DNA of 35,304 bases, taken from positions 1 through 35,304 of the IMG/VR virus record IMGVR_UViG_3300009128_000071; one strand, 5' to 3'. Below the pieces are notes generated by a model. It was not told the DNA's origin. It did not search any database and worked only from the letters and a program-made list of their open reading frames with translations. Of the stretch, positions 1 through 35,304 are shown one piece after another. Origin of the DNA: a virus. The position numbers and the translations under genes are program-made. Every line of letters starts with the position of its first letter. The first letter of the stretch is position 1.

Positions 1-1
1 C

Positions 2-247
2 CTCGTGGAGAAGGTCCTCGGCAACGACGCGGAGATCGACGCGGCCTTCGTTGACCGCTACCTGGCCATGAAGAAGCGGCACGGGTACGGCGCCGACGAG
101 ATCGAGCGGAAGAAGCTCGCCCTCGAGGGCGTGCTCGTCCCCGTGACGGCCAGGATGAACGAGGAGTTCCTCCGGGCCGCCGGGTTCTCCGTCATCGACT
201 GCTTCTGGCGGTGGATGAACTTCGCCGGCTGGGTCGCGCTGAAGTGA
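2..247 (+). CDS. C-terminal part of a CmoA-like carboxy-SAM/SAM methyltransferase (5' end outside window)
   Basis: The reading frame is open from the first base, so this is the last ~81 codons of a longer gene. The end of the protein, with AGF followed by FWRWMNFAGWVALK, matches the C-terminal pattern of the CmoA/carboxy-SAM-dependent methyltransferase family (E. coli CmoA ends in a comparable FNFGSLVALK). The preceding GYGADEIERKKLALEGVL resembles the GYS..EI..KR..LE segment of that family. CmoA makes carboxy-SAM, used with CmoB to modify the wobble uridine of tRNA. The SAM-binding core lies outside the window, so whether this copy uses carboxy-SAM or plain SAM cannot be judged. It stops 10 bases before the terminase small-subunit start and may be co-transcribed. 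Family call is good; substrate is unknown. Confidence 0.6.
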   Translation, partial: LVEKVLGNDAEIDAAFVDRYLAMKKRHGYGADEIERKKLALEGVLVPVTARMNEEFLRAAGFSVIDCFWRWMNFAGWVALK

Positions 248-257
248 GGGGGCAACG

Positions 258-983
258 ATGAGCAACGACCGAGAGGCCGTCGACGGGCTGCTCCAGCCCT
301 GGGACCGGCAGCCGGGGGAGGCGGAAGAGGCGTACAGGGCGTTCTGCTCCTACCGGGACTCCGGGTGGGACGAGGAGAAGGGGGAGTCGTGCAAGAGGTC
401 GATCCGGAGGACGTGGATCAAGCTCTACTGCTCGGGCAACAAGGGGGCGAGGGGAAGGCGCCCGTCCGGGACCTTCACCAAGTGGTCGACCCGCTTCGAG
501 TGGGTCAAGCGCGCCGACGCCTACCTCGACCACATGCGCTCCCTCCAGCAGGCCGCCCGGGAGAGCGCGATCGAGGACCAGGCCGAGGAGTGGGCCCGCC
601 GGCTGCCGATCGAGATGACCGACGTGGGGGACGCCCTCCTGGAGAAGGCGCAGCGCATGCTCGAGTTCCCCGTCGGGCGCGTCCGGAGGGAGGTGGAGAA
701 CGGTCGTGAGATCCAGATCGTCGAGCCGGGCAAGTGGAACTTCAACACGATCGTCAACATGGCCCGACTCGCCTTCGAGCTCAAGAGCCTGGCGGCCGAC
801 CGAGACCCGCCCGACGACCTTACGGGCGACAAGATGCGCGACGTGGCCGAGCGTCGGGCGCGCCTGCGGAAAGTCCTCGCGGATCCGGAGGGGCGCAAGG
901 CCATGGAGAAGATCTCCCACGTCCTGGGAGACGACGGAGTCACGGAGGAGCCTCTTGGCGCCGAACACGAAGACGAGTCGTGA
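258..983 (+). CDS. terS: Terminase small subunit-like DNA-packaging protein
   Basis: 241 aa. The N-terminus (PWDRQPGEAEEAYRAFCSYRD, then a basic stretch and WSTRFEWVKRADAYLDH) follows the pattern of phage small terminase or TerS-like proteins: W..PGE...AY.AF..YRD followed by a W(S)..(F/Y)(N/E)WV.RA.AYD helix. The N-terminal part probably holds the DNA-recognition helix-turn-helix, and the long helical middle would oligomerise. TerS recognises the packaging start site and hands DNA to the large subunit, whose gene follows after a 78-bp gap. An SD-like GGGGGC precedes the ATG. The C-terminal third is charged and not diagnostic. The family assignment rests on this pattern plus position directly before terL. 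Confidence 0.7.
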   Translation: MSNDREAVDGLLQPWDRQPGEAEEAYRAFCSYRDSGWDEEKGESCKRSIRRTWIKLYCSGNKGARGRRPSGTFTKWSTRFEWVKRADAYLDHMRSLQQAARESAIEDQAEEWARRLPIEMTDVGDALLEKAQRMLEFPVGRVRREVENGREIQIVEPGKWNFNTIVNMARLAFELKSLAADRDPPDDLTGDKMRDVAERRARLRKVLADPEGRKAMEKISHVLGDDGVTEEPLGAEHEDES

Positions 984-1013
984 AAGTGCTGGTGTATACG
1001 GCGCCGTGCCGTT

Positions 1014-1053
1014 CGTTTCTGAAACGGAGAACGCTCCCTATATAAGGGGAACG
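1014..1053 (+). promoter_or_regulatory. Regulatory element A between terS and terL (CGTTTC inverted repeat plus TATATA palindrome-like core)
   Basis: The 78-bp terS-terL spacer holds CGTTTCTGAAACG (1014-1026, inverted repeat around one base) followed by AACGCTCCCTATATAAGGGG (1030-1049). On the opposite strand, site B near 33909-33950 has the same blocks at the same spacing: TTCGTTTC, 10 bases, AACGCTCCC, YATATA, GGG. A third, shorter match lies at 34167-34190. The AAGGGGA also serves as a weak SD for terL. It could be a promoter with TATATA as its -10, or an operator; the sequence alone does not decide. Confidence 0.5.
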
Positions 1054-1061
1054 GACGCGAC

Positions 1062-2504
1062 ATGACCGCCGGGCTCCGCGGCGTGGCCGCCGACGACCGG
1101 TGGCGCAACACCATCACCGGATACGCGCACCACATGTCGGGCGGCCGCTGGACGCCGTACGCGTGGCAGCGCGCCGCCGCGTCGCTGACCCGGGAGGTGA
1201 TCCTCTCCGGCGGCGGCCACATCATCATCAACATCCCCACCCGCCACGGCAAGTCCGAGCTGTTCTCCACGTGGACGCCGTCGTGGTTCCTCGACCTGTT
1301 CCCCGAGCGCCGCGTGATAGAGGCCTCCTACGAGGCCGGGCTGCCCACCAAGTTCTCCCGTCAGATCCGAGACCTCCACGAGGCGCACCCCGACTCCTGG
1401 GCGAAGGTCCGCGCCGACGTTCGCGCGAGCAACGACTGGGAGACCGTCGACGGCGGGGGGATGAGGGCCGCCGGCGTGGGTTCCTCCATCGTCGGGCGCG
1501 GCGGCGACCTGGTCATCGTGGACGACGCTTACAAGGACTGGGAGCAGGCCCAGTCGGACGCCTACAACAAGACGCTGCGATTCTGGTGGGCCTCCGTCCT
1601 CCTGCCGCGACTCGAGCCGGGCGCGACCGTGATCCTGCTCATGAACCGCTGGGGCGGGGACGACCTTCCGGCCTGGATCATGGCCGAGCAGCCGGAGCTC
1701 TGGAACCAGATCTCGATCCCGGCGGTCGCCTACGACGACGTGGACGAGCCGGACCCGCTCGGGAGGGCGCCAGGGGAGCCGCTGTGTCCGGAGCGGTACG
1801 ACTCCGCCGCGCTCGAGGTCATTAAGAAGCTGGTCGGCTCGCGCGTCTGGGAGACGGTCTACCAGCAGCGCCCGCCCGAGGCCGCCGGTCGGATCTACAA
1901 GAGGGACTGGTGGAAGTTCTACCGGGTACTCCCCGAGGACTTCGACGTGATCATCCAGTCGTGGGACATGTCGTTCAAGGAGACCAAGGACTCGTCCTTC
2001 GTGGTCGGGCACGTCTGGGGGCGCAAGGGGCCCAAGGCGTTCCTCCTGGACGAGGTCCGGGCGCAGATGTCGTACGCCGCCACCAAGACGGCGGTCAAGA
2101 CCTTCTCCGGCGCGCACGAGGCCGCGAAGACGAAGCTCGTCGAGGACGCCGCCAACGGGCCCGCGATCATCTCCGACCTCACGGACGACATAGGCGGGTT
2201 CATCGCGATCTCGGTCGCCGGGAGGGGAGACAAGAAGGCGCGCGGGGAGGCCACGGCGCCGTTCGTGGAGGCCGGGGACGTGCTCCTCCCGGACCCGAAC
2301 GTGGAGCACAGACACCTCGACGGGAAGAAGCCGACGTTCGTGCACGGCTTCATCGAGGAGCACGCCCGCTTCCCCCGGGAGCCGAACGATCGGGTCGACG
2401 CCCAGTCGCAAGCCTTGTCATGGTTGTTCAAACGGCGTAAGGTGTTGACAAAGATCACCGGACCGATCTCGCTGGGTCAGACCTCCGTGTGGAGACCCGG
2501 CTGA
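1062..2504 (+). CDS. terL: Terminase large subunit (ATPase and nuclease)
   Basis: 480 aa, the usual length for TerL. The N-terminal packaging ATPase shows Walker A PTRHGKSE (residues 59-66) and Walker B DLVIVDD (149-155). The C-terminal RNase H-like nuclease shows the expected acidic residues: D302 in SWDMSF, the ED pair at 361-362, and D443/D446 in the DRVDAQSQAL segment. The enzyme docks on the portal, pumps DNA into the prohead using ATP, and cuts the concatemer. It lies between terS and the portal gene. The ATG is chosen because it follows AAGGGGA by 11 bases. A long open frame on the minus strand across this gene is a GC-rich shadow. Confidence 0.95.
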   Translation: MTAGLRGVAADDRWRNTITGYAHHMSGGRWTPYAWQRAAASLTREVILSGGGHIIINIPTRHGKSELFSTWTPSWFLDLFPERRVIEASYEAGLPTKFSRQIRDLHEAHPDSWAKVRADVRASNDWETVDGGGMRAAGVGSSIVGRGGDLVIVDDAYKDWEQAQSDAYNKTLRFWWASVLLPRLEPGATVILLMNRWGGDDLPAWIMAEQPELWNQISIPAVAYDDVDEPDPLGRAPGEPLCPERYDSAALEVIKKLVGSRVWETVYQQRPPEAAGRIYKRDWWKFYRVLPEDFDVIIQSWDMSFKETKDSSFVVGHVWGRKGPKAFLLDEVRAQMSYAATKTAVKTFSGAHEAAKTKLVEDAANGPAIISDLTDDIGGFIAISVAGRGDKKARGEATAPFVEAGDVLLPDPNVEHRHLDGKKPTFVHGFIEEHARFPREPNDRVDAQSQALSWLFKRRKVLTKITGPISLGQTSVWRPG

Positions 2505-2518
2505 CAGGAGGACGCACC

Positions 2519-3802
2519 ATGCCCGCACCGATGAACCTGACCCTGGAAGAGATGGGAGTGACCGGCCTGAAGCACATGGGCGGTCTGATCTACGAGGAGT
2601 TCCTCCCGCAGCTCACCCACGAGCGCGGCCTGAAGATCTTCCGCGAGATGGAGTCGAACGACGCCACGGTCGGCGCCGTCCTGTTCGCGGTGGAGATGAT
2701 GATGCGCGGCGTGACCTGGCGCGTCGACCCGGCCACGGACGACCTGAAGGGCGCTGAGGTCGCGTCCTTCGTGGACTCCTGCCGGAACGACATGAGCACG
2801 TCCTGGACGGACCAGGTCGCCGACACGCTTTCCTTCATCCCGTACGGGTGGTCGTGGCACGAGCTCGTGTACAAGAGGCGCGGAGGCGACGTGAATGACC
2901 CGACGCTGAGGTCGAAGCACTCCGACGGGATGATCGGCTGGCGCAAGATCCCGGGCCGCTCGCAGGACTCCTTCGATGAGTGGGACCTCGACGAGACTGG
3001 TGGGGTGAACGGACTATGGCAGCGGCCGTACCCGGATTTCAACCGTCGCTACATCCCGATCGAGAAGTCGCTGCTCTTCCGGACCACGACGCGCAAGGGC
3101 AACCCAGAAGGCAAGTCGGTGTTCCGGACGGCCTGGCGGGCCTGGTACTTCAAGAAGCGGCTCGAGGAGGTCGAGGGGATCGGCGTCGAGCGCGACCTCG
3201 CTGGGCTCCCCGTCTTCGGCCTCCCCCTCGAGTACTTCCAGCCTAACCTCGACGCTACCCAGACCGCCGTGAAGAACGCCTGCAAGGACATCGTCATAAA
3301 CGTCCGGCGCGACGCCCAGGAGGGCGTGCTCATGCCGCTCGGGTACGACGACAAGAACAACAAGCTCTTCGACCTGTCCCTCATGAGCACCGGCGGCGCG
3401 CGGCAGTTCGACACGAGCGCGATCATCAACCGCTACGACCAGCGGATCGCGATGACGGTCCTCGCGGACTTCATCCTCCTCGGCCACGAGAAGGTCGGGA
3501 GCTTCGCCCTGGCGAGTTCCAAGACGGACCTGTTCGCGGTCGCGATCGGCGCCTGGCTCGACTCCATCGCCTCGATCTACAACAGCTACGCCATCCCCCG
3601 GCTGATCCGGGTCAACGACATCCACCCGGACCTGGCGCCGACCCTCGTCCACGGCGACATCGAGATCCCGGACATCAAGGAGCTCGGCGAGTACATCTCG
3701 AAGCTCTCGGGCGCCGGCGCGGAGCTCTTCCCTGACGACGCCCTCGAGAACCACCTGCGCGGCGTGATCAAGGCGCCGCTGAAGAGCGTCGAGGAGGACT
3801 GA
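2519..3802 (+). CDS. Portal protein (DUF935/Mu gp29-like)
   Basis: 427 aa from the ATG at 2519, which has AGGAGG (2506-2511) at ideal spacing; an upstream in-frame start overlapping terL lacks an SD. The segment PEGKSVFRTAWRAWYFKKR followed by GIGVERDLAGLPVF is typical of phage portal proteins of the DUF935/Mu gp29-like group, where an aromatic-rich helix precedes the ring core. Twelve copies would form the DNA channel at one capsid vertex, contacting the terminase and later the neck. Position between TerL and a MuF-like protein supports this. Confidence 0.85.
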   Translation: MPAPMNLTLEEMGVTGLKHMGGLIYEEFLPQLTHERGLKIFREMESNDATVGAVLFAVEMMMRGVTWRVDPATDDLKGAEVASFVDSCRNDMSTSWTDQVADTLSFIPYGWSWHELVYKRRGGDVNDPTLRSKHSDGMIGWRKIPGRSQDSFDEWDLDETGGVNGLWQRPYPDFNRRYIPIEKSLLFRTTTRKGNPEGKSVFRTAWRAWYFKKRLEEVEGIGVERDLAGLPVFGLPLEYFQPNLDATQTAVKNACKDIVINVRRDAQEGVLMPLGYDDKNNKLFDLSLMSTGGARQFDTSAIINRYDQRIAMTVLADFILLGHEKVGSFALASSKTDLFAVAIGAWLDSIASIYNSYAIPRLIRVNDIHPDLAPTLVHGDIEIPDIKELGEYISKLSGAGAELFPDDALENHLRGVIKAPLKSVEED

Positions 3803-3804
3803 TC

Positions 3805-4869
3805 GTGCCGATCGTTTATCGAGATCCCGGCAAGGCGATCTTTCGCAAGCGGTCGGGGCTTTTGGTCGTGATCAACAAGGCCCGGCGGTCGCTCTCCCGC
3901 GCCGAGCAGGAGCACGCCGCCGCCCGGAGCGTCATGGGCGTGCACGAGAAGAAGATCGCGACGGCGCTGAGGAAGGCGTTCAAGGACGTGCGGGACGCGA
4001 TCAAGGTCGCTCCGATCCAGCGGGCCCTGGCCGACGAGAACCTGTCGCTCGTCGAGGACCTGATCAACCCCGATCTGCTGCGCGCCTCGATCCGGCCTGT
4101 CATGGTGGCGTACCAGGACGCCATGAGGGCGGGCGGCAACTCCGCGCTGGCGACCATCGACCTGAAAGGACTCAACCGGGTTCGCAAGCAGGGCGTGTCC
4201 GAGTTCGTCGTCGCGCCCGGAGCTCCGCCCGTCGAGGAGAAGGTTCCCCTGAACGCCGCGACGGGGATGCCGCTCAAGCCCGTGATCGGGCTGCCGCCCG
4301 GGACGGTCGTCGACATGATGGCGCTGGCGGTCGTCGACCACGTCCGCGCCCACTCCGCCGAGCTGGTCGAGGTCTGGGTCCACGACATGCGCCAGGCCGT
4401 GCGCTCGTCGGTCCTGAGGGCCTACGAGTCGGGGATCCACCCGAGCGCGAACGCGCGGCACATCAAGGGCCTGGTCGGCCTGACCGAGCGCCAGGCGGCG
4501 GCCGCCGACAAGTTCCGGGAGCGCCTCCTGGCCGACGGCCTCGGGAAGGCCCAGGCGCAGGCCCGCACGGACCGCTACGTCCAGAGGCTCCACCGGTACC
4601 GGGCGAACAACATCGCGCGGACCGAGAGCGCCAAGGCGATCGGGGAGGGGCGCCGGGAGATGTGGCGCCAGCTCGAGGAGCAGGGCGTCGTCGATAAATC
4701 ACGGATCCGGCGCCGGTGGTTCACCGCCATGGACGAGCGGGTGTGCGACGTCTGCGAGCCGCTGGACGGGCAGACCGCGCCGCTCGACGGGGAGTACGAG
4801 GGCGGGGTCTCCGGCCCACCGGCCCACCCTCAGTGTCGCTGCACCGAGCGCCTCTCCCAGGCGCTCTAG
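3805..4869 (+). CDS. MuF-like (SPP1 gp7/Mu gpF family) head morphogenesis protein
   Basis: 354 aa from a GTG start two bases after the portal stop; AGGAGG at 3791-3796 is the SD. The C-terminal domain has the MuF signature: RANNIARTESAKAIGEG, then W and C314-x2-C317 in the CDVC motif with LDGQ, then PAHPQCRC with H341, C344 and C346. These Cys/His residues probably bind zinc. MuF-type minor head proteins attach to the portal and enter the prohead early in assembly; some are ejected with DNA. The N-terminal ~200 residues are helical and not recognisable. No toxin domain is fused at the C-terminus, unlike some MuF proteins. Confidence 0.85.
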   Translation: MPIVYRDPGKAIFRKRSGLLVVINKARRSLSRAEQEHAAARSVMGVHEKKIATALRKAFKDVRDAIKVAPIQRALADENLSLVEDLINPDLLRASIRPVMVAYQDAMRAGGNSALATIDLKGLNRVRKQGVSEFVVAPGAPPVEEKVPLNAATGMPLKPVIGLPPGTVVDMMALAVVDHVRAHSAELVEVWVHDMRQAVRSSVLRAYESGIHPSANARHIKGLVGLTERQAAAADKFRERLLADGLGKAQAQARTDRYVQRLHRYRANNIARTESAKAIGEGRREMWRQLEEQGVVDKSRIRRRWFTAMDERVCDVCEPLDGQTAPLDGEYEGGVSGPPAHPQCRCTERLSQAL

Positions 4870-4886
4870 CGAGAACGGAGGTATCG

Positions 4887-5300
4887 ATGGGTAAACACAC
4901 CGGAGTTCTTCGGCGCATGCTGACGGCGCTGTACGGCTGGTTCAGGCGCGAGATCCGCGACGGGGACCGCTGCCCGAGGTGGTTCGCCGTCGGGTGGATC
5001 GACCACGAGCGCGGGCGCTGCGTCTGCTGGCGTCGTCCGTTCCAGCGCGCGGCCGTCCTTCTTCGACACCTCTGGCTCGGGCTCCGACCGCGCGCGGCGT
5101 TCGCGCACGAGAAGATGATCTGCCGGGTCGGGGCGGCCATGGGGCGGCAGGTCGAGACGAAGGCGGCGTTCGACCAGGGCGTGGTCGCGGGCCTGATCAA
5201 GGCGCGCAAGCTCGCGGAGGAGCGGGTGATCGTCCACGGGATAATGCTCGACGGCGAGGGCGCGGTCGGGCGCAAGAGTATCATCAAGCCGGGAGGCTGA
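4887..5300 (+). CDS. Hypothetical basic protein in head module
   Basis: 137 aa from the ATG at 4887, which follows ACGGAGGT with good spacing; upstream in-frame starts would overlap the MuF gene out of frame and lack an SD. The protein is rich in Arg and Trp with four Cys (CPRW, CVCW, ICRV) in the first ~100 residues and no membrane segment or recognised domain. It sits between the MuF-like and protease genes, with a 17-base gap before and 22 after, so it is part of the head transcript. A role in head assembly is inferred from place only. Confidence 0.6.
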   Translation: MGKHTGVLRRMLTALYGWFRREIRDGDRCPRWFAVGWIDHERGRCVCWRRPFQRAAVLLRHLWLGLRPRAAFAHEKMICRVGAAMGRQVETKAAFDQGVVAGLIKARKLAEERVIVHGIMLDGEGAVGRKSIIKPGG

Positions 5301-5322
5301 AACTACCACGGAGGATGGAGCC

Positions 5323-6597
5323 ATGAGCGACAAGGTCAAGGACAATCAAATATGGGCGGCGTTCGTCAAGTTCATTCGGGAGATGGGCGGCGAGCCCGAG
5401 GCGCCGGTGAAGAAGGAGGCCGACGACGATGACGGCGCGGAGAGGCTGGTCAGGACGTTCTTCTGCATGGGCTGTGAGTCGGCGGTCCTGTTCAAGGCGG
5501 CCGACGCCGGGTTCGACGCGGCCGACGTCGACCGAATGGAGTGCCCGGAATGCGCCGGGGTGATGAAGGCGTCGGACGGCGCGGACGGGGAGAGCATCCT
5601 GAAGCCGGCGCCCGACGAGACCGACAAGACGATCCGGTGGAGGATGAAGAACCCGGACCTGTTCAAGGAGGGCTCGTTCCGGACGATCACCCTGTCGAAG
5701 GACAAGGGCATCAAGTCGGTGGTCGGCCGCCTGAAGAAGGCGCCGAAGGGCTCGAGCCCGACCACGACCCACCTGCAGTCGTACGTCTTCGCCAAGGAGA
5801 AGGGCTGGACGGTCGACAAGGCGCGGGCTTGGATCAAGGGCCACAAGTCCCTGACCAAGGGCGCGCCCGAGGCGCAGAAGGCCGTCTGGGACGCCTACGT
5901 GGCCGACGTGGAGGAGCTCCACGGCGCGCCGAGCGAGCACTACCTCCACCTGGCGGGCGCCAACGACGAGGGCGACAGCCTCTGGTGCGTCACGGACCCG
6001 TGGGGCCGGAGGTACTACCTGTACGACGGGAGCAAGGCCGCGTCGATCGCTGTGCGGATGGACCGGGGGCGGTACCACGTGGAGACCCCTAACGCCTACC
6101 TCAAGGCCGAGGACCTGGCGAAGGCCGACGAGGCCGAGTTCGACCGGCTGCTCTGCGAGGCGCTCGTCCACGGCGCGGATCCCCACGCCGACCGCTTCGA
6201 GCGGGAGATCCAGGTCGTCTTCAAGGACGACGAGCAGCGCCTGGTGCTGGGCGTCGTGCTCGAGCCCGGGGTGGAGGACGCCGACGGAGACCTGTACACG
6301 CCGGCCGAGGTGGAGAAGGCGTGCCACCGGTTCAACCTCGCCTACTTCCACAAGGGCAGCGCGGCCACCGACCTGAAGCACGCGATCCCGGCGCCCGAGG
6401 GCGTGATCCCGGTAGAGAGCTACGTCGCACCCTCCGACCTGGTCATCAAGGGCCCGCTCGGCAAGCACAAGGTTCGGAAGGGGACCTGGCTGATGATGAT
6501 GCACGCCGACGACGACGACGTGTGGGACGGGATCAAGGGCGCGGAGTACACCGGGTTCTCGATCGAGGGCACGGGCCTGCGGACGCCGAGGTCCTAG
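5323..6597 (+). CDS. XkdF-like putative prohead protease with N-terminal zinc ribbon
   Basis: 424 aa. The C-terminal domain (about residues 285-420) has the XkdF-type phage serine protease pattern: LGVVLEPGVEDADGDLYTPAEVEKA, HKGSAATDLKHA, ESYVAPSDL, GTWLMMMH, IKGAEYTGFSIEG. The middle segment with HLQSYVFAKEKGWTVDKARAWI is common in these proteins. The N-terminus adds a zinc-ribbon-like C48-x2-C51 and C74-x2-C77. The enzyme would mature the prohead by cutting scaffold and capsid proteins. The scaffold-like gene downstream begins with the SLVPRAANRRTFLLTKS stretch often found joined or next to XkdF domains. Function is inferred from family; the catalytic triad was not mapped residue by residue. 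Confidence 0.75.
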   Translation: MSDKVKDNQIWAAFVKFIREMGGEPEAPVKKEADDDDGAERLVRTFFCMGCESAVLFKAADAGFDAADVDRMECPECAGVMKASDGADGESILKPAPDETDKTIRWRMKNPDLFKEGSFRTITLSKDKGIKSVVGRLKKAPKGSSPTTTHLQSYVFAKEKGWTVDKARAWIKGHKSLTKGAPEAQKAVWDAYVADVEELHGAPSEHYLHLAGANDEGDSLWCVTDPWGRRYYLYDGSKAASIAVRMDRGRYHVETPNAYLKAEDLAKADEAEFDRLLCEALVHGADPHADRFEREIQVVFKDDEQRLVLGVVLEPGVEDADGDLYTPAEVEKACHRFNLAYFHKGSAATDLKHAIPAPEGVIPVESYVAPSDLVIKGPLGKHKVRKGTWLMMMHADDDDVWDGIKGAEYTGFSIEGTGLRTPRS

Positions 6598-6878
6598 TGG
6601 CGCACCCGTCGAAGTCCGACCTCATCAAGGTGTACCTGGCCAAGATGATCGAGGACCACCGCCCGGAGATCGAGTCCGCGTTCGAGGCGGGCTGCTACCG
6701 GATGTCGGCCATGACGATCGTCCTTCGCTTCGACAAGAGCGGGCGCCCGGCCACGGGATCGTTCCGGGCCGACGTGGAGCACGACCTCAAGCGGGGCGTT
6801 CACGAGCACCGCAGGGAGGGCCCGTCGAAGGGCCCGTTCGACGGGTCGGCGGACGGAGGGGTTGACAAAAAAAGCTGA
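6597..6878 (+). CDS. Small hypothetical protein overlapping the protease stop
   Basis: 93 aa from GTG at 6597, which shares its first base with the protease stop (TAGTG), an overlap typical of translational coupling. The protein has a HPSKSDLIKVYLAKMIEDHRPEIE helix, then MTIVLRFDKSGRP, a beta strand-like stretch, and a charged tail. No known domain is recognised. The -35 of the promoter at 6862 lies inside its last codons, so this gene ends the upstream part of the head cluster. The start could also be an ATG further in; coupling favours the GTG. Confidence 0.6.
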   Translation: MAHPSKSDLIKVYLAKMIEDHRPEIESAFEAGCYRMSAMTIVLRFDKSGRPATGSFRADVEHDLKRGVHEHRREGPSKGPFDGSADGGVDKKS

Positions 6879-6891
6879 GGCGTTCTAGCAT
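6862..6891 (+). promoter_or_regulatory. Sigma70-like promoter (TTGACA, 18 bp, TAGCAT)
   Basis: A perfect -35 TTGACA (6862-6867) is followed after 18 bases by TAGCAT (6886-6891; four of six bases match TATAAT). The spacer starts with an A-run. The expected transcription start is about 6898. It is the best match to a housekeeping promoter seen in the window and stands in otherwise very GC-rich DNA. It points at the structured segment that ends in a terminator at 7052. Confidence 0.7.
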
Positions 6892-6897
6892 ACACCT

Positions 6898-7052
6898 AGC
6901 TAATAAAAACCGCGCTGCGGTTTAAAGTCCCGTCGGGGGATCGGCGACAGTCCCCCCTCGGGCGAGACATTTCGGGCTCCAGCCGCCGGAGAAGATGTGT
7001 AGGCGGCCGATCAGGCAGGACTCCAGCCTCGCCGGATCGGTCGCCTTTTTTT
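6898..7052 (+). ncRNA. Candidate structured non-coding RNA between protease and scaffold genes
   Basis: The ~155-base segment between the promoter at 6862 and the terminator has no convincing open frame but dense pairing. Hairpin 1 is 6907-6913 with 6917-6923 (AAACCGC/GCGGTTT). Hairpin 2 is 6929-6932 with 6959-6962 and, inside a 2x2 internal loop, GGGGGA (6935-6940) with TCCCCC (6951-6956). Hairpin 3 is CTCC (6977-6980) with GGAG (6988-6991). Hairpin 4 is the terminator. It is not a tRNA: no acceptor or T-loop pattern fits. It could be a free small RNA, or a leader that regulates the scaffold gene 14 bases downstream. No known RNA family is recognised. Confidence 0.55.
7001..7052 (+). terminator. 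Intrinsic terminator (12-bp stem plus seven T)
   Basis: AGGCGGCCGATC (7001-7012) pairs with GATCGGTCGCCT (7035-7046) with one G-U pair, and seven T (7046-7052) follow at once. It is the only hairpin with a U-tract that I found in the window. It ends the candidate RNA and would also stop most upstream transcription before the scaffold and capsid genes unless antitermination or a leader switch acts. Confidence 0.85.
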
Positions 7053-7065
7053 GTGGAGAGTCCCC

Positions 7066-7992
7066 ATGCCGAAGAAGAACTGGCTGTCGGACATCAAGGC
7101 TCGGAAGGTGAGCCTCGTCCCCAGGGCGGCCAACCGGCGAACATTCCTTTTAACGAAATCAGACGGAGGAGAGACCATGGACCCCAAGATCCTCAAGGCC
7201 CTGCTCAACGGCGAGTTCGACGACGCCACCCAGGCCGAGATCCTGAAGAGCCTCGAGACCGACCCCGACTTCGCGGCCAAGCTCTCGAAGGCGGTGGAGG
7301 GGCTCGACGACAAGGGGCGGGCGATCGTTTCCGCGCTCGCCAAGATCCTCGCGCCGCACAAGGACTCCATCTCCCGCGACGTCGTGGACGGCCTGGCCGA
7401 CCTGGTCGGGTACGACCCGGTGAAGAAGGAGACCAAGGACCCCGCCCCGACCGGCGGTGACTCGCCCGCCGGCAAGCATCCCCTCATGAAGGAGGACGGA
7501 ACCTGGGACCTGTCCGGGGTGGACGAGGCCCAGCGCCCGTTCTTCAAGTCCGTCCTGGACGCCCAGGAGAAGGACCGCATCGAGAAGGAGCAGCTCCAGA
7601 AGGACCTCGCCGAGGAGCGCGAGATCCGGCTCCGCAAGGAGTACGTCGAGAAGGCCGGGGAGTTCACCCACCTCCCGGGCATCGAGCAGGAGGGCCTGGC
7701 CGACGTCCTGAAGGCGATCAAGGAGAAGGCTCCCGAGGTCTACGACACCGTCGAGAAGGTCTTCGGCTCCGTGCAGAAGGCCATGGAGGAGAGCGAGCTC
7801 TGGAAGGAGCGCGGCTCCGGCGGCGCCGGCTTCGTCGGGAGCGCCGAGGAGGAGATAAACAAGGAGGCCGAGAGGCTCGTCGAAAAGGACGGCAGCCTGA
7901 CCCAGGCCCAGGCGGTGGATAGGGTGCTGGCCTCCAGGCCGGACCTTTACAAGAAGTACGAGGCCGAGCGCGTCGCCAAGATTCCGCAGTAG
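7066..7992 (+). CDS. Scaffold-like prohead core protein
   Basis: 308 aa from the ATG at 7066, preceded by GGAGAG just past the terminator T-run; an alternative in-frame start at 7051 would begin inside the T-run. The N-terminus carries ARKVSLVPRAANRRTFLLTKS, a motif found at the junction of XkdF-type proteases and scaffold-like proteins. The rest is acidic, Lys/Glu-rich and helical, with a coiled-coil-like region around residues 155-200 and a conserved-looking C-terminus ending in YKKYEAERVAKIPQ. Size, composition and position between protease and capsid genes fit an internal scaffold. A minor capsid role is the alternative. Confidence 0.6.
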   Translation: MPKKNWLSDIKARKVSLVPRAANRRTFLLTKSDGGETMDPKILKALLNGEFDDATQAEILKSLETDPDFAAKLSKAVEGLDDKGRAIVSALAKILAPHKDSISRDVVDGLADLVGYDPVKKETKDPAPTGGDSPAGKHPLMKEDGTWDLSGVDEAQRPFFKSVLDAQEKDRIEKEQLQKDLAEEREIRLRKEYVEKAGEFTHLPGIEQEGLADVLKAIKEKAPEVYDTVEKVFGSVQKAMEESELWKERGSGGAGFVGSAEEEINKEAERLVEKDGSLTQAQAVDRVLASRPDLYKKYEAERVAKIPQ

Positions 7993-8066
7993 GCGGGCGC
8001 CTTTCATAAAACGAACGGAACGCCGATCCGGCGAGGATCGACCAACCAACTCATGAGGAGGATGCT

Positions 8067-9431
8067 ATGAACAACATCTTCACCTTTTCTCGACTGGCCG
8101 CCGCCGACCTGAGCGCCGGGCAATACCGAGGGCTGAAGATCGACAGCAACGGCAACTTCGCGCGAGCCGGCGCGGGGGAGCGTACGGTCGCCATCCAGCA
8201 GAACGAGCCGGTGCTCGGACAAGCCTGCGACGGGATGGCCCTCGGGATCACGAAGGCCGAGTACGGGGACGACGTGCTCGCCGGGAGGAACCTCACCACC
8301 GACGGCAACGGGAAGTTCGTCCACGCCGCGGGTGACGCGAACGTCGCCTGCGTGGCCCTCGAGGCCGGCGCCGACGGCGAGAACCACCTCGTCCTGGTGG
8401 CGACGATCACCCAGTTCGGTCTCGGGACCGGCGTGGTCACGACCGAGAACATCGCGGCCGACGCCATCGACGGGACGCTCATCGCCGACGACGCGGTCGA
8501 CAGCGAGCACTACACCGACGGCTCGATCGACACCGCGCACATCGCGGCCGACGCCATCGACGGGACGCTCATCGCCGACGACGCGGTCGACAGCGAACAC
8601 ATCGTCGCCGGGGCCATCGACACCGCGCACCTCGGAACCCTCTCGATCGACACCGCGCAGATCGCGGCCGACGCCATCGACGGGACGAAGATCGCCGACG
8701 ATAGCATCGACAGCGAGCATTACGTCGATGGTTCTATCGACCTGGCCCACCTGGCGGCCGACTGCGTGGACGGGACGAAGATCGCGGACGACTCGATCGA
8801 CAGCGAGCACTACGTCGATGCCAGCATCGACACGGCCCACATCGGTCTCCTGCAGATCACGACCGCGCTCCTGGCGGCCGACGCCGTGGACGGGACGAAG
8901 ATCGCGGACGACTCGATCGACAGCGAGCACTACGTCGACGGCAGCATCGACACGGCCCACATCGCGGCCGACGCGATCGATGGGACCTTGATCGCCGACG
9001 ACGCCCTCGACAGCGAGCATTACACGGACGGCTCCGTCGACGTGGCGCACCTCGCTCAATCGGCGACGCCCGTCGCCGTGCTCACCTTCCCGATCCCGGA
9101 CATGTCGGCAGTCGCGAACGGGGACCTCGTGACCAATTATCCGATGTCCGGAGAGTACGAGGTCGTCGGTCTCTACTGGATCTGTACGACCCCGATCACG
9201 ACCGCCGCGAAGCACGCGGAATTCAACGTCGAGATCAACGCCGTGAACTGCACGGGCGGCGTCCTGACGCTCGACGGGCAGTACTCGCTCGGCGGCGTCG
9301 TACAGGCGACGGAATTCACCGCCAACAACGTGGTCACGAACGGCGATACTCTCTCTATCGAGGTCGCGAACGTGACCTCCTTCGTCGAGGGCGCGGGCGT
9401 CCTGCAGCTTATTCTTATGCACAAGGACTAG
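8067..9431 (+). CDS. Head decoration protein fused to a decapeptide-repeat fibre and C-terminal beta domain
   Basis: 454 aa, with AGGAGG six bases before the ATG. Residues 1-125 (LSAGQYRGLKID, ERTVAIQQNEPVLGQACDG, AYxxx-type beta stretches ending ENHLVLV) resemble small phage decoration/DUF2190-like capsid-surface proteins. Residues 129-328 are exactly twenty 10-residue units, arranged as 30-residue supra-repeats of the kind IAADAIDGTL-IADDAVDSEH-YTDGSIDTAH. Residues 329-454 form a non-repeated, Thr/Asn/Val-rich beta domain that could be a trimeric knob. It lies directly before the major capsid gene. I infer a head fibre anchored by the decoration domain; a displaced tail fibre is the alternative. 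Confidence 0.65.
   Translation: MNNIFTFSRLAAADLSAGQYRGLKIDSNGNFARAGAGERTVAIQQNEPVLGQACDGMALGITKAEYGDDVLAGRNLTTDGNGKFVHAAGDANVACVALEAGADGENHLVLVATITQFGLGTGVVTTENIAADAIDGTLIADDAVDSEHYTDGSIDTAHIAADAIDGTLIADDAVDSEHIVAGAIDTAHLGTLSIDTAQIAADAIDGTKIADDSIDSEHYVDGSIDLAHLAADCVDGTKIADDSIDSEHYVDASIDTAHIGLLQITTALLAADAVDGTKIADDSIDSEHYVDGSIDTAHIAADAIDGTLIADDALDSEHYTDGSVDVAHLAQSATPVAVLTFPIPDMSAVANGDLVTNYPMSGEYEVVGLYWICTTPITTAAKHAEFNVEINAVNCTGGVLTLDGQYSLGGVVQATEFTANNVVTNGDTLSIEVANVTSFVEGAGVLQLILMHKD
8451..9050 (+). repeat. Twenty in-frame 30-bp (10-residue) coding repeats
   Basis: The 600-bp segment encodes 20 decapeptides with consensus x-(A/T/V)-(D)-(A/S/G)-(I/V/L)-D-(G/S/T)-x-x-x. Six 90-bp supra-units can be read, with two extra 10-residue units (LGTLSIDTAQ and IGLLQITTAL) between them. 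Several supra-units are nearly identical at DNA level (for example around 8455-8600, 8671-8720, 8885-8960), which points to recent duplication and makes length change by slippage or recombination likely. Confidence 0.9.
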
Positions 9432-9460
9432 CAGCCCACACGAGCAAAAGAATCGATTCA

Positions 9461-9488
9461 GCCCGGCGCTCCTCGCGGAGCGTCGGGC
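9461..9488 (+). other. Strong hairpin in the leader of the major capsid gene
   Basis: GCCCGGCGCTCC (9461-9472), loop TCGC, GGAGCGTCGGGC (9477-9488): 12 paired bases with one G-U, 36 bases before the capsid ATG. There is no T-run after it, so it is not a classic intrinsic terminator. It may stabilise or define the 5' end of the capsid mRNA. The rest of the 92-base spacer holds only the AGGTAATAGGGAGG ribosome-binding region. Confidence 0.65.
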
Positions 9489-9523
9489 GAGGACCCGCTA
9501 ACAGGTAATAGGGAGGATACCTC

Positions 9524-10498
9524 ATGCAACCGACTCCTGGTGACGTACACGTCAACAGACCGTTGACGAACATCCTCGTAGCCTACGTCCAGAAGGCCAC
9601 GAACTTCATCGCAGACCGCGTATTCCCGCGCGTCCCGGTCCCGAAGCAGTCGGACGTGTACTTCACGTACGACCGGGAGGACTGGTTCCGCGACGAGGCG
9701 GCAGAGCGGGGGCCCACCGCCGAGTCCGCGGGGAGCGGGTACAACGTCGACAACACCGAGTCCTACCGCTGCAAGGTCGTGGCGTTTCACAAGGACATCC
9801 CCGACCAGGTGCGCGCGAACGAGGACTCGCCGATCAACGGAGACCGCGACGGAACCCTGTTCACCTCCCAGAAGCTCATGCTGAAGAAGGAGAGGGACTG
9901 GGCCACCGCCTACTTCGGCGCGAGCCTCTGGACGACCGAGTACGACGGCGTGAACGCCGCGCCCGGCGCCGGCGAGTTCCTCCAGTGGGACGACGCCAGC
10001 TCGACGCCGAGGCAGGACATCAGCGCCGCGAAGCTCGCCATGGCCGAGCTCACCGGGTTCGTCCCGAACAAGCTGGTCATCGGGCCCGAGGTCTGGGAGC
10101 AGCTCAAGCAGCACCCGACCATCACGGACATCTACAAGCACACGCAGAAGGGGCTCATCACGCCCCAGCTGCTCGCCGAGGTGTTCGAGGTCGACGAGGT
10201 CCTGATCCCGTGGGCCGTGTTCAACAGCGCGGCGCAGGGCGGCACGGCCTCGTACAGCTTCATCTACGGCAAGGCGGCCCTGCTCCTCTACGCCGCGCCG
10301 GCGCCGTCGATCCTCGCCCCGAGCGCCGGGTACACGTTCAGCTGGACCGGCTACCTCGGCGCGCAGGAGACCGGCAGCCGCATCAAGAAGTTCCGGCTCG
10401 AGCGTAACAGCTGCGATCGGATCGAGGGCGAGATGGCGTACGACCAGAAGCTGGTCGCCGCGGACCTCGGAGCATACTTCGCGACGGCCGTGGCCTAA
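9524..10498 (+). CDS. Major capsid protein
   Basis: 324 aa with GGGAGG seven to eight bases before the ATG. The order of segments (VNRPLTNILVAYVQKATNFIADRVFPRVPV, then YFTYDREDWFRDEAAERGP, then RDWATAYFG, then a C-terminal LVIGPEVWEQLKQHP, IYGKAALLLYAAP, RLERNSCDRIEGEMAYDQKLVAADLG) is characteristic of a well-known group of HK97-fold phage major capsid proteins. It forms the icosahedral shell with the scaffold and decoration proteins encoded just upstream. No long N-terminal delta domain is present, consistent with a separate scaffold protein. Confidence 0.9.
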   Translation: MQPTPGDVHVNRPLTNILVAYVQKATNFIADRVFPRVPVPKQSDVYFTYDREDWFRDEAAERGPTAESAGSGYNVDNTESYRCKVVAFHKDIPDQVRANEDSPINGDRDGTLFTSQKLMLKKERDWATAYFGASLWTTEYDGVNAAPGAGEFLQWDDASSTPRQDISAAKLAMAELTGFVPNKLVIGPEVWEQLKQHPTITDIYKHTQKGLITPQLLAEVFEVDEVLIPWAVFNSAAQGGTASYSFIYGKAALLLYAAPAPSILAPSAGYTFSWTGYLGAQETGSRIKKFRLERNSCDRIEGEMAYDQKLVAADLGAYFATAVA

Positions 10499-10558
10499 GG
10501 GCCGCCCGGCGACATCCTTGCACGCACGTCTCTGGGGTCCCTCCTCGGAACCACTAAC

Positions 10559-10583
10559 GGGGGCGGTCGTTGCGGCCGCCCCC
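10559..10583 (+). other. GC hairpin after the major capsid gene
   Basis: GGGGGCGG (10559-10566) pairs perfectly with CCGCCCCC (10576-10583) around a 9-base loop, between the capsid stop and the next gene's SD. No T-run follows. It could be a U-tract-free terminator or attenuator, or a 3' stabiliser that keeps capsid mRNA abundant. Confidence 0.6.
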
Positions 10584-10597
10584 ACGACAAGGGAGGG

Positions 10598-11158
10598 ATG
10601 ATGTTAGTTGCCAACCAATGCAGGCGGATCAACGGGGTCGACTACCAGCCGGGGCAGCCCATAGTCGAGCCCGAGAAAATCCAGAACCCCGAGCTCCTCA
10701 TCGACAACCACATCCTCCGGCGTGAGCCGGAGGACTACGTCCCGCCGGAAGTCCAGGAGCCCGCCGCTCCGCGTCGCAGGCTCAGGCCCAAGGAGATCAA
10801 GCCTCCCATGACGGACAGGGAGGAGCTCCGCGTGAGCGCCAAGGAGCTCGAGCGTCGGGCCGAGCTCGAGAAGAAGGGCGCCGCCCGGCGGGCCGAGAAC
10901 GACGAGACCCGCGACGCCCGGATCGCCGAGGAGAAGCTCGACGACGCGGAGAAGGAGGCCCTGCTCAAGGAGCCCCTGGTACCGCCCCCGGACGAGAAGC
11001 CGTCGACGCTGCCCGCGCCCCCGAAGAAGAAGGCGTCCGCCGTGAAGAAGGCGGCGTCGAAGAAGAAGGCGTCCGCCGCGAAGAAGGCGAAACGACCGGC
11101 GAAGAAGAAGGCCGCCGGTAAAAAGCGGGCCGCGAAGAGCCGGTCCCGCAAGGGGTAA
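10598..11158 (+). CDS. Head-associated protein with histone-H1-like C-terminal tail
   Basis: 186 aa. Residues 1-45 (MLVANQCRRINGVDYQPGQPI) resemble small phage head proteins that follow the capsid gene. The middle is a highly charged helix rich in Glu, Arg and Ala. The last ~50 residues are a Lys/Ala-rich tail with repeated KKKASAVKKAASKKK-like and AKKAKRPAKKK-like stretches, as in bacterial and eukaryotic H1-like tails. Such tails bind nucleic acid without sequence preference. The start may be the second ATG three bases on. A structural role at the capsid-DNA interface is inferred from place and composition only. Confidence 0.65.
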   Translation: MMLVANQCRRINGVDYQPGQPIVEPEKIQNPELLIDNHILRREPEDYVPPEVQEPAAPRRRLRPKEIKPPMTDREELRVSAKELERRAELEKKGAARRAENDETRDARIAEEKLDDAEKEALLKEPLVPPPDEKPSTLPAPPKKKASAVKKAASKKKASAAKKAKRPAKKKAAGKKRAAKSRSRKG

Positions 11159-11163
11159 CCATC

Positions 11164-11679
11164 ATGGAGCAGACCGCAAAAATCCTCCGGTCGACGGGGC
11201 TCGTGAGGCCGATGCCGTGGGATCTCGTCAGCATGATCCGGGGGAAAGCGTGGCACGTCGAGGACGTGGTGCGGGAGATCGCGAACGGAGCCGACCACTC
11301 GTGGGAGCTCTCCCTCGGACAGGCGGCGCTCGTGTCCGTCGCGTTCTTCGTCGACACGGTCGACGCGGACCTGATAGCGACCATGTCGATCGGTGAAACC
11401 TACACCGGCGGTGAGAACGAGGCGACGAAGTACAACCTGAGCGAGTACGCCACCGGCGACGCGACGTTCTCGATCTACCACGACCCGTCGAACTACGCCG
11501 GCGACGTGGAGATGTCGCGCATCCTCCCGACGACGGAGGAGGAGGTCCTCGCCCTGGAATCGCTCGAGCGCGGCTACATGCTCCTGCAGGCGGGCGGCCA
11601 GCGCCGCTTCAAGGTCGCGAACGACTCCGGAGACACCCGGACGGTCAAGCTCCTTATGCGGGTTCACGAGATCGACTGA
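11164..11679 (+). CDS. Hypothetical structural protein between capsid and neck genes
   Basis: 171 aa, starting 5 bases after the previous stop. Its end overlaps the next ATG by one base (TGATG). The sequence is mostly beta-like with YTGGENEATKYNLSEYATGDATFSIYHDP in the middle and a C-terminal GYMLLQAGGQRRFKVAN..TRTVKLLMRVHEI. No domain is recognised. Position suggests a virion or head-completion protein. Confidence 0.65.
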   Translation: MEQTAKILRSTGLVRPMPWDLVSMIRGKAWHVEDVVREIANGADHSWELSLGQAALVSVAFFVDTVDADLIATMSIGETYTGGENEATKYNLSEYATGDATFSIYHDPSNYAGDVEMSRILPTTEEEVLALESLERGYMLLQAGGQRRFKVANDSGDTRTVKLLMRVHEID

Positions 11680-12116
11680 TGACCTGGACCTACGGGGGAG
11701 ACCCGTCCGCCAACGATCGCGACGCCGTGCGCTTCACGATCCAGGACACGGAGACCAGCGAGCAGCTCGTCTCCGACGAAGAGATCGCCTACCTCCTGAG
11801 CGAGGCCGGAGATGACGTGATCAAGGCCTCCATCGCGGCCTGCGAGGCGATCTCGAGGAGGTTCGCCAGGAAGGCCTCGCAGACCACCGGGCGCGTGAGC
11901 GTCAACTACAGCGAGCGCGCGAAGGTCTGGATCGACCTGGCCGACAAGCTCCGGACCCGGGCGCTGGTCGAGAACATGAGCGACACGCCGTACGCCGGAG
12001 GGATCAGCCAGGACGACGTCGACTCCGTGAAGGACGACTCGGACCGAGTCGCCCCGGCGTTCACCAAGGGAATGCACGACAACGAGAGCACGTATGTTGA
12101 CGCAGAAGACAACTGA
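11679..12116 (+). CDS. Head-tail connector/adaptor protein (gp6/gp15-like)
   Basis: 145 aa. The N-terminus (TWTYGGDPSANDRDAVRFTIQDT followed by LVSDEEIAYLLSEAG) is the typical opening of phage head-tail adaptor proteins of the HK97 gp6/SPP1 gp15-like kind. It is followed by helices with AACEAISRRFARKA and a VNYSERAKVWIDLADKLR segment. The protein would form a ring below the portal. Its C-terminal acidic tail overlaps the next gene by 23 bases in another frame. Confidence 0.75.
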   Translation: MTWTYGGDPSANDRDAVRFTIQDTETSEQLVSDEEIAYLLSEAGDDVIKASIAACEAISRRFARKASQTTGRVSVNYSERAKVWIDLADKLRTRALVENMSDTPYAGGISQDDVDSVKDDSDRVAPAFTKGMHDNESTYVDAEDN

Positions 12117-12564
12117 CCGAGACCTCGGGTACAAGCACGTGATCGCCCAGGCCAGGAAGGCCCACGGCTCGTACGCCAAGATCGGATACTTCGGCAAGAA
12201 GGGGGACGAGACGCCCTACGAGGACTCCGGCGTCACGATCGCCGAGGTGGCGATCTACAACGAGTACGGGACGGAGACGGCTCCGCCCAGGTCGTTCATG
12301 AGGGCCATGCTCGACCGACGGCGTAACGAGCTCCTTCGGATCCAGAACCGCCTGGTCGACCAGGTGCAGTCCGGCAAGCTGACGATGTTCGACGCGCTGA
12401 CCCAGTACGGCGAGCACCTCTCCCTCCGGCTGGTCGAGGAGATCCAGAGCTTCACGACGCCGGAGAACGCGGCGGCCACGATCGCGGCCAAGGGGAGCGA
12501 GCACCCGTTGATCGACACCGGCGCCATGATGGGCGCGACCGACTACCGCGTGGTGATGAACTGA
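12094..12564 (+). CDS. HK97 gp10-like neck/tail-completion protein
   Basis: 156 aa, starting 23 bases inside the adaptor gene. It shows the pattern of HK97-gp10-like and virion-morphogenesis proteins: KIGYFG near residue 28, VAIYNEYGTETAPPRSFMR (the N..GT....PRPF.R motif), and a C-terminal LIDTGAMMGATDYRV (the L.DTG.....I.Y.V motif). Members close the neck or complete the tail end. It overlaps the following start by one base. Confidence 0.8.
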   Translation: MLTQKTTDRDLGYKHVIAQARKAHGSYAKIGYFGKKGDETPYEDSGVTIAEVAIYNEYGTETAPPRSFMRAMLDRRRNELLRIQNRLVDQVQSGKLTMFDALTQYGEHLSLRLVEEIQSFTTPENAAATIAAKGSEHPLIDTGAMMGATDYRVVMN

Positions 12565-12932
12565 TGGGCGAGCTCCCGATCCCGGACGAGATGTTCGCGA
12601 GCTACACCGTGAACCGGGCCTCGGCGGCGGGGACGTTCTCGAGGGGGATCTACCAGGCGCCGGCGACCACGGAGGTCACGATTAACGCCAGCATCCAGCC
12701 GCTCAAGGGGGACGAGCTTCAGCAGATCCCCGGCGGGCAGCGGGTCAAGGCCGGGTACTCGGTGTTCTCGCGCGAGGAGATCCGGACCGAGAACGAGGAA
12801 ACGAAGGTCCCTGCGGACGTCATCGAGTACGGCAGCGAGGAGCTCGTGGTGGTCGCGGCGGCCTACTGGGCCGAGCCGACCGAGCACTGGGAGGGAGTCG
12901 CCGCGCGGAAGGACGCGATCATAGGAAGCTGA
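12564..12932 (+). CDS. Head-closure/neck-like small structural protein
   Basis: 122 aa, beta-rich, reading YTVNRASAAGTFSRGIYQAP near the start and SIQPLKGDELQQIPGGQRVKAGYSVFSREEIR in the middle. The phrase IQP..G.ELQ.LP.G.R..........S.....L matches many phage head-closure or stopper-type small proteins between gp10-like and terminator genes. Gene order supports this. Starts by a TGATG overlap and ends two bases before the next start. Confidence 0.65.
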   Translation: MGELPIPDEMFASYTVNRASAAGTFSRGIYQAPATTEVTINASIQPLKGDELQQIPGGQRVKAGYSVFSREEIRTENEETKVPADVIEYGSEELVVVAAAYWAEPTEHWEGVAARKDAIIGS

Positions 12933-12934
12933 TC

Positions 12935-13819
12935 ATGGGAATGAATTCGAGCGCGATACGGGACGTGTTCCACGCCTGGTTCGCGGCGGCCTCCGGGCTG
13001 GCGGAGAACAAGGTGATCTGGGCGCGGCAGCCCGGCCGACGGAACGTCGCCGACGCGGTCCCGGCGAACGTCCCCAGGCCGGCGAAGCCGTACGCCGCGC
13101 TCAGCGTGATCGCGGGGCCCGTCCGCCGACACCACGACGACCAGCGGATGCCGGTCGTGAGGCGCGAGGCCAACCAGATGTACGTCGCGGGGCAGCGGCT
13201 CCTGACGCTCTCCTGTCAGACGTTCGGCCCCGGCGCCCTCGACTACCTCGACGCCGTCCTTTCGGCGCTGTACTCCCCGACGAAGCGGGCGCTCCTGCAG
13301 CAGGCCCAGGAGACCACCGTCGTCGTGACGACCGCGTCCGACGACACGGACTACGGCGTGTCCGTGGACGAGGAGTCGTCCACCGTAGACTCCGGGGTCG
13401 GGGCCACGAAGGAGAGCATCCGCGACGCGCTGGTGGCGAAGGTCAACGCCGCCGTCCTGGCCGCCCCGAGCTACTACCCCGACGGGCTCGAGGCCGAGGC
13501 CGACGCGGTCGAGACGGACCGCTTCACGATCACGGCCCACCCCGGGATCGAGTTCGACGTGGCCGTCACGGACGGGGACATGGACACGCCGTCCGGCTGG
13601 ACCCCGGCGGTCGGCCTGGCCGCCCTCCGGGACGACGGCGTGGTCGACCTCACGGAGCGGCTCGCGGCGTCCTTCGAGGAGCGCGCCGGCCTGGACGTCA
13701 TATTCAACTCGGCGACGCGGGCCACCGACGACCCGAGCACGATAGAGAAGGTCACGATCACGAACGAGCTTAACGACGACGAAACTTTCGACGTGGAGGC
13801 CAACTATGCCGCTCTCTGA
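12935..13819 (+). CDS. Tail terminator-like neck protein with an inserted beta domain
   Basis: 294 aa. The first ~130 residues (AIRDVFHAWFAAASGL.ENKVIWARQPG, then PYAALSVIAGPV) match phage neck/tail-terminator proteins that cap the tail tube and join it to the head. Residues ~135-225 look like an inserted beta domain (YGVSVDEESSTV, ATKESIRDALVAKVNA, FTITAHPGIEFDVAV) that also appears in the sheath and baseplate J proteins here. The remainder returns to ALRDDGVVDLTERLAASFEERAGLDVIF, a typical terminator C-terminus. The end overlaps the sheath gene by 14 bases. Contractile tails have this gene directly before the sheath. Confidence 0.7.
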   Translation: MGMNSSAIRDVFHAWFAAASGLAENKVIWARQPGRRNVADAVPANVPRPAKPYAALSVIAGPVRRHHDDQRMPVVRREANQMYVAGQRLLTLSCQTFGPGALDYLDAVLSALYSPTKRALLQQAQETTVVVTTASDDTDYGVSVDEESSTVDSGVGATKESIRDALVAKVNAAVLAAPSYYPDGLEAEADAVETDRFTITAHPGIEFDVAVTDGDMDTPSGWTPAVGLAALRDDGVVDLTERLAASFEERAGLDVIFNSATRATDDPSTIEKVTITNELNDDETFDVEANYAAL

Positions 13820-15251
13820 CATCGTAAACGTGTCGATCACCAGGGCGACCCGATCCGTCAGCAAGGTCGGGTTCGGAACGCTGATGATCCTGGACTCTCA
13901 CTTCAAATTCGACAGCGCCGAGCCGATCAAGTTCTACGACGACATCGACGCCGTGGCCGAGGACTTCGCCTCGACGGACTACGCCTACATCGCCGCCAAC
14001 TCGGCGTTCAGTCAGAACCCGCGCCCGACGCGCGTGGCGATAGGCAACCGGGCTCACAACGGTGTGATCCTCGACGTGACCACGAACACGATCGGGGCGA
14101 CCTACACGATCGAGTTCTACGGCGGCGAGGACGGCGAGTTCTACACCGTCACGGCGACCGGGCTCGCGACGGAAATCCTGACCGCCGGCGCGATCAAGAC
14201 CGCGATCGACTCCGAGACCGGCCTGACCGACTGGGTCGAGGTCACGGACAACGGTGACGGGACGCTGGACATCGACAAGGACGTGGGCGACGACTCCAAC
14301 ACGGGGTTCTGCATCTACGCCGACTCGAAGATGACCCTCACGCACGGGTCCGCGACGTACACCAACGTCGACCCCGAGAACGCCGCTGGCAAGGCCGAGG
14401 GCGTCGAGGACGCGCTGTCGCTGATCCAGTCCTACACCGACACGCTCGGGTCCGCCTACGACTGGTACTGGGTGACGCTCACGAGCCGGTACGCCAACGA
14501 CCAGGGGGCCCTGGCCGACTGGTGCGAGTCGAGGCAGAAGGTCGGCGGGGTAGCGAGCGCGGACGCCAACACGCTCGACTCCCTCGACACCACCAGCGTC
14601 GCCTACCTCCTCAACAACCAGGCCCACGCGCGGACGTTCGTCATGTACCACGACGACGTGGACTCCGGCGCCGCGCACATCAACGCCACCAGCACGGACC
14701 CGTTCCCGGAGGCGGCGTGGATCGGGAAGATGGTCGCGCTCGCGGATCCGGACGTGGAAGCCGCGACCTGGAAGTTCAAGACGCTGGCCGGGGTGGAGAC
14801 CGTCGCGCTCACCGCTACGGAGAAGGCCGCCGCGCTCGCCTTCGAGTGCAACGTCTACACCGAAATCGGAGGCGTGAACATCACCGAGGAGGGCGTGGTC
14901 GCCGAGGGCGAGTACATCGACGTCATCCTCGCGGTCGACTGGCTCCAGGCCAGGATCACCGAGGAGGTGTACGGCAAGCTCGTGAACGCGAAGAAGATCC
15001 CGTTCACGTCCCTCGGCATCGGCGTCATCGAGGCCGCGGTCCGGGCCGTCATGGCGCGCGGGATCATGATCGGCCACCTGGCGATGGACACGGACAGCTG
15101 GGGAGAGTTCGGCTACTCCGTGACCGTGCCGGCGATCGCCGACATCTCGTCCACCGACAAGGCGAACCGGGAGCTCGGGAGCGTGAAGTTCAACGCCACC
15201 GTCGCCGGGGCGATCCACAAGGTCACCATCACCGGCATCGTGTCGGTGTAA
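13806..15251 (+). CDS. Contractile tail sheath protein (DUF3383 type)
   Basis: 481 aa. The N-terminus (MPLSDIVNVSITRATRSVSKVGFGTLMIL) is the opening of the DUF3383 sheath family. The C-terminus (ITEEVYGKLVNAKKIPFTSLGIGVIEAAVRAVMARGI ... VTVPAIADISSTDKANRELGSVKFNATVAGAIHKVTITG) is the conserved polymerising sheath core. Residues ~95-180 hold a beta domain (TYTIEFYGGEDGEFYTVTA ... WVEVTDNGDGTLDI) also seen in two other tail proteins of this window, probably facing outward. It marks the phage as contractile-tailed. Confidence 0.9.
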   Translation: MPLSDIVNVSITRATRSVSKVGFGTLMILDSHFKFDSAEPIKFYDDIDAVAEDFASTDYAYIAANSAFSQNPRPTRVAIGNRAHNGVILDVTTNTIGATYTIEFYGGEDGEFYTVTATGLATEILTAGAIKTAIDSETGLTDWVEVTDNGDGTLDIDKDVGDDSNTGFCIYADSKMTLTHGSATYTNVDPENAAGKAEGVEDALSLIQSYTDTLGSAYDWYWVTLTSRYANDQGALADWCESRQKVGGVASADANTLDSLDTTSVAYLLNNQAHARTFVMYHDDVDSGAAHINATSTDPFPEAAWIGKMVALADPDVEAATWKFKTLAGVETVALTATEKAAALAFECNVYTEIGGVNITEEGVVAEGEYIDVILAVDWLQARITEEVYGKLVNAKKIPFTSLGIGVIEAAVRAVMARGIMIGHLAMDTDSWGEFGYSVTVPAIADISSTDKANRELGSVKFNATVAGAIHKVTITGIVSV

Positions 15252-15270
15252 CGATAGAGGCAACGAACGA

Positions 15271-15292
15271 GCGCCGGCCTCCCGGTCGGCGC
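15271..15292 (+). other. Hairpin between sheath and tube genes
   Basis: GCGCCGGCC (15271-15279), loop TCCC, GGTCGGCGC (15284-15292): nine pairs with one G-U. No T-run follows. It may tune the high tube-to-sheath expression ratio by protecting or processing mRNA. Confidence 0.55.
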
Positions 15293-15311
15293 CATAAGGG
15301 GAGGTCGTGAC

Positions 15312-15737
15312 ATGAGCCAAGTAAAAACTTTCGATCCGAAGGAGGTCCAGGTGGTCTTCGGCGAGGCGATCCTGAGCGGGTTCGCCGAGGGCTCGATGGT
15401 GACCGCCGAGCGCGACGCCGACAGCTGGTCGAAGTACACCGGCGTCGACGGCGAGATCGCCAGGGCCAAGAGCAACAACCGGGCCGGGAGCGTGACCGTG
15501 CGGCTCTCGCAGACGTCCTCCTCGAACGACGTACTCTCATCGATCATGGTCGAGGACGAGGTGGCGAACGCGGGGATGCGGCCCATCATGATCAAGGACG
15601 GACTCGGCACCACGTTGATCGCATCTGAATACGCCTGGATCAGGAAGCCTCCCGCGGTAGAGGAGGGCGGGGAGATCGGCGAGAGGGAGTGGATCTTCGA
15701 CACCGGCGAGATGGACATCTTCGTCGGCGGCAACTGA
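15312..15737 (+). CDS. Tail tube protein (DUF3277 type)
   Basis: 141 aa with GGGGAGGT before the ATG. The pattern KTFDPKEVQVVFGEAILSGFAEGSMVTAERDADSW...VGVDGEIARAKSNNRAGSVTVRLSQTS (here YTGVDGEIARAKSN) is that of DUF3277 tail tube proteins, which pair with DUF3383 sheaths. The SQTSSSND and final FDTGEMDIFVGG strands complete the small beta-barrel. Hexamers stack to form the inner tube. Confidence 0.9.
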   Translation: MSQVKTFDPKEVQVVFGEAILSGFAEGSMVTAERDADSWSKYTGVDGEIARAKSNNRAGSVTVRLSQTSSSNDVLSSIMVEDEVANAGMRPIMIKDGLGTTLIASEYAWIRKPPAVEEGGEIGEREWIFDTGEMDIFVGGN

Positions 15738-15763
15738 TCCCGTGACCACCATGGAGGATCCGA

Positions 15764-16285
15764 ATGGGCGTTCAGACGCTGACCAGAACGATCGATGGAG
15801 AGCTGTATGAAGTAACGCAATTCCCGGCCACCCAGGCGCTCCGCCACCTCACCACCCTAACCCGGCTGCTGGGAGAGCCCCTGACCGAGGCCGCCGGCGT
15901 CGTCGGCGAGATCGACGACCTCGGCGGCTTCCTCGACATGGACGTCTCCGACGCGGTCGGCGCGGTCATCCCCTTCCTGTCGAAGGCCGTCAAGGCGCTC
16001 GTCGCGAAGCTCGACGAGGCCGAGGTCGAGACCCTCGTCAAGTCCCTCCTTGAACACACGCACTCCACCCTGGAGGGCAAGGCCGTCGTCGTGGGGCGCG
16101 TGTTCGACACGTACTTCGCCGGACGCCTGGGGCACCTGTTCAAGGTCCTGGGGTTCGTGCTGGAGGTGAACTACCGCGATTTTTTTCCCGAGGGCGGCGT
16201 CGACGTCGGCGGCGTCCTATCGAAGATGGGCAGCGGGTCAAGGTCGAAACAACCCTCCCCTGGCCCGTCTGGCGAGTCTGGCTGA
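15764..16285 (+). CDS. Tail assembly chaperone, zero-frame product
   Basis: 173 aa, with a TGGAGG SD. It lies between tube and tape-measure genes, where contractile and long-tailed phages encode the tail-assembly chaperone (lambda gpG/GT or Mu-type equivalents). The protein reads LTRTIDGELYEVTQFPATQALRHLTTLTRLLG, typical of the first-frame chaperone of DUF3383/DUF3277 phages. After residue 141 the zero-frame tail (PEGGVDVGGVLSKMG...) is low-complexity, while the -1 frame has protein-like sequence. The chaperone binds the tape measure and recruits tube subunits. Confidence 0.8.
   Translation: MGVQTLTRTIDGELYEVTQFPATQALRHLTTLTRLLGEPLTEAAGVVGEIDDLGGFLDMDVSDAVGAVIPFLSKAVKALVAKLDEAEVETLVKSLLEHTHSTLEGKAVVVGRVFDTYFAGRLGHLFKVLGFVLEVNYRDFFPEGGVDVGGVLSKMGSGSRSKQPSPGPSGESG
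16180..16186 (+). other. Probable -1 ribosomal frameshift site T TTT TTT
   Basis: Seven T in a row, read in zero frame as GAT TTT TTT CCC, fit the X XXY YYZ slippery rule in the right phase. Homopolymer T runs of this length are rare in this GC-rich genome. A -1 slip joins the chaperone to an 81-codon frame that ends exactly on the tape-measure ATG. GC-rich sequence just downstream could fold, but no single stem is clearly best. Confidence 0.65.
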
Positions 16286-16431
16286 GCGGCAAGGCCACCC
16301 TGCAGGAGATGGACGTGCACTGGTCACTCACAGATCTGGTCGACGCGAACGAGGCGCTGGACATCCAGGAGGAGCTCCAGCCCAGGATCAAGACGCCGCG
16401 CCCTCCCAGACCTAGCAGGAGGAGACGCTGA
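16186..16431 (+). CDS. Frameshift extension of the tail assembly chaperone (-1 frame)
   Basis: This frame has no stop for 81 codons and no good start of its own. After an Arg-rich junction it reads VETTLPWPVWRVWLSGKAT, then EMDVHWSLTDLVDANEALDIQEEL, then a basic Pro/Arg tail. The D.NEALDI.EE helix resembles the second part of phage gpGT-type chaperones. Its TGA shares one base with the tape-measure ATG at 16431. Together with residues 1-141 of the upstream frame it gives a ~222-aa long form, expected as a minor product. Confidence 0.65.
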   Translation, partial: SRGRRRRRRRPIEDGQRVKVETTLPWPVWRVWLSGKATLQEMDVHWSLTDLVDANEALDIQEELQPRIKTPRPPRPSRRRR

Positions 16432-18125
16432 TGCCGGTCGTGCGCGAGCTCATAACCAAGTGGGGCTTCAACGTCGACCAGCGCCCGCTGGACCGGATGG
16501 AGAAGAGCGTCGGGCGCCTGAAGAAGGGGATCGCGGCCGTGGCCGCCCTGTCCGGCGCGGCGGCGCTAGGCCTCTACAAGATCGCCCAATCCACCGCGAA
16601 AGCCGGCGACGAGGCCATCAAGACGGCCCGGCGCGCCGGCATGACCGCCGAGGCCTTCCAGGAGATGGCGCACGCGGCCAACATCGGCGGGGTGTCGCAG
16701 GGGCAGTTCGCCGCCGTGGCGGGGATCCTCGCGCGCAGGATGAAGGACGCCCGCGACGGGATCGCCGAGAGCAAGGACGCTTTCGACGAGCTCGGGATCT
16801 CGGTCACGGACGCCGGGGGGAGGCTCAAGCCCACCGACGTCATTCTGGGAGAGATGGCCGAGCGGTTCAAGGACATGCCCGACGGGCCGCTGAAGACCGC
16901 CATCGCGATGGAGACGATGGGTCGCTCCGGCGCGCAGATGATCAACATGCTCAACACCGGCGCCGACGAGATGGAGCGGCTCCGGAGGGAGGCGTGGGAG
17001 CTCGGCATCGTCCTCGACGAGGACACGCTGAAGCAGAGCGAGCTGTTCGTCGACGAGATGACTCGGGCGAAGATGGCGATCCGCGGGATCAAGATGATCG
17101 CCGGCACCTACCTCATCCCCATCATCACGAAGGTCGCGACCGCCTTCTGGAAGTGGGTCGTGGCCAACCGGGCCATGCTCAAGCCCAAGATCGATCGTTG
17201 GCTCGCGATCATCGTTGACTTCCTGGGAAACGTCTGGAGCATCCTCACCGCCGTCTGGAAGACGACCAGGACGGTCGTCGGCTGGTTCGGCGGGCTCGAG
17301 TCCGTCATCCGGCGGGTAGCCTACGCCCTAGCATTCCTCGCGCTCGTCCAGGCGGTCACCGCCCTCATATCGATGAAGGCCGTAATCATTTCGCTGATCG
17401 CGTCCTACAAGGCGCTCGGCGCCGCCGCGCTACTGGCGAACTTGAAGATAATGCTGATCCCGATCGCGATCGCGGCGGCGATCGCCGCGCTAGTGCTCCT
17501 GATCGAGGACGTGGTCCGCTTCGCCCAGGGCGGGAAGTCGCTGACGGGGGAGCTCGTAGAGTGGTTCAAGAAATTAGAGGTCGGGACGAAGGCCGTTCTG
17601 ACGGTCCTCGCCGTGATCGCGGCGATCAACGTCGTTGCGTTCGCCCCGCTCCTCCTCCTCCTGATCCCGATCGTGATCTGGACCCACCTACTGGTGAAGT
17701 ACTGGCACCAGCTCGGGGACTTCTTCGACGACTTCTGGACGAAGCAGAAGAAGGGGTGGCAGGTCATCGGCCGGGGCATCAAGAACGCCTTCAAGTCCGC
17801 GTTCGACTTCATCGTCGGGCAGTGGAACGAGCACGTGCAGCCGATCATCGACCGGGCGGCGGACAGCTGGATCGGCGGGATGCTCGGCCTCGGTGGCGAG
17901 GAGGGCGCCGGTGGAGCCCTCGACGGGGTGACCCCGGCGGGAGCGTCTCCGTCCCCCGCGGGCGGGACCTCCAACCTCAACGTCAACTCGACGATCGAGA
18001 TGCAGGTCCCGGCGGGGACCCCCGACGAGCAGGTCGAGGCGCTCGACCAGGCCGCCCGGCGGGCGGTGCGCGAGGAGTGGGACGCGATCGCGCGATCGGC
18101 GCAGGCCGCGTTCCCGACCCCGTAA
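16431..18125 (+). CDS. Tail tape measure protein
   Basis: 564 aa, with AGGAGGAG before the ATG. The N-terminus (ELITKWGFNVDQRPLDRMEKSVGRLKKGI) is typical of tape-measure proteins from this phage group. AGMTAEAFQEMAHAANIGGVS followed by LGISVTDAGGRLKPTDVILGEMAERF is the conserved tape-measure region. Two hydrophobic stretches (about residues 300-365 and 385-422) could form the membrane-inserting part released during DNA entry. The protein sets tail length: this short tape measure implies a fairly short tail. A 43-base gap separates it from the baseplate genes. Confidence 0.9.
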   Translation: MPVVRELITKWGFNVDQRPLDRMEKSVGRLKKGIAAVAALSGAAALGLYKIAQSTAKAGDEAIKTARRAGMTAEAFQEMAHAANIGGVSQGQFAAVAGILARRMKDARDGIAESKDAFDELGISVTDAGGRLKPTDVILGEMAERFKDMPDGPLKTAIAMETMGRSGAQMINMLNTGADEMERLRREAWELGIVLDEDTLKQSELFVDEMTRAKMAIRGIKMIAGTYLIPIITKVATAFWKWVVANRAMLKPKIDRWLAIIVDFLGNVWSILTAVWKTTRTVVGWFGGLESVIRRVAYALAFLALVQAVTALISMKAVIISLIASYKALGAAALLANLKIMLIPIAIAAAIAALVLLIEDVVRFAQGGKSLTGELVEWFKKLEVGTKAVLTVLAVIAAINVVAFAPLLLLLIPIVIWTHLLVKYWHQLGDFFDDFWTKQKKGWQVIGRGIKNAFKSAFDFIVGQWNEHVQPIIDRAADSWIGGMLGLGGEEGAGGALDGVTPAGASPSPAGGTSNLNVNSTIEMQVPAGTPDEQVEALDQAARRAVREEWDAIARSAQAAFPTP

Positions 18126-18168
18126 CTCGTGGGGTTTACTTGACTTTCTTCAACTCACCTGGTGAACG

Positions 18169-18750
18169 ATGAGCGTTCTGAGCATACTGTTCAAGAGGCG
18201 GAGGGCGGTGGTCGCCGGCGTCACGGTCGACGCCACGCTGAACGAGCGCCACCTTCACGAGGCGAGCGTCACCGACCACCCGATCGAGGACGGCTCCAAC
18301 GTGGCCGACCACGTGATCCAGCGACCCGACCGCCTGACGATCGGGGGTATCCTGACGGACACGCCGGTGGACTACACGGACCTGGCGACCGCCGTCTTCG
18401 CGGGCGGCGCGTCCAGGTCGCTCGGAGCCTACGCCGCCCTACGGCGGGCCAAGGAGGCGGGACTGCAGGTCTCCGTCGTCACGGCCCTCCGGTCCTACGA
18501 CAAGATGGTCATCGAGCGCCTGTCCGTCCCGAAGGCGGCCGGGGGGGAGGGCGGGATCAGATTCTCGGTGGAGCTCAAGACGGTGAACGTGGTCGAGTCG
18601 GAGGTCGTGTCGATCCCCGAGTCGATCGTCGACGAGGACCACGCCGACCAGGGGCAGAGCGAGCGCGACCTGGGGCGCCAGGCGACGGAGGACGCCCCGA
18701 CCGACGTGTCCGACCCGGCGAGCGTGGCCTATGGGCTCGTGTTCGGCTGA
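18169..18750 (+). CDS. Dit-like/LysM-region baseplate protein
   Basis: 193 aa. The phrase VAGVTVDATLNERHLHEASVTDHPIEDGSNVADHVIQRPDRLTIGGILTDTP is the signature of the Dit-like phage tail protein N-terminal domain found next to tape-measure genes in simple contractile tails. The middle (AKEAGLQVSVVTALRSYDKMVIERLSVPK) and the FSVELKTVNVVESEVV strand complete the domain; a short acidic tail follows. It probably forms the ring that connects the tube to the hub. The GTGAACGATG context provides a weak SD. Confidence 0.8.
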   Translation: MSVLSILFKRRRAVVAGVTVDATLNERHLHEASVTDHPIEDGSNVADHVIQRPDRLTIGGILTDTPVDYTDLATAVFAGGASRSLGAYAALRRAKEAGLQVSVVTALRSYDKMVIERLSVPKAAGGEGGIRFSVELKTVNVVESEVVSIPESIVDEDHADQGQSERDLGRQATEDAPTDVSDPASVAYGLVFG

Positions 18751-18788
18751 TTCGGGCTCCTGAGAGGCCCGTAGAGCGACGACCGGAA

Positions 18789-18847
18789 CCCCGGCTGTCC
18801 TCAGTCGGGGACGACCTTCGAGCTCGTCAGGCGCCGAGAGCGGCGCC
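18789..18847 (+). other. Two tetraloop hairpins in the spacer before the baseplate plug gene
   Basis: CCCCGGCTG/CAGTCGGGG (18789-18797 with 18802-18810, loop TCCT, one G-U) and GGCGCCG/CGGCGCC (18830-18836 with 18841-18847, loop AGAG) lie in a 123-base gene-free spacer. No T-run follows either stem. A tandem pair like this may act as a processing site or U-tract-free terminator. Confidence 0.55.
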
Positions 18848-18873
18848 AGGCGACCCCTAAAATCGAGGTTTCA

Positions 18874-19206
18874 GTGAAGATCGTACCGACGACGAGCGAC
18901 TACCCCGCTTATTCGATGACCGTCACCCTCGAGGGGGAGGTCTACCGGCTCGTGTTTCGGTGGAACGTCCGGGGCGCGTTCTGGACCATGGACGTCAAGG
19001 AGCAGGACGAGACCGTCCTCCTGGCCGGGATCAAGCTGGTGGCGAACTGGCCGCTCACGGATCGATACGTGAATCCCGACCTCCCGCCCGGCGACTTCAT
19101 GGCGTACGACACCGCCGGAACGGGGCTCGACCCCGGGAGGGAGGACCTGGGCGGGCGCGTTCTGCTCCTGTACCTCACGGAGGCCGAAGTTGCGGCTCTT
19201 CAATAG
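18874..19206 (+). CDS. Baseplate plug-like protein (Pam3 gp18/DUF6983 type)
   Basis: 110 aa from a GTG start. The sequence (KIVPTTSDYPAYSMTVTLEGEVYRLVFRWNVRGAFWTMDV, then LLAGIKLVANWPLTDRY, then LPPGDFMAYDTAGTGLDPGREDLGGRVLLLYLTEAE) matches the small plug proteins described in the cyanophage Pam3 baseplate and their relatives in bacterial phages. It overlaps the hub gene by 17 bases. A plug of this kind seals the hub-tube channel before contraction. Confidence 0.75.
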   Translation: MKIVPTTSDYPAYSMTVTLEGEVYRLVFRWNVRGAFWTMDVKEQDETVLLAGIKLVANWPLTDRYVNPDLPPGDFMAYDTAGTGLDPGREDLGGRVLLLYLTEAEVAALQ

Positions 19207-19999
19207 GACGGCCTCGGCCCTGATCGGGCCTGCCGGATCCGAGGGGCTCCTGATCCGAGGGCTCCGGTTCTCGTTCCAGATCGAGAAGGCGATCACGAGC
19301 GACCCGAACAGCATGGTCCTGAAGGTCTACAACCTCAGCGACCGGACGATCGGGAGGATCGAGGAGAGCGGCAACGTCGTGATCCTCCGGGCCGGGTACG
19401 ACGGTCAGGAGGAGGTGGTCTGGAAGGGGGACGTCACGAAGGTCTCCCACGAGCGGCAGAGCGCGGACAGGGTCACCACGATCGAGAGCAACGACGGCGC
19501 CCGGGCCGTCGAGCAGGGCCGCGTCTCGGCGAGCTTCGGCCCCGGCGCCTCGATCTCCGAGATCGTGGAGGAGCTGAAGACGTCGCTCTCCGTCGGCGCC
19601 GTCGTCGGAGAGATCAAGGGCTCGCTGGCCGACACGTTCGCCAACGGGTTCAGCATGGAAGGGCTGGCGAAGGACGCCATGGACAAGATCGCCGCGAAGC
19701 TCGACTCGGACTGGAGCATCCAGGACAACGAGCTCGTGATCATGCCCAAGGGGCAGTGGTCGAGCGAGGCCGCCGTCCTGCTAAACAAGAGCACCGGGAT
19801 GGTCGGGGCCCCGACGAAGGAGGAGGACGGTCGCGTGAAGGTCGTCTCGCTCCTGCAGCCGAAGATCCGACCGACCCGGAGGGTGAAGATCGAGAGCGAG
19901 TACGTCGCCGGCGTGTTCAAGGTCGACCGGGTGGTCCACGACGGGGACACCCACGGGGCCGCCTGGAGCACCACGGCCGAGGCCGCGGAGGCTGCGTGA
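19190..19999 (+). CDS. Baseplate hub protein (gp44/gpD-like)
   Basis: 269 aa. The N-terminus (LLIRGLRFSFQIEKAITSDPNSMVLKVYNLSDRTIGRIEESGNVVILRAGYDG) is the standard start of simple-tail hub proteins. It is followed by VWKGDVTKVSHERQSADRVTTIESNDGARA and, at the end, RVKIESEYVAGVFKVDRVVHDGDTHG, all conserved in these hubs. It forms a trimer on which the spike and wedge sit. It overlaps the spike gene by one base (TGATG). No lysozyme domain is fused to it. Confidence 0.8.
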   Translation: MRLFNRTASALIGPAGSEGLLIRGLRFSFQIEKAITSDPNSMVLKVYNLSDRTIGRIEESGNVVILRAGYDGQEEVVWKGDVTKVSHERQSADRVTTIESNDGARAVEQGRVSASFGPGASISEIVEELKTSLSVGAVVGEIKGSLADTFANGFSMEGLAKDAMDKIAAKLDSDWSIQDNELVIMPKGQWSSEAAVLLNKSTGMVGAPTKEEDGRVKVVSLLQPKIRPTRRVKIESEYVAGVFKVDRVVHDGDTHGAAWSTTAEAAEAA

Positions 20000-20634
20000 T
20001 GGGACAGACCCCGACGCTCGCGGACCTGCTCAAGACGGCGCTCGTCCGGCGCATGGAGGAGCTCAACTGCGTGAAGGTCGGCGAGGTCACGGAGTACGAC
20101 GAGACCGAGCGGAGGGCGTCGGTTCAGCCCCTGGTCAGCCGCCCGCTCGCAGACGGGACGTGGCAGGCGCTCCCGGTGGTCGTCAACGTCCCGGTCGTGT
20201 TCGTCGGCGGCGGCGGCGGCGCGCTCACGTTCCCGATCGAGCCGGGCGACCTGGTACTCCTCCTGTTCAGCGACCGCTCCCTCGACGAGTGGCTGTCGAA
20301 GGGCGGCCAGGCGGAGCCGCGAGACCCGAGGACGCACGACCTCTCCGACGGGTTGGCGATCCCCGGCCTGGCGTCGTTCGCGGACGTGACGGCGGCCGAC
20401 GCCGACGCCGTGAGGCTCCACCACCCGGACTGCGACGCGAAGATCTACGGCGGCGCCGACAAGAAGGTCGCGATCGGGAACGACCAGGCGGAGCTCGGGG
20501 ACCTGGTCGACCAGCTCCTCGACGCCTTGATTATAGCGAAGACGTTGACGATGCTCGGGCCCCAGCCGCTCGACCAGGTCGCGACGTTCACCACGATCAA
20601 GGCCGACCTGGCGAAGATAAAGGGGACGCTGTGA
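19999..20634 (+). CDS. Baseplate central spike protein (gp138 N-terminal domain-like)
   Basis: 211 aa from the ATG overlapping the hub stop. LNCVKVGEVTEYDETERRASVQPLVSRPLADGTWQALPVVVNVPVVF with GGGGGALTFPIEPGDLVLLLFSDRSLDEWLSKGG is the OB-fold N-terminal domain of gp138-like membrane-piercing spikes. The C-terminal part (AVRLHHPDCDAKIYGGADKKVAIGN) is a short beta-helix-like tip followed by a helix. Trimers would pierce the outer cell layer. The GTG of the next gene overlaps the stop. Confidence 0.85.
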   Translation: MGQTPTLADLLKTALVRRMEELNCVKVGEVTEYDETERRASVQPLVSRPLADGTWQALPVVVNVPVVFVGGGGGALTFPIEPGDLVLLLFSDRSLDEWLSKGGQAEPRDPRTHDLSDGLAIPGLASFADVTAADADAVRLHHPDCDAKIYGGADKKVAIGNDQAELGDLVDQLLDALIIAKTLTMLGPQPLDQVATFTTIKADLAKIKGTL

Positions 20635-20903
20635 CCGACCTGACGGACGGCGGGAAGAAGATCGACAACTCGTGCGTGATGTGCGGGGAGTGCTGCAAGG
20701 CGCTGTCGATCGAGGAGCGGATCAAGTTCTCGATCCACTTCCGGCGGCCGATCCTGTCGAAGCGTTGCCCGTACCTGGGCGCCGACGACTCGTGCTCCGT
20801 TTACGGGGGTGATCGGCCCGAAGATTGCGTACAGTGGATCTGCGGGGTGTACACCCGTATCCGAAAACACGAGGAGCGCGGGGAGACCGTAACATGGCGA
20901 TGA
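20631..20903 (+). CDS. YkgJ-like cysteine-cluster protein
   Basis: 90 aa from GTG at 20631 (GTGA overlap with the spike stop). Eight Cys at residues 15, 18, 21, 22, 46, 55, 66 and 71 sit in the order CxxCGxCC, CPYL, CSVY, RPEDC, C, which is the pattern of the YkgJ/UPF0153 family of putative zinc or iron-sulfur binding proteins. Cellular members are poorly understood. Here it lies translationally coupled between the spike and a small tip-like gene, so it may insert a metal into the spike tip or modify a baseplate protein; this is inference from place. Confidence 0.75.
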   Translation: MTDLTDGGKKIDNSCVMCGECCKALSIEERIKFSIHFRRPILSKRCPYLGADDSCSVYGGDRPEDCVQWICGVYTRIRKHEERGETVTWR

Positions 20904-21136
20904 ACGCGACGAACCTGGGCGCCGAGATCGTCGCCGCGATCAAGGGGACGATGGAGCTGACTGCGGCGCAGGAGGCCGAGGCCACCATCCTCTGGACGGC
21001 GGTGGCCGGGGCGATCATAACTCACGTTCAAACGAACGCGGTCGTCAGCACGACGACGACCGGGGCCGCGACGGCGGTCACGTCCGGCGGCAGCACCTCG
21101 CCGACGGTCGGGACCGGAACGGGGACGGTGGCATGA
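20894..21136 (+). CDS. Small baseplate/spike-tip-like protein
   Basis: 80 aa from the ATG at 20894, overlapping the previous gene by 10 bases. The sequence has a helix (LGAEIVAAIKGTMELTAAQEAEATILWTAVAGAIITHVQTNAVV) followed by a Thr/Gly-rich tail ending GTGTGTVA. Phages with gp138-like spikes often encode a similar short protein with an IxxHxQxNAxV motif just after the spike. Exact role unknown. Overlaps the next gene by 4 bases (ATGA). Confidence 0.6.
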   Translation: MAMNATNLGAEIVAAIKGTMELTAAQEAEATILWTAVAGAIITHVQTNAVVSTTTTGAATAVTSGGSTSPTVGTGTGTVA

Positions 21137-22548
21137 GCGGAGACCTGCAGCTCGTAGAGAGCGCGAAGACCTGGCAGCGGGCCGTGCCGCCGTCGCTCGA
21201 CTGGTCGCAGCTCGCGGCGTTCCCCGCGACGCTCGCGGCGCGGAGCTACTCTAACGCCCATTACCACGCCGGGCGCGGGCGCCTGTTCATCCTCCTCGGG
21301 TACCTCGACGGCGGGACGTTCACGAACGAGGTGATCGACGTCGACCTGGCGACCGAGGTGGCCGTCGCGCTCTCCCCGTCGGGTACCCCCCCCGCCGCCC
21401 GCTACGCGGCGATGTCGATCCTGGACGCGGCCCGCAACCGAGTCATCTCGTTCGGCGGCGTCGACGGCGGCGGCGCCGGCGACTACTACAACGACCTGCA
21501 CGCGCTCGCCCTCGAGGAGGGCGCCGAGGCGTGGAGCACCCTGGCCCCGGTCGGCGGCCCGCCCCCGCGCCGGGCGGGCGGCCTCTTCGTCCTCGACTCG
21601 ATCAACGATCGCGGAATTCTGATCGGCGGGTTCAACCTGGACACGGGCCACCTTATCGACGTGTGGGAGCTCGCCCTGTCTACCCTCACGTGGACCCAGC
21701 TCGCGCCCGGCGGCGTCGCGCCGTCGGCCCGGTACGAGATGGCCGGGATCTTCGACCCGCGCGACGGCGTGAACGGGCGAGCCGTCATCTTCGGGGGCGC
21801 CGCCGCGGGCGGGCCCCAGAACGACCTGGTGGAGCTCGACCTCACGGACGGGGCCGAGGCTTGGGCGACGCTCTCCCCTGGCGGGACGGCCCCGAACGTT
21901 AGGGCCGGCGCCCTGGCGGCCTACGACTCCCACCAGCTGGTGATGCTCCTGACCGGCGGCTTCGACTCCACGCCGGCGCTGGACACGTACTTCAACGACC
22001 TGCATAAGCTGACGCTCGTGGAAGGATCGGAGACGTGGAGCGAGTACTCGCCGACCTCCCAGCCGCCCGCGCGGCGGGCGCTGTGCGGGGACTACGACGC
22101 CGGACGCCGGCGCCTCACGATCTACGGCGGGTGGACCCTCGCCGGAACCATGCTCGACGACGCCTGGAAGTTCCAGCACGGGCCCTGGGTGGAGACCGTA
22201 TCCATACCGGAGGGCGACCTGGACCTGGACGATGACGACGACCTCCTAGTGACCAGCACCGACATCACGCTCGTGCGCCAACGGCTCCAGGTCGTTCTTC
22301 GGTGGTTCCGAGGAGAGTACTACCTCGACACCTCGAGGGGCGTCCCGTACTTCCAGGACGTGCACAAGAAGGCGCCGAACCTGGCGCTGGTCGACGCGAT
22401 CCTGCGCGACGCCGTGCTCGGCACGGAGGGCGTCGAGGAGCTCCAGTCGTTCTCGACGATGTACGACCAATCAACGAGAGAGTTCACCGTGACGTTGAAG
22501 GCGCTGACCGCCGACGGCGTCGTTGAGCTCGAGGAGACCGTACCGTGA
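21133..22548 (+). CDS. Kelch-type beta-propeller fused to a gp25-like baseplate wedge domain
   Basis: 471 aa. Residues ~30-355 contain six Kelch-like blades, each with an R-(x)n-GG core (for example SFGGVDGG, LIGGFN, IFGGAAAGG, IYGGW) followed by a W..L/P pattern. Residues ~365-471 (DDLLVTSTDITLVRQRLQVVLRWFRGEYYLDTSRGVPYFQDV ... NLALVDAILRDAVLGTEGVEELQSF) are a complete gp25/gpW-like wedge protein, normally ~110-130 aa on its own. It lies directly before baseplate J, the normal place for gp25, so the wedge function is retained. The propeller would be displayed at the baseplate rim and may bind the host surface. The stop overlaps the J start (GTGA). Confidence 0.85.
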   Translation: MSGDLQLVESAKTWQRAVPPSLDWSQLAAFPATLAARSYSNAHYHAGRGRLFILLGYLDGGTFTNEVIDVDLATEVAVALSPSGTPPAARYAAMSILDAARNRVISFGGVDGGGAGDYYNDLHALALEEGAEAWSTLAPVGGPPPRRAGGLFVLDSINDRGILIGGFNLDTGHLIDVWELALSTLTWTQLAPGGVAPSARYEMAGIFDPRDGVNGRAVIFGGAAAGGPQNDLVELDLTDGAEAWATLSPGGTAPNVRAGALAAYDSHQLVMLLTGGFDSTPALDTYFNDLHKLTLVEGSETWSEYSPTSQPPARRALCGDYDAGRRRLTIYGGWTLAGTMLDDAWKFQHGPWVETVSIPEGDLDLDDDDDLLVTSTDITLVRQRLQVVLRWFRGEYYLDTSRGVPYFQDVHKKAPNLALVDAILRDAVLGTEGVEELQSFSTMYDQSTREFTVTLKALTADGVVELEETVP

Positions 22549-24044
22549 CGACCTACGGACTGACCGCCACCGGCTTCGTCAGGAAGCGCCTCGAGGACAT
22601 CCTCGAGGACGTGAAGACGGAGCTCGAGAATTCAGGGTACTTCCCCACGTCGATCGACCTGGACCGCTTCCCCGTCCTCGAGACCTTCCTGGGCGCCTGC
22701 CTCCGACCGTGCGCCGACGCCTGGGAGCTCGCCGAGGACGTGCACAAGGCGTTCGACCCGGACGAGGCGACGGGCACGAGCCAGGACGGGTGCTGCGCGC
22801 TCGTGGGCGTGGCCAGGATCGCCGAGTCGTACTCGACCGCGACCGTGACCGCGACGGGGACGGTCGGCACGGTGATCGCGGCGGGAAAGACAGTCTCGCA
22901 CAACGTCACGGGCACCAGGTGGGACACCCTGGCGGAGGCGACGATCGGCGCCGGGGGGACGGTGGACATCTCCGTCCAGGCCCAGACCGCCGGGGTCGTG
23001 CCGGCGATCGCGGGAACGCTCACGGTGATCGAGACGCCCGTGGCCGGGTGGGACTCGGTGACGAACGCCGCCGACGCCACCGTGGGGCGCGCCGAGGAGA
23101 CCGACTCGGAGCTCCGCCTCCGCCGGGCGCAGTCCCTGCAGGTAATCGGGGCGGGGACCGTGGAGGCCATCAGGGCCCGCCTGAAGGCCGACGTGGAGGA
23201 CCTCACCGAGGCGCTGGTGATCGAGAACGACGGAGACGTGGACGACGGGGACGGGCGCCCGCCCCACTCCTTCGAGGCCGTGGTGGCCGGATCCGCGACG
23301 GCCCAGGACGTCGCCGACAAGATATGGGAGGTCAAGGGCGCGGGGATCAAGGCCCACGGAGACAACACCCAGGCCGTGACCGACTCCATGGGGTTCTCCC
23401 ACGACATGGAGTACTCCGACGCCACGGAGGTCGAGATCTGGATCCGCGTGGAGCTCGCCGTCGGCTCGGTGTTCACCGAGGGGACGACGCAGACGGACAC
23501 CGTGGAGGTCATCGACAACGCCGACGGCGATTACACCATCACGATCAACAGCGTGGACTTCACCTACGCGGCCGTCGGGAAGACGAAGGACGAGATCGCC
23601 ACGGAGCTCGTGAGCCTGATCCAGAACGGCGTCAACCCGGACTGGGTTCCGGTGAAGGCCTCCACGGTCGGGCCGCTGATCACCCTCGAGAGCGGCAAGG
23701 GCGCCGAGGACTTCCCCGGCTACGCCTACTCGGTGAGCGTGAACGACGCCGCGAAGCTCACCCTGACGAACACGCAGGCGGCCGCCGGGGACTGCAAGGT
23801 GATCATCGAGGCGATCGAGACGTTCGGCGCGACCGAGCAGACGATCGGGGAGGACGTGATCCTGTCCCGGTACTACATCCCCGTCAACGAGACCGACGAC
23901 GTGGAGGGGATCACGCTGAAGATGAACGAAGCCGCGGGGCCCGGCGGCCCGCCGCCCCCGCCGACGGGAACGAGCAACATCACGATCGCCGCCGACGAGG
24001 TGGCGAACATCACGCGGTATCAGATCTACTGCGTGATCCCGTGA
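22545..24044 (+). CDS. Baseplate J-like wedge protein
   Basis: 499 aa from GTG at 22545. GFVRKRLEDILEDVKTELE at the start, ESYSTATVTATGTVGTVIAAGKTVSHN, and VGRAEETDSELRLRRAQSLQVIGAGTVEAIRARL (the E.D..LR.R......G.GT...I...L motif) define the baseplate J family. Residues ~315-415 contain an inserted beta domain (DTVEVIDNADGDYTITINSVDFTYAA ... LITLESGKG) shared with the sheath and terminator proteins here. A Gly/Pro-rich linker precedes the last 25 residues. It forms the wedge with the gp25-like domain encoded just upstream. Confidence 0.85.
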   Translation: MTTYGLTATGFVRKRLEDILEDVKTELENSGYFPTSIDLDRFPVLETFLGACLRPCADAWELAEDVHKAFDPDEATGTSQDGCCALVGVARIAESYSTATVTATGTVGTVIAAGKTVSHNVTGTRWDTLAEATIGAGGTVDISVQAQTAGVVPAIAGTLTVIETPVAGWDSVTNAADATVGRAEETDSELRLRRAQSLQVIGAGTVEAIRARLKADVEDLTEALVIENDGDVDDGDGRPPHSFEAVVAGSATAQDVADKIWEVKGAGIKAHGDNTQAVTDSMGFSHDMEYSDATEVEIWIRVELAVGSVFTEGTTQTDTVEVIDNADGDYTITINSVDFTYAAVGKTKDEIATELVSLIQNGVNPDWVPVKASTVGPLITLESGKGAEDFPGYAYSVSVNDAAKLTLTNTQAAAGDCKVIIEAIETFGATEQTIGEDVILSRYYIPVNETDDVEGITLKMNEAAGPGGPPPPPTGTSNITIAADEVANITRYQIYCVIP

Positions 24045-24086
24045 GCGTTTTAAGACGGATCCGCACCCGGTTGGACAGGTAGAACG

Positions 24087-24677
24087 ATGACGACTCAGAT
24101 CACGGACCACCTCGAGCGCACCCTGGCGCTGAGGCTCGCCCAGTTCAAGGACGACAAGCCGAGGTACGCCGCGCTGCTGACCGCGATCGCGAACCAGTAC
24201 CAGGAGCTCGAGAACGCCCTGTGGCAGCTCCTCGCGGAGCGGTTCCTCTCCGTCGCCGTCGGGCTTCAGCTCGACCTGATCGGGCGCGTCGTGGGGCTCG
24301 AGCGCGACGGCCTGTGGACCGACGACCAGTACCGCGCCTACCTGGGCGCGCAGATAGCGAAGAACGTCAGCGAGGGGGACCCGGAGCGGCTGATCCAGGT
24401 CCTCCAGCTCCTGACCTCCTCGACGATCATCCGGACCATGGAGGTCTACCCCGGGTGGGTGGAGATGAACTACGACGGCGAGGTCCCGTTCTCGGGCGGG
24501 GACTCGACGCTGCTGACGTTCCTCGACGACACGGCCCTTGCGGGCGTGCGGGTCCGCCTGATAGAGTCCGACCCAGACGGCGCGGCGTTCTGCTTCGACG
24601 GCGGCGACGGGCTCGGCATGGGGGACTCGGGAGACGCCGGCGTGGGCGGCACGTTCTCGGCCGTCGTCGGGGAGTAG
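24087..24677 (+). CDS. Baseplate wedge/tail protein I-like (DUF2612 type)
   Basis: 196 aa. LLTAIANQYQELENALWQLLAERFLSVAVGLQLDLIGRVVGLERDG followed by DDQYRAYLGAQIAKNVSEGDPERLIQVLQLLT is the DUF2612/gpI-like pattern of simple contractile tails. The C-terminal AFCFDGGDGLGMGDSGDAGVGGTFSAVVG is the usual Gly-rich end. It follows baseplate J after 42 bases and links the wedge to the fibre encoded next. Confidence 0.8.
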   Translation: MTTQITDHLERTLALRLAQFKDDKPRYAALLTAIANQYQELENALWQLLAERFLSVAVGLQLDLIGRVVGLERDGLWTDDQYRAYLGAQIAKNVSEGDPERLIQVLQLLTSSTIIRTMEVYPGWVEMNYDGEVPFSGGDSTLLTFLDDTALAGVRVRLIESDPDGAAFCFDGGDGLGMGDSGDAGVGGTFSAVVGE

Positions 24678-24746
24678 TCGAAGAAGAGACGAGTCGTTCT
24701 CGATGTTCGTGAGCGCGCTACCAGCTTATTTCAGGAGAACAAGGAC

Positions 24747-25370
24747 ATGGCGAAACCGACGAGTTATCCCGAGTGGTGTTCCGACGAGGTGGGGATCGTG
24801 GAGCCCGGCGAGGCGAAGAAGGACCTCGGCTGGATCAGCGGCGAGAAGCCGCCGTTCCAGTACTTCAACTGGCTCCTGAACCTCATCTACAAGTGGGTCA
24901 AGTTCTTCGCCGAGGAGAAGATAGTCGCTCGCTACGGCAAGGATACGCCGCAGGTCGTCGCGACCGGATCCACGGACATCATCGACTTCGACACGAAGAT
25001 CCTAGACGACCCCGACGCCGACCGCGTGACGGTCGGCGCCAGCTGGAAGTTTACCGCCGACCGCGCGATGAAGCTCCGCGTCTCCGTGACGATCACCATC
25101 GACGTCGACGCCAACTGGACGGAGGGTGAAGTTGCCGAGATCCTGCTTTACAAGACCGAGCCAGGCCCGACCGTAACGCACGTGCTCCTCAACGGGTTCA
25201 TGTTCCCCGCGACGCCGGCGGGAAACGTCGGACTTTATCTTCAAGGATCGGCGATCATCGACCTCGCCTCCGGTGACTTCTTCGACGTACGATTCCTGCA
25301 AAACTCCGGCGCGAACCAGACGATTCGCGGCAACGACTATCGGGAGTACGTTGACGTCGAGGAGCTGTAG
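24747..25370 (+). CDS. Tail fibre-like protein with C-terminal jelly-roll domain
   Basis: 207 aa with CAGGAG before the ATG. The N-terminal KPTSYPEWCSDEVGIVEPGEAKKDLGWISGEKPPFQYFNWLLNLIYKWV is a common baseplate-binding start of phage fibres (W..G..PP.Q.FNWL.N...W). Residues ~65-207 are beta-rich, with a C1q/TNF-like jelly-roll order of strands. It is short for a fibre and lacks a collagen-like or long helical shaft. The Kelch propeller may share receptor binding with it. Confidence 0.7.
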   Translation: MAKPTSYPEWCSDEVGIVEPGEAKKDLGWISGEKPPFQYFNWLLNLIYKWVKFFAEEKIVARYGKDTPQVVATGSTDIIDFDTKILDDPDADRVTVGASWKFTADRAMKLRVSVTITIDVDANWTEGEVAEILLYKTEPGPTVTHVLLNGFMFPATPAGNVGLYLQGSAIIDLASGDFFDVRFLQNSGANQTIRGNDYREYVDVEEL

Positions 25371-25814
25371 ATGGCCGAGCTCACCATCTCCGACATCCAG
25401 TCTCTTCTCCAGCCCCTGACGGACCGCATGGAGTCCGTCGAGAAGATCCTCGGCTGCGTGGACCGGAAGGTCTCGGCCCAGACGCAGAAGCTGACCGACC
25501 AGATCGAGCACTGCAACGACCACTTCGACCGGCTCGACGCCACGGCCGAGGCGACCACGACCGACATCAGCCGGCTCGAGGTCCTGATGGCGCGGTTCGA
25601 CGAGATCCGAACCGCCGAGGAGGCCGCCGAGGAAGCGCCCGTCGCCGACCGCCCGGACCTCCACGCGCGCGTCTCCGGCGAGGACCCTCCGCGCCGGCTC
25701 ACGCCCAAGGGCATAGCGATCATCATCGTCGCCGCCGGGCTCGCCGTCGCCCTCATCCTCGCGGCGAACGCCGCCCCGGACGGCTTCTTCGAGGCCGTCC
25801 TCCAGGCCATCTGA
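25371..25814 (+). CDS. Coiled-coil protein with C-terminal membrane segment (holin- or anchor-like)
   Basis: 147 aa, starting directly after the fibre stop. Residues 5-85 form a heptad-rich coiled coil (IQSLLQPLTDRMESVEKIL ... LTDQIEHCNDHFDRLDA). After an acidic/Pro linker, residues ~112-135 (GIAIIIVAAGLAVALILAANA) are one hydrophobic transmembrane segment, with a short C-terminal tail. Single-span proteins at the end of tail clusters may be holins, spanin-like parts or superinfection proteins. No lysin gene is adjacent, so the role is open. Confidence 0.65.
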   Translation: MAELTISDIQSLLQPLTDRMESVEKILGCVDRKVSAQTQKLTDQIEHCNDHFDRLDATAEATTTDISRLEVLMARFDEIRTAEEAAEEAPVADRPDLHARVSGEDPPRRLTPKGIAIIIVAAGLAVALILAANAAPDGFFEAVLQAI

Positions 25815-25827
25815 GAATTCCCCGCAG

Positions 25828-25855
25828 CCCCCCCTTCCAGGAAGCAGGGGGGGGG
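25828..25855 (+). terminator. Possible late-cluster terminator hairpin (C7/G9 stem)
   Basis: Seven C (25828-25834) and nine G (25847-25855) flank TTCCAGGAAGCA, giving a very stable stem directly after the last tail gene. No T-run follows at once; an A7T5 tract (25879-25890) lies 24 bases on. It marks the boundary between the structural cluster and the control region. A U-tract-free terminator is the likeliest reading. Confidence 0.45.
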
Positions 25856-25920
25856 CACGCCCGCGCTCCTACTACTCCAAAAAAATTTTTCTACCGACAG
25901 CTGTTTACTCCTCCGGGGGT

Positions 25921-25950
25921 ATGGACAAAATAGGACATAATAGGATATAG
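25921..25950 (+). repeat. Three tandem decamers (TAGGAyATAA type) in the control region
   Basis: ATGGACAAAA, TAGGACATAA and TAGGATATAG follow each other with an exact 10-base period, close to one helix turn. They are AT-rich islands in GC-rich DNA downstream of an A7T5 tract. This arrangement suits a protein-binding array or a promoter (TGGACA at 25922 with a GATATAG -10-like stretch 17 bases on). A helix-turn-helix gene follows at 26327. Confidence 0.5.
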
Positions 25951-25955
25951 GAGAG

Positions 25956-25994
25956 TCCAGCGCGCACGACGCGCGCGGCGCGCGGCGCGCTGGA
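25956..25994 (+). promoter_or_regulatory. 5' leader hairpin that reaches the ribosome-binding site
   Basis: TCCAGCGCGC (25956-25965) pairs perfectly with GCGCGCTGGA (25985-25994), and the CG-rich loop can pair further. The right arm ends inside the GGAGG (25992-25996) that serves the ATG at 26004, so folding would hide part of the SD. This is a plausible translational switch. Confidence 0.5.
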
Positions 25995-26003
25995 GGCCGA
26001 CCG

Positions 26004-26312
26004 ATGACGCTCAGAAGAGGCGACGTGATCGAGACGAACTACGGGACGGGCCCGTACGTGGTGGAGGAGGTGGTCCGGGGCTGCACCTGTCCGAGCTACC
26101 TCGAGGAGATCAACTGCGACGGCGGGCCCGCCCCGTCGCCCGAGCACGTTCACCTGGTACTCCGCCTCGAGTCGCCTCCGGACGGAAGGATGAACGGACC
26201 GTTTTACCTGAACGGCTACGACGAGGAGACGCTGGAGAGCGTGTGGAGCGACGACCGGATCGTCCGGCTCGACCGCCACGCGGTCGGCGTTCAGCTCGGG
26301 CTGTTCGGATGA
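26004..26312 (+). CDS. Small hypothetical protein ending in a clamp-binding-like QLGLF motif
   Basis: 102 aa with GGAGG seven bases before the ATG. The N-terminal half (LRRGDVIETNYGTGPYVVEEVVRGC) reads like a small beta-barrel found in many phage early proteins, with CTCPSYLEEINC as a Cys pair. The last residues VQLGLFG contain QLGLF, which fits the consensus QL(S/D)LF that binds the bacterial DNA sliding clamp. It opens the early gene cluster. The clamp link is inference from the motif. It overlaps the next possible ATG by ATGA. Confidence 0.65.
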   Translation: MTLRRGDVIETNYGTGPYVVEEVVRGCTCPSYLEEINCDGGPAPSPEHVHLVLRLESPPDGRMNGPFYLNGYDEETLESVWSDDRIVRLDRHAVGVQLGLFG

Positions 26313-26326
26313 GAGGAGGTGATAGA

Positions 26327-26590
26327 GTGGACAGGAACCAGGGAGAGGAGGCGCGGCTGAAGCTGACGAGGGGCGTGATCCAGGAGGCCCTCGCCGAGTA
26401 CCCGGACCCGCTCGACGTCGCCCAGGCCGCGACGATCGCGAACTACAAGCCGAAGACGATCCGGCGGCTGGTGAGCGAGGGCGTGATAGAGGCCATCCGG
26501 CCGGGGACGGCGGGAGGTCAGAGGCCTCCGATCCGGATCTCGCACGCCGCCCTCCTGGCCTGGCTCTTCCCCGACGAGCCGGAGGCCTAA
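26327..26590 (+). CDS. Helix-turn-helix DNA-binding protein (excisionase/HTH_17-like)
   Basis: 87 aa from GTG at 26327, which has a perfect AGGAGGT (26314-26320) at ideal spacing; the earlier ATG at 26309 overlaps the previous stop but has no SD. LDVAQAATIANYKPKTIRRLVSEGVIEAIRPGTAGGQRPPIRISHAALLAWL is a winged HTH of the excisionase/MerR-like type, with the recognition helix at KPKTIRRLV and the wing at RPGTAGGQRPP. It sits just after the decamer array and may be its binder. Excisionase action is unlikely because no integrase is seen. Confidence 0.75.
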   Translation: MDRNQGEEARLKLTRGVIQEALAEYPDPLDVAQAATIANYKPKTIRRLVSEGVIEAIRPGTAGGQRPPIRISHAALLAWLFPDEPEA

Positions 26591-26597
26591 AAACCGA

Positions 26598-26620
26598 CGC
26601 CCCGCCGAGGTGGCGGGGCG
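26598..26620 (+). other. GC hairpin after the HTH gene
   Basis: CGCCCCGCC (26598-26606), loop GAGGT, GGCGGGGCG (26612-26620): a perfect 9-bp stem eight bases after the HTH stop. CCTGAAACG follows, so no U-tract. It may be an attenuator or processing site between the regulator and the recombination genes. Confidence 0.55.
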
Positions 26621-26651
26621 CCTGAAACGAAGCGAAAGGAGACCGAGCAAG

Positions 26652-26771
26652 ATGGCGAGAACATCCCCACGGTCGGGCCTACCCATAGCACGACCACCCG
26701 CGCCGAGTCAAGGCGTCCCTCCCGCGAACGACCGACTAACGAATGACGAAGACGAAAGGAGACTCCGATGA
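26652..26771 (+). CDS. Possible 39-residue Arg/Pro-rich leader peptide
   Basis: ATG at 26652 follows AAGGAG (26636-26641) by 10 bases, and the TGA (26769-26771) overlaps the ATG of the ATPase gene (ATGA). The peptide (MARTSPRSGLPIARPP ... DEDERRLR) has no recognised domain. SD plus stop/start coupling argue for translation; the odd composition argues against a folded product. It may simply couple translation to the ATPase gene. Confidence 0.4.
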   Translation: MARTSPRSGLPIARPPAPSQGVPPANDRLTNDEDERRLR

Positions 26772-28309
26772 AAGAAGAGAAGAGCGACCGGCTCGTGGTG
26801 AGCGAGCTGCACGTGGAGAACTTCCGCAACATCCACCTCCTGCAGGTGTTCCCGCGCGAGGGGACGAACTGCATCGAGGTCAGCGGGTTCAACACGGACG
26901 GGAAGACGAGCGCGTGCGCCGCGATCTTCGCGGCGACCGCCGGGGCCGGTGGAAGGCCGGTCAAGCCCCTGCGCGACGGCGCCAGGAAGGGGAAAGTCAA
27001 GGTCGGCCTGGCGCAGAAGAAGACCATGACCATCAACGACCTGGTCGTCGAGTGGACGTTCACGTCGAATTCGGACAGCCTCCGGGTGTGGGGCAAGCCG
27101 GACTACGCGATCGACGCCGAGGCCGTGGACGGCGAGCCCGACGAGGAGACCGGGCTGGTGAGGCTCAAGAGCCCGCAGGCCGTGCTCGACCGGCTCCAGC
27201 AGCTCCTCAACGGCGGGTCCAAGGGGGAGCAGCTCGACCGGTACGCGAGGGACCCCATGGAGCTCGCGCGCGAGAGCAAGTACAACCCCAAGAAGGTCCG
27301 GGACCTGCTGCTCAAGATCGCCCCGATCGGGATCGACCTGGACGCGATCGACGCCGAGCGCGAGGAGGAGTATGAGGCGCGCAAGAAGATCGGGCAGCGC
27401 AAGCGGGAGCTCGAGGGGCAGGTGGCCGGGCTGCCGAAGCCGGGCGAGTACGTCGAGGAGCCGGACACGAAGGGACTCCTCGCGCGCAAGGAGGAGCTCG
27501 GCGCCGTGATCCGGATCGAGGAGGACGCCGACCGCGCCGCGCTCGACGCCCAGTCGGCCGTCGACGAGTGCAAGAGCGACCTGACGAACAAGGAGGACGA
27601 GGTCAAGGCCGCCGAGCTCGAGATCCGCAGGATCACGAAGCTCCTGGAGACGGCCCAGGCGGCGCTGGTCAAGCATCGCAGCGCCGTCGTCGACATCAAG
27701 AAGGCCGGGAAGGAGGCCGTGCTCGAGCGGGACAAAGCGACCGATCGGCTCAGGGGCGCCACCGAGAAGGCCCTGGAGGCCCGGGCCGAGCTGAAGACCG
27801 TCGACGCGGACCTGGCCGCCGCGGCCGAGACGAGCAAGAAGGCCGCCGACTCCGAGCTCGCCAGGAGGAGGCGCAAGGAGCTCAAGGAGGCGGCGCGGTC
27901 GTACACGGACCACACCCGCCGGATCGAGGAGCTCGACGCGAGGAAGGAGGACGGGCTGGCGCGGGCCGAGCTCCCGATGCCGGGCATGTCGTTCGACGAC
28001 GAGCACGGCGTGACCCTGAACGGGAGGCCCCTGTGGGACTGCAGCGCGATGGAGCGGATCCTCGCCGGCGTGACCACGCTGGTGGCGGCCAACCCGGCGT
28101 TCGGCGTGTTCAAGATCGAGGACGGCTCCCTCCTGGACTCCCGGACGCGCGCCCAGCTCGACGAGCTCTGCGGGGACAGGGTGCTCCAGGCGTGGGTGGA
28201 GCTGGTGGACGAGAGCGGGAAGATCGGGATCGTCATGCACGAGGGCTCCGTGGTGCACGACGAGCACGGGCTCACGGCGGATCCGGAGGAGGCTGACGGT
28301 GATGAATGA
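26768..28309 (+). CDS. SMC/RecF-like coiled-coil AAA ATPase
   Basis: 513 aa. ELHVENFRNI followed by GFNTDGKTS (Walker A, residues 40-48) is the RecF/SbcC-type N-terminus. Residues ~175-385 form a long charged coiled coil. The C-terminal part (VTLNGRPLWDCSAMERI ... FGVFKIEDGSLLDSRTRAQLDEL ... LQAWVELVDESGKIGIVMHEGSVV) corresponds to a phage ATPase group with a D-loop-like LLD and an acidic Walker B replacement; a canonical ABC LSGG signature is not visible. These proteins usually accompany phage recombination or replication genes. It overlaps the next gene by 11 bases. Confidence 0.75.
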   Translation: MKEEKSDRLVVSELHVENFRNIHLLQVFPREGTNCIEVSGFNTDGKTSACAAIFAATAGAGGRPVKPLRDGARKGKVKVGLAQKKTMTINDLVVEWTFTSNSDSLRVWGKPDYAIDAEAVDGEPDEETGLVRLKSPQAVLDRLQQLLNGGSKGEQLDRYARDPMELARESKYNPKKVRDLLLKIAPIGIDLDAIDAEREEEYEARKKIGQRKRELEGQVAGLPKPGEYVEEPDTKGLLARKEELGAVIRIEEDADRAALDAQSAVDECKSDLTNKEDEVKAAELEIRRITKLLETAQAALVKHRSAVVDIKKAGKEAVLERDKATDRLRGATEKALEARAELKTVDADLAAAAETSKKAADSELARRRRKELKEAARSYTDHTRRIEELDARKEDGLARAELPMPGMSFDDEHGVTLNGRPLWDCSAMERILAGVTTLVAANPAFGVFKIEDGSLLDSRTRAQLDELCGDRVLQAWVELVDESGKIGIVMHEGSVVHDEHGLTADPEEADGDE

Positions 28310-28649
28310 CCGGAGCAAGGATGCCGCCGCCGGGCCGGTCTCGGCGGCAGGAGAGAAGCTCGAGCAGGAGTGGCCAGCGCTCTCGGCAACGGAGGTGATG
28401 AACAGGCTGACCGCCCTCGAGGGGAACCTGAACAAGCTCCTGCAGCAGGTGACCGCCCAGGACGAGGAGCGCGCGGAGGTCCGGGTCCGGCTCGTCAAGG
28501 TCGAGCAGGGGGCCCTGAGCACCGCGGCCCGCATCGACAAGCTCGAGGGCGAAGTGAAGCGGATCCGGCGTGAGTACGCACTCCTCACGGACGTTACTAA
28601 CACTGGTACGACAAGGAGGCTTGGGCGGACTTCCAGCGCGCGGCGCTGA
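28299..28649 (+). CDS. Coiled-coil protein, possibly frameshifted near its end
   Basis: 116 aa from GTG 28299 or ATG 28302, with AGGAGG at 28287-28292. Residues 30-95 form a heptad coil (VMNRLTALEGNLNKLLQQVTAQDEERAEVRVRLVKVEQ ... IDKLEGEVKRI). After LLTDVTNTG the frame becomes Arg/Thr/Ser-rich, while the other frame from 28601 reads HWYDKEAWADFQRAALMALQ to a stop at 28692 and looks like a natural C-terminus without a start. This suggests an indel or recoding around 28596-28604. Role unknown; probably a partner of the ATPase. Confidence 0.55.
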   Translation: MMNDRSKDAAAGPVSAAGEKLEQEWPALSATEVMNRLTALEGNLNKLLQQVTAQDEERAEVRVRLVKVEQGALSTAARIDKLEGEVKRIRREYALLTDVTNTGTTRRLGRTSSARR

Positions 28650-28746
28650 TGGCGCTCCAGGACCACCTCCAGAGGCCTGGGGACGACTTTTAGGAAACAG
28701 GTAATAGAAACAGCGAGACTAACACTAACGACGAAGGGAGACCGAC

Positions 28747-29187
28747 ATGACGACGAAGAAGCAGATCGACGCCTGGATGGCGGAGTTCCTCGACATGGTC
28801 GAGGAGAAGCGGGAGCTCGAGGCGAAGCTCCGCAAGGTGAAGGACCGGATCGCGGAGCTGGGCGGGGAGGACGGGGACCTCACCAACCACTTCGTCCGGG
28901 AGGGCATCCAGAACATGACGCTCACGCGCGGCCGCACGATCTACGTGAACCGCCTGGTCGTGGCCAGCGTGAAGGTCGAGCGCCCGGAGGCGTGCAAGCT
29001 GATCATGCAGTTCGGGCCGCTCAAGCACCTGGTGAGGTACGACTACCACAAGGGGTCGCTCGACGCGGCGATCAGGGAGATGGACGAGGCCGACCAGGAG
29101 CTCCCCGACGCCTGGGCCGAAAAGATCGGGCTGTACACCAAGACCACCCTGAAGTCCCGGAAGGCCGGGAAGAGCCGCCGGCGATGA
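28747..29187 (+). CDS. Conserved-type phage early protein with N-terminal coiled coil
   Basis: 146 aa with AAGGGAG before the ATG. Residues 1-45 form a coil (FLDMVEEKRELEAKLRKVKDRIAELGG). It is followed by IQNMTLTRGRTIYVNRLVVASV, a beta-rich segment resembling phage proteins with a GRTVYL...LWA pattern found near SbcC-like ATPases, and a helical end with a Lys/Arg tail. No enzyme motif is seen. It overlaps the next gene by ATGA. Confidence 0.65.
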   Translation: MTTKKQIDAWMAEFLDMVEEKRELEAKLRKVKDRIAELGGEDGDLTNHFVREGIQNMTLTRGRTIYVNRLVVASVKVERPEACKLIMQFGPLKHLVRYDYHKGSLDAAIREMDEADQELPDAWAEKIGLYTKTTLKSRKAGKSRRR

Positions 29188-29417
29188 CGGCCGCGGCCCC
29201 GATGCAGTGGGAGAGCTGGCGCTGGCTGTCGCTCTCGGAGGTCCTCGCCCGGCTCGGGCTCGAGTGGGAGTACGCGCCGAGCCGCCTGGTCTCGGTGGTG
29301 AGGCGCGCGGGCGAGCCGGAGATGCTGTTCGCCGGGAGCGCCCTCGACATCTGGCGCTGGCTCGAGGAGACCGGCAGGATCGAGCCGAGGCCGACCAGAA
29401 AGGAGGTGATCGCCTGA
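29184..29417 (+). CDS. Small hypothetical protein before the SNF2 helicase
   Basis: 77 aa from the ATG at 29184 (ATGA overlap) to a TGA that overlaps the helicase ATG. It is Trp-rich (WESWRWLSLSEVLARLGLEWEY, DIWRWLEETG). Its own last codons carry AAGGAGGTGAT, the SD of the helicase, so the two genes are coupled. The LSLSEVLARLG helix could be an HTH-like fold, but that is not firm. Confidence 0.6.
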   Translation: MTAAAPMQWESWRWLSLSEVLARLGLEWEYAPSRLVSVVRRAGEPEMLFAGSALDIWRWLEETGRIEPRPTRKEVIA

Positions 29418-31213
29418 TGGCCCGGTTCTCGGTGGACAAGGAGCTCGGCCGCGTCTGGATCGACGTCCCGTTCAAGCTCAAGGACTCCTTCTGCAAGGCG
29501 ATCCCGTCGGCCGAGTGGGACCCCAACGCGAGGTCCTGGTGGGCCCTGGCCACGCCGTGGGTCGCGATCAGGATGATGGACCTGGCGCGCGACCGATTCC
29601 CGGACCTCGCCCGGGCGCCCGGCTTCGACGCCCTCGCCGCGCTGGCGAACAAGCTGGTCACGGCCGAGCGGATCCGGACGCCCGGCGCCCGGCTCAAGCC
29701 GATCCCGCGCACCAAGATGGCGCCGTGGGACCACCAGCTCGTGGCGTACTGGGTCGCGCGCACGCTCCCCGGGAGCCTCCTCGGGATGGACATGGGGACT
29801 GGAAAGTCGAAGGTGTTCATCGACGTGATGGTGAACACCGGCGCCCGGCTGGCGCTGGTGATCGCGCCGCCGTATGTGACCGACCGCACGTGGCCGGAGC
29901 AGATCGAGAAGCACCTGGTGGACGACTGGGGCGGGATCGCGCTGATCCTCGGGTCCAAGGAGCTGCGCGGCCGGGAGCACGGCCACGAGGCCCTGAGGAC
30001 CGCCTTCGGGGGGGTCCGGAAGAAGGCCGACGCCCTGCAGGAGTGGCTGGAGCGCTGCGCCCGCGACGGGCGCCCGCTCCTGGCCGTGGTCAACTACGAG
30101 TCGGCCTGGCGCCCGCCCCTCGGCCCGGAGTACGAGACCTACAAGGGGCGGGACGGGAAAGACCGGCAGCGGCGCGTCTCCACCGGCCTCGTCCTCCAGC
30201 AGATGTGGGACGTGGTCGGCCTGGACGAGGGGCACAACATCAAGAAGCCCGGCGGGAAGGCCTCGTGGTTCTGCGCCGACCTCCGGAGCCGGGCGCGCAA
30301 GCGGATGGACCTCACGGGCACGCCGCTCGCGCACAGCAAGCTCGACGCCTACGCCCAGTACCGGGCGATCGACCCGGGGGTGTACGGCACGAACTACTCG
30401 GCGCACAAGCAGGAGTTCGCTATCGAGGGGGGCTCCAGCGGCCACGAGGTCGTCCGGTGGATCAACGAGGACGAGTTCACGCGTCGCTTCCACTCGATCG
30501 CCTACATCGTCGACGCCGACGACTGCCAGGACCTCCCGCCCGAGCAGCACATCACCAGAACCTTCTCCCTGTGCGACTACGCCCGGGGGGTGTACGACGA
30601 CCTCGAGACGCAGATGGTCGCGGAGCTCGAGAGCGGCGAGGTCACGCCCGACAACGCCCTCGTCCGGCTGCTGAGGTTCCAGCAGATCACGGCGGGGCAC
30701 GTCACCGACGACGACGGCATGGTCAGTCGCGTCTGCACGGGCAAGCGCGACCTGCTCCGCGAGCTCCTCCAGGACTTCAGGAGGGACGAGCGCGTGGTCG
30801 TGTTCTCGATGTTCAAGCCGGATCTGGAGCAGATCCACGAGGCGGCGGCGCACCGGGACGTCAAGCGCCCGTCGTTCGAGTTCTCCGGGCAGCGCAAGGA
30901 GCTCGACCGATGGATCAAGACGCCCGGCGCCGTCATCGCCGTCCAGGCGAGGTCCGGAAAGGAGGGACTCAACGACCTGGTCCTCGCCCGGTACGGCGTG
31001 TTCTACAGCCCCGGCTTCTCCCTGGGAGCCTTCCGTCAGATGAAGAAGCGGATCAGGAGGCCGGGCCAGGAGCGGCCCGTCATCTACTACTACCTCGTGG
31101 CGAGCGGCACGATCGACGAACGAGTCTATCAGTCGCTGCACTCCCACGCGGCCGAGGTGGACGGCGTGGTCAAGTCGGTCCTCGCGAGCTTTCGCGGGGA
31201 CCACGGACTCTAA
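29417..31213 (+). CDS. SNF2-type DEAD/DEAH-box helicase
   Basis: 598 aa. Motif I is GMDMGTGKSK (residues ~123-132), motif II DEGHNIK (~269), motif III LTGTPLAHSKLDAY, and the C-terminal lobe has VVFSMF, AVQARSGKEGLNDLVLARYGVFYSPGFSLGAF, and motif VI RIRRPGQERPV. This order is the SF2/SNF2 fold used by phage replication or recombination helicases. The N-terminal ~95 residues (WVDVPFKLKD, ARSWWALAT) resemble a HARP-like accessory domain. It belongs with the primase and SSB-like genes that follow. Confidence 0.9.
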   Translation: MARFSVDKELGRVWIDVPFKLKDSFCKAIPSAEWDPNARSWWALATPWVAIRMMDLARDRFPDLARAPGFDALAALANKLVTAERIRTPGARLKPIPRTKMAPWDHQLVAYWVARTLPGSLLGMDMGTGKSKVFIDVMVNTGARLALVIAPPYVTDRTWPEQIEKHLVDDWGGIALILGSKELRGREHGHEALRTAFGGVRKKADALQEWLERCARDGRPLLAVVNYESAWRPPLGPEYETYKGRDGKDRQRRVSTGLVLQQMWDVVGLDEGHNIKKPGGKASWFCADLRSRARKRMDLTGTPLAHSKLDAYAQYRAIDPGVYGTNYSAHKQEFAIEGGSSGHEVVRWINEDEFTRRFHSIAYIVDADDCQDLPPEQHITRTFSLCDYARGVYDDLETQMVAELESGEVTPDNALVRLLRFQQITAGHVTDDDGMVSRVCTGKRDLLRELLQDFRRDERVVVFSMFKPDLEQIHEAAAHRDVKRPSFEFSGQRKELDRWIKTPGAVIAVQARSGKEGLNDLVLARYGVFYSPGFSLGAFRQMKKRIRRPGQERPVIYYYLVASGTIDERVYQSLHSHAAEVDGVVKSVLASFRGDHGL

Positions 31214-31238
31214 CGAAGATCGAACCAAGGAGAACGAC

Positions 31239-32105
31239 ATGGGAAAGAAAAAGGAATCAGAATCGACGGCCCTGGTGAAGCTCGAGAGCTTCGCGATCGT
31301 CAAGGCGAGCCCCGACCGGCTCGCGAACATCATCCAGCAGAACTTCCCCAGCGGGACCTTCGGGGAGTTCAACATGGAGCGGATCCACGTCCCGTCCGGG
31401 GACTCCAGGCAGTTCATGGTCGACACGCTCGAGGAGGGCCCGGCCCCCGTGGACAGCGTGACCGGCATCATCGTGTACTTCGGCGTCGGGCGCGTCTACT
31501 ACGAGACGCCCTTCGAGGAGTCGGGAGGAGGATCACCTCCGGACTGCTCGTCGTCCGACGGGATCACCGGCCAGGGGACGCCCGGCGGCCTCTGCCGGGA
31601 GTGCGAGAAGAACGTCTTCGGCGGCACCAAGACGGGCGGGAAGGAGTGCAAGGAGCAGCGGCTGCTCTACCTGGTCAGGCCCGAGGAGTCGCTGCCGTGC
31701 GTCATCATCGGCCCGCCGGGGAGCATCAGGCCCGTCACGGACTACATGGTCAAGCTGACCCAGCGCGACCTCCTCTACTCCGAGGTCGTCACGGAGCTCG
31801 GGCTGCAGACGCTGAGCAGCAAGAAGATCGCGGCCTTCGCCGGGCTGCGCCCTCGCATGGTGTCCGTCGTCCCCGAGGAGGTCCGGCCCCGGATCGAGAA
31901 GTACACGAAGGCCCTCCGGGGGATCCTCGCGACGGCGGCCTCGTCCGTGATGTACCAGGCCGAGGAGGACGCCGCGTCCGAGGACCCCGACGTGGAGACG
32001 GTCGACGTGGAGGTCGACCAGGGCGACGTCGACGCCGCCGAGGGGAGCGCCGCGTCCGACAAGCCGCCCGCCGACGATGAGGACAACCCGTTCGCCGACG
32101 AGTAG
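31239..32105 (+). CDS. Putative phage ssDNA-binding-like protein with Cys cluster and acidic tail
   Basis: 288 aa with CAAGGAG before the ATG. GIIVYFGVGRVYYETPFEESGGGSPPDCSSSDG and GGLCRECEKNVFGGTKTGGKECKEQRLLYLV form a Cys-rich module found in a widespread phage early protein, likely zinc-binding. The C-terminal ~50 residues are strongly acidic, ending DDEDNPFADE, which resembles the acidic tip of SSB (DDDIPF). A role in binding ssDNA or recruiting partners is inferred from tail and neighbours. Followed by a perfect 10-bp hairpin. Confidence 0.6.
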   Translation: MGKKKESESTALVKLESFAIVKASPDRLANIIQQNFPSGTFGEFNMERIHVPSGDSRQFMVDTLEEGPAPVDSVTGIIVYFGVGRVYYETPFEESGGGSPPDCSSSDGITGQGTPGGLCRECEKNVFGGTKTGGKECKEQRLLYLVRPEESLPCVIIGPPGSIRPVTDYMVKLTQRDLLYSEVVTELGLQTLSSKKIAAFAGLRPRMVSVVPEEVRPRIEKYTKALRGILATAASSVMYQAEEDAASEDPDVETVDVEVDQGDVDAAEGSAASDKPPADDEDNPFADE

Positions 32106-32123
32106 CACCCGAGCCTGGACGGA

Positions 32124-32150
32124 GGGGGAGGGGCGTCGGTCCCCTCCCCC
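32124..32150 (+). other. Perfect 10-bp GC hairpin between the SSB-like and primase genes
   Basis: GGGGGAGGGG (32124-32133), 7-base loop, CCCCTCCCCC (32141-32150). No T-run follows. Candidate U-tract-free terminator or mRNA stabiliser; it lowers the chance of full read-through into the primase gene. Confidence 0.6.
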
Positions 32151-32175
32151 GGAACCCTCATCGACGGAGGCGAGC

Positions 32176-33894
32176 ATGGCGAAGAAGAAGGCCGCCGGCG
32201 GGGACTGGCGGCGAGACATCGAGACTTTCATGGACGCCCTGTTCAGGGACGTGGACGGCGATCGCCAGGTCCTCGTCTGGACGCTCCCCAACAAGAGGTC
32301 CCACTGGGCCCCGTCCGCCGAAGCCGCGGCGAAGAAGGCCGCCGCGCTCCGCCCGAAGCACGACGTATACGTGGGCGTCGGGATCGCCCCGGCCGACTTC
32401 GGCGTCCCCAAGAAGGACCTGCACAAGCGGCGGTGCCCGTCCCACAAGATCGCGGGGATCTCCGGCATCGTCATCGACGTAGACGTGGAGGGGCCGGGGC
32501 ACAAGAAGAAGCGACTCCCGAAAACGTACAAGGAGGCCGAGCGGATCGTCGGCTGCCTCGGGCTCGAGCCCACGATGGTCGTCTCCTCCGGCGGCGGCAT
32601 CCACGCCTGGTGGCTGTTCAAGGAGCCGTGGTGGTTCGACGACGACGAGGAGCGGGCCCGAGCCGAGCGGTTGAGTCAACTGTGGACGGCCACGATCAAG
32701 CGCCGGGCGATGGAGGACCTCGGCGTCGAGATGGACAGCGTCTGGGAGCTGGCGCGCGTGATGCGCGTCCCGGGGACGATGAACCGCAAGAGCTCTCCTC
32801 CCACGCCGGCGTCGTTCCTCGAGGAGCCGAGCGAGGGCAAGCGCTGGCTGGTCAGCGACCTCGAGGACGCCATCCCGCCCGACGTGGTGGGAGACACGCC
32901 CGCCCCCGAGAAGTCTCGCGGTACGGGCGAGGAGGGCGCCGGCGACACCTTCACGCTGAGGGCCGGGGCCAACCCGCCGTTCCGGAAGTTCGACGTGTTC
33001 ATCAACAACAGCCCGAAGTTCAAGGGCACCTGGGAGAGGACGCGCAAGGACCTCAACGACACGTCGTCCTCGGGGTACGACATGAGCCTGGCCGTCCAGG
33101 CCGCCATGGTGGACTGGACCAACCAGGAGATCGTGGACCTGCTGGTCGCCTCCCACGAGAAGCACGGGGACGACAAGCACCACGAGCGGGTCGACTACTA
33201 CGCGATCACGCTCCGCCAGGCCCGGAACTACATCAAGAAGGATCGGTCGCTGGACCGGCTCTCGGAGCTGTCGAACACGGACGAGGTCGCCGGCTCCGAG
33301 GCCTCCTCCGAGCCCGCCGACCGGGGGGAGCTCCTGACCTGCCTGTCGGAGGTCCTCGGTATCGCGATCCACCGGATCGTCAAGTACACGAGCGACCCGC
33401 CCTCGTACCGCCTGGAGACGGCGCGCGGGGCGATCATGCTCGGCGGCGTGGCCGGGCTGATCGACCAGCGGGCGTTTCGCACCCACGTGGCGGCCGCCAC
33501 GGGGAAGTCCATCCCCAGGTACAAGACGCCGGCCTGGGCGATCATCGAGCAGCACCTCCTGGACGTCTGCGAGGAGGTCGAGGTCGGGGAGGAGGGGACG
33601 GACTTCGGGAGCGTCCGGGGCTGGCTGGCGGACTACCTGGAGGAGACGAGGCCGACCAAGGACGCCAACGAGGCCGGGAGCGCGCGGGCCCCGTTCGTCG
33701 ACGACGACGGCGTGGTCTACTTCTTCCTGGACTCCCTGCGGAAGTACGTCTGGATCAACCGGATGGACCGCCGGAGCTGCAAGGACCTGGCCAGCCTCCT
33801 GAGGCTGATCGGGTGCGCCCCGACTCGCCGACACTTCCAGATCGGGGGCTCGGCGACCACGCGCAGCGTGTGGCGGTTCGAGGTCGAGAAGTGA
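32176..33894 (+). CDS. Primase-polymerase (archaeo-eukaryotic primase superfamily)
   Basis: 572 aa from the ATG at 32176 after CGGAGGCG; upstream in-frame codons lie in the hairpin region. VIDVDVEG (residues ~100-107) is the metal-binding DxD motif. VVSSGGGIHAWWLFKEPW (the SGxGxH motif, ~135-150) and LARVMRVPGTMNRK are typical for phage/plasmid prim-pols. The C-terminal ~250 residues resemble the helical linker and winged domain of replication proteins, but no helicase Walker motif is present; the helicase is a separate gene downstream. It starts DNA synthesis at the phage origin. Confidence 0.85.
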   Translation: MAKKKAAGGDWRRDIETFMDALFRDVDGDRQVLVWTLPNKRSHWAPSAEAAAKKAAALRPKHDVYVGVGIAPADFGVPKKDLHKRRCPSHKIAGISGIVIDVDVEGPGHKKKRLPKTYKEAERIVGCLGLEPTMVVSSGGGIHAWWLFKEPWWFDDDEERARAERLSQLWTATIKRRAMEDLGVEMDSVWELARVMRVPGTMNRKSSPPTPASFLEEPSEGKRWLVSDLEDAIPPDVVGDTPAPEKSRGTGEEGAGDTFTLRAGANPPFRKFDVFINNSPKFKGTWERTRKDLNDTSSSGYDMSLAVQAAMVDWTNQEIVDLLVASHEKHGDDKHHERVDYYAITLRQARNYIKKDRSLDRLSELSNTDEVAGSEASSEPADRGELLTCLSEVLGIAIHRIVKYTSDPPSYRLETARGAIMLGGVAGLIDQRAFRTHVAAATGKSIPRYKTPAWAIIEQHLLDVCEEVEVGEEGTDFGSVRGWLADYLEETRPTKDANEAGSARAPFVDDDGVVYFFLDSLRKYVWINRMDRRSCKDLASLLRLIGCAPTRRHFQIGGSATTRSVWRFEVEK

Positions 33895-33908
33895 CGTTTT
33901 CGAGCAAT

Positions 33909-33931
33909 ACCCGTATATGGGGAGCGTTTTG
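33909..33931 (+). promoter_or_regulatory. Regulatory element B (CCCGTATATGGGG with GAGCGTTTT flank)
   Basis: ACCCGTATATGGGGAGCGTTTTG lies 15 bases after the primase stop. Its reverse complement matches element A over TTCGTTTC-N10-AACGCTCCC-YATATA-GGG with identical spacing (the TTCGTTTC block is at 33938-33945 on this strand as GAAACGAA). Same orientation as element C. Confidence 0.5.
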
Positions 33932-33957
33932 TTTTTTTGAAACGAATTTGAAAATGC

Positions 33958-34021
33958 GTTATCCAAGTTATCCGATCGCCCGTAACCATACGGAATCATT
34001 ACGAGAAAGTGCTTGATAACC
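33958..34021 (+). repeat. Origin-like module, copy 1
   Basis: A 64-bp unit that begins GTTATCCAAGTTATCC (two GTTATCC at a 9-base period) and ends TGATAACC, so its ends are inverted. Copy 2 starts exactly 77 bases later and matches it at 44 of 64 positions without gaps. GTTATCC resembles the core of a DnaA box (TTATCCACA) but lacks the ACA. The region is AT-rich and gene-free, next to the primase. Confidence 0.7.
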
Positions 34022-34034
34022 TGGGGGTTTCTAC

Positions 34035-34098
34035 GTTATCCTAATTATCCGCGCCCTCGTAAGGAGCTGTAATCACGATGGAAACATGCCTGATAACC
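34035..34098 (+). repeat. Origin-like module, copy 2
   Basis: The unit begins GTTATCCTAATTATCC and ends TGATAACC, with conserved CGTAA, AATCA and TGC(T/C)TGATAACC blocks relative to copy 1. It is followed by ATATTTATAACG. The start region of a small open frame (ATG 34078) lies inside it. Confidence 0.7.
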
Positions 34099-34191
34099 AT
34101 ATTTATAACGACGTCGTCGGCTGGTGCACACGGTCGCCTGTTCCCCGTTTCCGCCCCGTCGACCGCGCCCCTATATAGGGGGGCGTTTTGA
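34078..34191 (+). CDS. Possible 37-residue leader peptide coupled to the helicase gene
   Basis: ATG 34078 follows AAGGAG (34061-34066) by 11 bases. The frame reads METCLITIFITTSSAGAHGR and ends AFRGAF-like (..APLYRGAF) at TGA 34189-34191, which overlaps the helicase TTG start (TTGA). The overlap and SD suggest translation; the sequence has no domain. It crosses element C. A leader that controls helicase expression is one reading; a chance frame is the other. Confidence 0.4.
   Translation: METCLITIFITTSSAGAHGRLFPVSAPSTAPLYRGAF
34167..34190 (+). promoter_or_regulatory. Regulatory element C (perfect palindrome CCCCTATATAGGGG)
   Basis: A 14-bp perfect palindrome (34168-34181) followed by GGCGTTTTG, directly upstream of the helicase. 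It shares the core and the GCGTTTT flank with element B and, inverted, with element A. AGGGGGG also serves as the SD of the TTG start at 34188, so a protein bound here would block both transcription and start-up of the helicase. Confidence 0.55.
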
Positions 34192-35304
34192 GCGAGCGGG
34201 CCGGAGAGTACCGCGTGTTCGGGCCGCCCGGGACCGGAAAGACCACGTACCTCGGGGAGGTGATCGAGCGCACGGCCATGAAGTACGGGTCCGAGGCCGT
34301 GATGGCGTCGACCTTCACGAAGGCCGCCGCGCTCGAGCTCACCAAGAGCAACCTGCCGATCCCGCGCGACCAGGTCGGGACGCTCCACGCGCTGTGCTAC
34401 CGCATGCAGGGCCGGCCCGAGATCGCCGAGGTCCACGCCAAGGAGTGGAACGAGCTGCACCCCGCGCTGGCGCTCACGCCGAAGGGGAAGGCCAACGTGG
34501 ACGAGCCATTCGGGGACGAGACCGGGCAGACCCGAGGGGACGAGATCATGGCGGAGCTCCAGACCATGCGGGCGCAGATGAGGCCGAGGGAGCTGTGGCG
34601 CCCGACCGTCCAGGAGTTCGAGGGGAGGTGGACGGCGTGGAAGAACGAGAACGGGCTGATGGACTTCACCGACATGATCGAGATCACCCTACGGTACGGG
34701 CCCCACTACCCGCCCGGCGACGCCCGGATCGGGTTCTTCGACGAGGTCCAGGACTTCACGCCGGTGGAGCTGGCGCTCGTGCGCAGGTGGGGTGAGAACA
34801 TGGACTGGCTGATCCTGGCCGGGGACGATGACCAGTGTCAGCCTCCGGAGACGCTCGTAGAGACGACGCGCGGAGAACAGGAGCTTTACTTGCTCGATCC
34901 GGAGCGAGATCGGCTCGTCTGGTACGACCGGAAGCGAGCTCGAGTATCGGGGCAGAAAACTGGGAGCGCCTTCCGGAAGGCCTCGCGCCATTTTTCCGGG
35001 GAGCTCCTCCGGGTTACGACGGCGGACGGAAAAACGACGAGATGTACCCCGGAGCACCGGTGGCTAATACGCTGGACGAGCGCGGCTCACGCGGCGTACG
35101 CGGTTTATTTAATGCGCCGCGGCGATCGGTGGCGCGTCGGTCAGTGCGAGCTCTTTCGTAAGGGCGGAATTTTTCGACCGGCCGAACGGATGCGTCAGGA
35201 GGACGCGGAGAATCTCTGGATACTCTCGATAAAGAGGACGCGGAAGGCGGCGCTCGAGTGCGAGGCGAAGATCTCGAACTTTTATAACCTCCCGCAAGAT
35301 TGTT
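34188..35304 (+). CDS. UvrD/PcrA-like superfamily 1 helicase, interrupted by an intein, 3' end outside window
   Basis: Read from TTG 34188 (SD AGGGGGG; a stop lies upstream at 34176; GTG 34215 would start too close to Walker A). Helicase motifs: FGPPGTGKTT (11-20), ASTFTKAAALEL (Ia), GTLHALCYR, FFDEVQDFTPVEL (motif II, ~184-188), and ILAGDDDQ (motif III, G212-Q216). From C217 the sequence is an intein. The C-terminal helicase motifs IV-VI must lie past the window. It belongs to phage replication/recombination helicases. The gene uses GC-rich codons up to Q216. Confidence 0.85.
   Translation, partial: MSERAGEYRVFGPPGTGKTTYLGEVIERTAMKYGSEAVMASTFTKAAALELTKSNLPIPRDQVGTLHALCYRMQGRPEIAEVHAKEWNELHPALALTPKGKANVDEPFGDETGQTRGDEIMAELQTMRAQMRPRELWRPTVQEFEGRWTAWKNENGLMDFTDMIEITLRYGPHYPPGDARIGFFDEVQDFTPVELALVRRWGENMDWLILAGDDDQCQPPETLVETTRGEQELYLLDPERDRLVWYDRKRARVSGQKTGSAFRKASRHFSGELLRVTTADGKTTRCTPEHRWLIRWTSAAHAAYAVYLMRRGDRWRVGQCELFRKGGIFRPAERMRQEDAENLWILSIKRTRKAALECEAKISNFYNLPQDC
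34836..35304 (+). mobile_element. Intein inserted after GDDDQ of the helicase (incomplete at window end)
   Basis: The inserted part starts with Cys, followed by PPETLVETTRGE (block A-like). Block B-like RCTPEHRWLI has the Thr-x-x-His expected for splicing. After it comes AAYAVYLMRRGDRWRVGQCEL ... RQEDAENLWILSIKRTRKAALECEAKISNFYNLP, which does not look like a LAGLIDADG or HNH domain and could be a small GIY-YIG-like nuclease (VYL...WRVG and A-x2-E). Codons shift to AT-ending forms (TTA, ATA, CGA, TTT), unlike the host gene. The splicing C-terminus (HN then Cys/Ser/Thr) is not in the window. Confidence 0.7.

Follow-up and report, generated by a model that had tools for sequence, protein, structure and literature searches.

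Promoter, leader and intrinsic terminator preceding the scaffold and capsid genes of a tailed phage: a possible attenuated late promoter

What does a promoter-leader-terminator unit do in the middle of a phage head-gene cluster, and how would the capsid gene be transcribed past it? These questions are raised by a 35,304-base virus record (IMGVR_UViG_3300009128_000071), analyzed over its whole length and referred to here as the window, in which essentially all recognisable genes lie on the + strand in the order small and large terminase, portal, head morphogenesis, protease, a 93-aa protein, scaffold, head fibre, major capsid, tail and replication. An earlier note, made from the DNA letters alone, had placed the unit between the protease and scaffold genes and read it either as a complete gene for a trans-acting small RNA or as a conditional leader that sets capsid expression. 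The location holds, with the small 93-aa gene adjoining the unit on its protease side (Table 1); the TGA of this gene (6876-6878) falls inside the promoter spacer. Its product had no family or homologue above cutoff among phages, PHROGs and Pfam, and its single-sequence fold was of low confidence (mean pLDDT 59) and uninformative. On the other side of the unit, the N-terminal KVSLVPRAANRRTFLLTK motif of the scaffold (window 7066-7180) matches the N-terminus of the PHROG 3017 protease family (positions 5-35), and positions 34-152 of this family correspond to the separate protease gene, such that the family's two parts fall in different genes of this phage. The head-fibre-like protein further downstream (window 8067-9431) contains many near-identical repeats (AADAIDGTLIADDAVDSEHYTDGSIDTAHI).

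Table 1. Positions of the features discussed, in window coordinates unless a locus is named
Feature	Position	Strand	Remarks
Small late gene, 93 aa	6597..6878	+	GTG start overlaps protease stop TAG
Near-perfect 25-bp palindrome, CCCGTCGAAGGGCCCGTTCGACGGG	6821..6845	.	Centre ~65 bp upstream of presumed start site
Sigma-70-type promoter, TTGACA-18-TAGCAT	6862..6891	+	TTGACA 6862-6867, TAGCAT 6886-6891
Presumed ~150-nt transcript/leader	6898..7052	+	Start (~6898) presumed from promoter, end from terminator; -72.6 kcal/mol
Hairpin 1, 7 bp	6907..6923	+	P = 0.02 versus shuffles, marginal; on the minus strand TTTTTATT comes after
Hairpin 2	6929..6962	+	P = 0.04 versus shuffles, marginal
Hairpin 3	6967..6998	+	P = 0.24, not better than shuffled
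Intrinsic terminator	7001..7052	+	GC-rich 12+6 bp stem + T7
Scaffold Shine-Dalgarno, GGAG	7055..7058	+	Starts three bases past U-tract
Scaffold gene	7066..7992	+	First gene 3' of terminator; N-terminal KVSLVPRAANRRTFLLTK motif
Major capsid gene	9524..10498	+	Member of block downstream of terminator
Motif CCSGGCGTGTCG	L242:3700, L244:3592, L245:3638, L246:3698		Directly before scaffold

The promoter proposed in the earlier note was borne out by a consensus scan, a weight matrix and shuffled sequences. TTGACA-N18-TAGCAT is the sole match in the 35 kb at ≤1 mismatch, and it ranks second on the + strand of the window under an E. coli-based sigma-70 matrix. Promoter-like sites this good arise 0.15 times per shuffled 35 kb, both strands counted, and strong hairpins with a U-tract 0.3 times; a promoter followed by a strong terminator within 300 nt occurred in 0/300 shuffled windows. 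The palindrome upstream of the promoter could serve as an operator, an activator site or another regulator site. In the initial transcribed region, GCTAAT at about +2 to +7 is by eye a 4/6 match to a -10-like pause element, lacks the key A and does not exceed chance. On each strand, the highest-scoring promoter-like site of the window (34013 on +, 34073 on -) lies after the primase gene in an AT-richer stretch (33890-34130) with repeated GTTATCC/GATAAC words, which looks like an operator/promoter region.

The terminator is likewise as described before, a 12-bp stem with T7, and its stem proved to have a further 6 bp (7001-7012/7035-7046 plus 7014-7019/7027-7033; about -30 kcal/mol; T7 at 7046-7052). 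A simple consensus scan with a loop limit of 8 nt skipped it, and an energy scan found it to be the sole strong U-tract terminator on the + strand of the window. The claim that it is the only one in the window thus stands for strong sense-strand sites, but the minus strand has a weaker T5 hairpin at 26622-26596. This GC-rich 11-bp hairpin is followed by GGTTTTT, and its surroundings are otherwise all plus-strand. The terminator at the scaffold gene would be expected to halt late transcription arriving from upstream before it reaches scaffold and capsid. With so strong a terminator just ahead of these genes, capsid expression probably needs something that lets RNA polymerase pass.

We then considered what the RNA itself could contribute. 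The stretch of ~150 nt between promoter and terminator holds no gene, as had been claimed; the only frame overlapping its 3' part is one of 38 codons (6995-7111), which passes the terminator and enters the scaffold gene. The presumed transcript as a whole folds better than shuffled sequences (z about -3.1 to -3.4) and has the lowest z among 235 windows sampled on the + strand, but this comes mainly from the terminator (z = -5.1); without it, z is -1.4, and 9% of shuffles fold equally well. Of the four hairpins reported previously, one is very strong (the terminator) and two are plausible (hairpins 1 and 2), whereas hairpin 3 gets no support from the comparison with shuffles. Two loops repeat CUCCAGCC, which resembles an anti-Shine-Dalgarno sequence; a target search with these loops gave nothing significant. 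Terminal inverted repeats (ACAAAAAAAG/CTTTTTTTGT) were considered as mobile-element ends and are accounted for by runs of A in the promoter and of T in the terminator. Elsewhere among the sampled stretches, the second most structured (11690-11860; z about -5) lies inside the gene at 11679-12116, and the third (9462-9490) is a strong 12-bp hairpin (CCCGGCGCTCC...GGAGCGTCGGG) between the head-fibre and major-capsid genes that has no sense U-tract.

Searches for homologues of the RNA found none. No Rfam family was matched at gathering or permissive thresholds, the best relevant score being 15.3 bits for ncS035 against 79 required. An exact 19-mer search of IMG/VR, an exact 23-mer search of GTDB genomes, blastn of the element against 147 related loci and a DNA search of a phage collection were all without a match. 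A single-sequence covariance model applied to 58 sources plus 16 complete records recovered the element itself plus an antisense artefact of its own terminator, so that the covariance check against Rfam and related phage genomes suggested in the earlier note yielded no other hit. In Salmonella prophages, IsrK-type leader RNAs are short terminated RNAs whose promoter is in common with downstream phage genes; isrK has no sequence relation to the window RNA (12.4 bits, on the opposite strand). Altogether, ~240 related loci yielded nothing akin to the RNA. These loci were chosen through capsid and portal similarity; IMG/VR searches with scaffold, protease and large terminase gave no relatives. Redundancy was removed by identical flanks only, and genes were called by simple ORF rules. 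The nearest relatives share 58-59% capsid and ~55-58% portal identity, and the absence of the RNA applies to this distance rather than to close range. At 40-59% capsid-protein identity the flanking genes are kept and the hairpins are not conserved, a pattern that the earlier note had named as counting against the unit, though this distance is too great to settle the point.

Some relatives resemble the window in layout, not in sequence. Among 41 loci with a recognisable protease and scaffold, the two genes are 0-55 nt apart, often overlapping, in 32; in the remainder, the space between them holds extra genes or a long overlapping frame, or the start is uncertain. Ranked with the E. coli-based matrix, promoters upstream of the scaffold do better than would be expected (mean rank 0.32 over 38 loci); the means for portal (also enriched), capsid and fibre are 0.37, 0.44 and 0.55, and the enrichment may come partly from intergenic base composition. 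TTGACA promoters stand just before the scaffold in L185 (TTGACA-17-TACTAT) and L192 (TTGACA-17-TAGGAT), both 47 nt before the start, and in L100 (TTGACA-17-TTTCCT). Between portal and capsid, 121 relatives contain 11 sense and 1 antisense intergenic intrinsic terminators, and the head region is without such a terminator in 110 of them. In six relatives we observed a promoter, a leader and an intrinsic terminator, in front of the scaffold gene, the protease gene or the head gene that comes next, in sequences unrelated to that of the window; these were found by scanning for the layout and thus establish its recurrence but not the frequency with which it works. Two of them (L211 and L239) have the promoter, a leader of ~50-60 nt and the terminator directly before the scaffold. 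In another two (L092 and L078), similar units lie further upstream in the block, before genes that precede or encode the protease region. In the last two the unit is directly before the protease (L174:2420-2600, L178:1264-1444), with the -10 region (GTGATTTCGGGATAAGATA) and a GNRA-capped terminator conserved and the middle of the leader diverged; a pattern made from this leader matched these two contigs alone. In four cultured actinophages, the Arthrobacter phages Ottawa, Salgado and Kovu and the Microbacterium phage ValentiniPuff, a gap of 113-167 nt with strong hairpins precedes the scaffold. All four share the motif CCSGGCGTGTCG, present once per fetched stretch and only in this gap, which is a possible phage regulatory site.

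Because relatives repeat the placement and order of promoter and terminator but not the RNA sequence, we favour a role in cis. We hypothesize that the unit is an attenuated promoter with its leader for the scaffold-capsid block, opened by a putative antiterminator, and that the short RNA is mainly the terminated product; judged from sequence comparisons, this reading has roughly an even chance of being correct. The earlier suggestion of a conditional leader fits the comparative data, in which promoters, several of them with a terminator, precede protease, scaffold or neighbouring head genes in unrelated sequences; its effect on capsid expression we infer.

The main rival, which is possible but rather unlikely, is a stand-alone trans regulatory RNA (an "RNA moron"), perhaps inserted together with the 93-aa gene, that acts on host or phage mRNAs and whose terminator shields the head genes from its promoter. 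The unit is indeed complete in this sense, with its own promoter and terminator around an RNA without an open frame. Moreover, extra genes occupy the protease-scaffold junction in relatives, namely, MerR-type regulators exactly between the two genes in L030 (5780-6157) and L100 (6152-6508) and other small proteins in L065 and L080; therefore, the junction accepts insertions. (In L100, the TTGACA promoter lies between the regulator gene and the scaffold.) Small RNAs at moron sites are known from lambdoid prophages (PMC4104026), and phage morons and prophage small RNAs, such as AgvB and AsxR at the lambdoid moron site, resemble the unit described here in that an extra unit with its own promoter and terminator sits between phage genes. 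However, AgvB and AsxR are 51-60 nt, Hfq bound and at a lysis-side site, whereas the window RNA is ~150 nt, lies in the head cluster and has no known relatives. The anti-Shine-Dalgarno-like loop repeat would also suit a trans-acting RNA, though a repeat of this kind turns up in 8% of shuffles. Against this explanation are the lack of a homologue in any search made, the weak structure outside the terminator and the retention by related phages of promoter and terminator position but not of the RNA. The claim of a complete trans-acting small-RNA gene therefore gained no independent support: the searches gave neither a homologue nor a conserved RNA, and structure was significant nowhere beyond the terminator and perhaps two hairpins.

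Less likely still is plain insulation, in which the terminator merely ends the terminase-protease unit or the small gene, the promoter is there by coincidence, and capsid is expressed by read-through or from an unrecognised promoter. In line with this idea, four relatives (L002, L006, L012 and L072) have sense-strand terminators without a good promoter before head genes, and the cultured actinophages, too, have hairpins at this place. We nonetheless regard it as improbable, as the promoter, one of the window's two best, lies <200 nt from the terminator, a pairing absent from the shuffled windows.

Could the leader switch by itself? In an RNA-only attenuator, a ligand or a ribosome would decide whether the leader forms the terminator or an antiterminator. 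GCCGCC near 6981-6986 does pair with the 5' arm of the terminator in prefix folds before the terminator is complete, and the 38-codon frame runs through the terminator. However, alternatives enforced in the full leader are 10.2 and 22.6 kcal/mol worse, the terminator pairs have a probability near 1, the Shine-Dalgarno-to-start spacing of the 38-codon frame is just three bases, and no riboswitch family in Rfam matches. RNA-only switching is accordingly disfavoured and very improbable; with alternative pairings costing 10-23 kcal/mol, a trans factor or a modified polymerase would be needed to open the terminator. Least probable of all are an RNA with a packaging or structural role, like phi29 pRNA, and the RNA of a type III toxin-antitoxin system: the unit sits among head genes and its promoter-RNA-terminator-gene order fits type III antitoxins too, but there is no Rfam match and no tandem repeat, the large terminase is an ordinary one, and the downstream gene encodes a scaffold rather than a ToxN-like toxin.

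The attenuated-promoter reading could operate as follows. The host-type promoter at 6862 would start a transcript at ~6898, and by default RNA polymerase would stop at 7046-7052 and free a structured RNA of ~150 nt. A factor, most likely a phage antiterminator that is recruited either at the promoter or to the nascent leader in the manner of lambda Q, 21Q or AlpA, would modify the polymerase, which could then pass the terminator and transcribe the genes for scaffold, head fibre protein and major capsid. Unmodified polymerases coming from the terminase-portal-protease genes would be halted at the same terminator, with the result that scaffold and capsid expression may be timed and dosed separately.

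There is precedent for a promoter-embedded site with a downstream intrinsic terminator in lambda PR'-tR' with Q and in AlpA of Pseudomonas (PMC6606751, PMC7969949). Like the window unit, the lambdoid PR'-tR' units (lambda, 21 and 82) consist of a host-type promoter, a short untranslated leader and a strong intrinsic terminator followed by late genes, and, as expected of such a unit, the terminator in the window lies within ~200 nt of the promoter; their default product is a short terminated RNA, as proposed here. They differ in location, following Q at the start of the lysis/late genes, whereas the window unit is inside the head cluster before scaffold and capsid. They also differ in having Q: no Q gene, Q site or other antiterminator gene or binding site was identified in the window, which is a fragment and may lack the gene, and no Q-family gene was noticed among the subset of window proteins scanned. 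An HTH_17 protein is encoded at 26246-26590, and nothing connects it to the promoter-terminator site. The AlpA-controlled alpB and PA0807 promoters of Pseudomonas aeruginosa also have intrinsic terminator(s) before the first gene, and expression is set by read-through, as we propose for the window unit; this system, with AlpA and the site GGGACGN5GGTA, differs in serving bacterial self-lysis genes.

The recurrence of the layout invites a broader, tentative suggestion, less probable than the reading of the window unit itself: phages with capsids of the PHROG 1005 family may gate scaffold-capsid dosage by an internal promoter-terminator and a putative antitermination factor, re-invented in different lineages with leaders of different sequence. 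That these phages have the position in common but not the RNA sequence argues against calling each such unit a new small-RNA gene. If the suggestion is true, a widespread group of tailed phages that has received little study would gate its capsid production by internal read-through rather than rely on one long late operon, and the hunt for the matching antiterminators would become concrete.

Follow-up and report, generated by a model that had tools for sequence, protein, structure and literature searches.

The way in which phages with a primase-polymerase (PrimPol) select their replication start site has been outlined in very few systems. In the Sulfolobus plasmid pRN1, the origin is a stem-loop within the 166 bp downstream of the primase-polymerase gene, and a stem-loop origin has been proposed at a similar place in Bordetella phage BIP-1 (both according to excerpts of PMC4234260). 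The oriV of RSF1010 carries one ssi site per strand (ssiA/ssiB) for the primase RepB′ (excerpt of PMC4434180). The NrS-1 PrimPol reads the 8-nt template 5′-TTTGGTTA-3′, with its N-terminal fragment starting mainly at the first base upstream (excerpt of PMC8718748), and the two copies of TTTGGTTA in the NrS-1 genome, one per strand, were suggested as the origin (excerpt of PMC7102993).

The DNA analysed here, referred to as the window, represents an IMG/VR virus contig over its full length (35,304 bp); a gene is truncated at either end, and the overall GC content is 67%. Judging from its baseplate J, baseplate wedge and tail fibre families, it is a phage with a contractile tail. A baseplate wedge domain is fused to a Kelch beta-propeller at 21133-22548, and positions 5-247, at the left end of the record, code for the C-terminal portion of a methyltransferase resembling CmoA (carboxy-SAM synthase; NCBIfam TIGR00740, E 7.7e-13, below the cut-off). 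The gene set at the right end comprises an SNF2 helicase, a phrog_23155 protein (termed p288), the PrimPol and a UvrD helicase. The last two genes are separated by a noncoding gap of 293 bp (33895-34187; longest ATG/GTG ORF, 30 codons) with a GC content of 0.49 and a minimum of 0.38 per 100 bp, the lowest in the record. Elsewhere in the record, GC falls below 0.48 in one stretch only, 25853-25974. A second A+T-rich noncoding gap (25815-26003, GC down to 0.44), which includes a repeat-like AATAGGACATAATAGGATATAGGA stretch, separates the structural from the replication genes. Based on its sequence and on the comparisons given below, we propose, with a probability of roughly 0.7, that the gap at 33895-34187 is the replication origin of the phage, of the iteron type and served by a phage-coded initiator. 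It contains two related modules, the first of which starts 64 nt past the PrimPol stop. The features are as follows:

32176-33894, plus strand: PrimPol (AEP-fold primase-polymerase), 572 aa from the inferred start (mechanical ORF from 32077); phrog_2478, E 1.3e-14
33910-33938, plus strand: CCCGTATATGGGG palindrome and T tract (T tract 33932-33938), a sequence pattern
33958-34021, plus strand: module 1, GTTATCC-AA-GTTATCC, 40-bp spacer, TGATAACC
33958-33964, plus strand: iteron 1 of module 1 (GTTATCC)
33967-33973, plus strand: iteron 2 of module 1 (GTTATCC), 9 bp from iteron 1
33983-33990, minus strand: TATGGTTA, one mismatch from the NrS-1 site TTTGGTTA
34013-34042, plus strand: sigma-70-like hexamers TTGATA-18-TATCCT at the module junction, a consensus match only
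34014-34021, minus strand: inverted iteron of module 1 (GGTTATCA)
34035-34098, plus strand: module 2, GTTATCC-TA-ATTATCC, 40-bp spacer, TGATAACC
34035-34041, plus strand: iteron 1 of module 2 (GTTATCC)
34044-34050, plus strand: iteron 2 of module 2 (ATTATCC)
34091-34098, minus strand: inverted iteron of module 2 (GGTTATCA)
34094-34101, minus strand: second copy of TATGGTTA, overlapping the inverted iteron of module 2
34168-34181, no strand assigned: palindrome CCCCTATATAGGGG, which overlaps the probable ribosome-binding site of the helicase
34188-35304, plus strand: UvrD-type helicase; Pfam UvrD-helicase, E 2.9e-10; phrog_1967

The palindrome and T tract at 33910-33938 constitute a terminator-like end of the PrimPol gene, and the T tract is possibly an easily melted tract; some relatives also have a T tract or a similar palindrome 3′ of PrimPol. 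Palindromes of the form CCC-TATATA-GGG occur three times in the window, all in gaps, at 1036-1049 (before terminase), 33910-33922 (after PrimPol) and 34168-34181 (before the helicase), and palindromes resembling them are also located 3′ of PrimPol in the relatives L134, L142 and L175. The helicase ORF matches the intein-bearing SPO1 gp34.33 over 98% of its length. Its sequence suggests that the UvrD extein likely extends to about 34838 and is followed, after DDQ (DDQ/C), by an intein at 34839-35304 that runs off the record. In the relative L002, the helicase continues past the DDQ position as DDDQLLYNFAGA. In L060 and L061, the helicase frame is seemingly broken around 6937-7000 by additional bases within the sequence coding for Walker A, which could be an error or a frameshift.

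The locus resembles pRN1 and BIP-1 in that the module lies a short distance 3′ of an AEP primase gene, after a terminator-like palindrome, and in that a winged helix, predicted in the window, forms the C-terminus of the protein; in excerpts of PMC4234260, pRN1 and BIP-1 differ from the window in having a stem-loop of roughly 100 nt, no iterons and an SF3 helicase on the same protein. The window, in contrast, combines short iterons in direct and inverted orientation with a UvrD helicase encoded separately, and a large stem-loop of the pRN1 type was not found in it (gap fold z -0.87; spacers z -1.0 to 0.6). As in RSF1010, the window PrimPol has a modelled AEP fold of the RepB′ kind, and its opposed iterons are comparable to one priming site per strand; RSF1010 differs in its separate iteron binder RepC and its ssi hairpins. 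No ssi-type hairpin per strand was found in the window (spacer hairpin z -1.0, not significant). Spacer hairpins with z of about -2 or lower are present in L142, L115, L118, L155 and L062; only some relatives have one, and the spacer hairpin was therefore rejected as a general feature.

The ability of GTTATC to pair with GATAAC raises the alternative that the two related units belong to a structured RNA (a leader, attenuator or small RNA), which we consider very improbable. For unit 1, the folded minus strand is more stable than most shuffles (z -2.93), but for unit 2 it reaches a z of only -1.14, and the plus strand is ordinary (z -0.16 and 0.57 for the units, with the gap value given above). 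No Rfam match was obtained even at E 5, and the relatives keep direct copies, which RNA pairing would not need. A tRNA reading of the module was rejected because the tRNA search was negative.

The origin reading can also be compared with NrS-1, to which the window is similar in having a phage PrimPol together with a candidate short template site, and the relative L142 carries TTTGGCTA in tandem. An exact TTTGGTTA is absent from the window, and both copies of TATGGTTA are on the minus strand, so the NrS-1 analogy is only partial. The NrS-1 polymerase has its own helicase-like domain, unlike the window PrimPol, and no NrS-1 structure was present among the profile or fold matches listed.

Analysis of the gap reproduced the two 64-bp units of the preliminary description: 33958-34021 and 34035-34098 are identical at 44 of 64 positions, ungapped, at an offset of 77 bp. 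The best ungapped self-match score is 25, and none of 400 dinucleotide shuffles of 33895-34187 scored as high (mean 8.9, maximum 14); shuffling of the module core 1000 times gave a maximum score of 12. The 77-bp period described earlier holds, but its equation with about seven helix turns is loose (7.3 turns at 10.5 bp per turn), and the account of an A+T-rich, gene-poor spacer between PrimPol and helicase agrees with the GC minimum and the short ORFs of the gap. RTTATCC occurs seven times in the window (1.9 expected), the module copies being four of the seven, and GTTATC/GATAAC, counted on both strands, has five sites in the 293-bp gap versus one in the other 35,011 bp. The gap has the marks of an iteron origin, with at least two direct short repeats in noncoding DNA and an A+T-rich tract alongside. 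GC skew shows no turn at the module; the end of the record is only 1.3 kb further, so GC skew cannot place an origin there.

The core of the DnaA box is TTATCCACA, and the resemblance of TTATCC to it would fit an origin that depends on host DnaA. The probability of such an origin appears close to negligible, as the gap contains no DnaA box (TTWTNCACA) with zero or one mismatch, the only one in the record is located at 9415, and the iterons of the relatives are unlike DnaA boxes. This is in agreement with the earlier remark that GTTATCC is not a full box, none being present inside the module at 0 or 1 mismatch.

The TTGATA-18-TATCCT hexamers are one of only two sigma-70-like sites in 11 kb, both inside the gap, and form a possible promoter for the helicase gene. 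Since the module comes after a terminator-like palindrome, the helicase may depend on a promoter of its own. These features, together with direct and inverted short sites, which are also typical of operators, would fit a duplicated operator-promoter, in which a phage repressor or activator controlling transcription of the helicase and later genes would bind the iterons, and these would have no role in replication. We regard this as unlikely: A+T content by itself raises the number of promoter-like matches, and the slot follows PrimPol, with a layout that recurs while its sequence drifts, as expected of an initiator co-evolving with its sites. Origins often overlap promoters, so the operator and origin readings are not exclusive.

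Single-sequence searches of IMG/VR with the PrimPol, SNF2 and terminase proteins returned no relative, and the helicase query identified one distant relative, L002, which also carries a PrimPol. The PrimPol alignment A1 gave a single weak match against GTDB genomes, and DNA similarity searches with the gap against phages and plasmids gave chance-level matches only (E 0.3 to 3). The pattern TTATCC-N3-TTATCC-N35-65-TGATAAC was found in 14 IMG/VR contigs, none of which had the pair repeated as in the window and one of which had a 9-bp low-complexity array; these matches were judged to be due to chance. A two-member PrimPol alignment led to 48 loci, and an eight-member alignment led to 80 loci. 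PrimPol identity is at most 45%, and the gene order SNF2-p288-PrimPol-UvrD is widespread among these distant relatives. The gap between PrimPol and UvrD measures 100-850 bp in 32 relatives; in 21 others, the two genes overlap or are less than 70 bp apart, so the site cannot be the origin of the whole group. In the window, the repeats adjoin putative initiator and replication genes, and this arrangement is conserved in relatives, although 21 have no gap there. In L058, the PrimPol 3′ end is directly repeated over 60 nt (97%; 6554-6613 and 6785-6844) on the two sides of a 171-bp A+T-rich gap, which looks as if an insertion had happened and the gene end had been rebuilt.

A common layout is apparent after PrimPol in many of the relatives: direct copies, two or three in number and spaced by 7-11 bp (mostly 8-9), are followed about 40-70 bp on by an inverted copy; the direct iterons of the relatives are often located 50-75 nt past the PrimPol stop. 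The sequences of the iterons differ, as in the following loci:

L142: tandem TTTGGCTA, followed by two copies in inverse orientation
L154: GGGTTACA direct at offsets 60 and 69 and inverted at 115, followed by three direct copies
L155: GGGGCACA direct at 64 and 72, with the inverted copy at 131
L120: TTACTT/A direct at 48, 56 and 64, with inverted copies at 111 and 122
L165: GGAACGG, twelve copies
L134: TGACAATTA, six copies
L118, L122, L123 and L128: iterons of the TTAAATG-, GGTTAAA- or TTAAAC- type

In sixteen tabulated relatives, the iteron copies are concentrated in the gap, where at most 0.24 would be expected from the rest of the locus; the patterns were picked from the gaps themselves, so this tabulation is descriptive and is not a test. 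About half of the suitably sized gaps have no significant iterons. The motif (A/T)(A/T)TGG(T/C)TA occurs 12 times in post-PrimPol gaps (2.0 in shuffles, maximum 7) versus 11 times in control gaps (7.5 in shuffles), from which the window piece had been removed; it was chosen after looking at the gaps and is a lead only. The recurrence of iterons in the same slot and with the same layout in distant relatives supports the candidate origin of the preliminary description, in which a phage-coded initiator would act on iterons of its own. The search for the module in related phages suggested there had a divided outcome, as the layout recurs but the letters GTTATCC are found in this phage only.

Iteron content was scored as the top 8-mer with up to one mismatch on both strands, with 25 shuffles per gap, and 20 loci (duplicates, fused or cut forms) and gaps longer than 450 bp were left out. 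Nine of 22 post-PrimPol gaps exceeded all 25 of their shuffles, versus 7 of 194 other gaps (Fisher p 1.6e-6); in this uncollapsed comparison, a spurious minus-strand ORF moved the window gap out of the targets and a 124-bp piece into the controls, and L126 (z 3.7), which is located inside the PrimPol-helicase interval, was counted among the controls. When the loci were collapsed to lineages at a PrimPol identity of 50%, with the window added and its fragment removed from the controls, the proportions were 6/19 and 6/193 (p 1.5e-4).

The layout itself was tested with exact 6-mers, requiring a direct pair spaced by 7-12 bp and, 35-70 bp further on, an inverted copy; the spacing limits were fixed after the window and several relatives had been seen, and the window piece and all controls from PrimPol-helicase intervals were removed. 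It was present in 8 of 47 loci and 6 of 35 lineages, as compared with a mean of 0.2 lineages and a maximum of 2 in 60 rounds of shuffling and with 2 of 181 controls. A variant in which a third direct copy replaces the inverted one was present in 11/47 loci and 6/35 lineages (shuffles 0.3; controls 1/181). For an out-of-sample set, a helicase-alignment scan gave 80 loci, 10 of them with a PrimPol match; five of these ten were new contigs (L177-L181) with a match of at least 300 residues. With unchanged settings, three of the five matched the layout, a number reached in none of 500 shuffle rounds, the shuffles of each contig matching in 2-3 of 500. The three matches were:

L178: TTGTCA at 63 and 72, then 140, the direct pair being placed relative to the PrimPol stop like that of the window
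L179: CTCTCA at 88 and 95, then 147
L180: TATGAC at 203 and 212, then 270

L177 did not pass, its arrangement being similar by eye only, and neither did L181. Across 67 whole loci (six duplicates omitted), the 300 nt following PrimPol contained 10 layout matches (0.498 per kb), versus 47 elsewhere (0.068 per kb); eight of these 47 are located in the 35 kb of the window outside the gap, so the layout test has no force for a single locus. Tandem short repeats with inverted partners are also seen at partition, packaging and recombination sites, and the units could in principle be a passive duplication, but we consider this group of explanations highly unlikely. No ParA or integrase was recognized among the window ORFs read by eye, the terminase genes are at least 31 kb away, and the position beside replication genes is kept across lineages.

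For a gel shift, the preliminary description had named the HTH protein near 26327 or the primase-polymerase. Nothing in our analysis points to the HTH protein as initiator, whereas the PrimPol has a predicted winged-helix C-terminus. An AF2 model of the window PrimPol, calculated with an alignment of 46 sequences, has a mean pLDDT of 91.9; the protein set left out 14 loci with fused or cut PrimPols as well as L135 (short ORF) and L121, L127 and L153 (early frame breaks). The top fold match of the model is the S-2L PrimPol (6zp9; Foldseek E 1.9e-7, Z 18.0). RepB′ of RSF1010 matches with Z 13.8 and an rmsd of 16.3 over two domains (3h20), and its catalytic domain with Z 13.7 and an rmsd of 4.0 (3h25). 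Among the 46 PrimPols, Pfam RepB_primase_C was found in 10 and RepB_primase in 4, with neither in the window PrimPol, and an A2 profile search of PDB sequences gave chance matches only (best, troponin C, E 0.028). A separate model of the 200 C-terminal residues has a pLDDT of 94.5, and the matches listed for its C-terminal domain are largely winged-helix or similar DNA-binding domains, including TcpK on oriT DNA (Z 7.2), SaPIBov1 Rep (8tch, Z 6.3) and Cdc6/ORC (Z 6.1). Foldseek with the C-terminal model returned no match at E 0.001 or better, and the middling winged-helix scores (Z at most 7.2) can reflect a mere common fold. A repeat-binding, winged-helix initiator encoded by a mobile element would be similar to those of the SaPI Rep and phage P4 alpha origins (for P4 alpha, excerpts of PMC4234260). 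The window PrimPol differs from P4 alpha, which is a Toprim primase in the same excerpts, and from SaPI Rep, which is a helicase.

We give the PrimPol slightly less than an even chance of being the iteron binder. In the proposed mechanism, PrimPol or a partner protein would bind the iterons, perhaps via the C-terminal winged helix, the A+T-rich DNA would then open, and the UvrD helicase encoded next door would be loaded. Because the iterons point towards each other on the two strands, PrimPol would make primers on both, and divergent leading-strand synthesis would follow. A wider reading, which we put forward tentatively and hold to be rather more doubtful, is that a large group of SNF2-PrimPol-UvrD phages shares an origin of fixed layout and drifting letters and that PrimPol itself reads the iterons. 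Such an origin would consist of two or three direct iterons, mostly 8-9 bp apart and about 50-75 nt past the PrimPol stop, with opposed copies 40-70 bp on. PrimPol might read them either by binding the duplex via the winged helix or by using the opened iterons as primer templates on both strands in an NrS-1-like manner.

Full-text searches of open-licence papers listed no recognizable description of an iteron origin for this group of PrimPol phages. If the wider reading is true, the origin and the replicase would form a self-contained, orthogonal pair in each lineage. A predicted origin with a recognizable layout in many lineages would provide ready-made origin-initiator pairs, which bear on whether one protein can locate an origin, prime and copy, and the layout may help in finding origins in uncultured phages.
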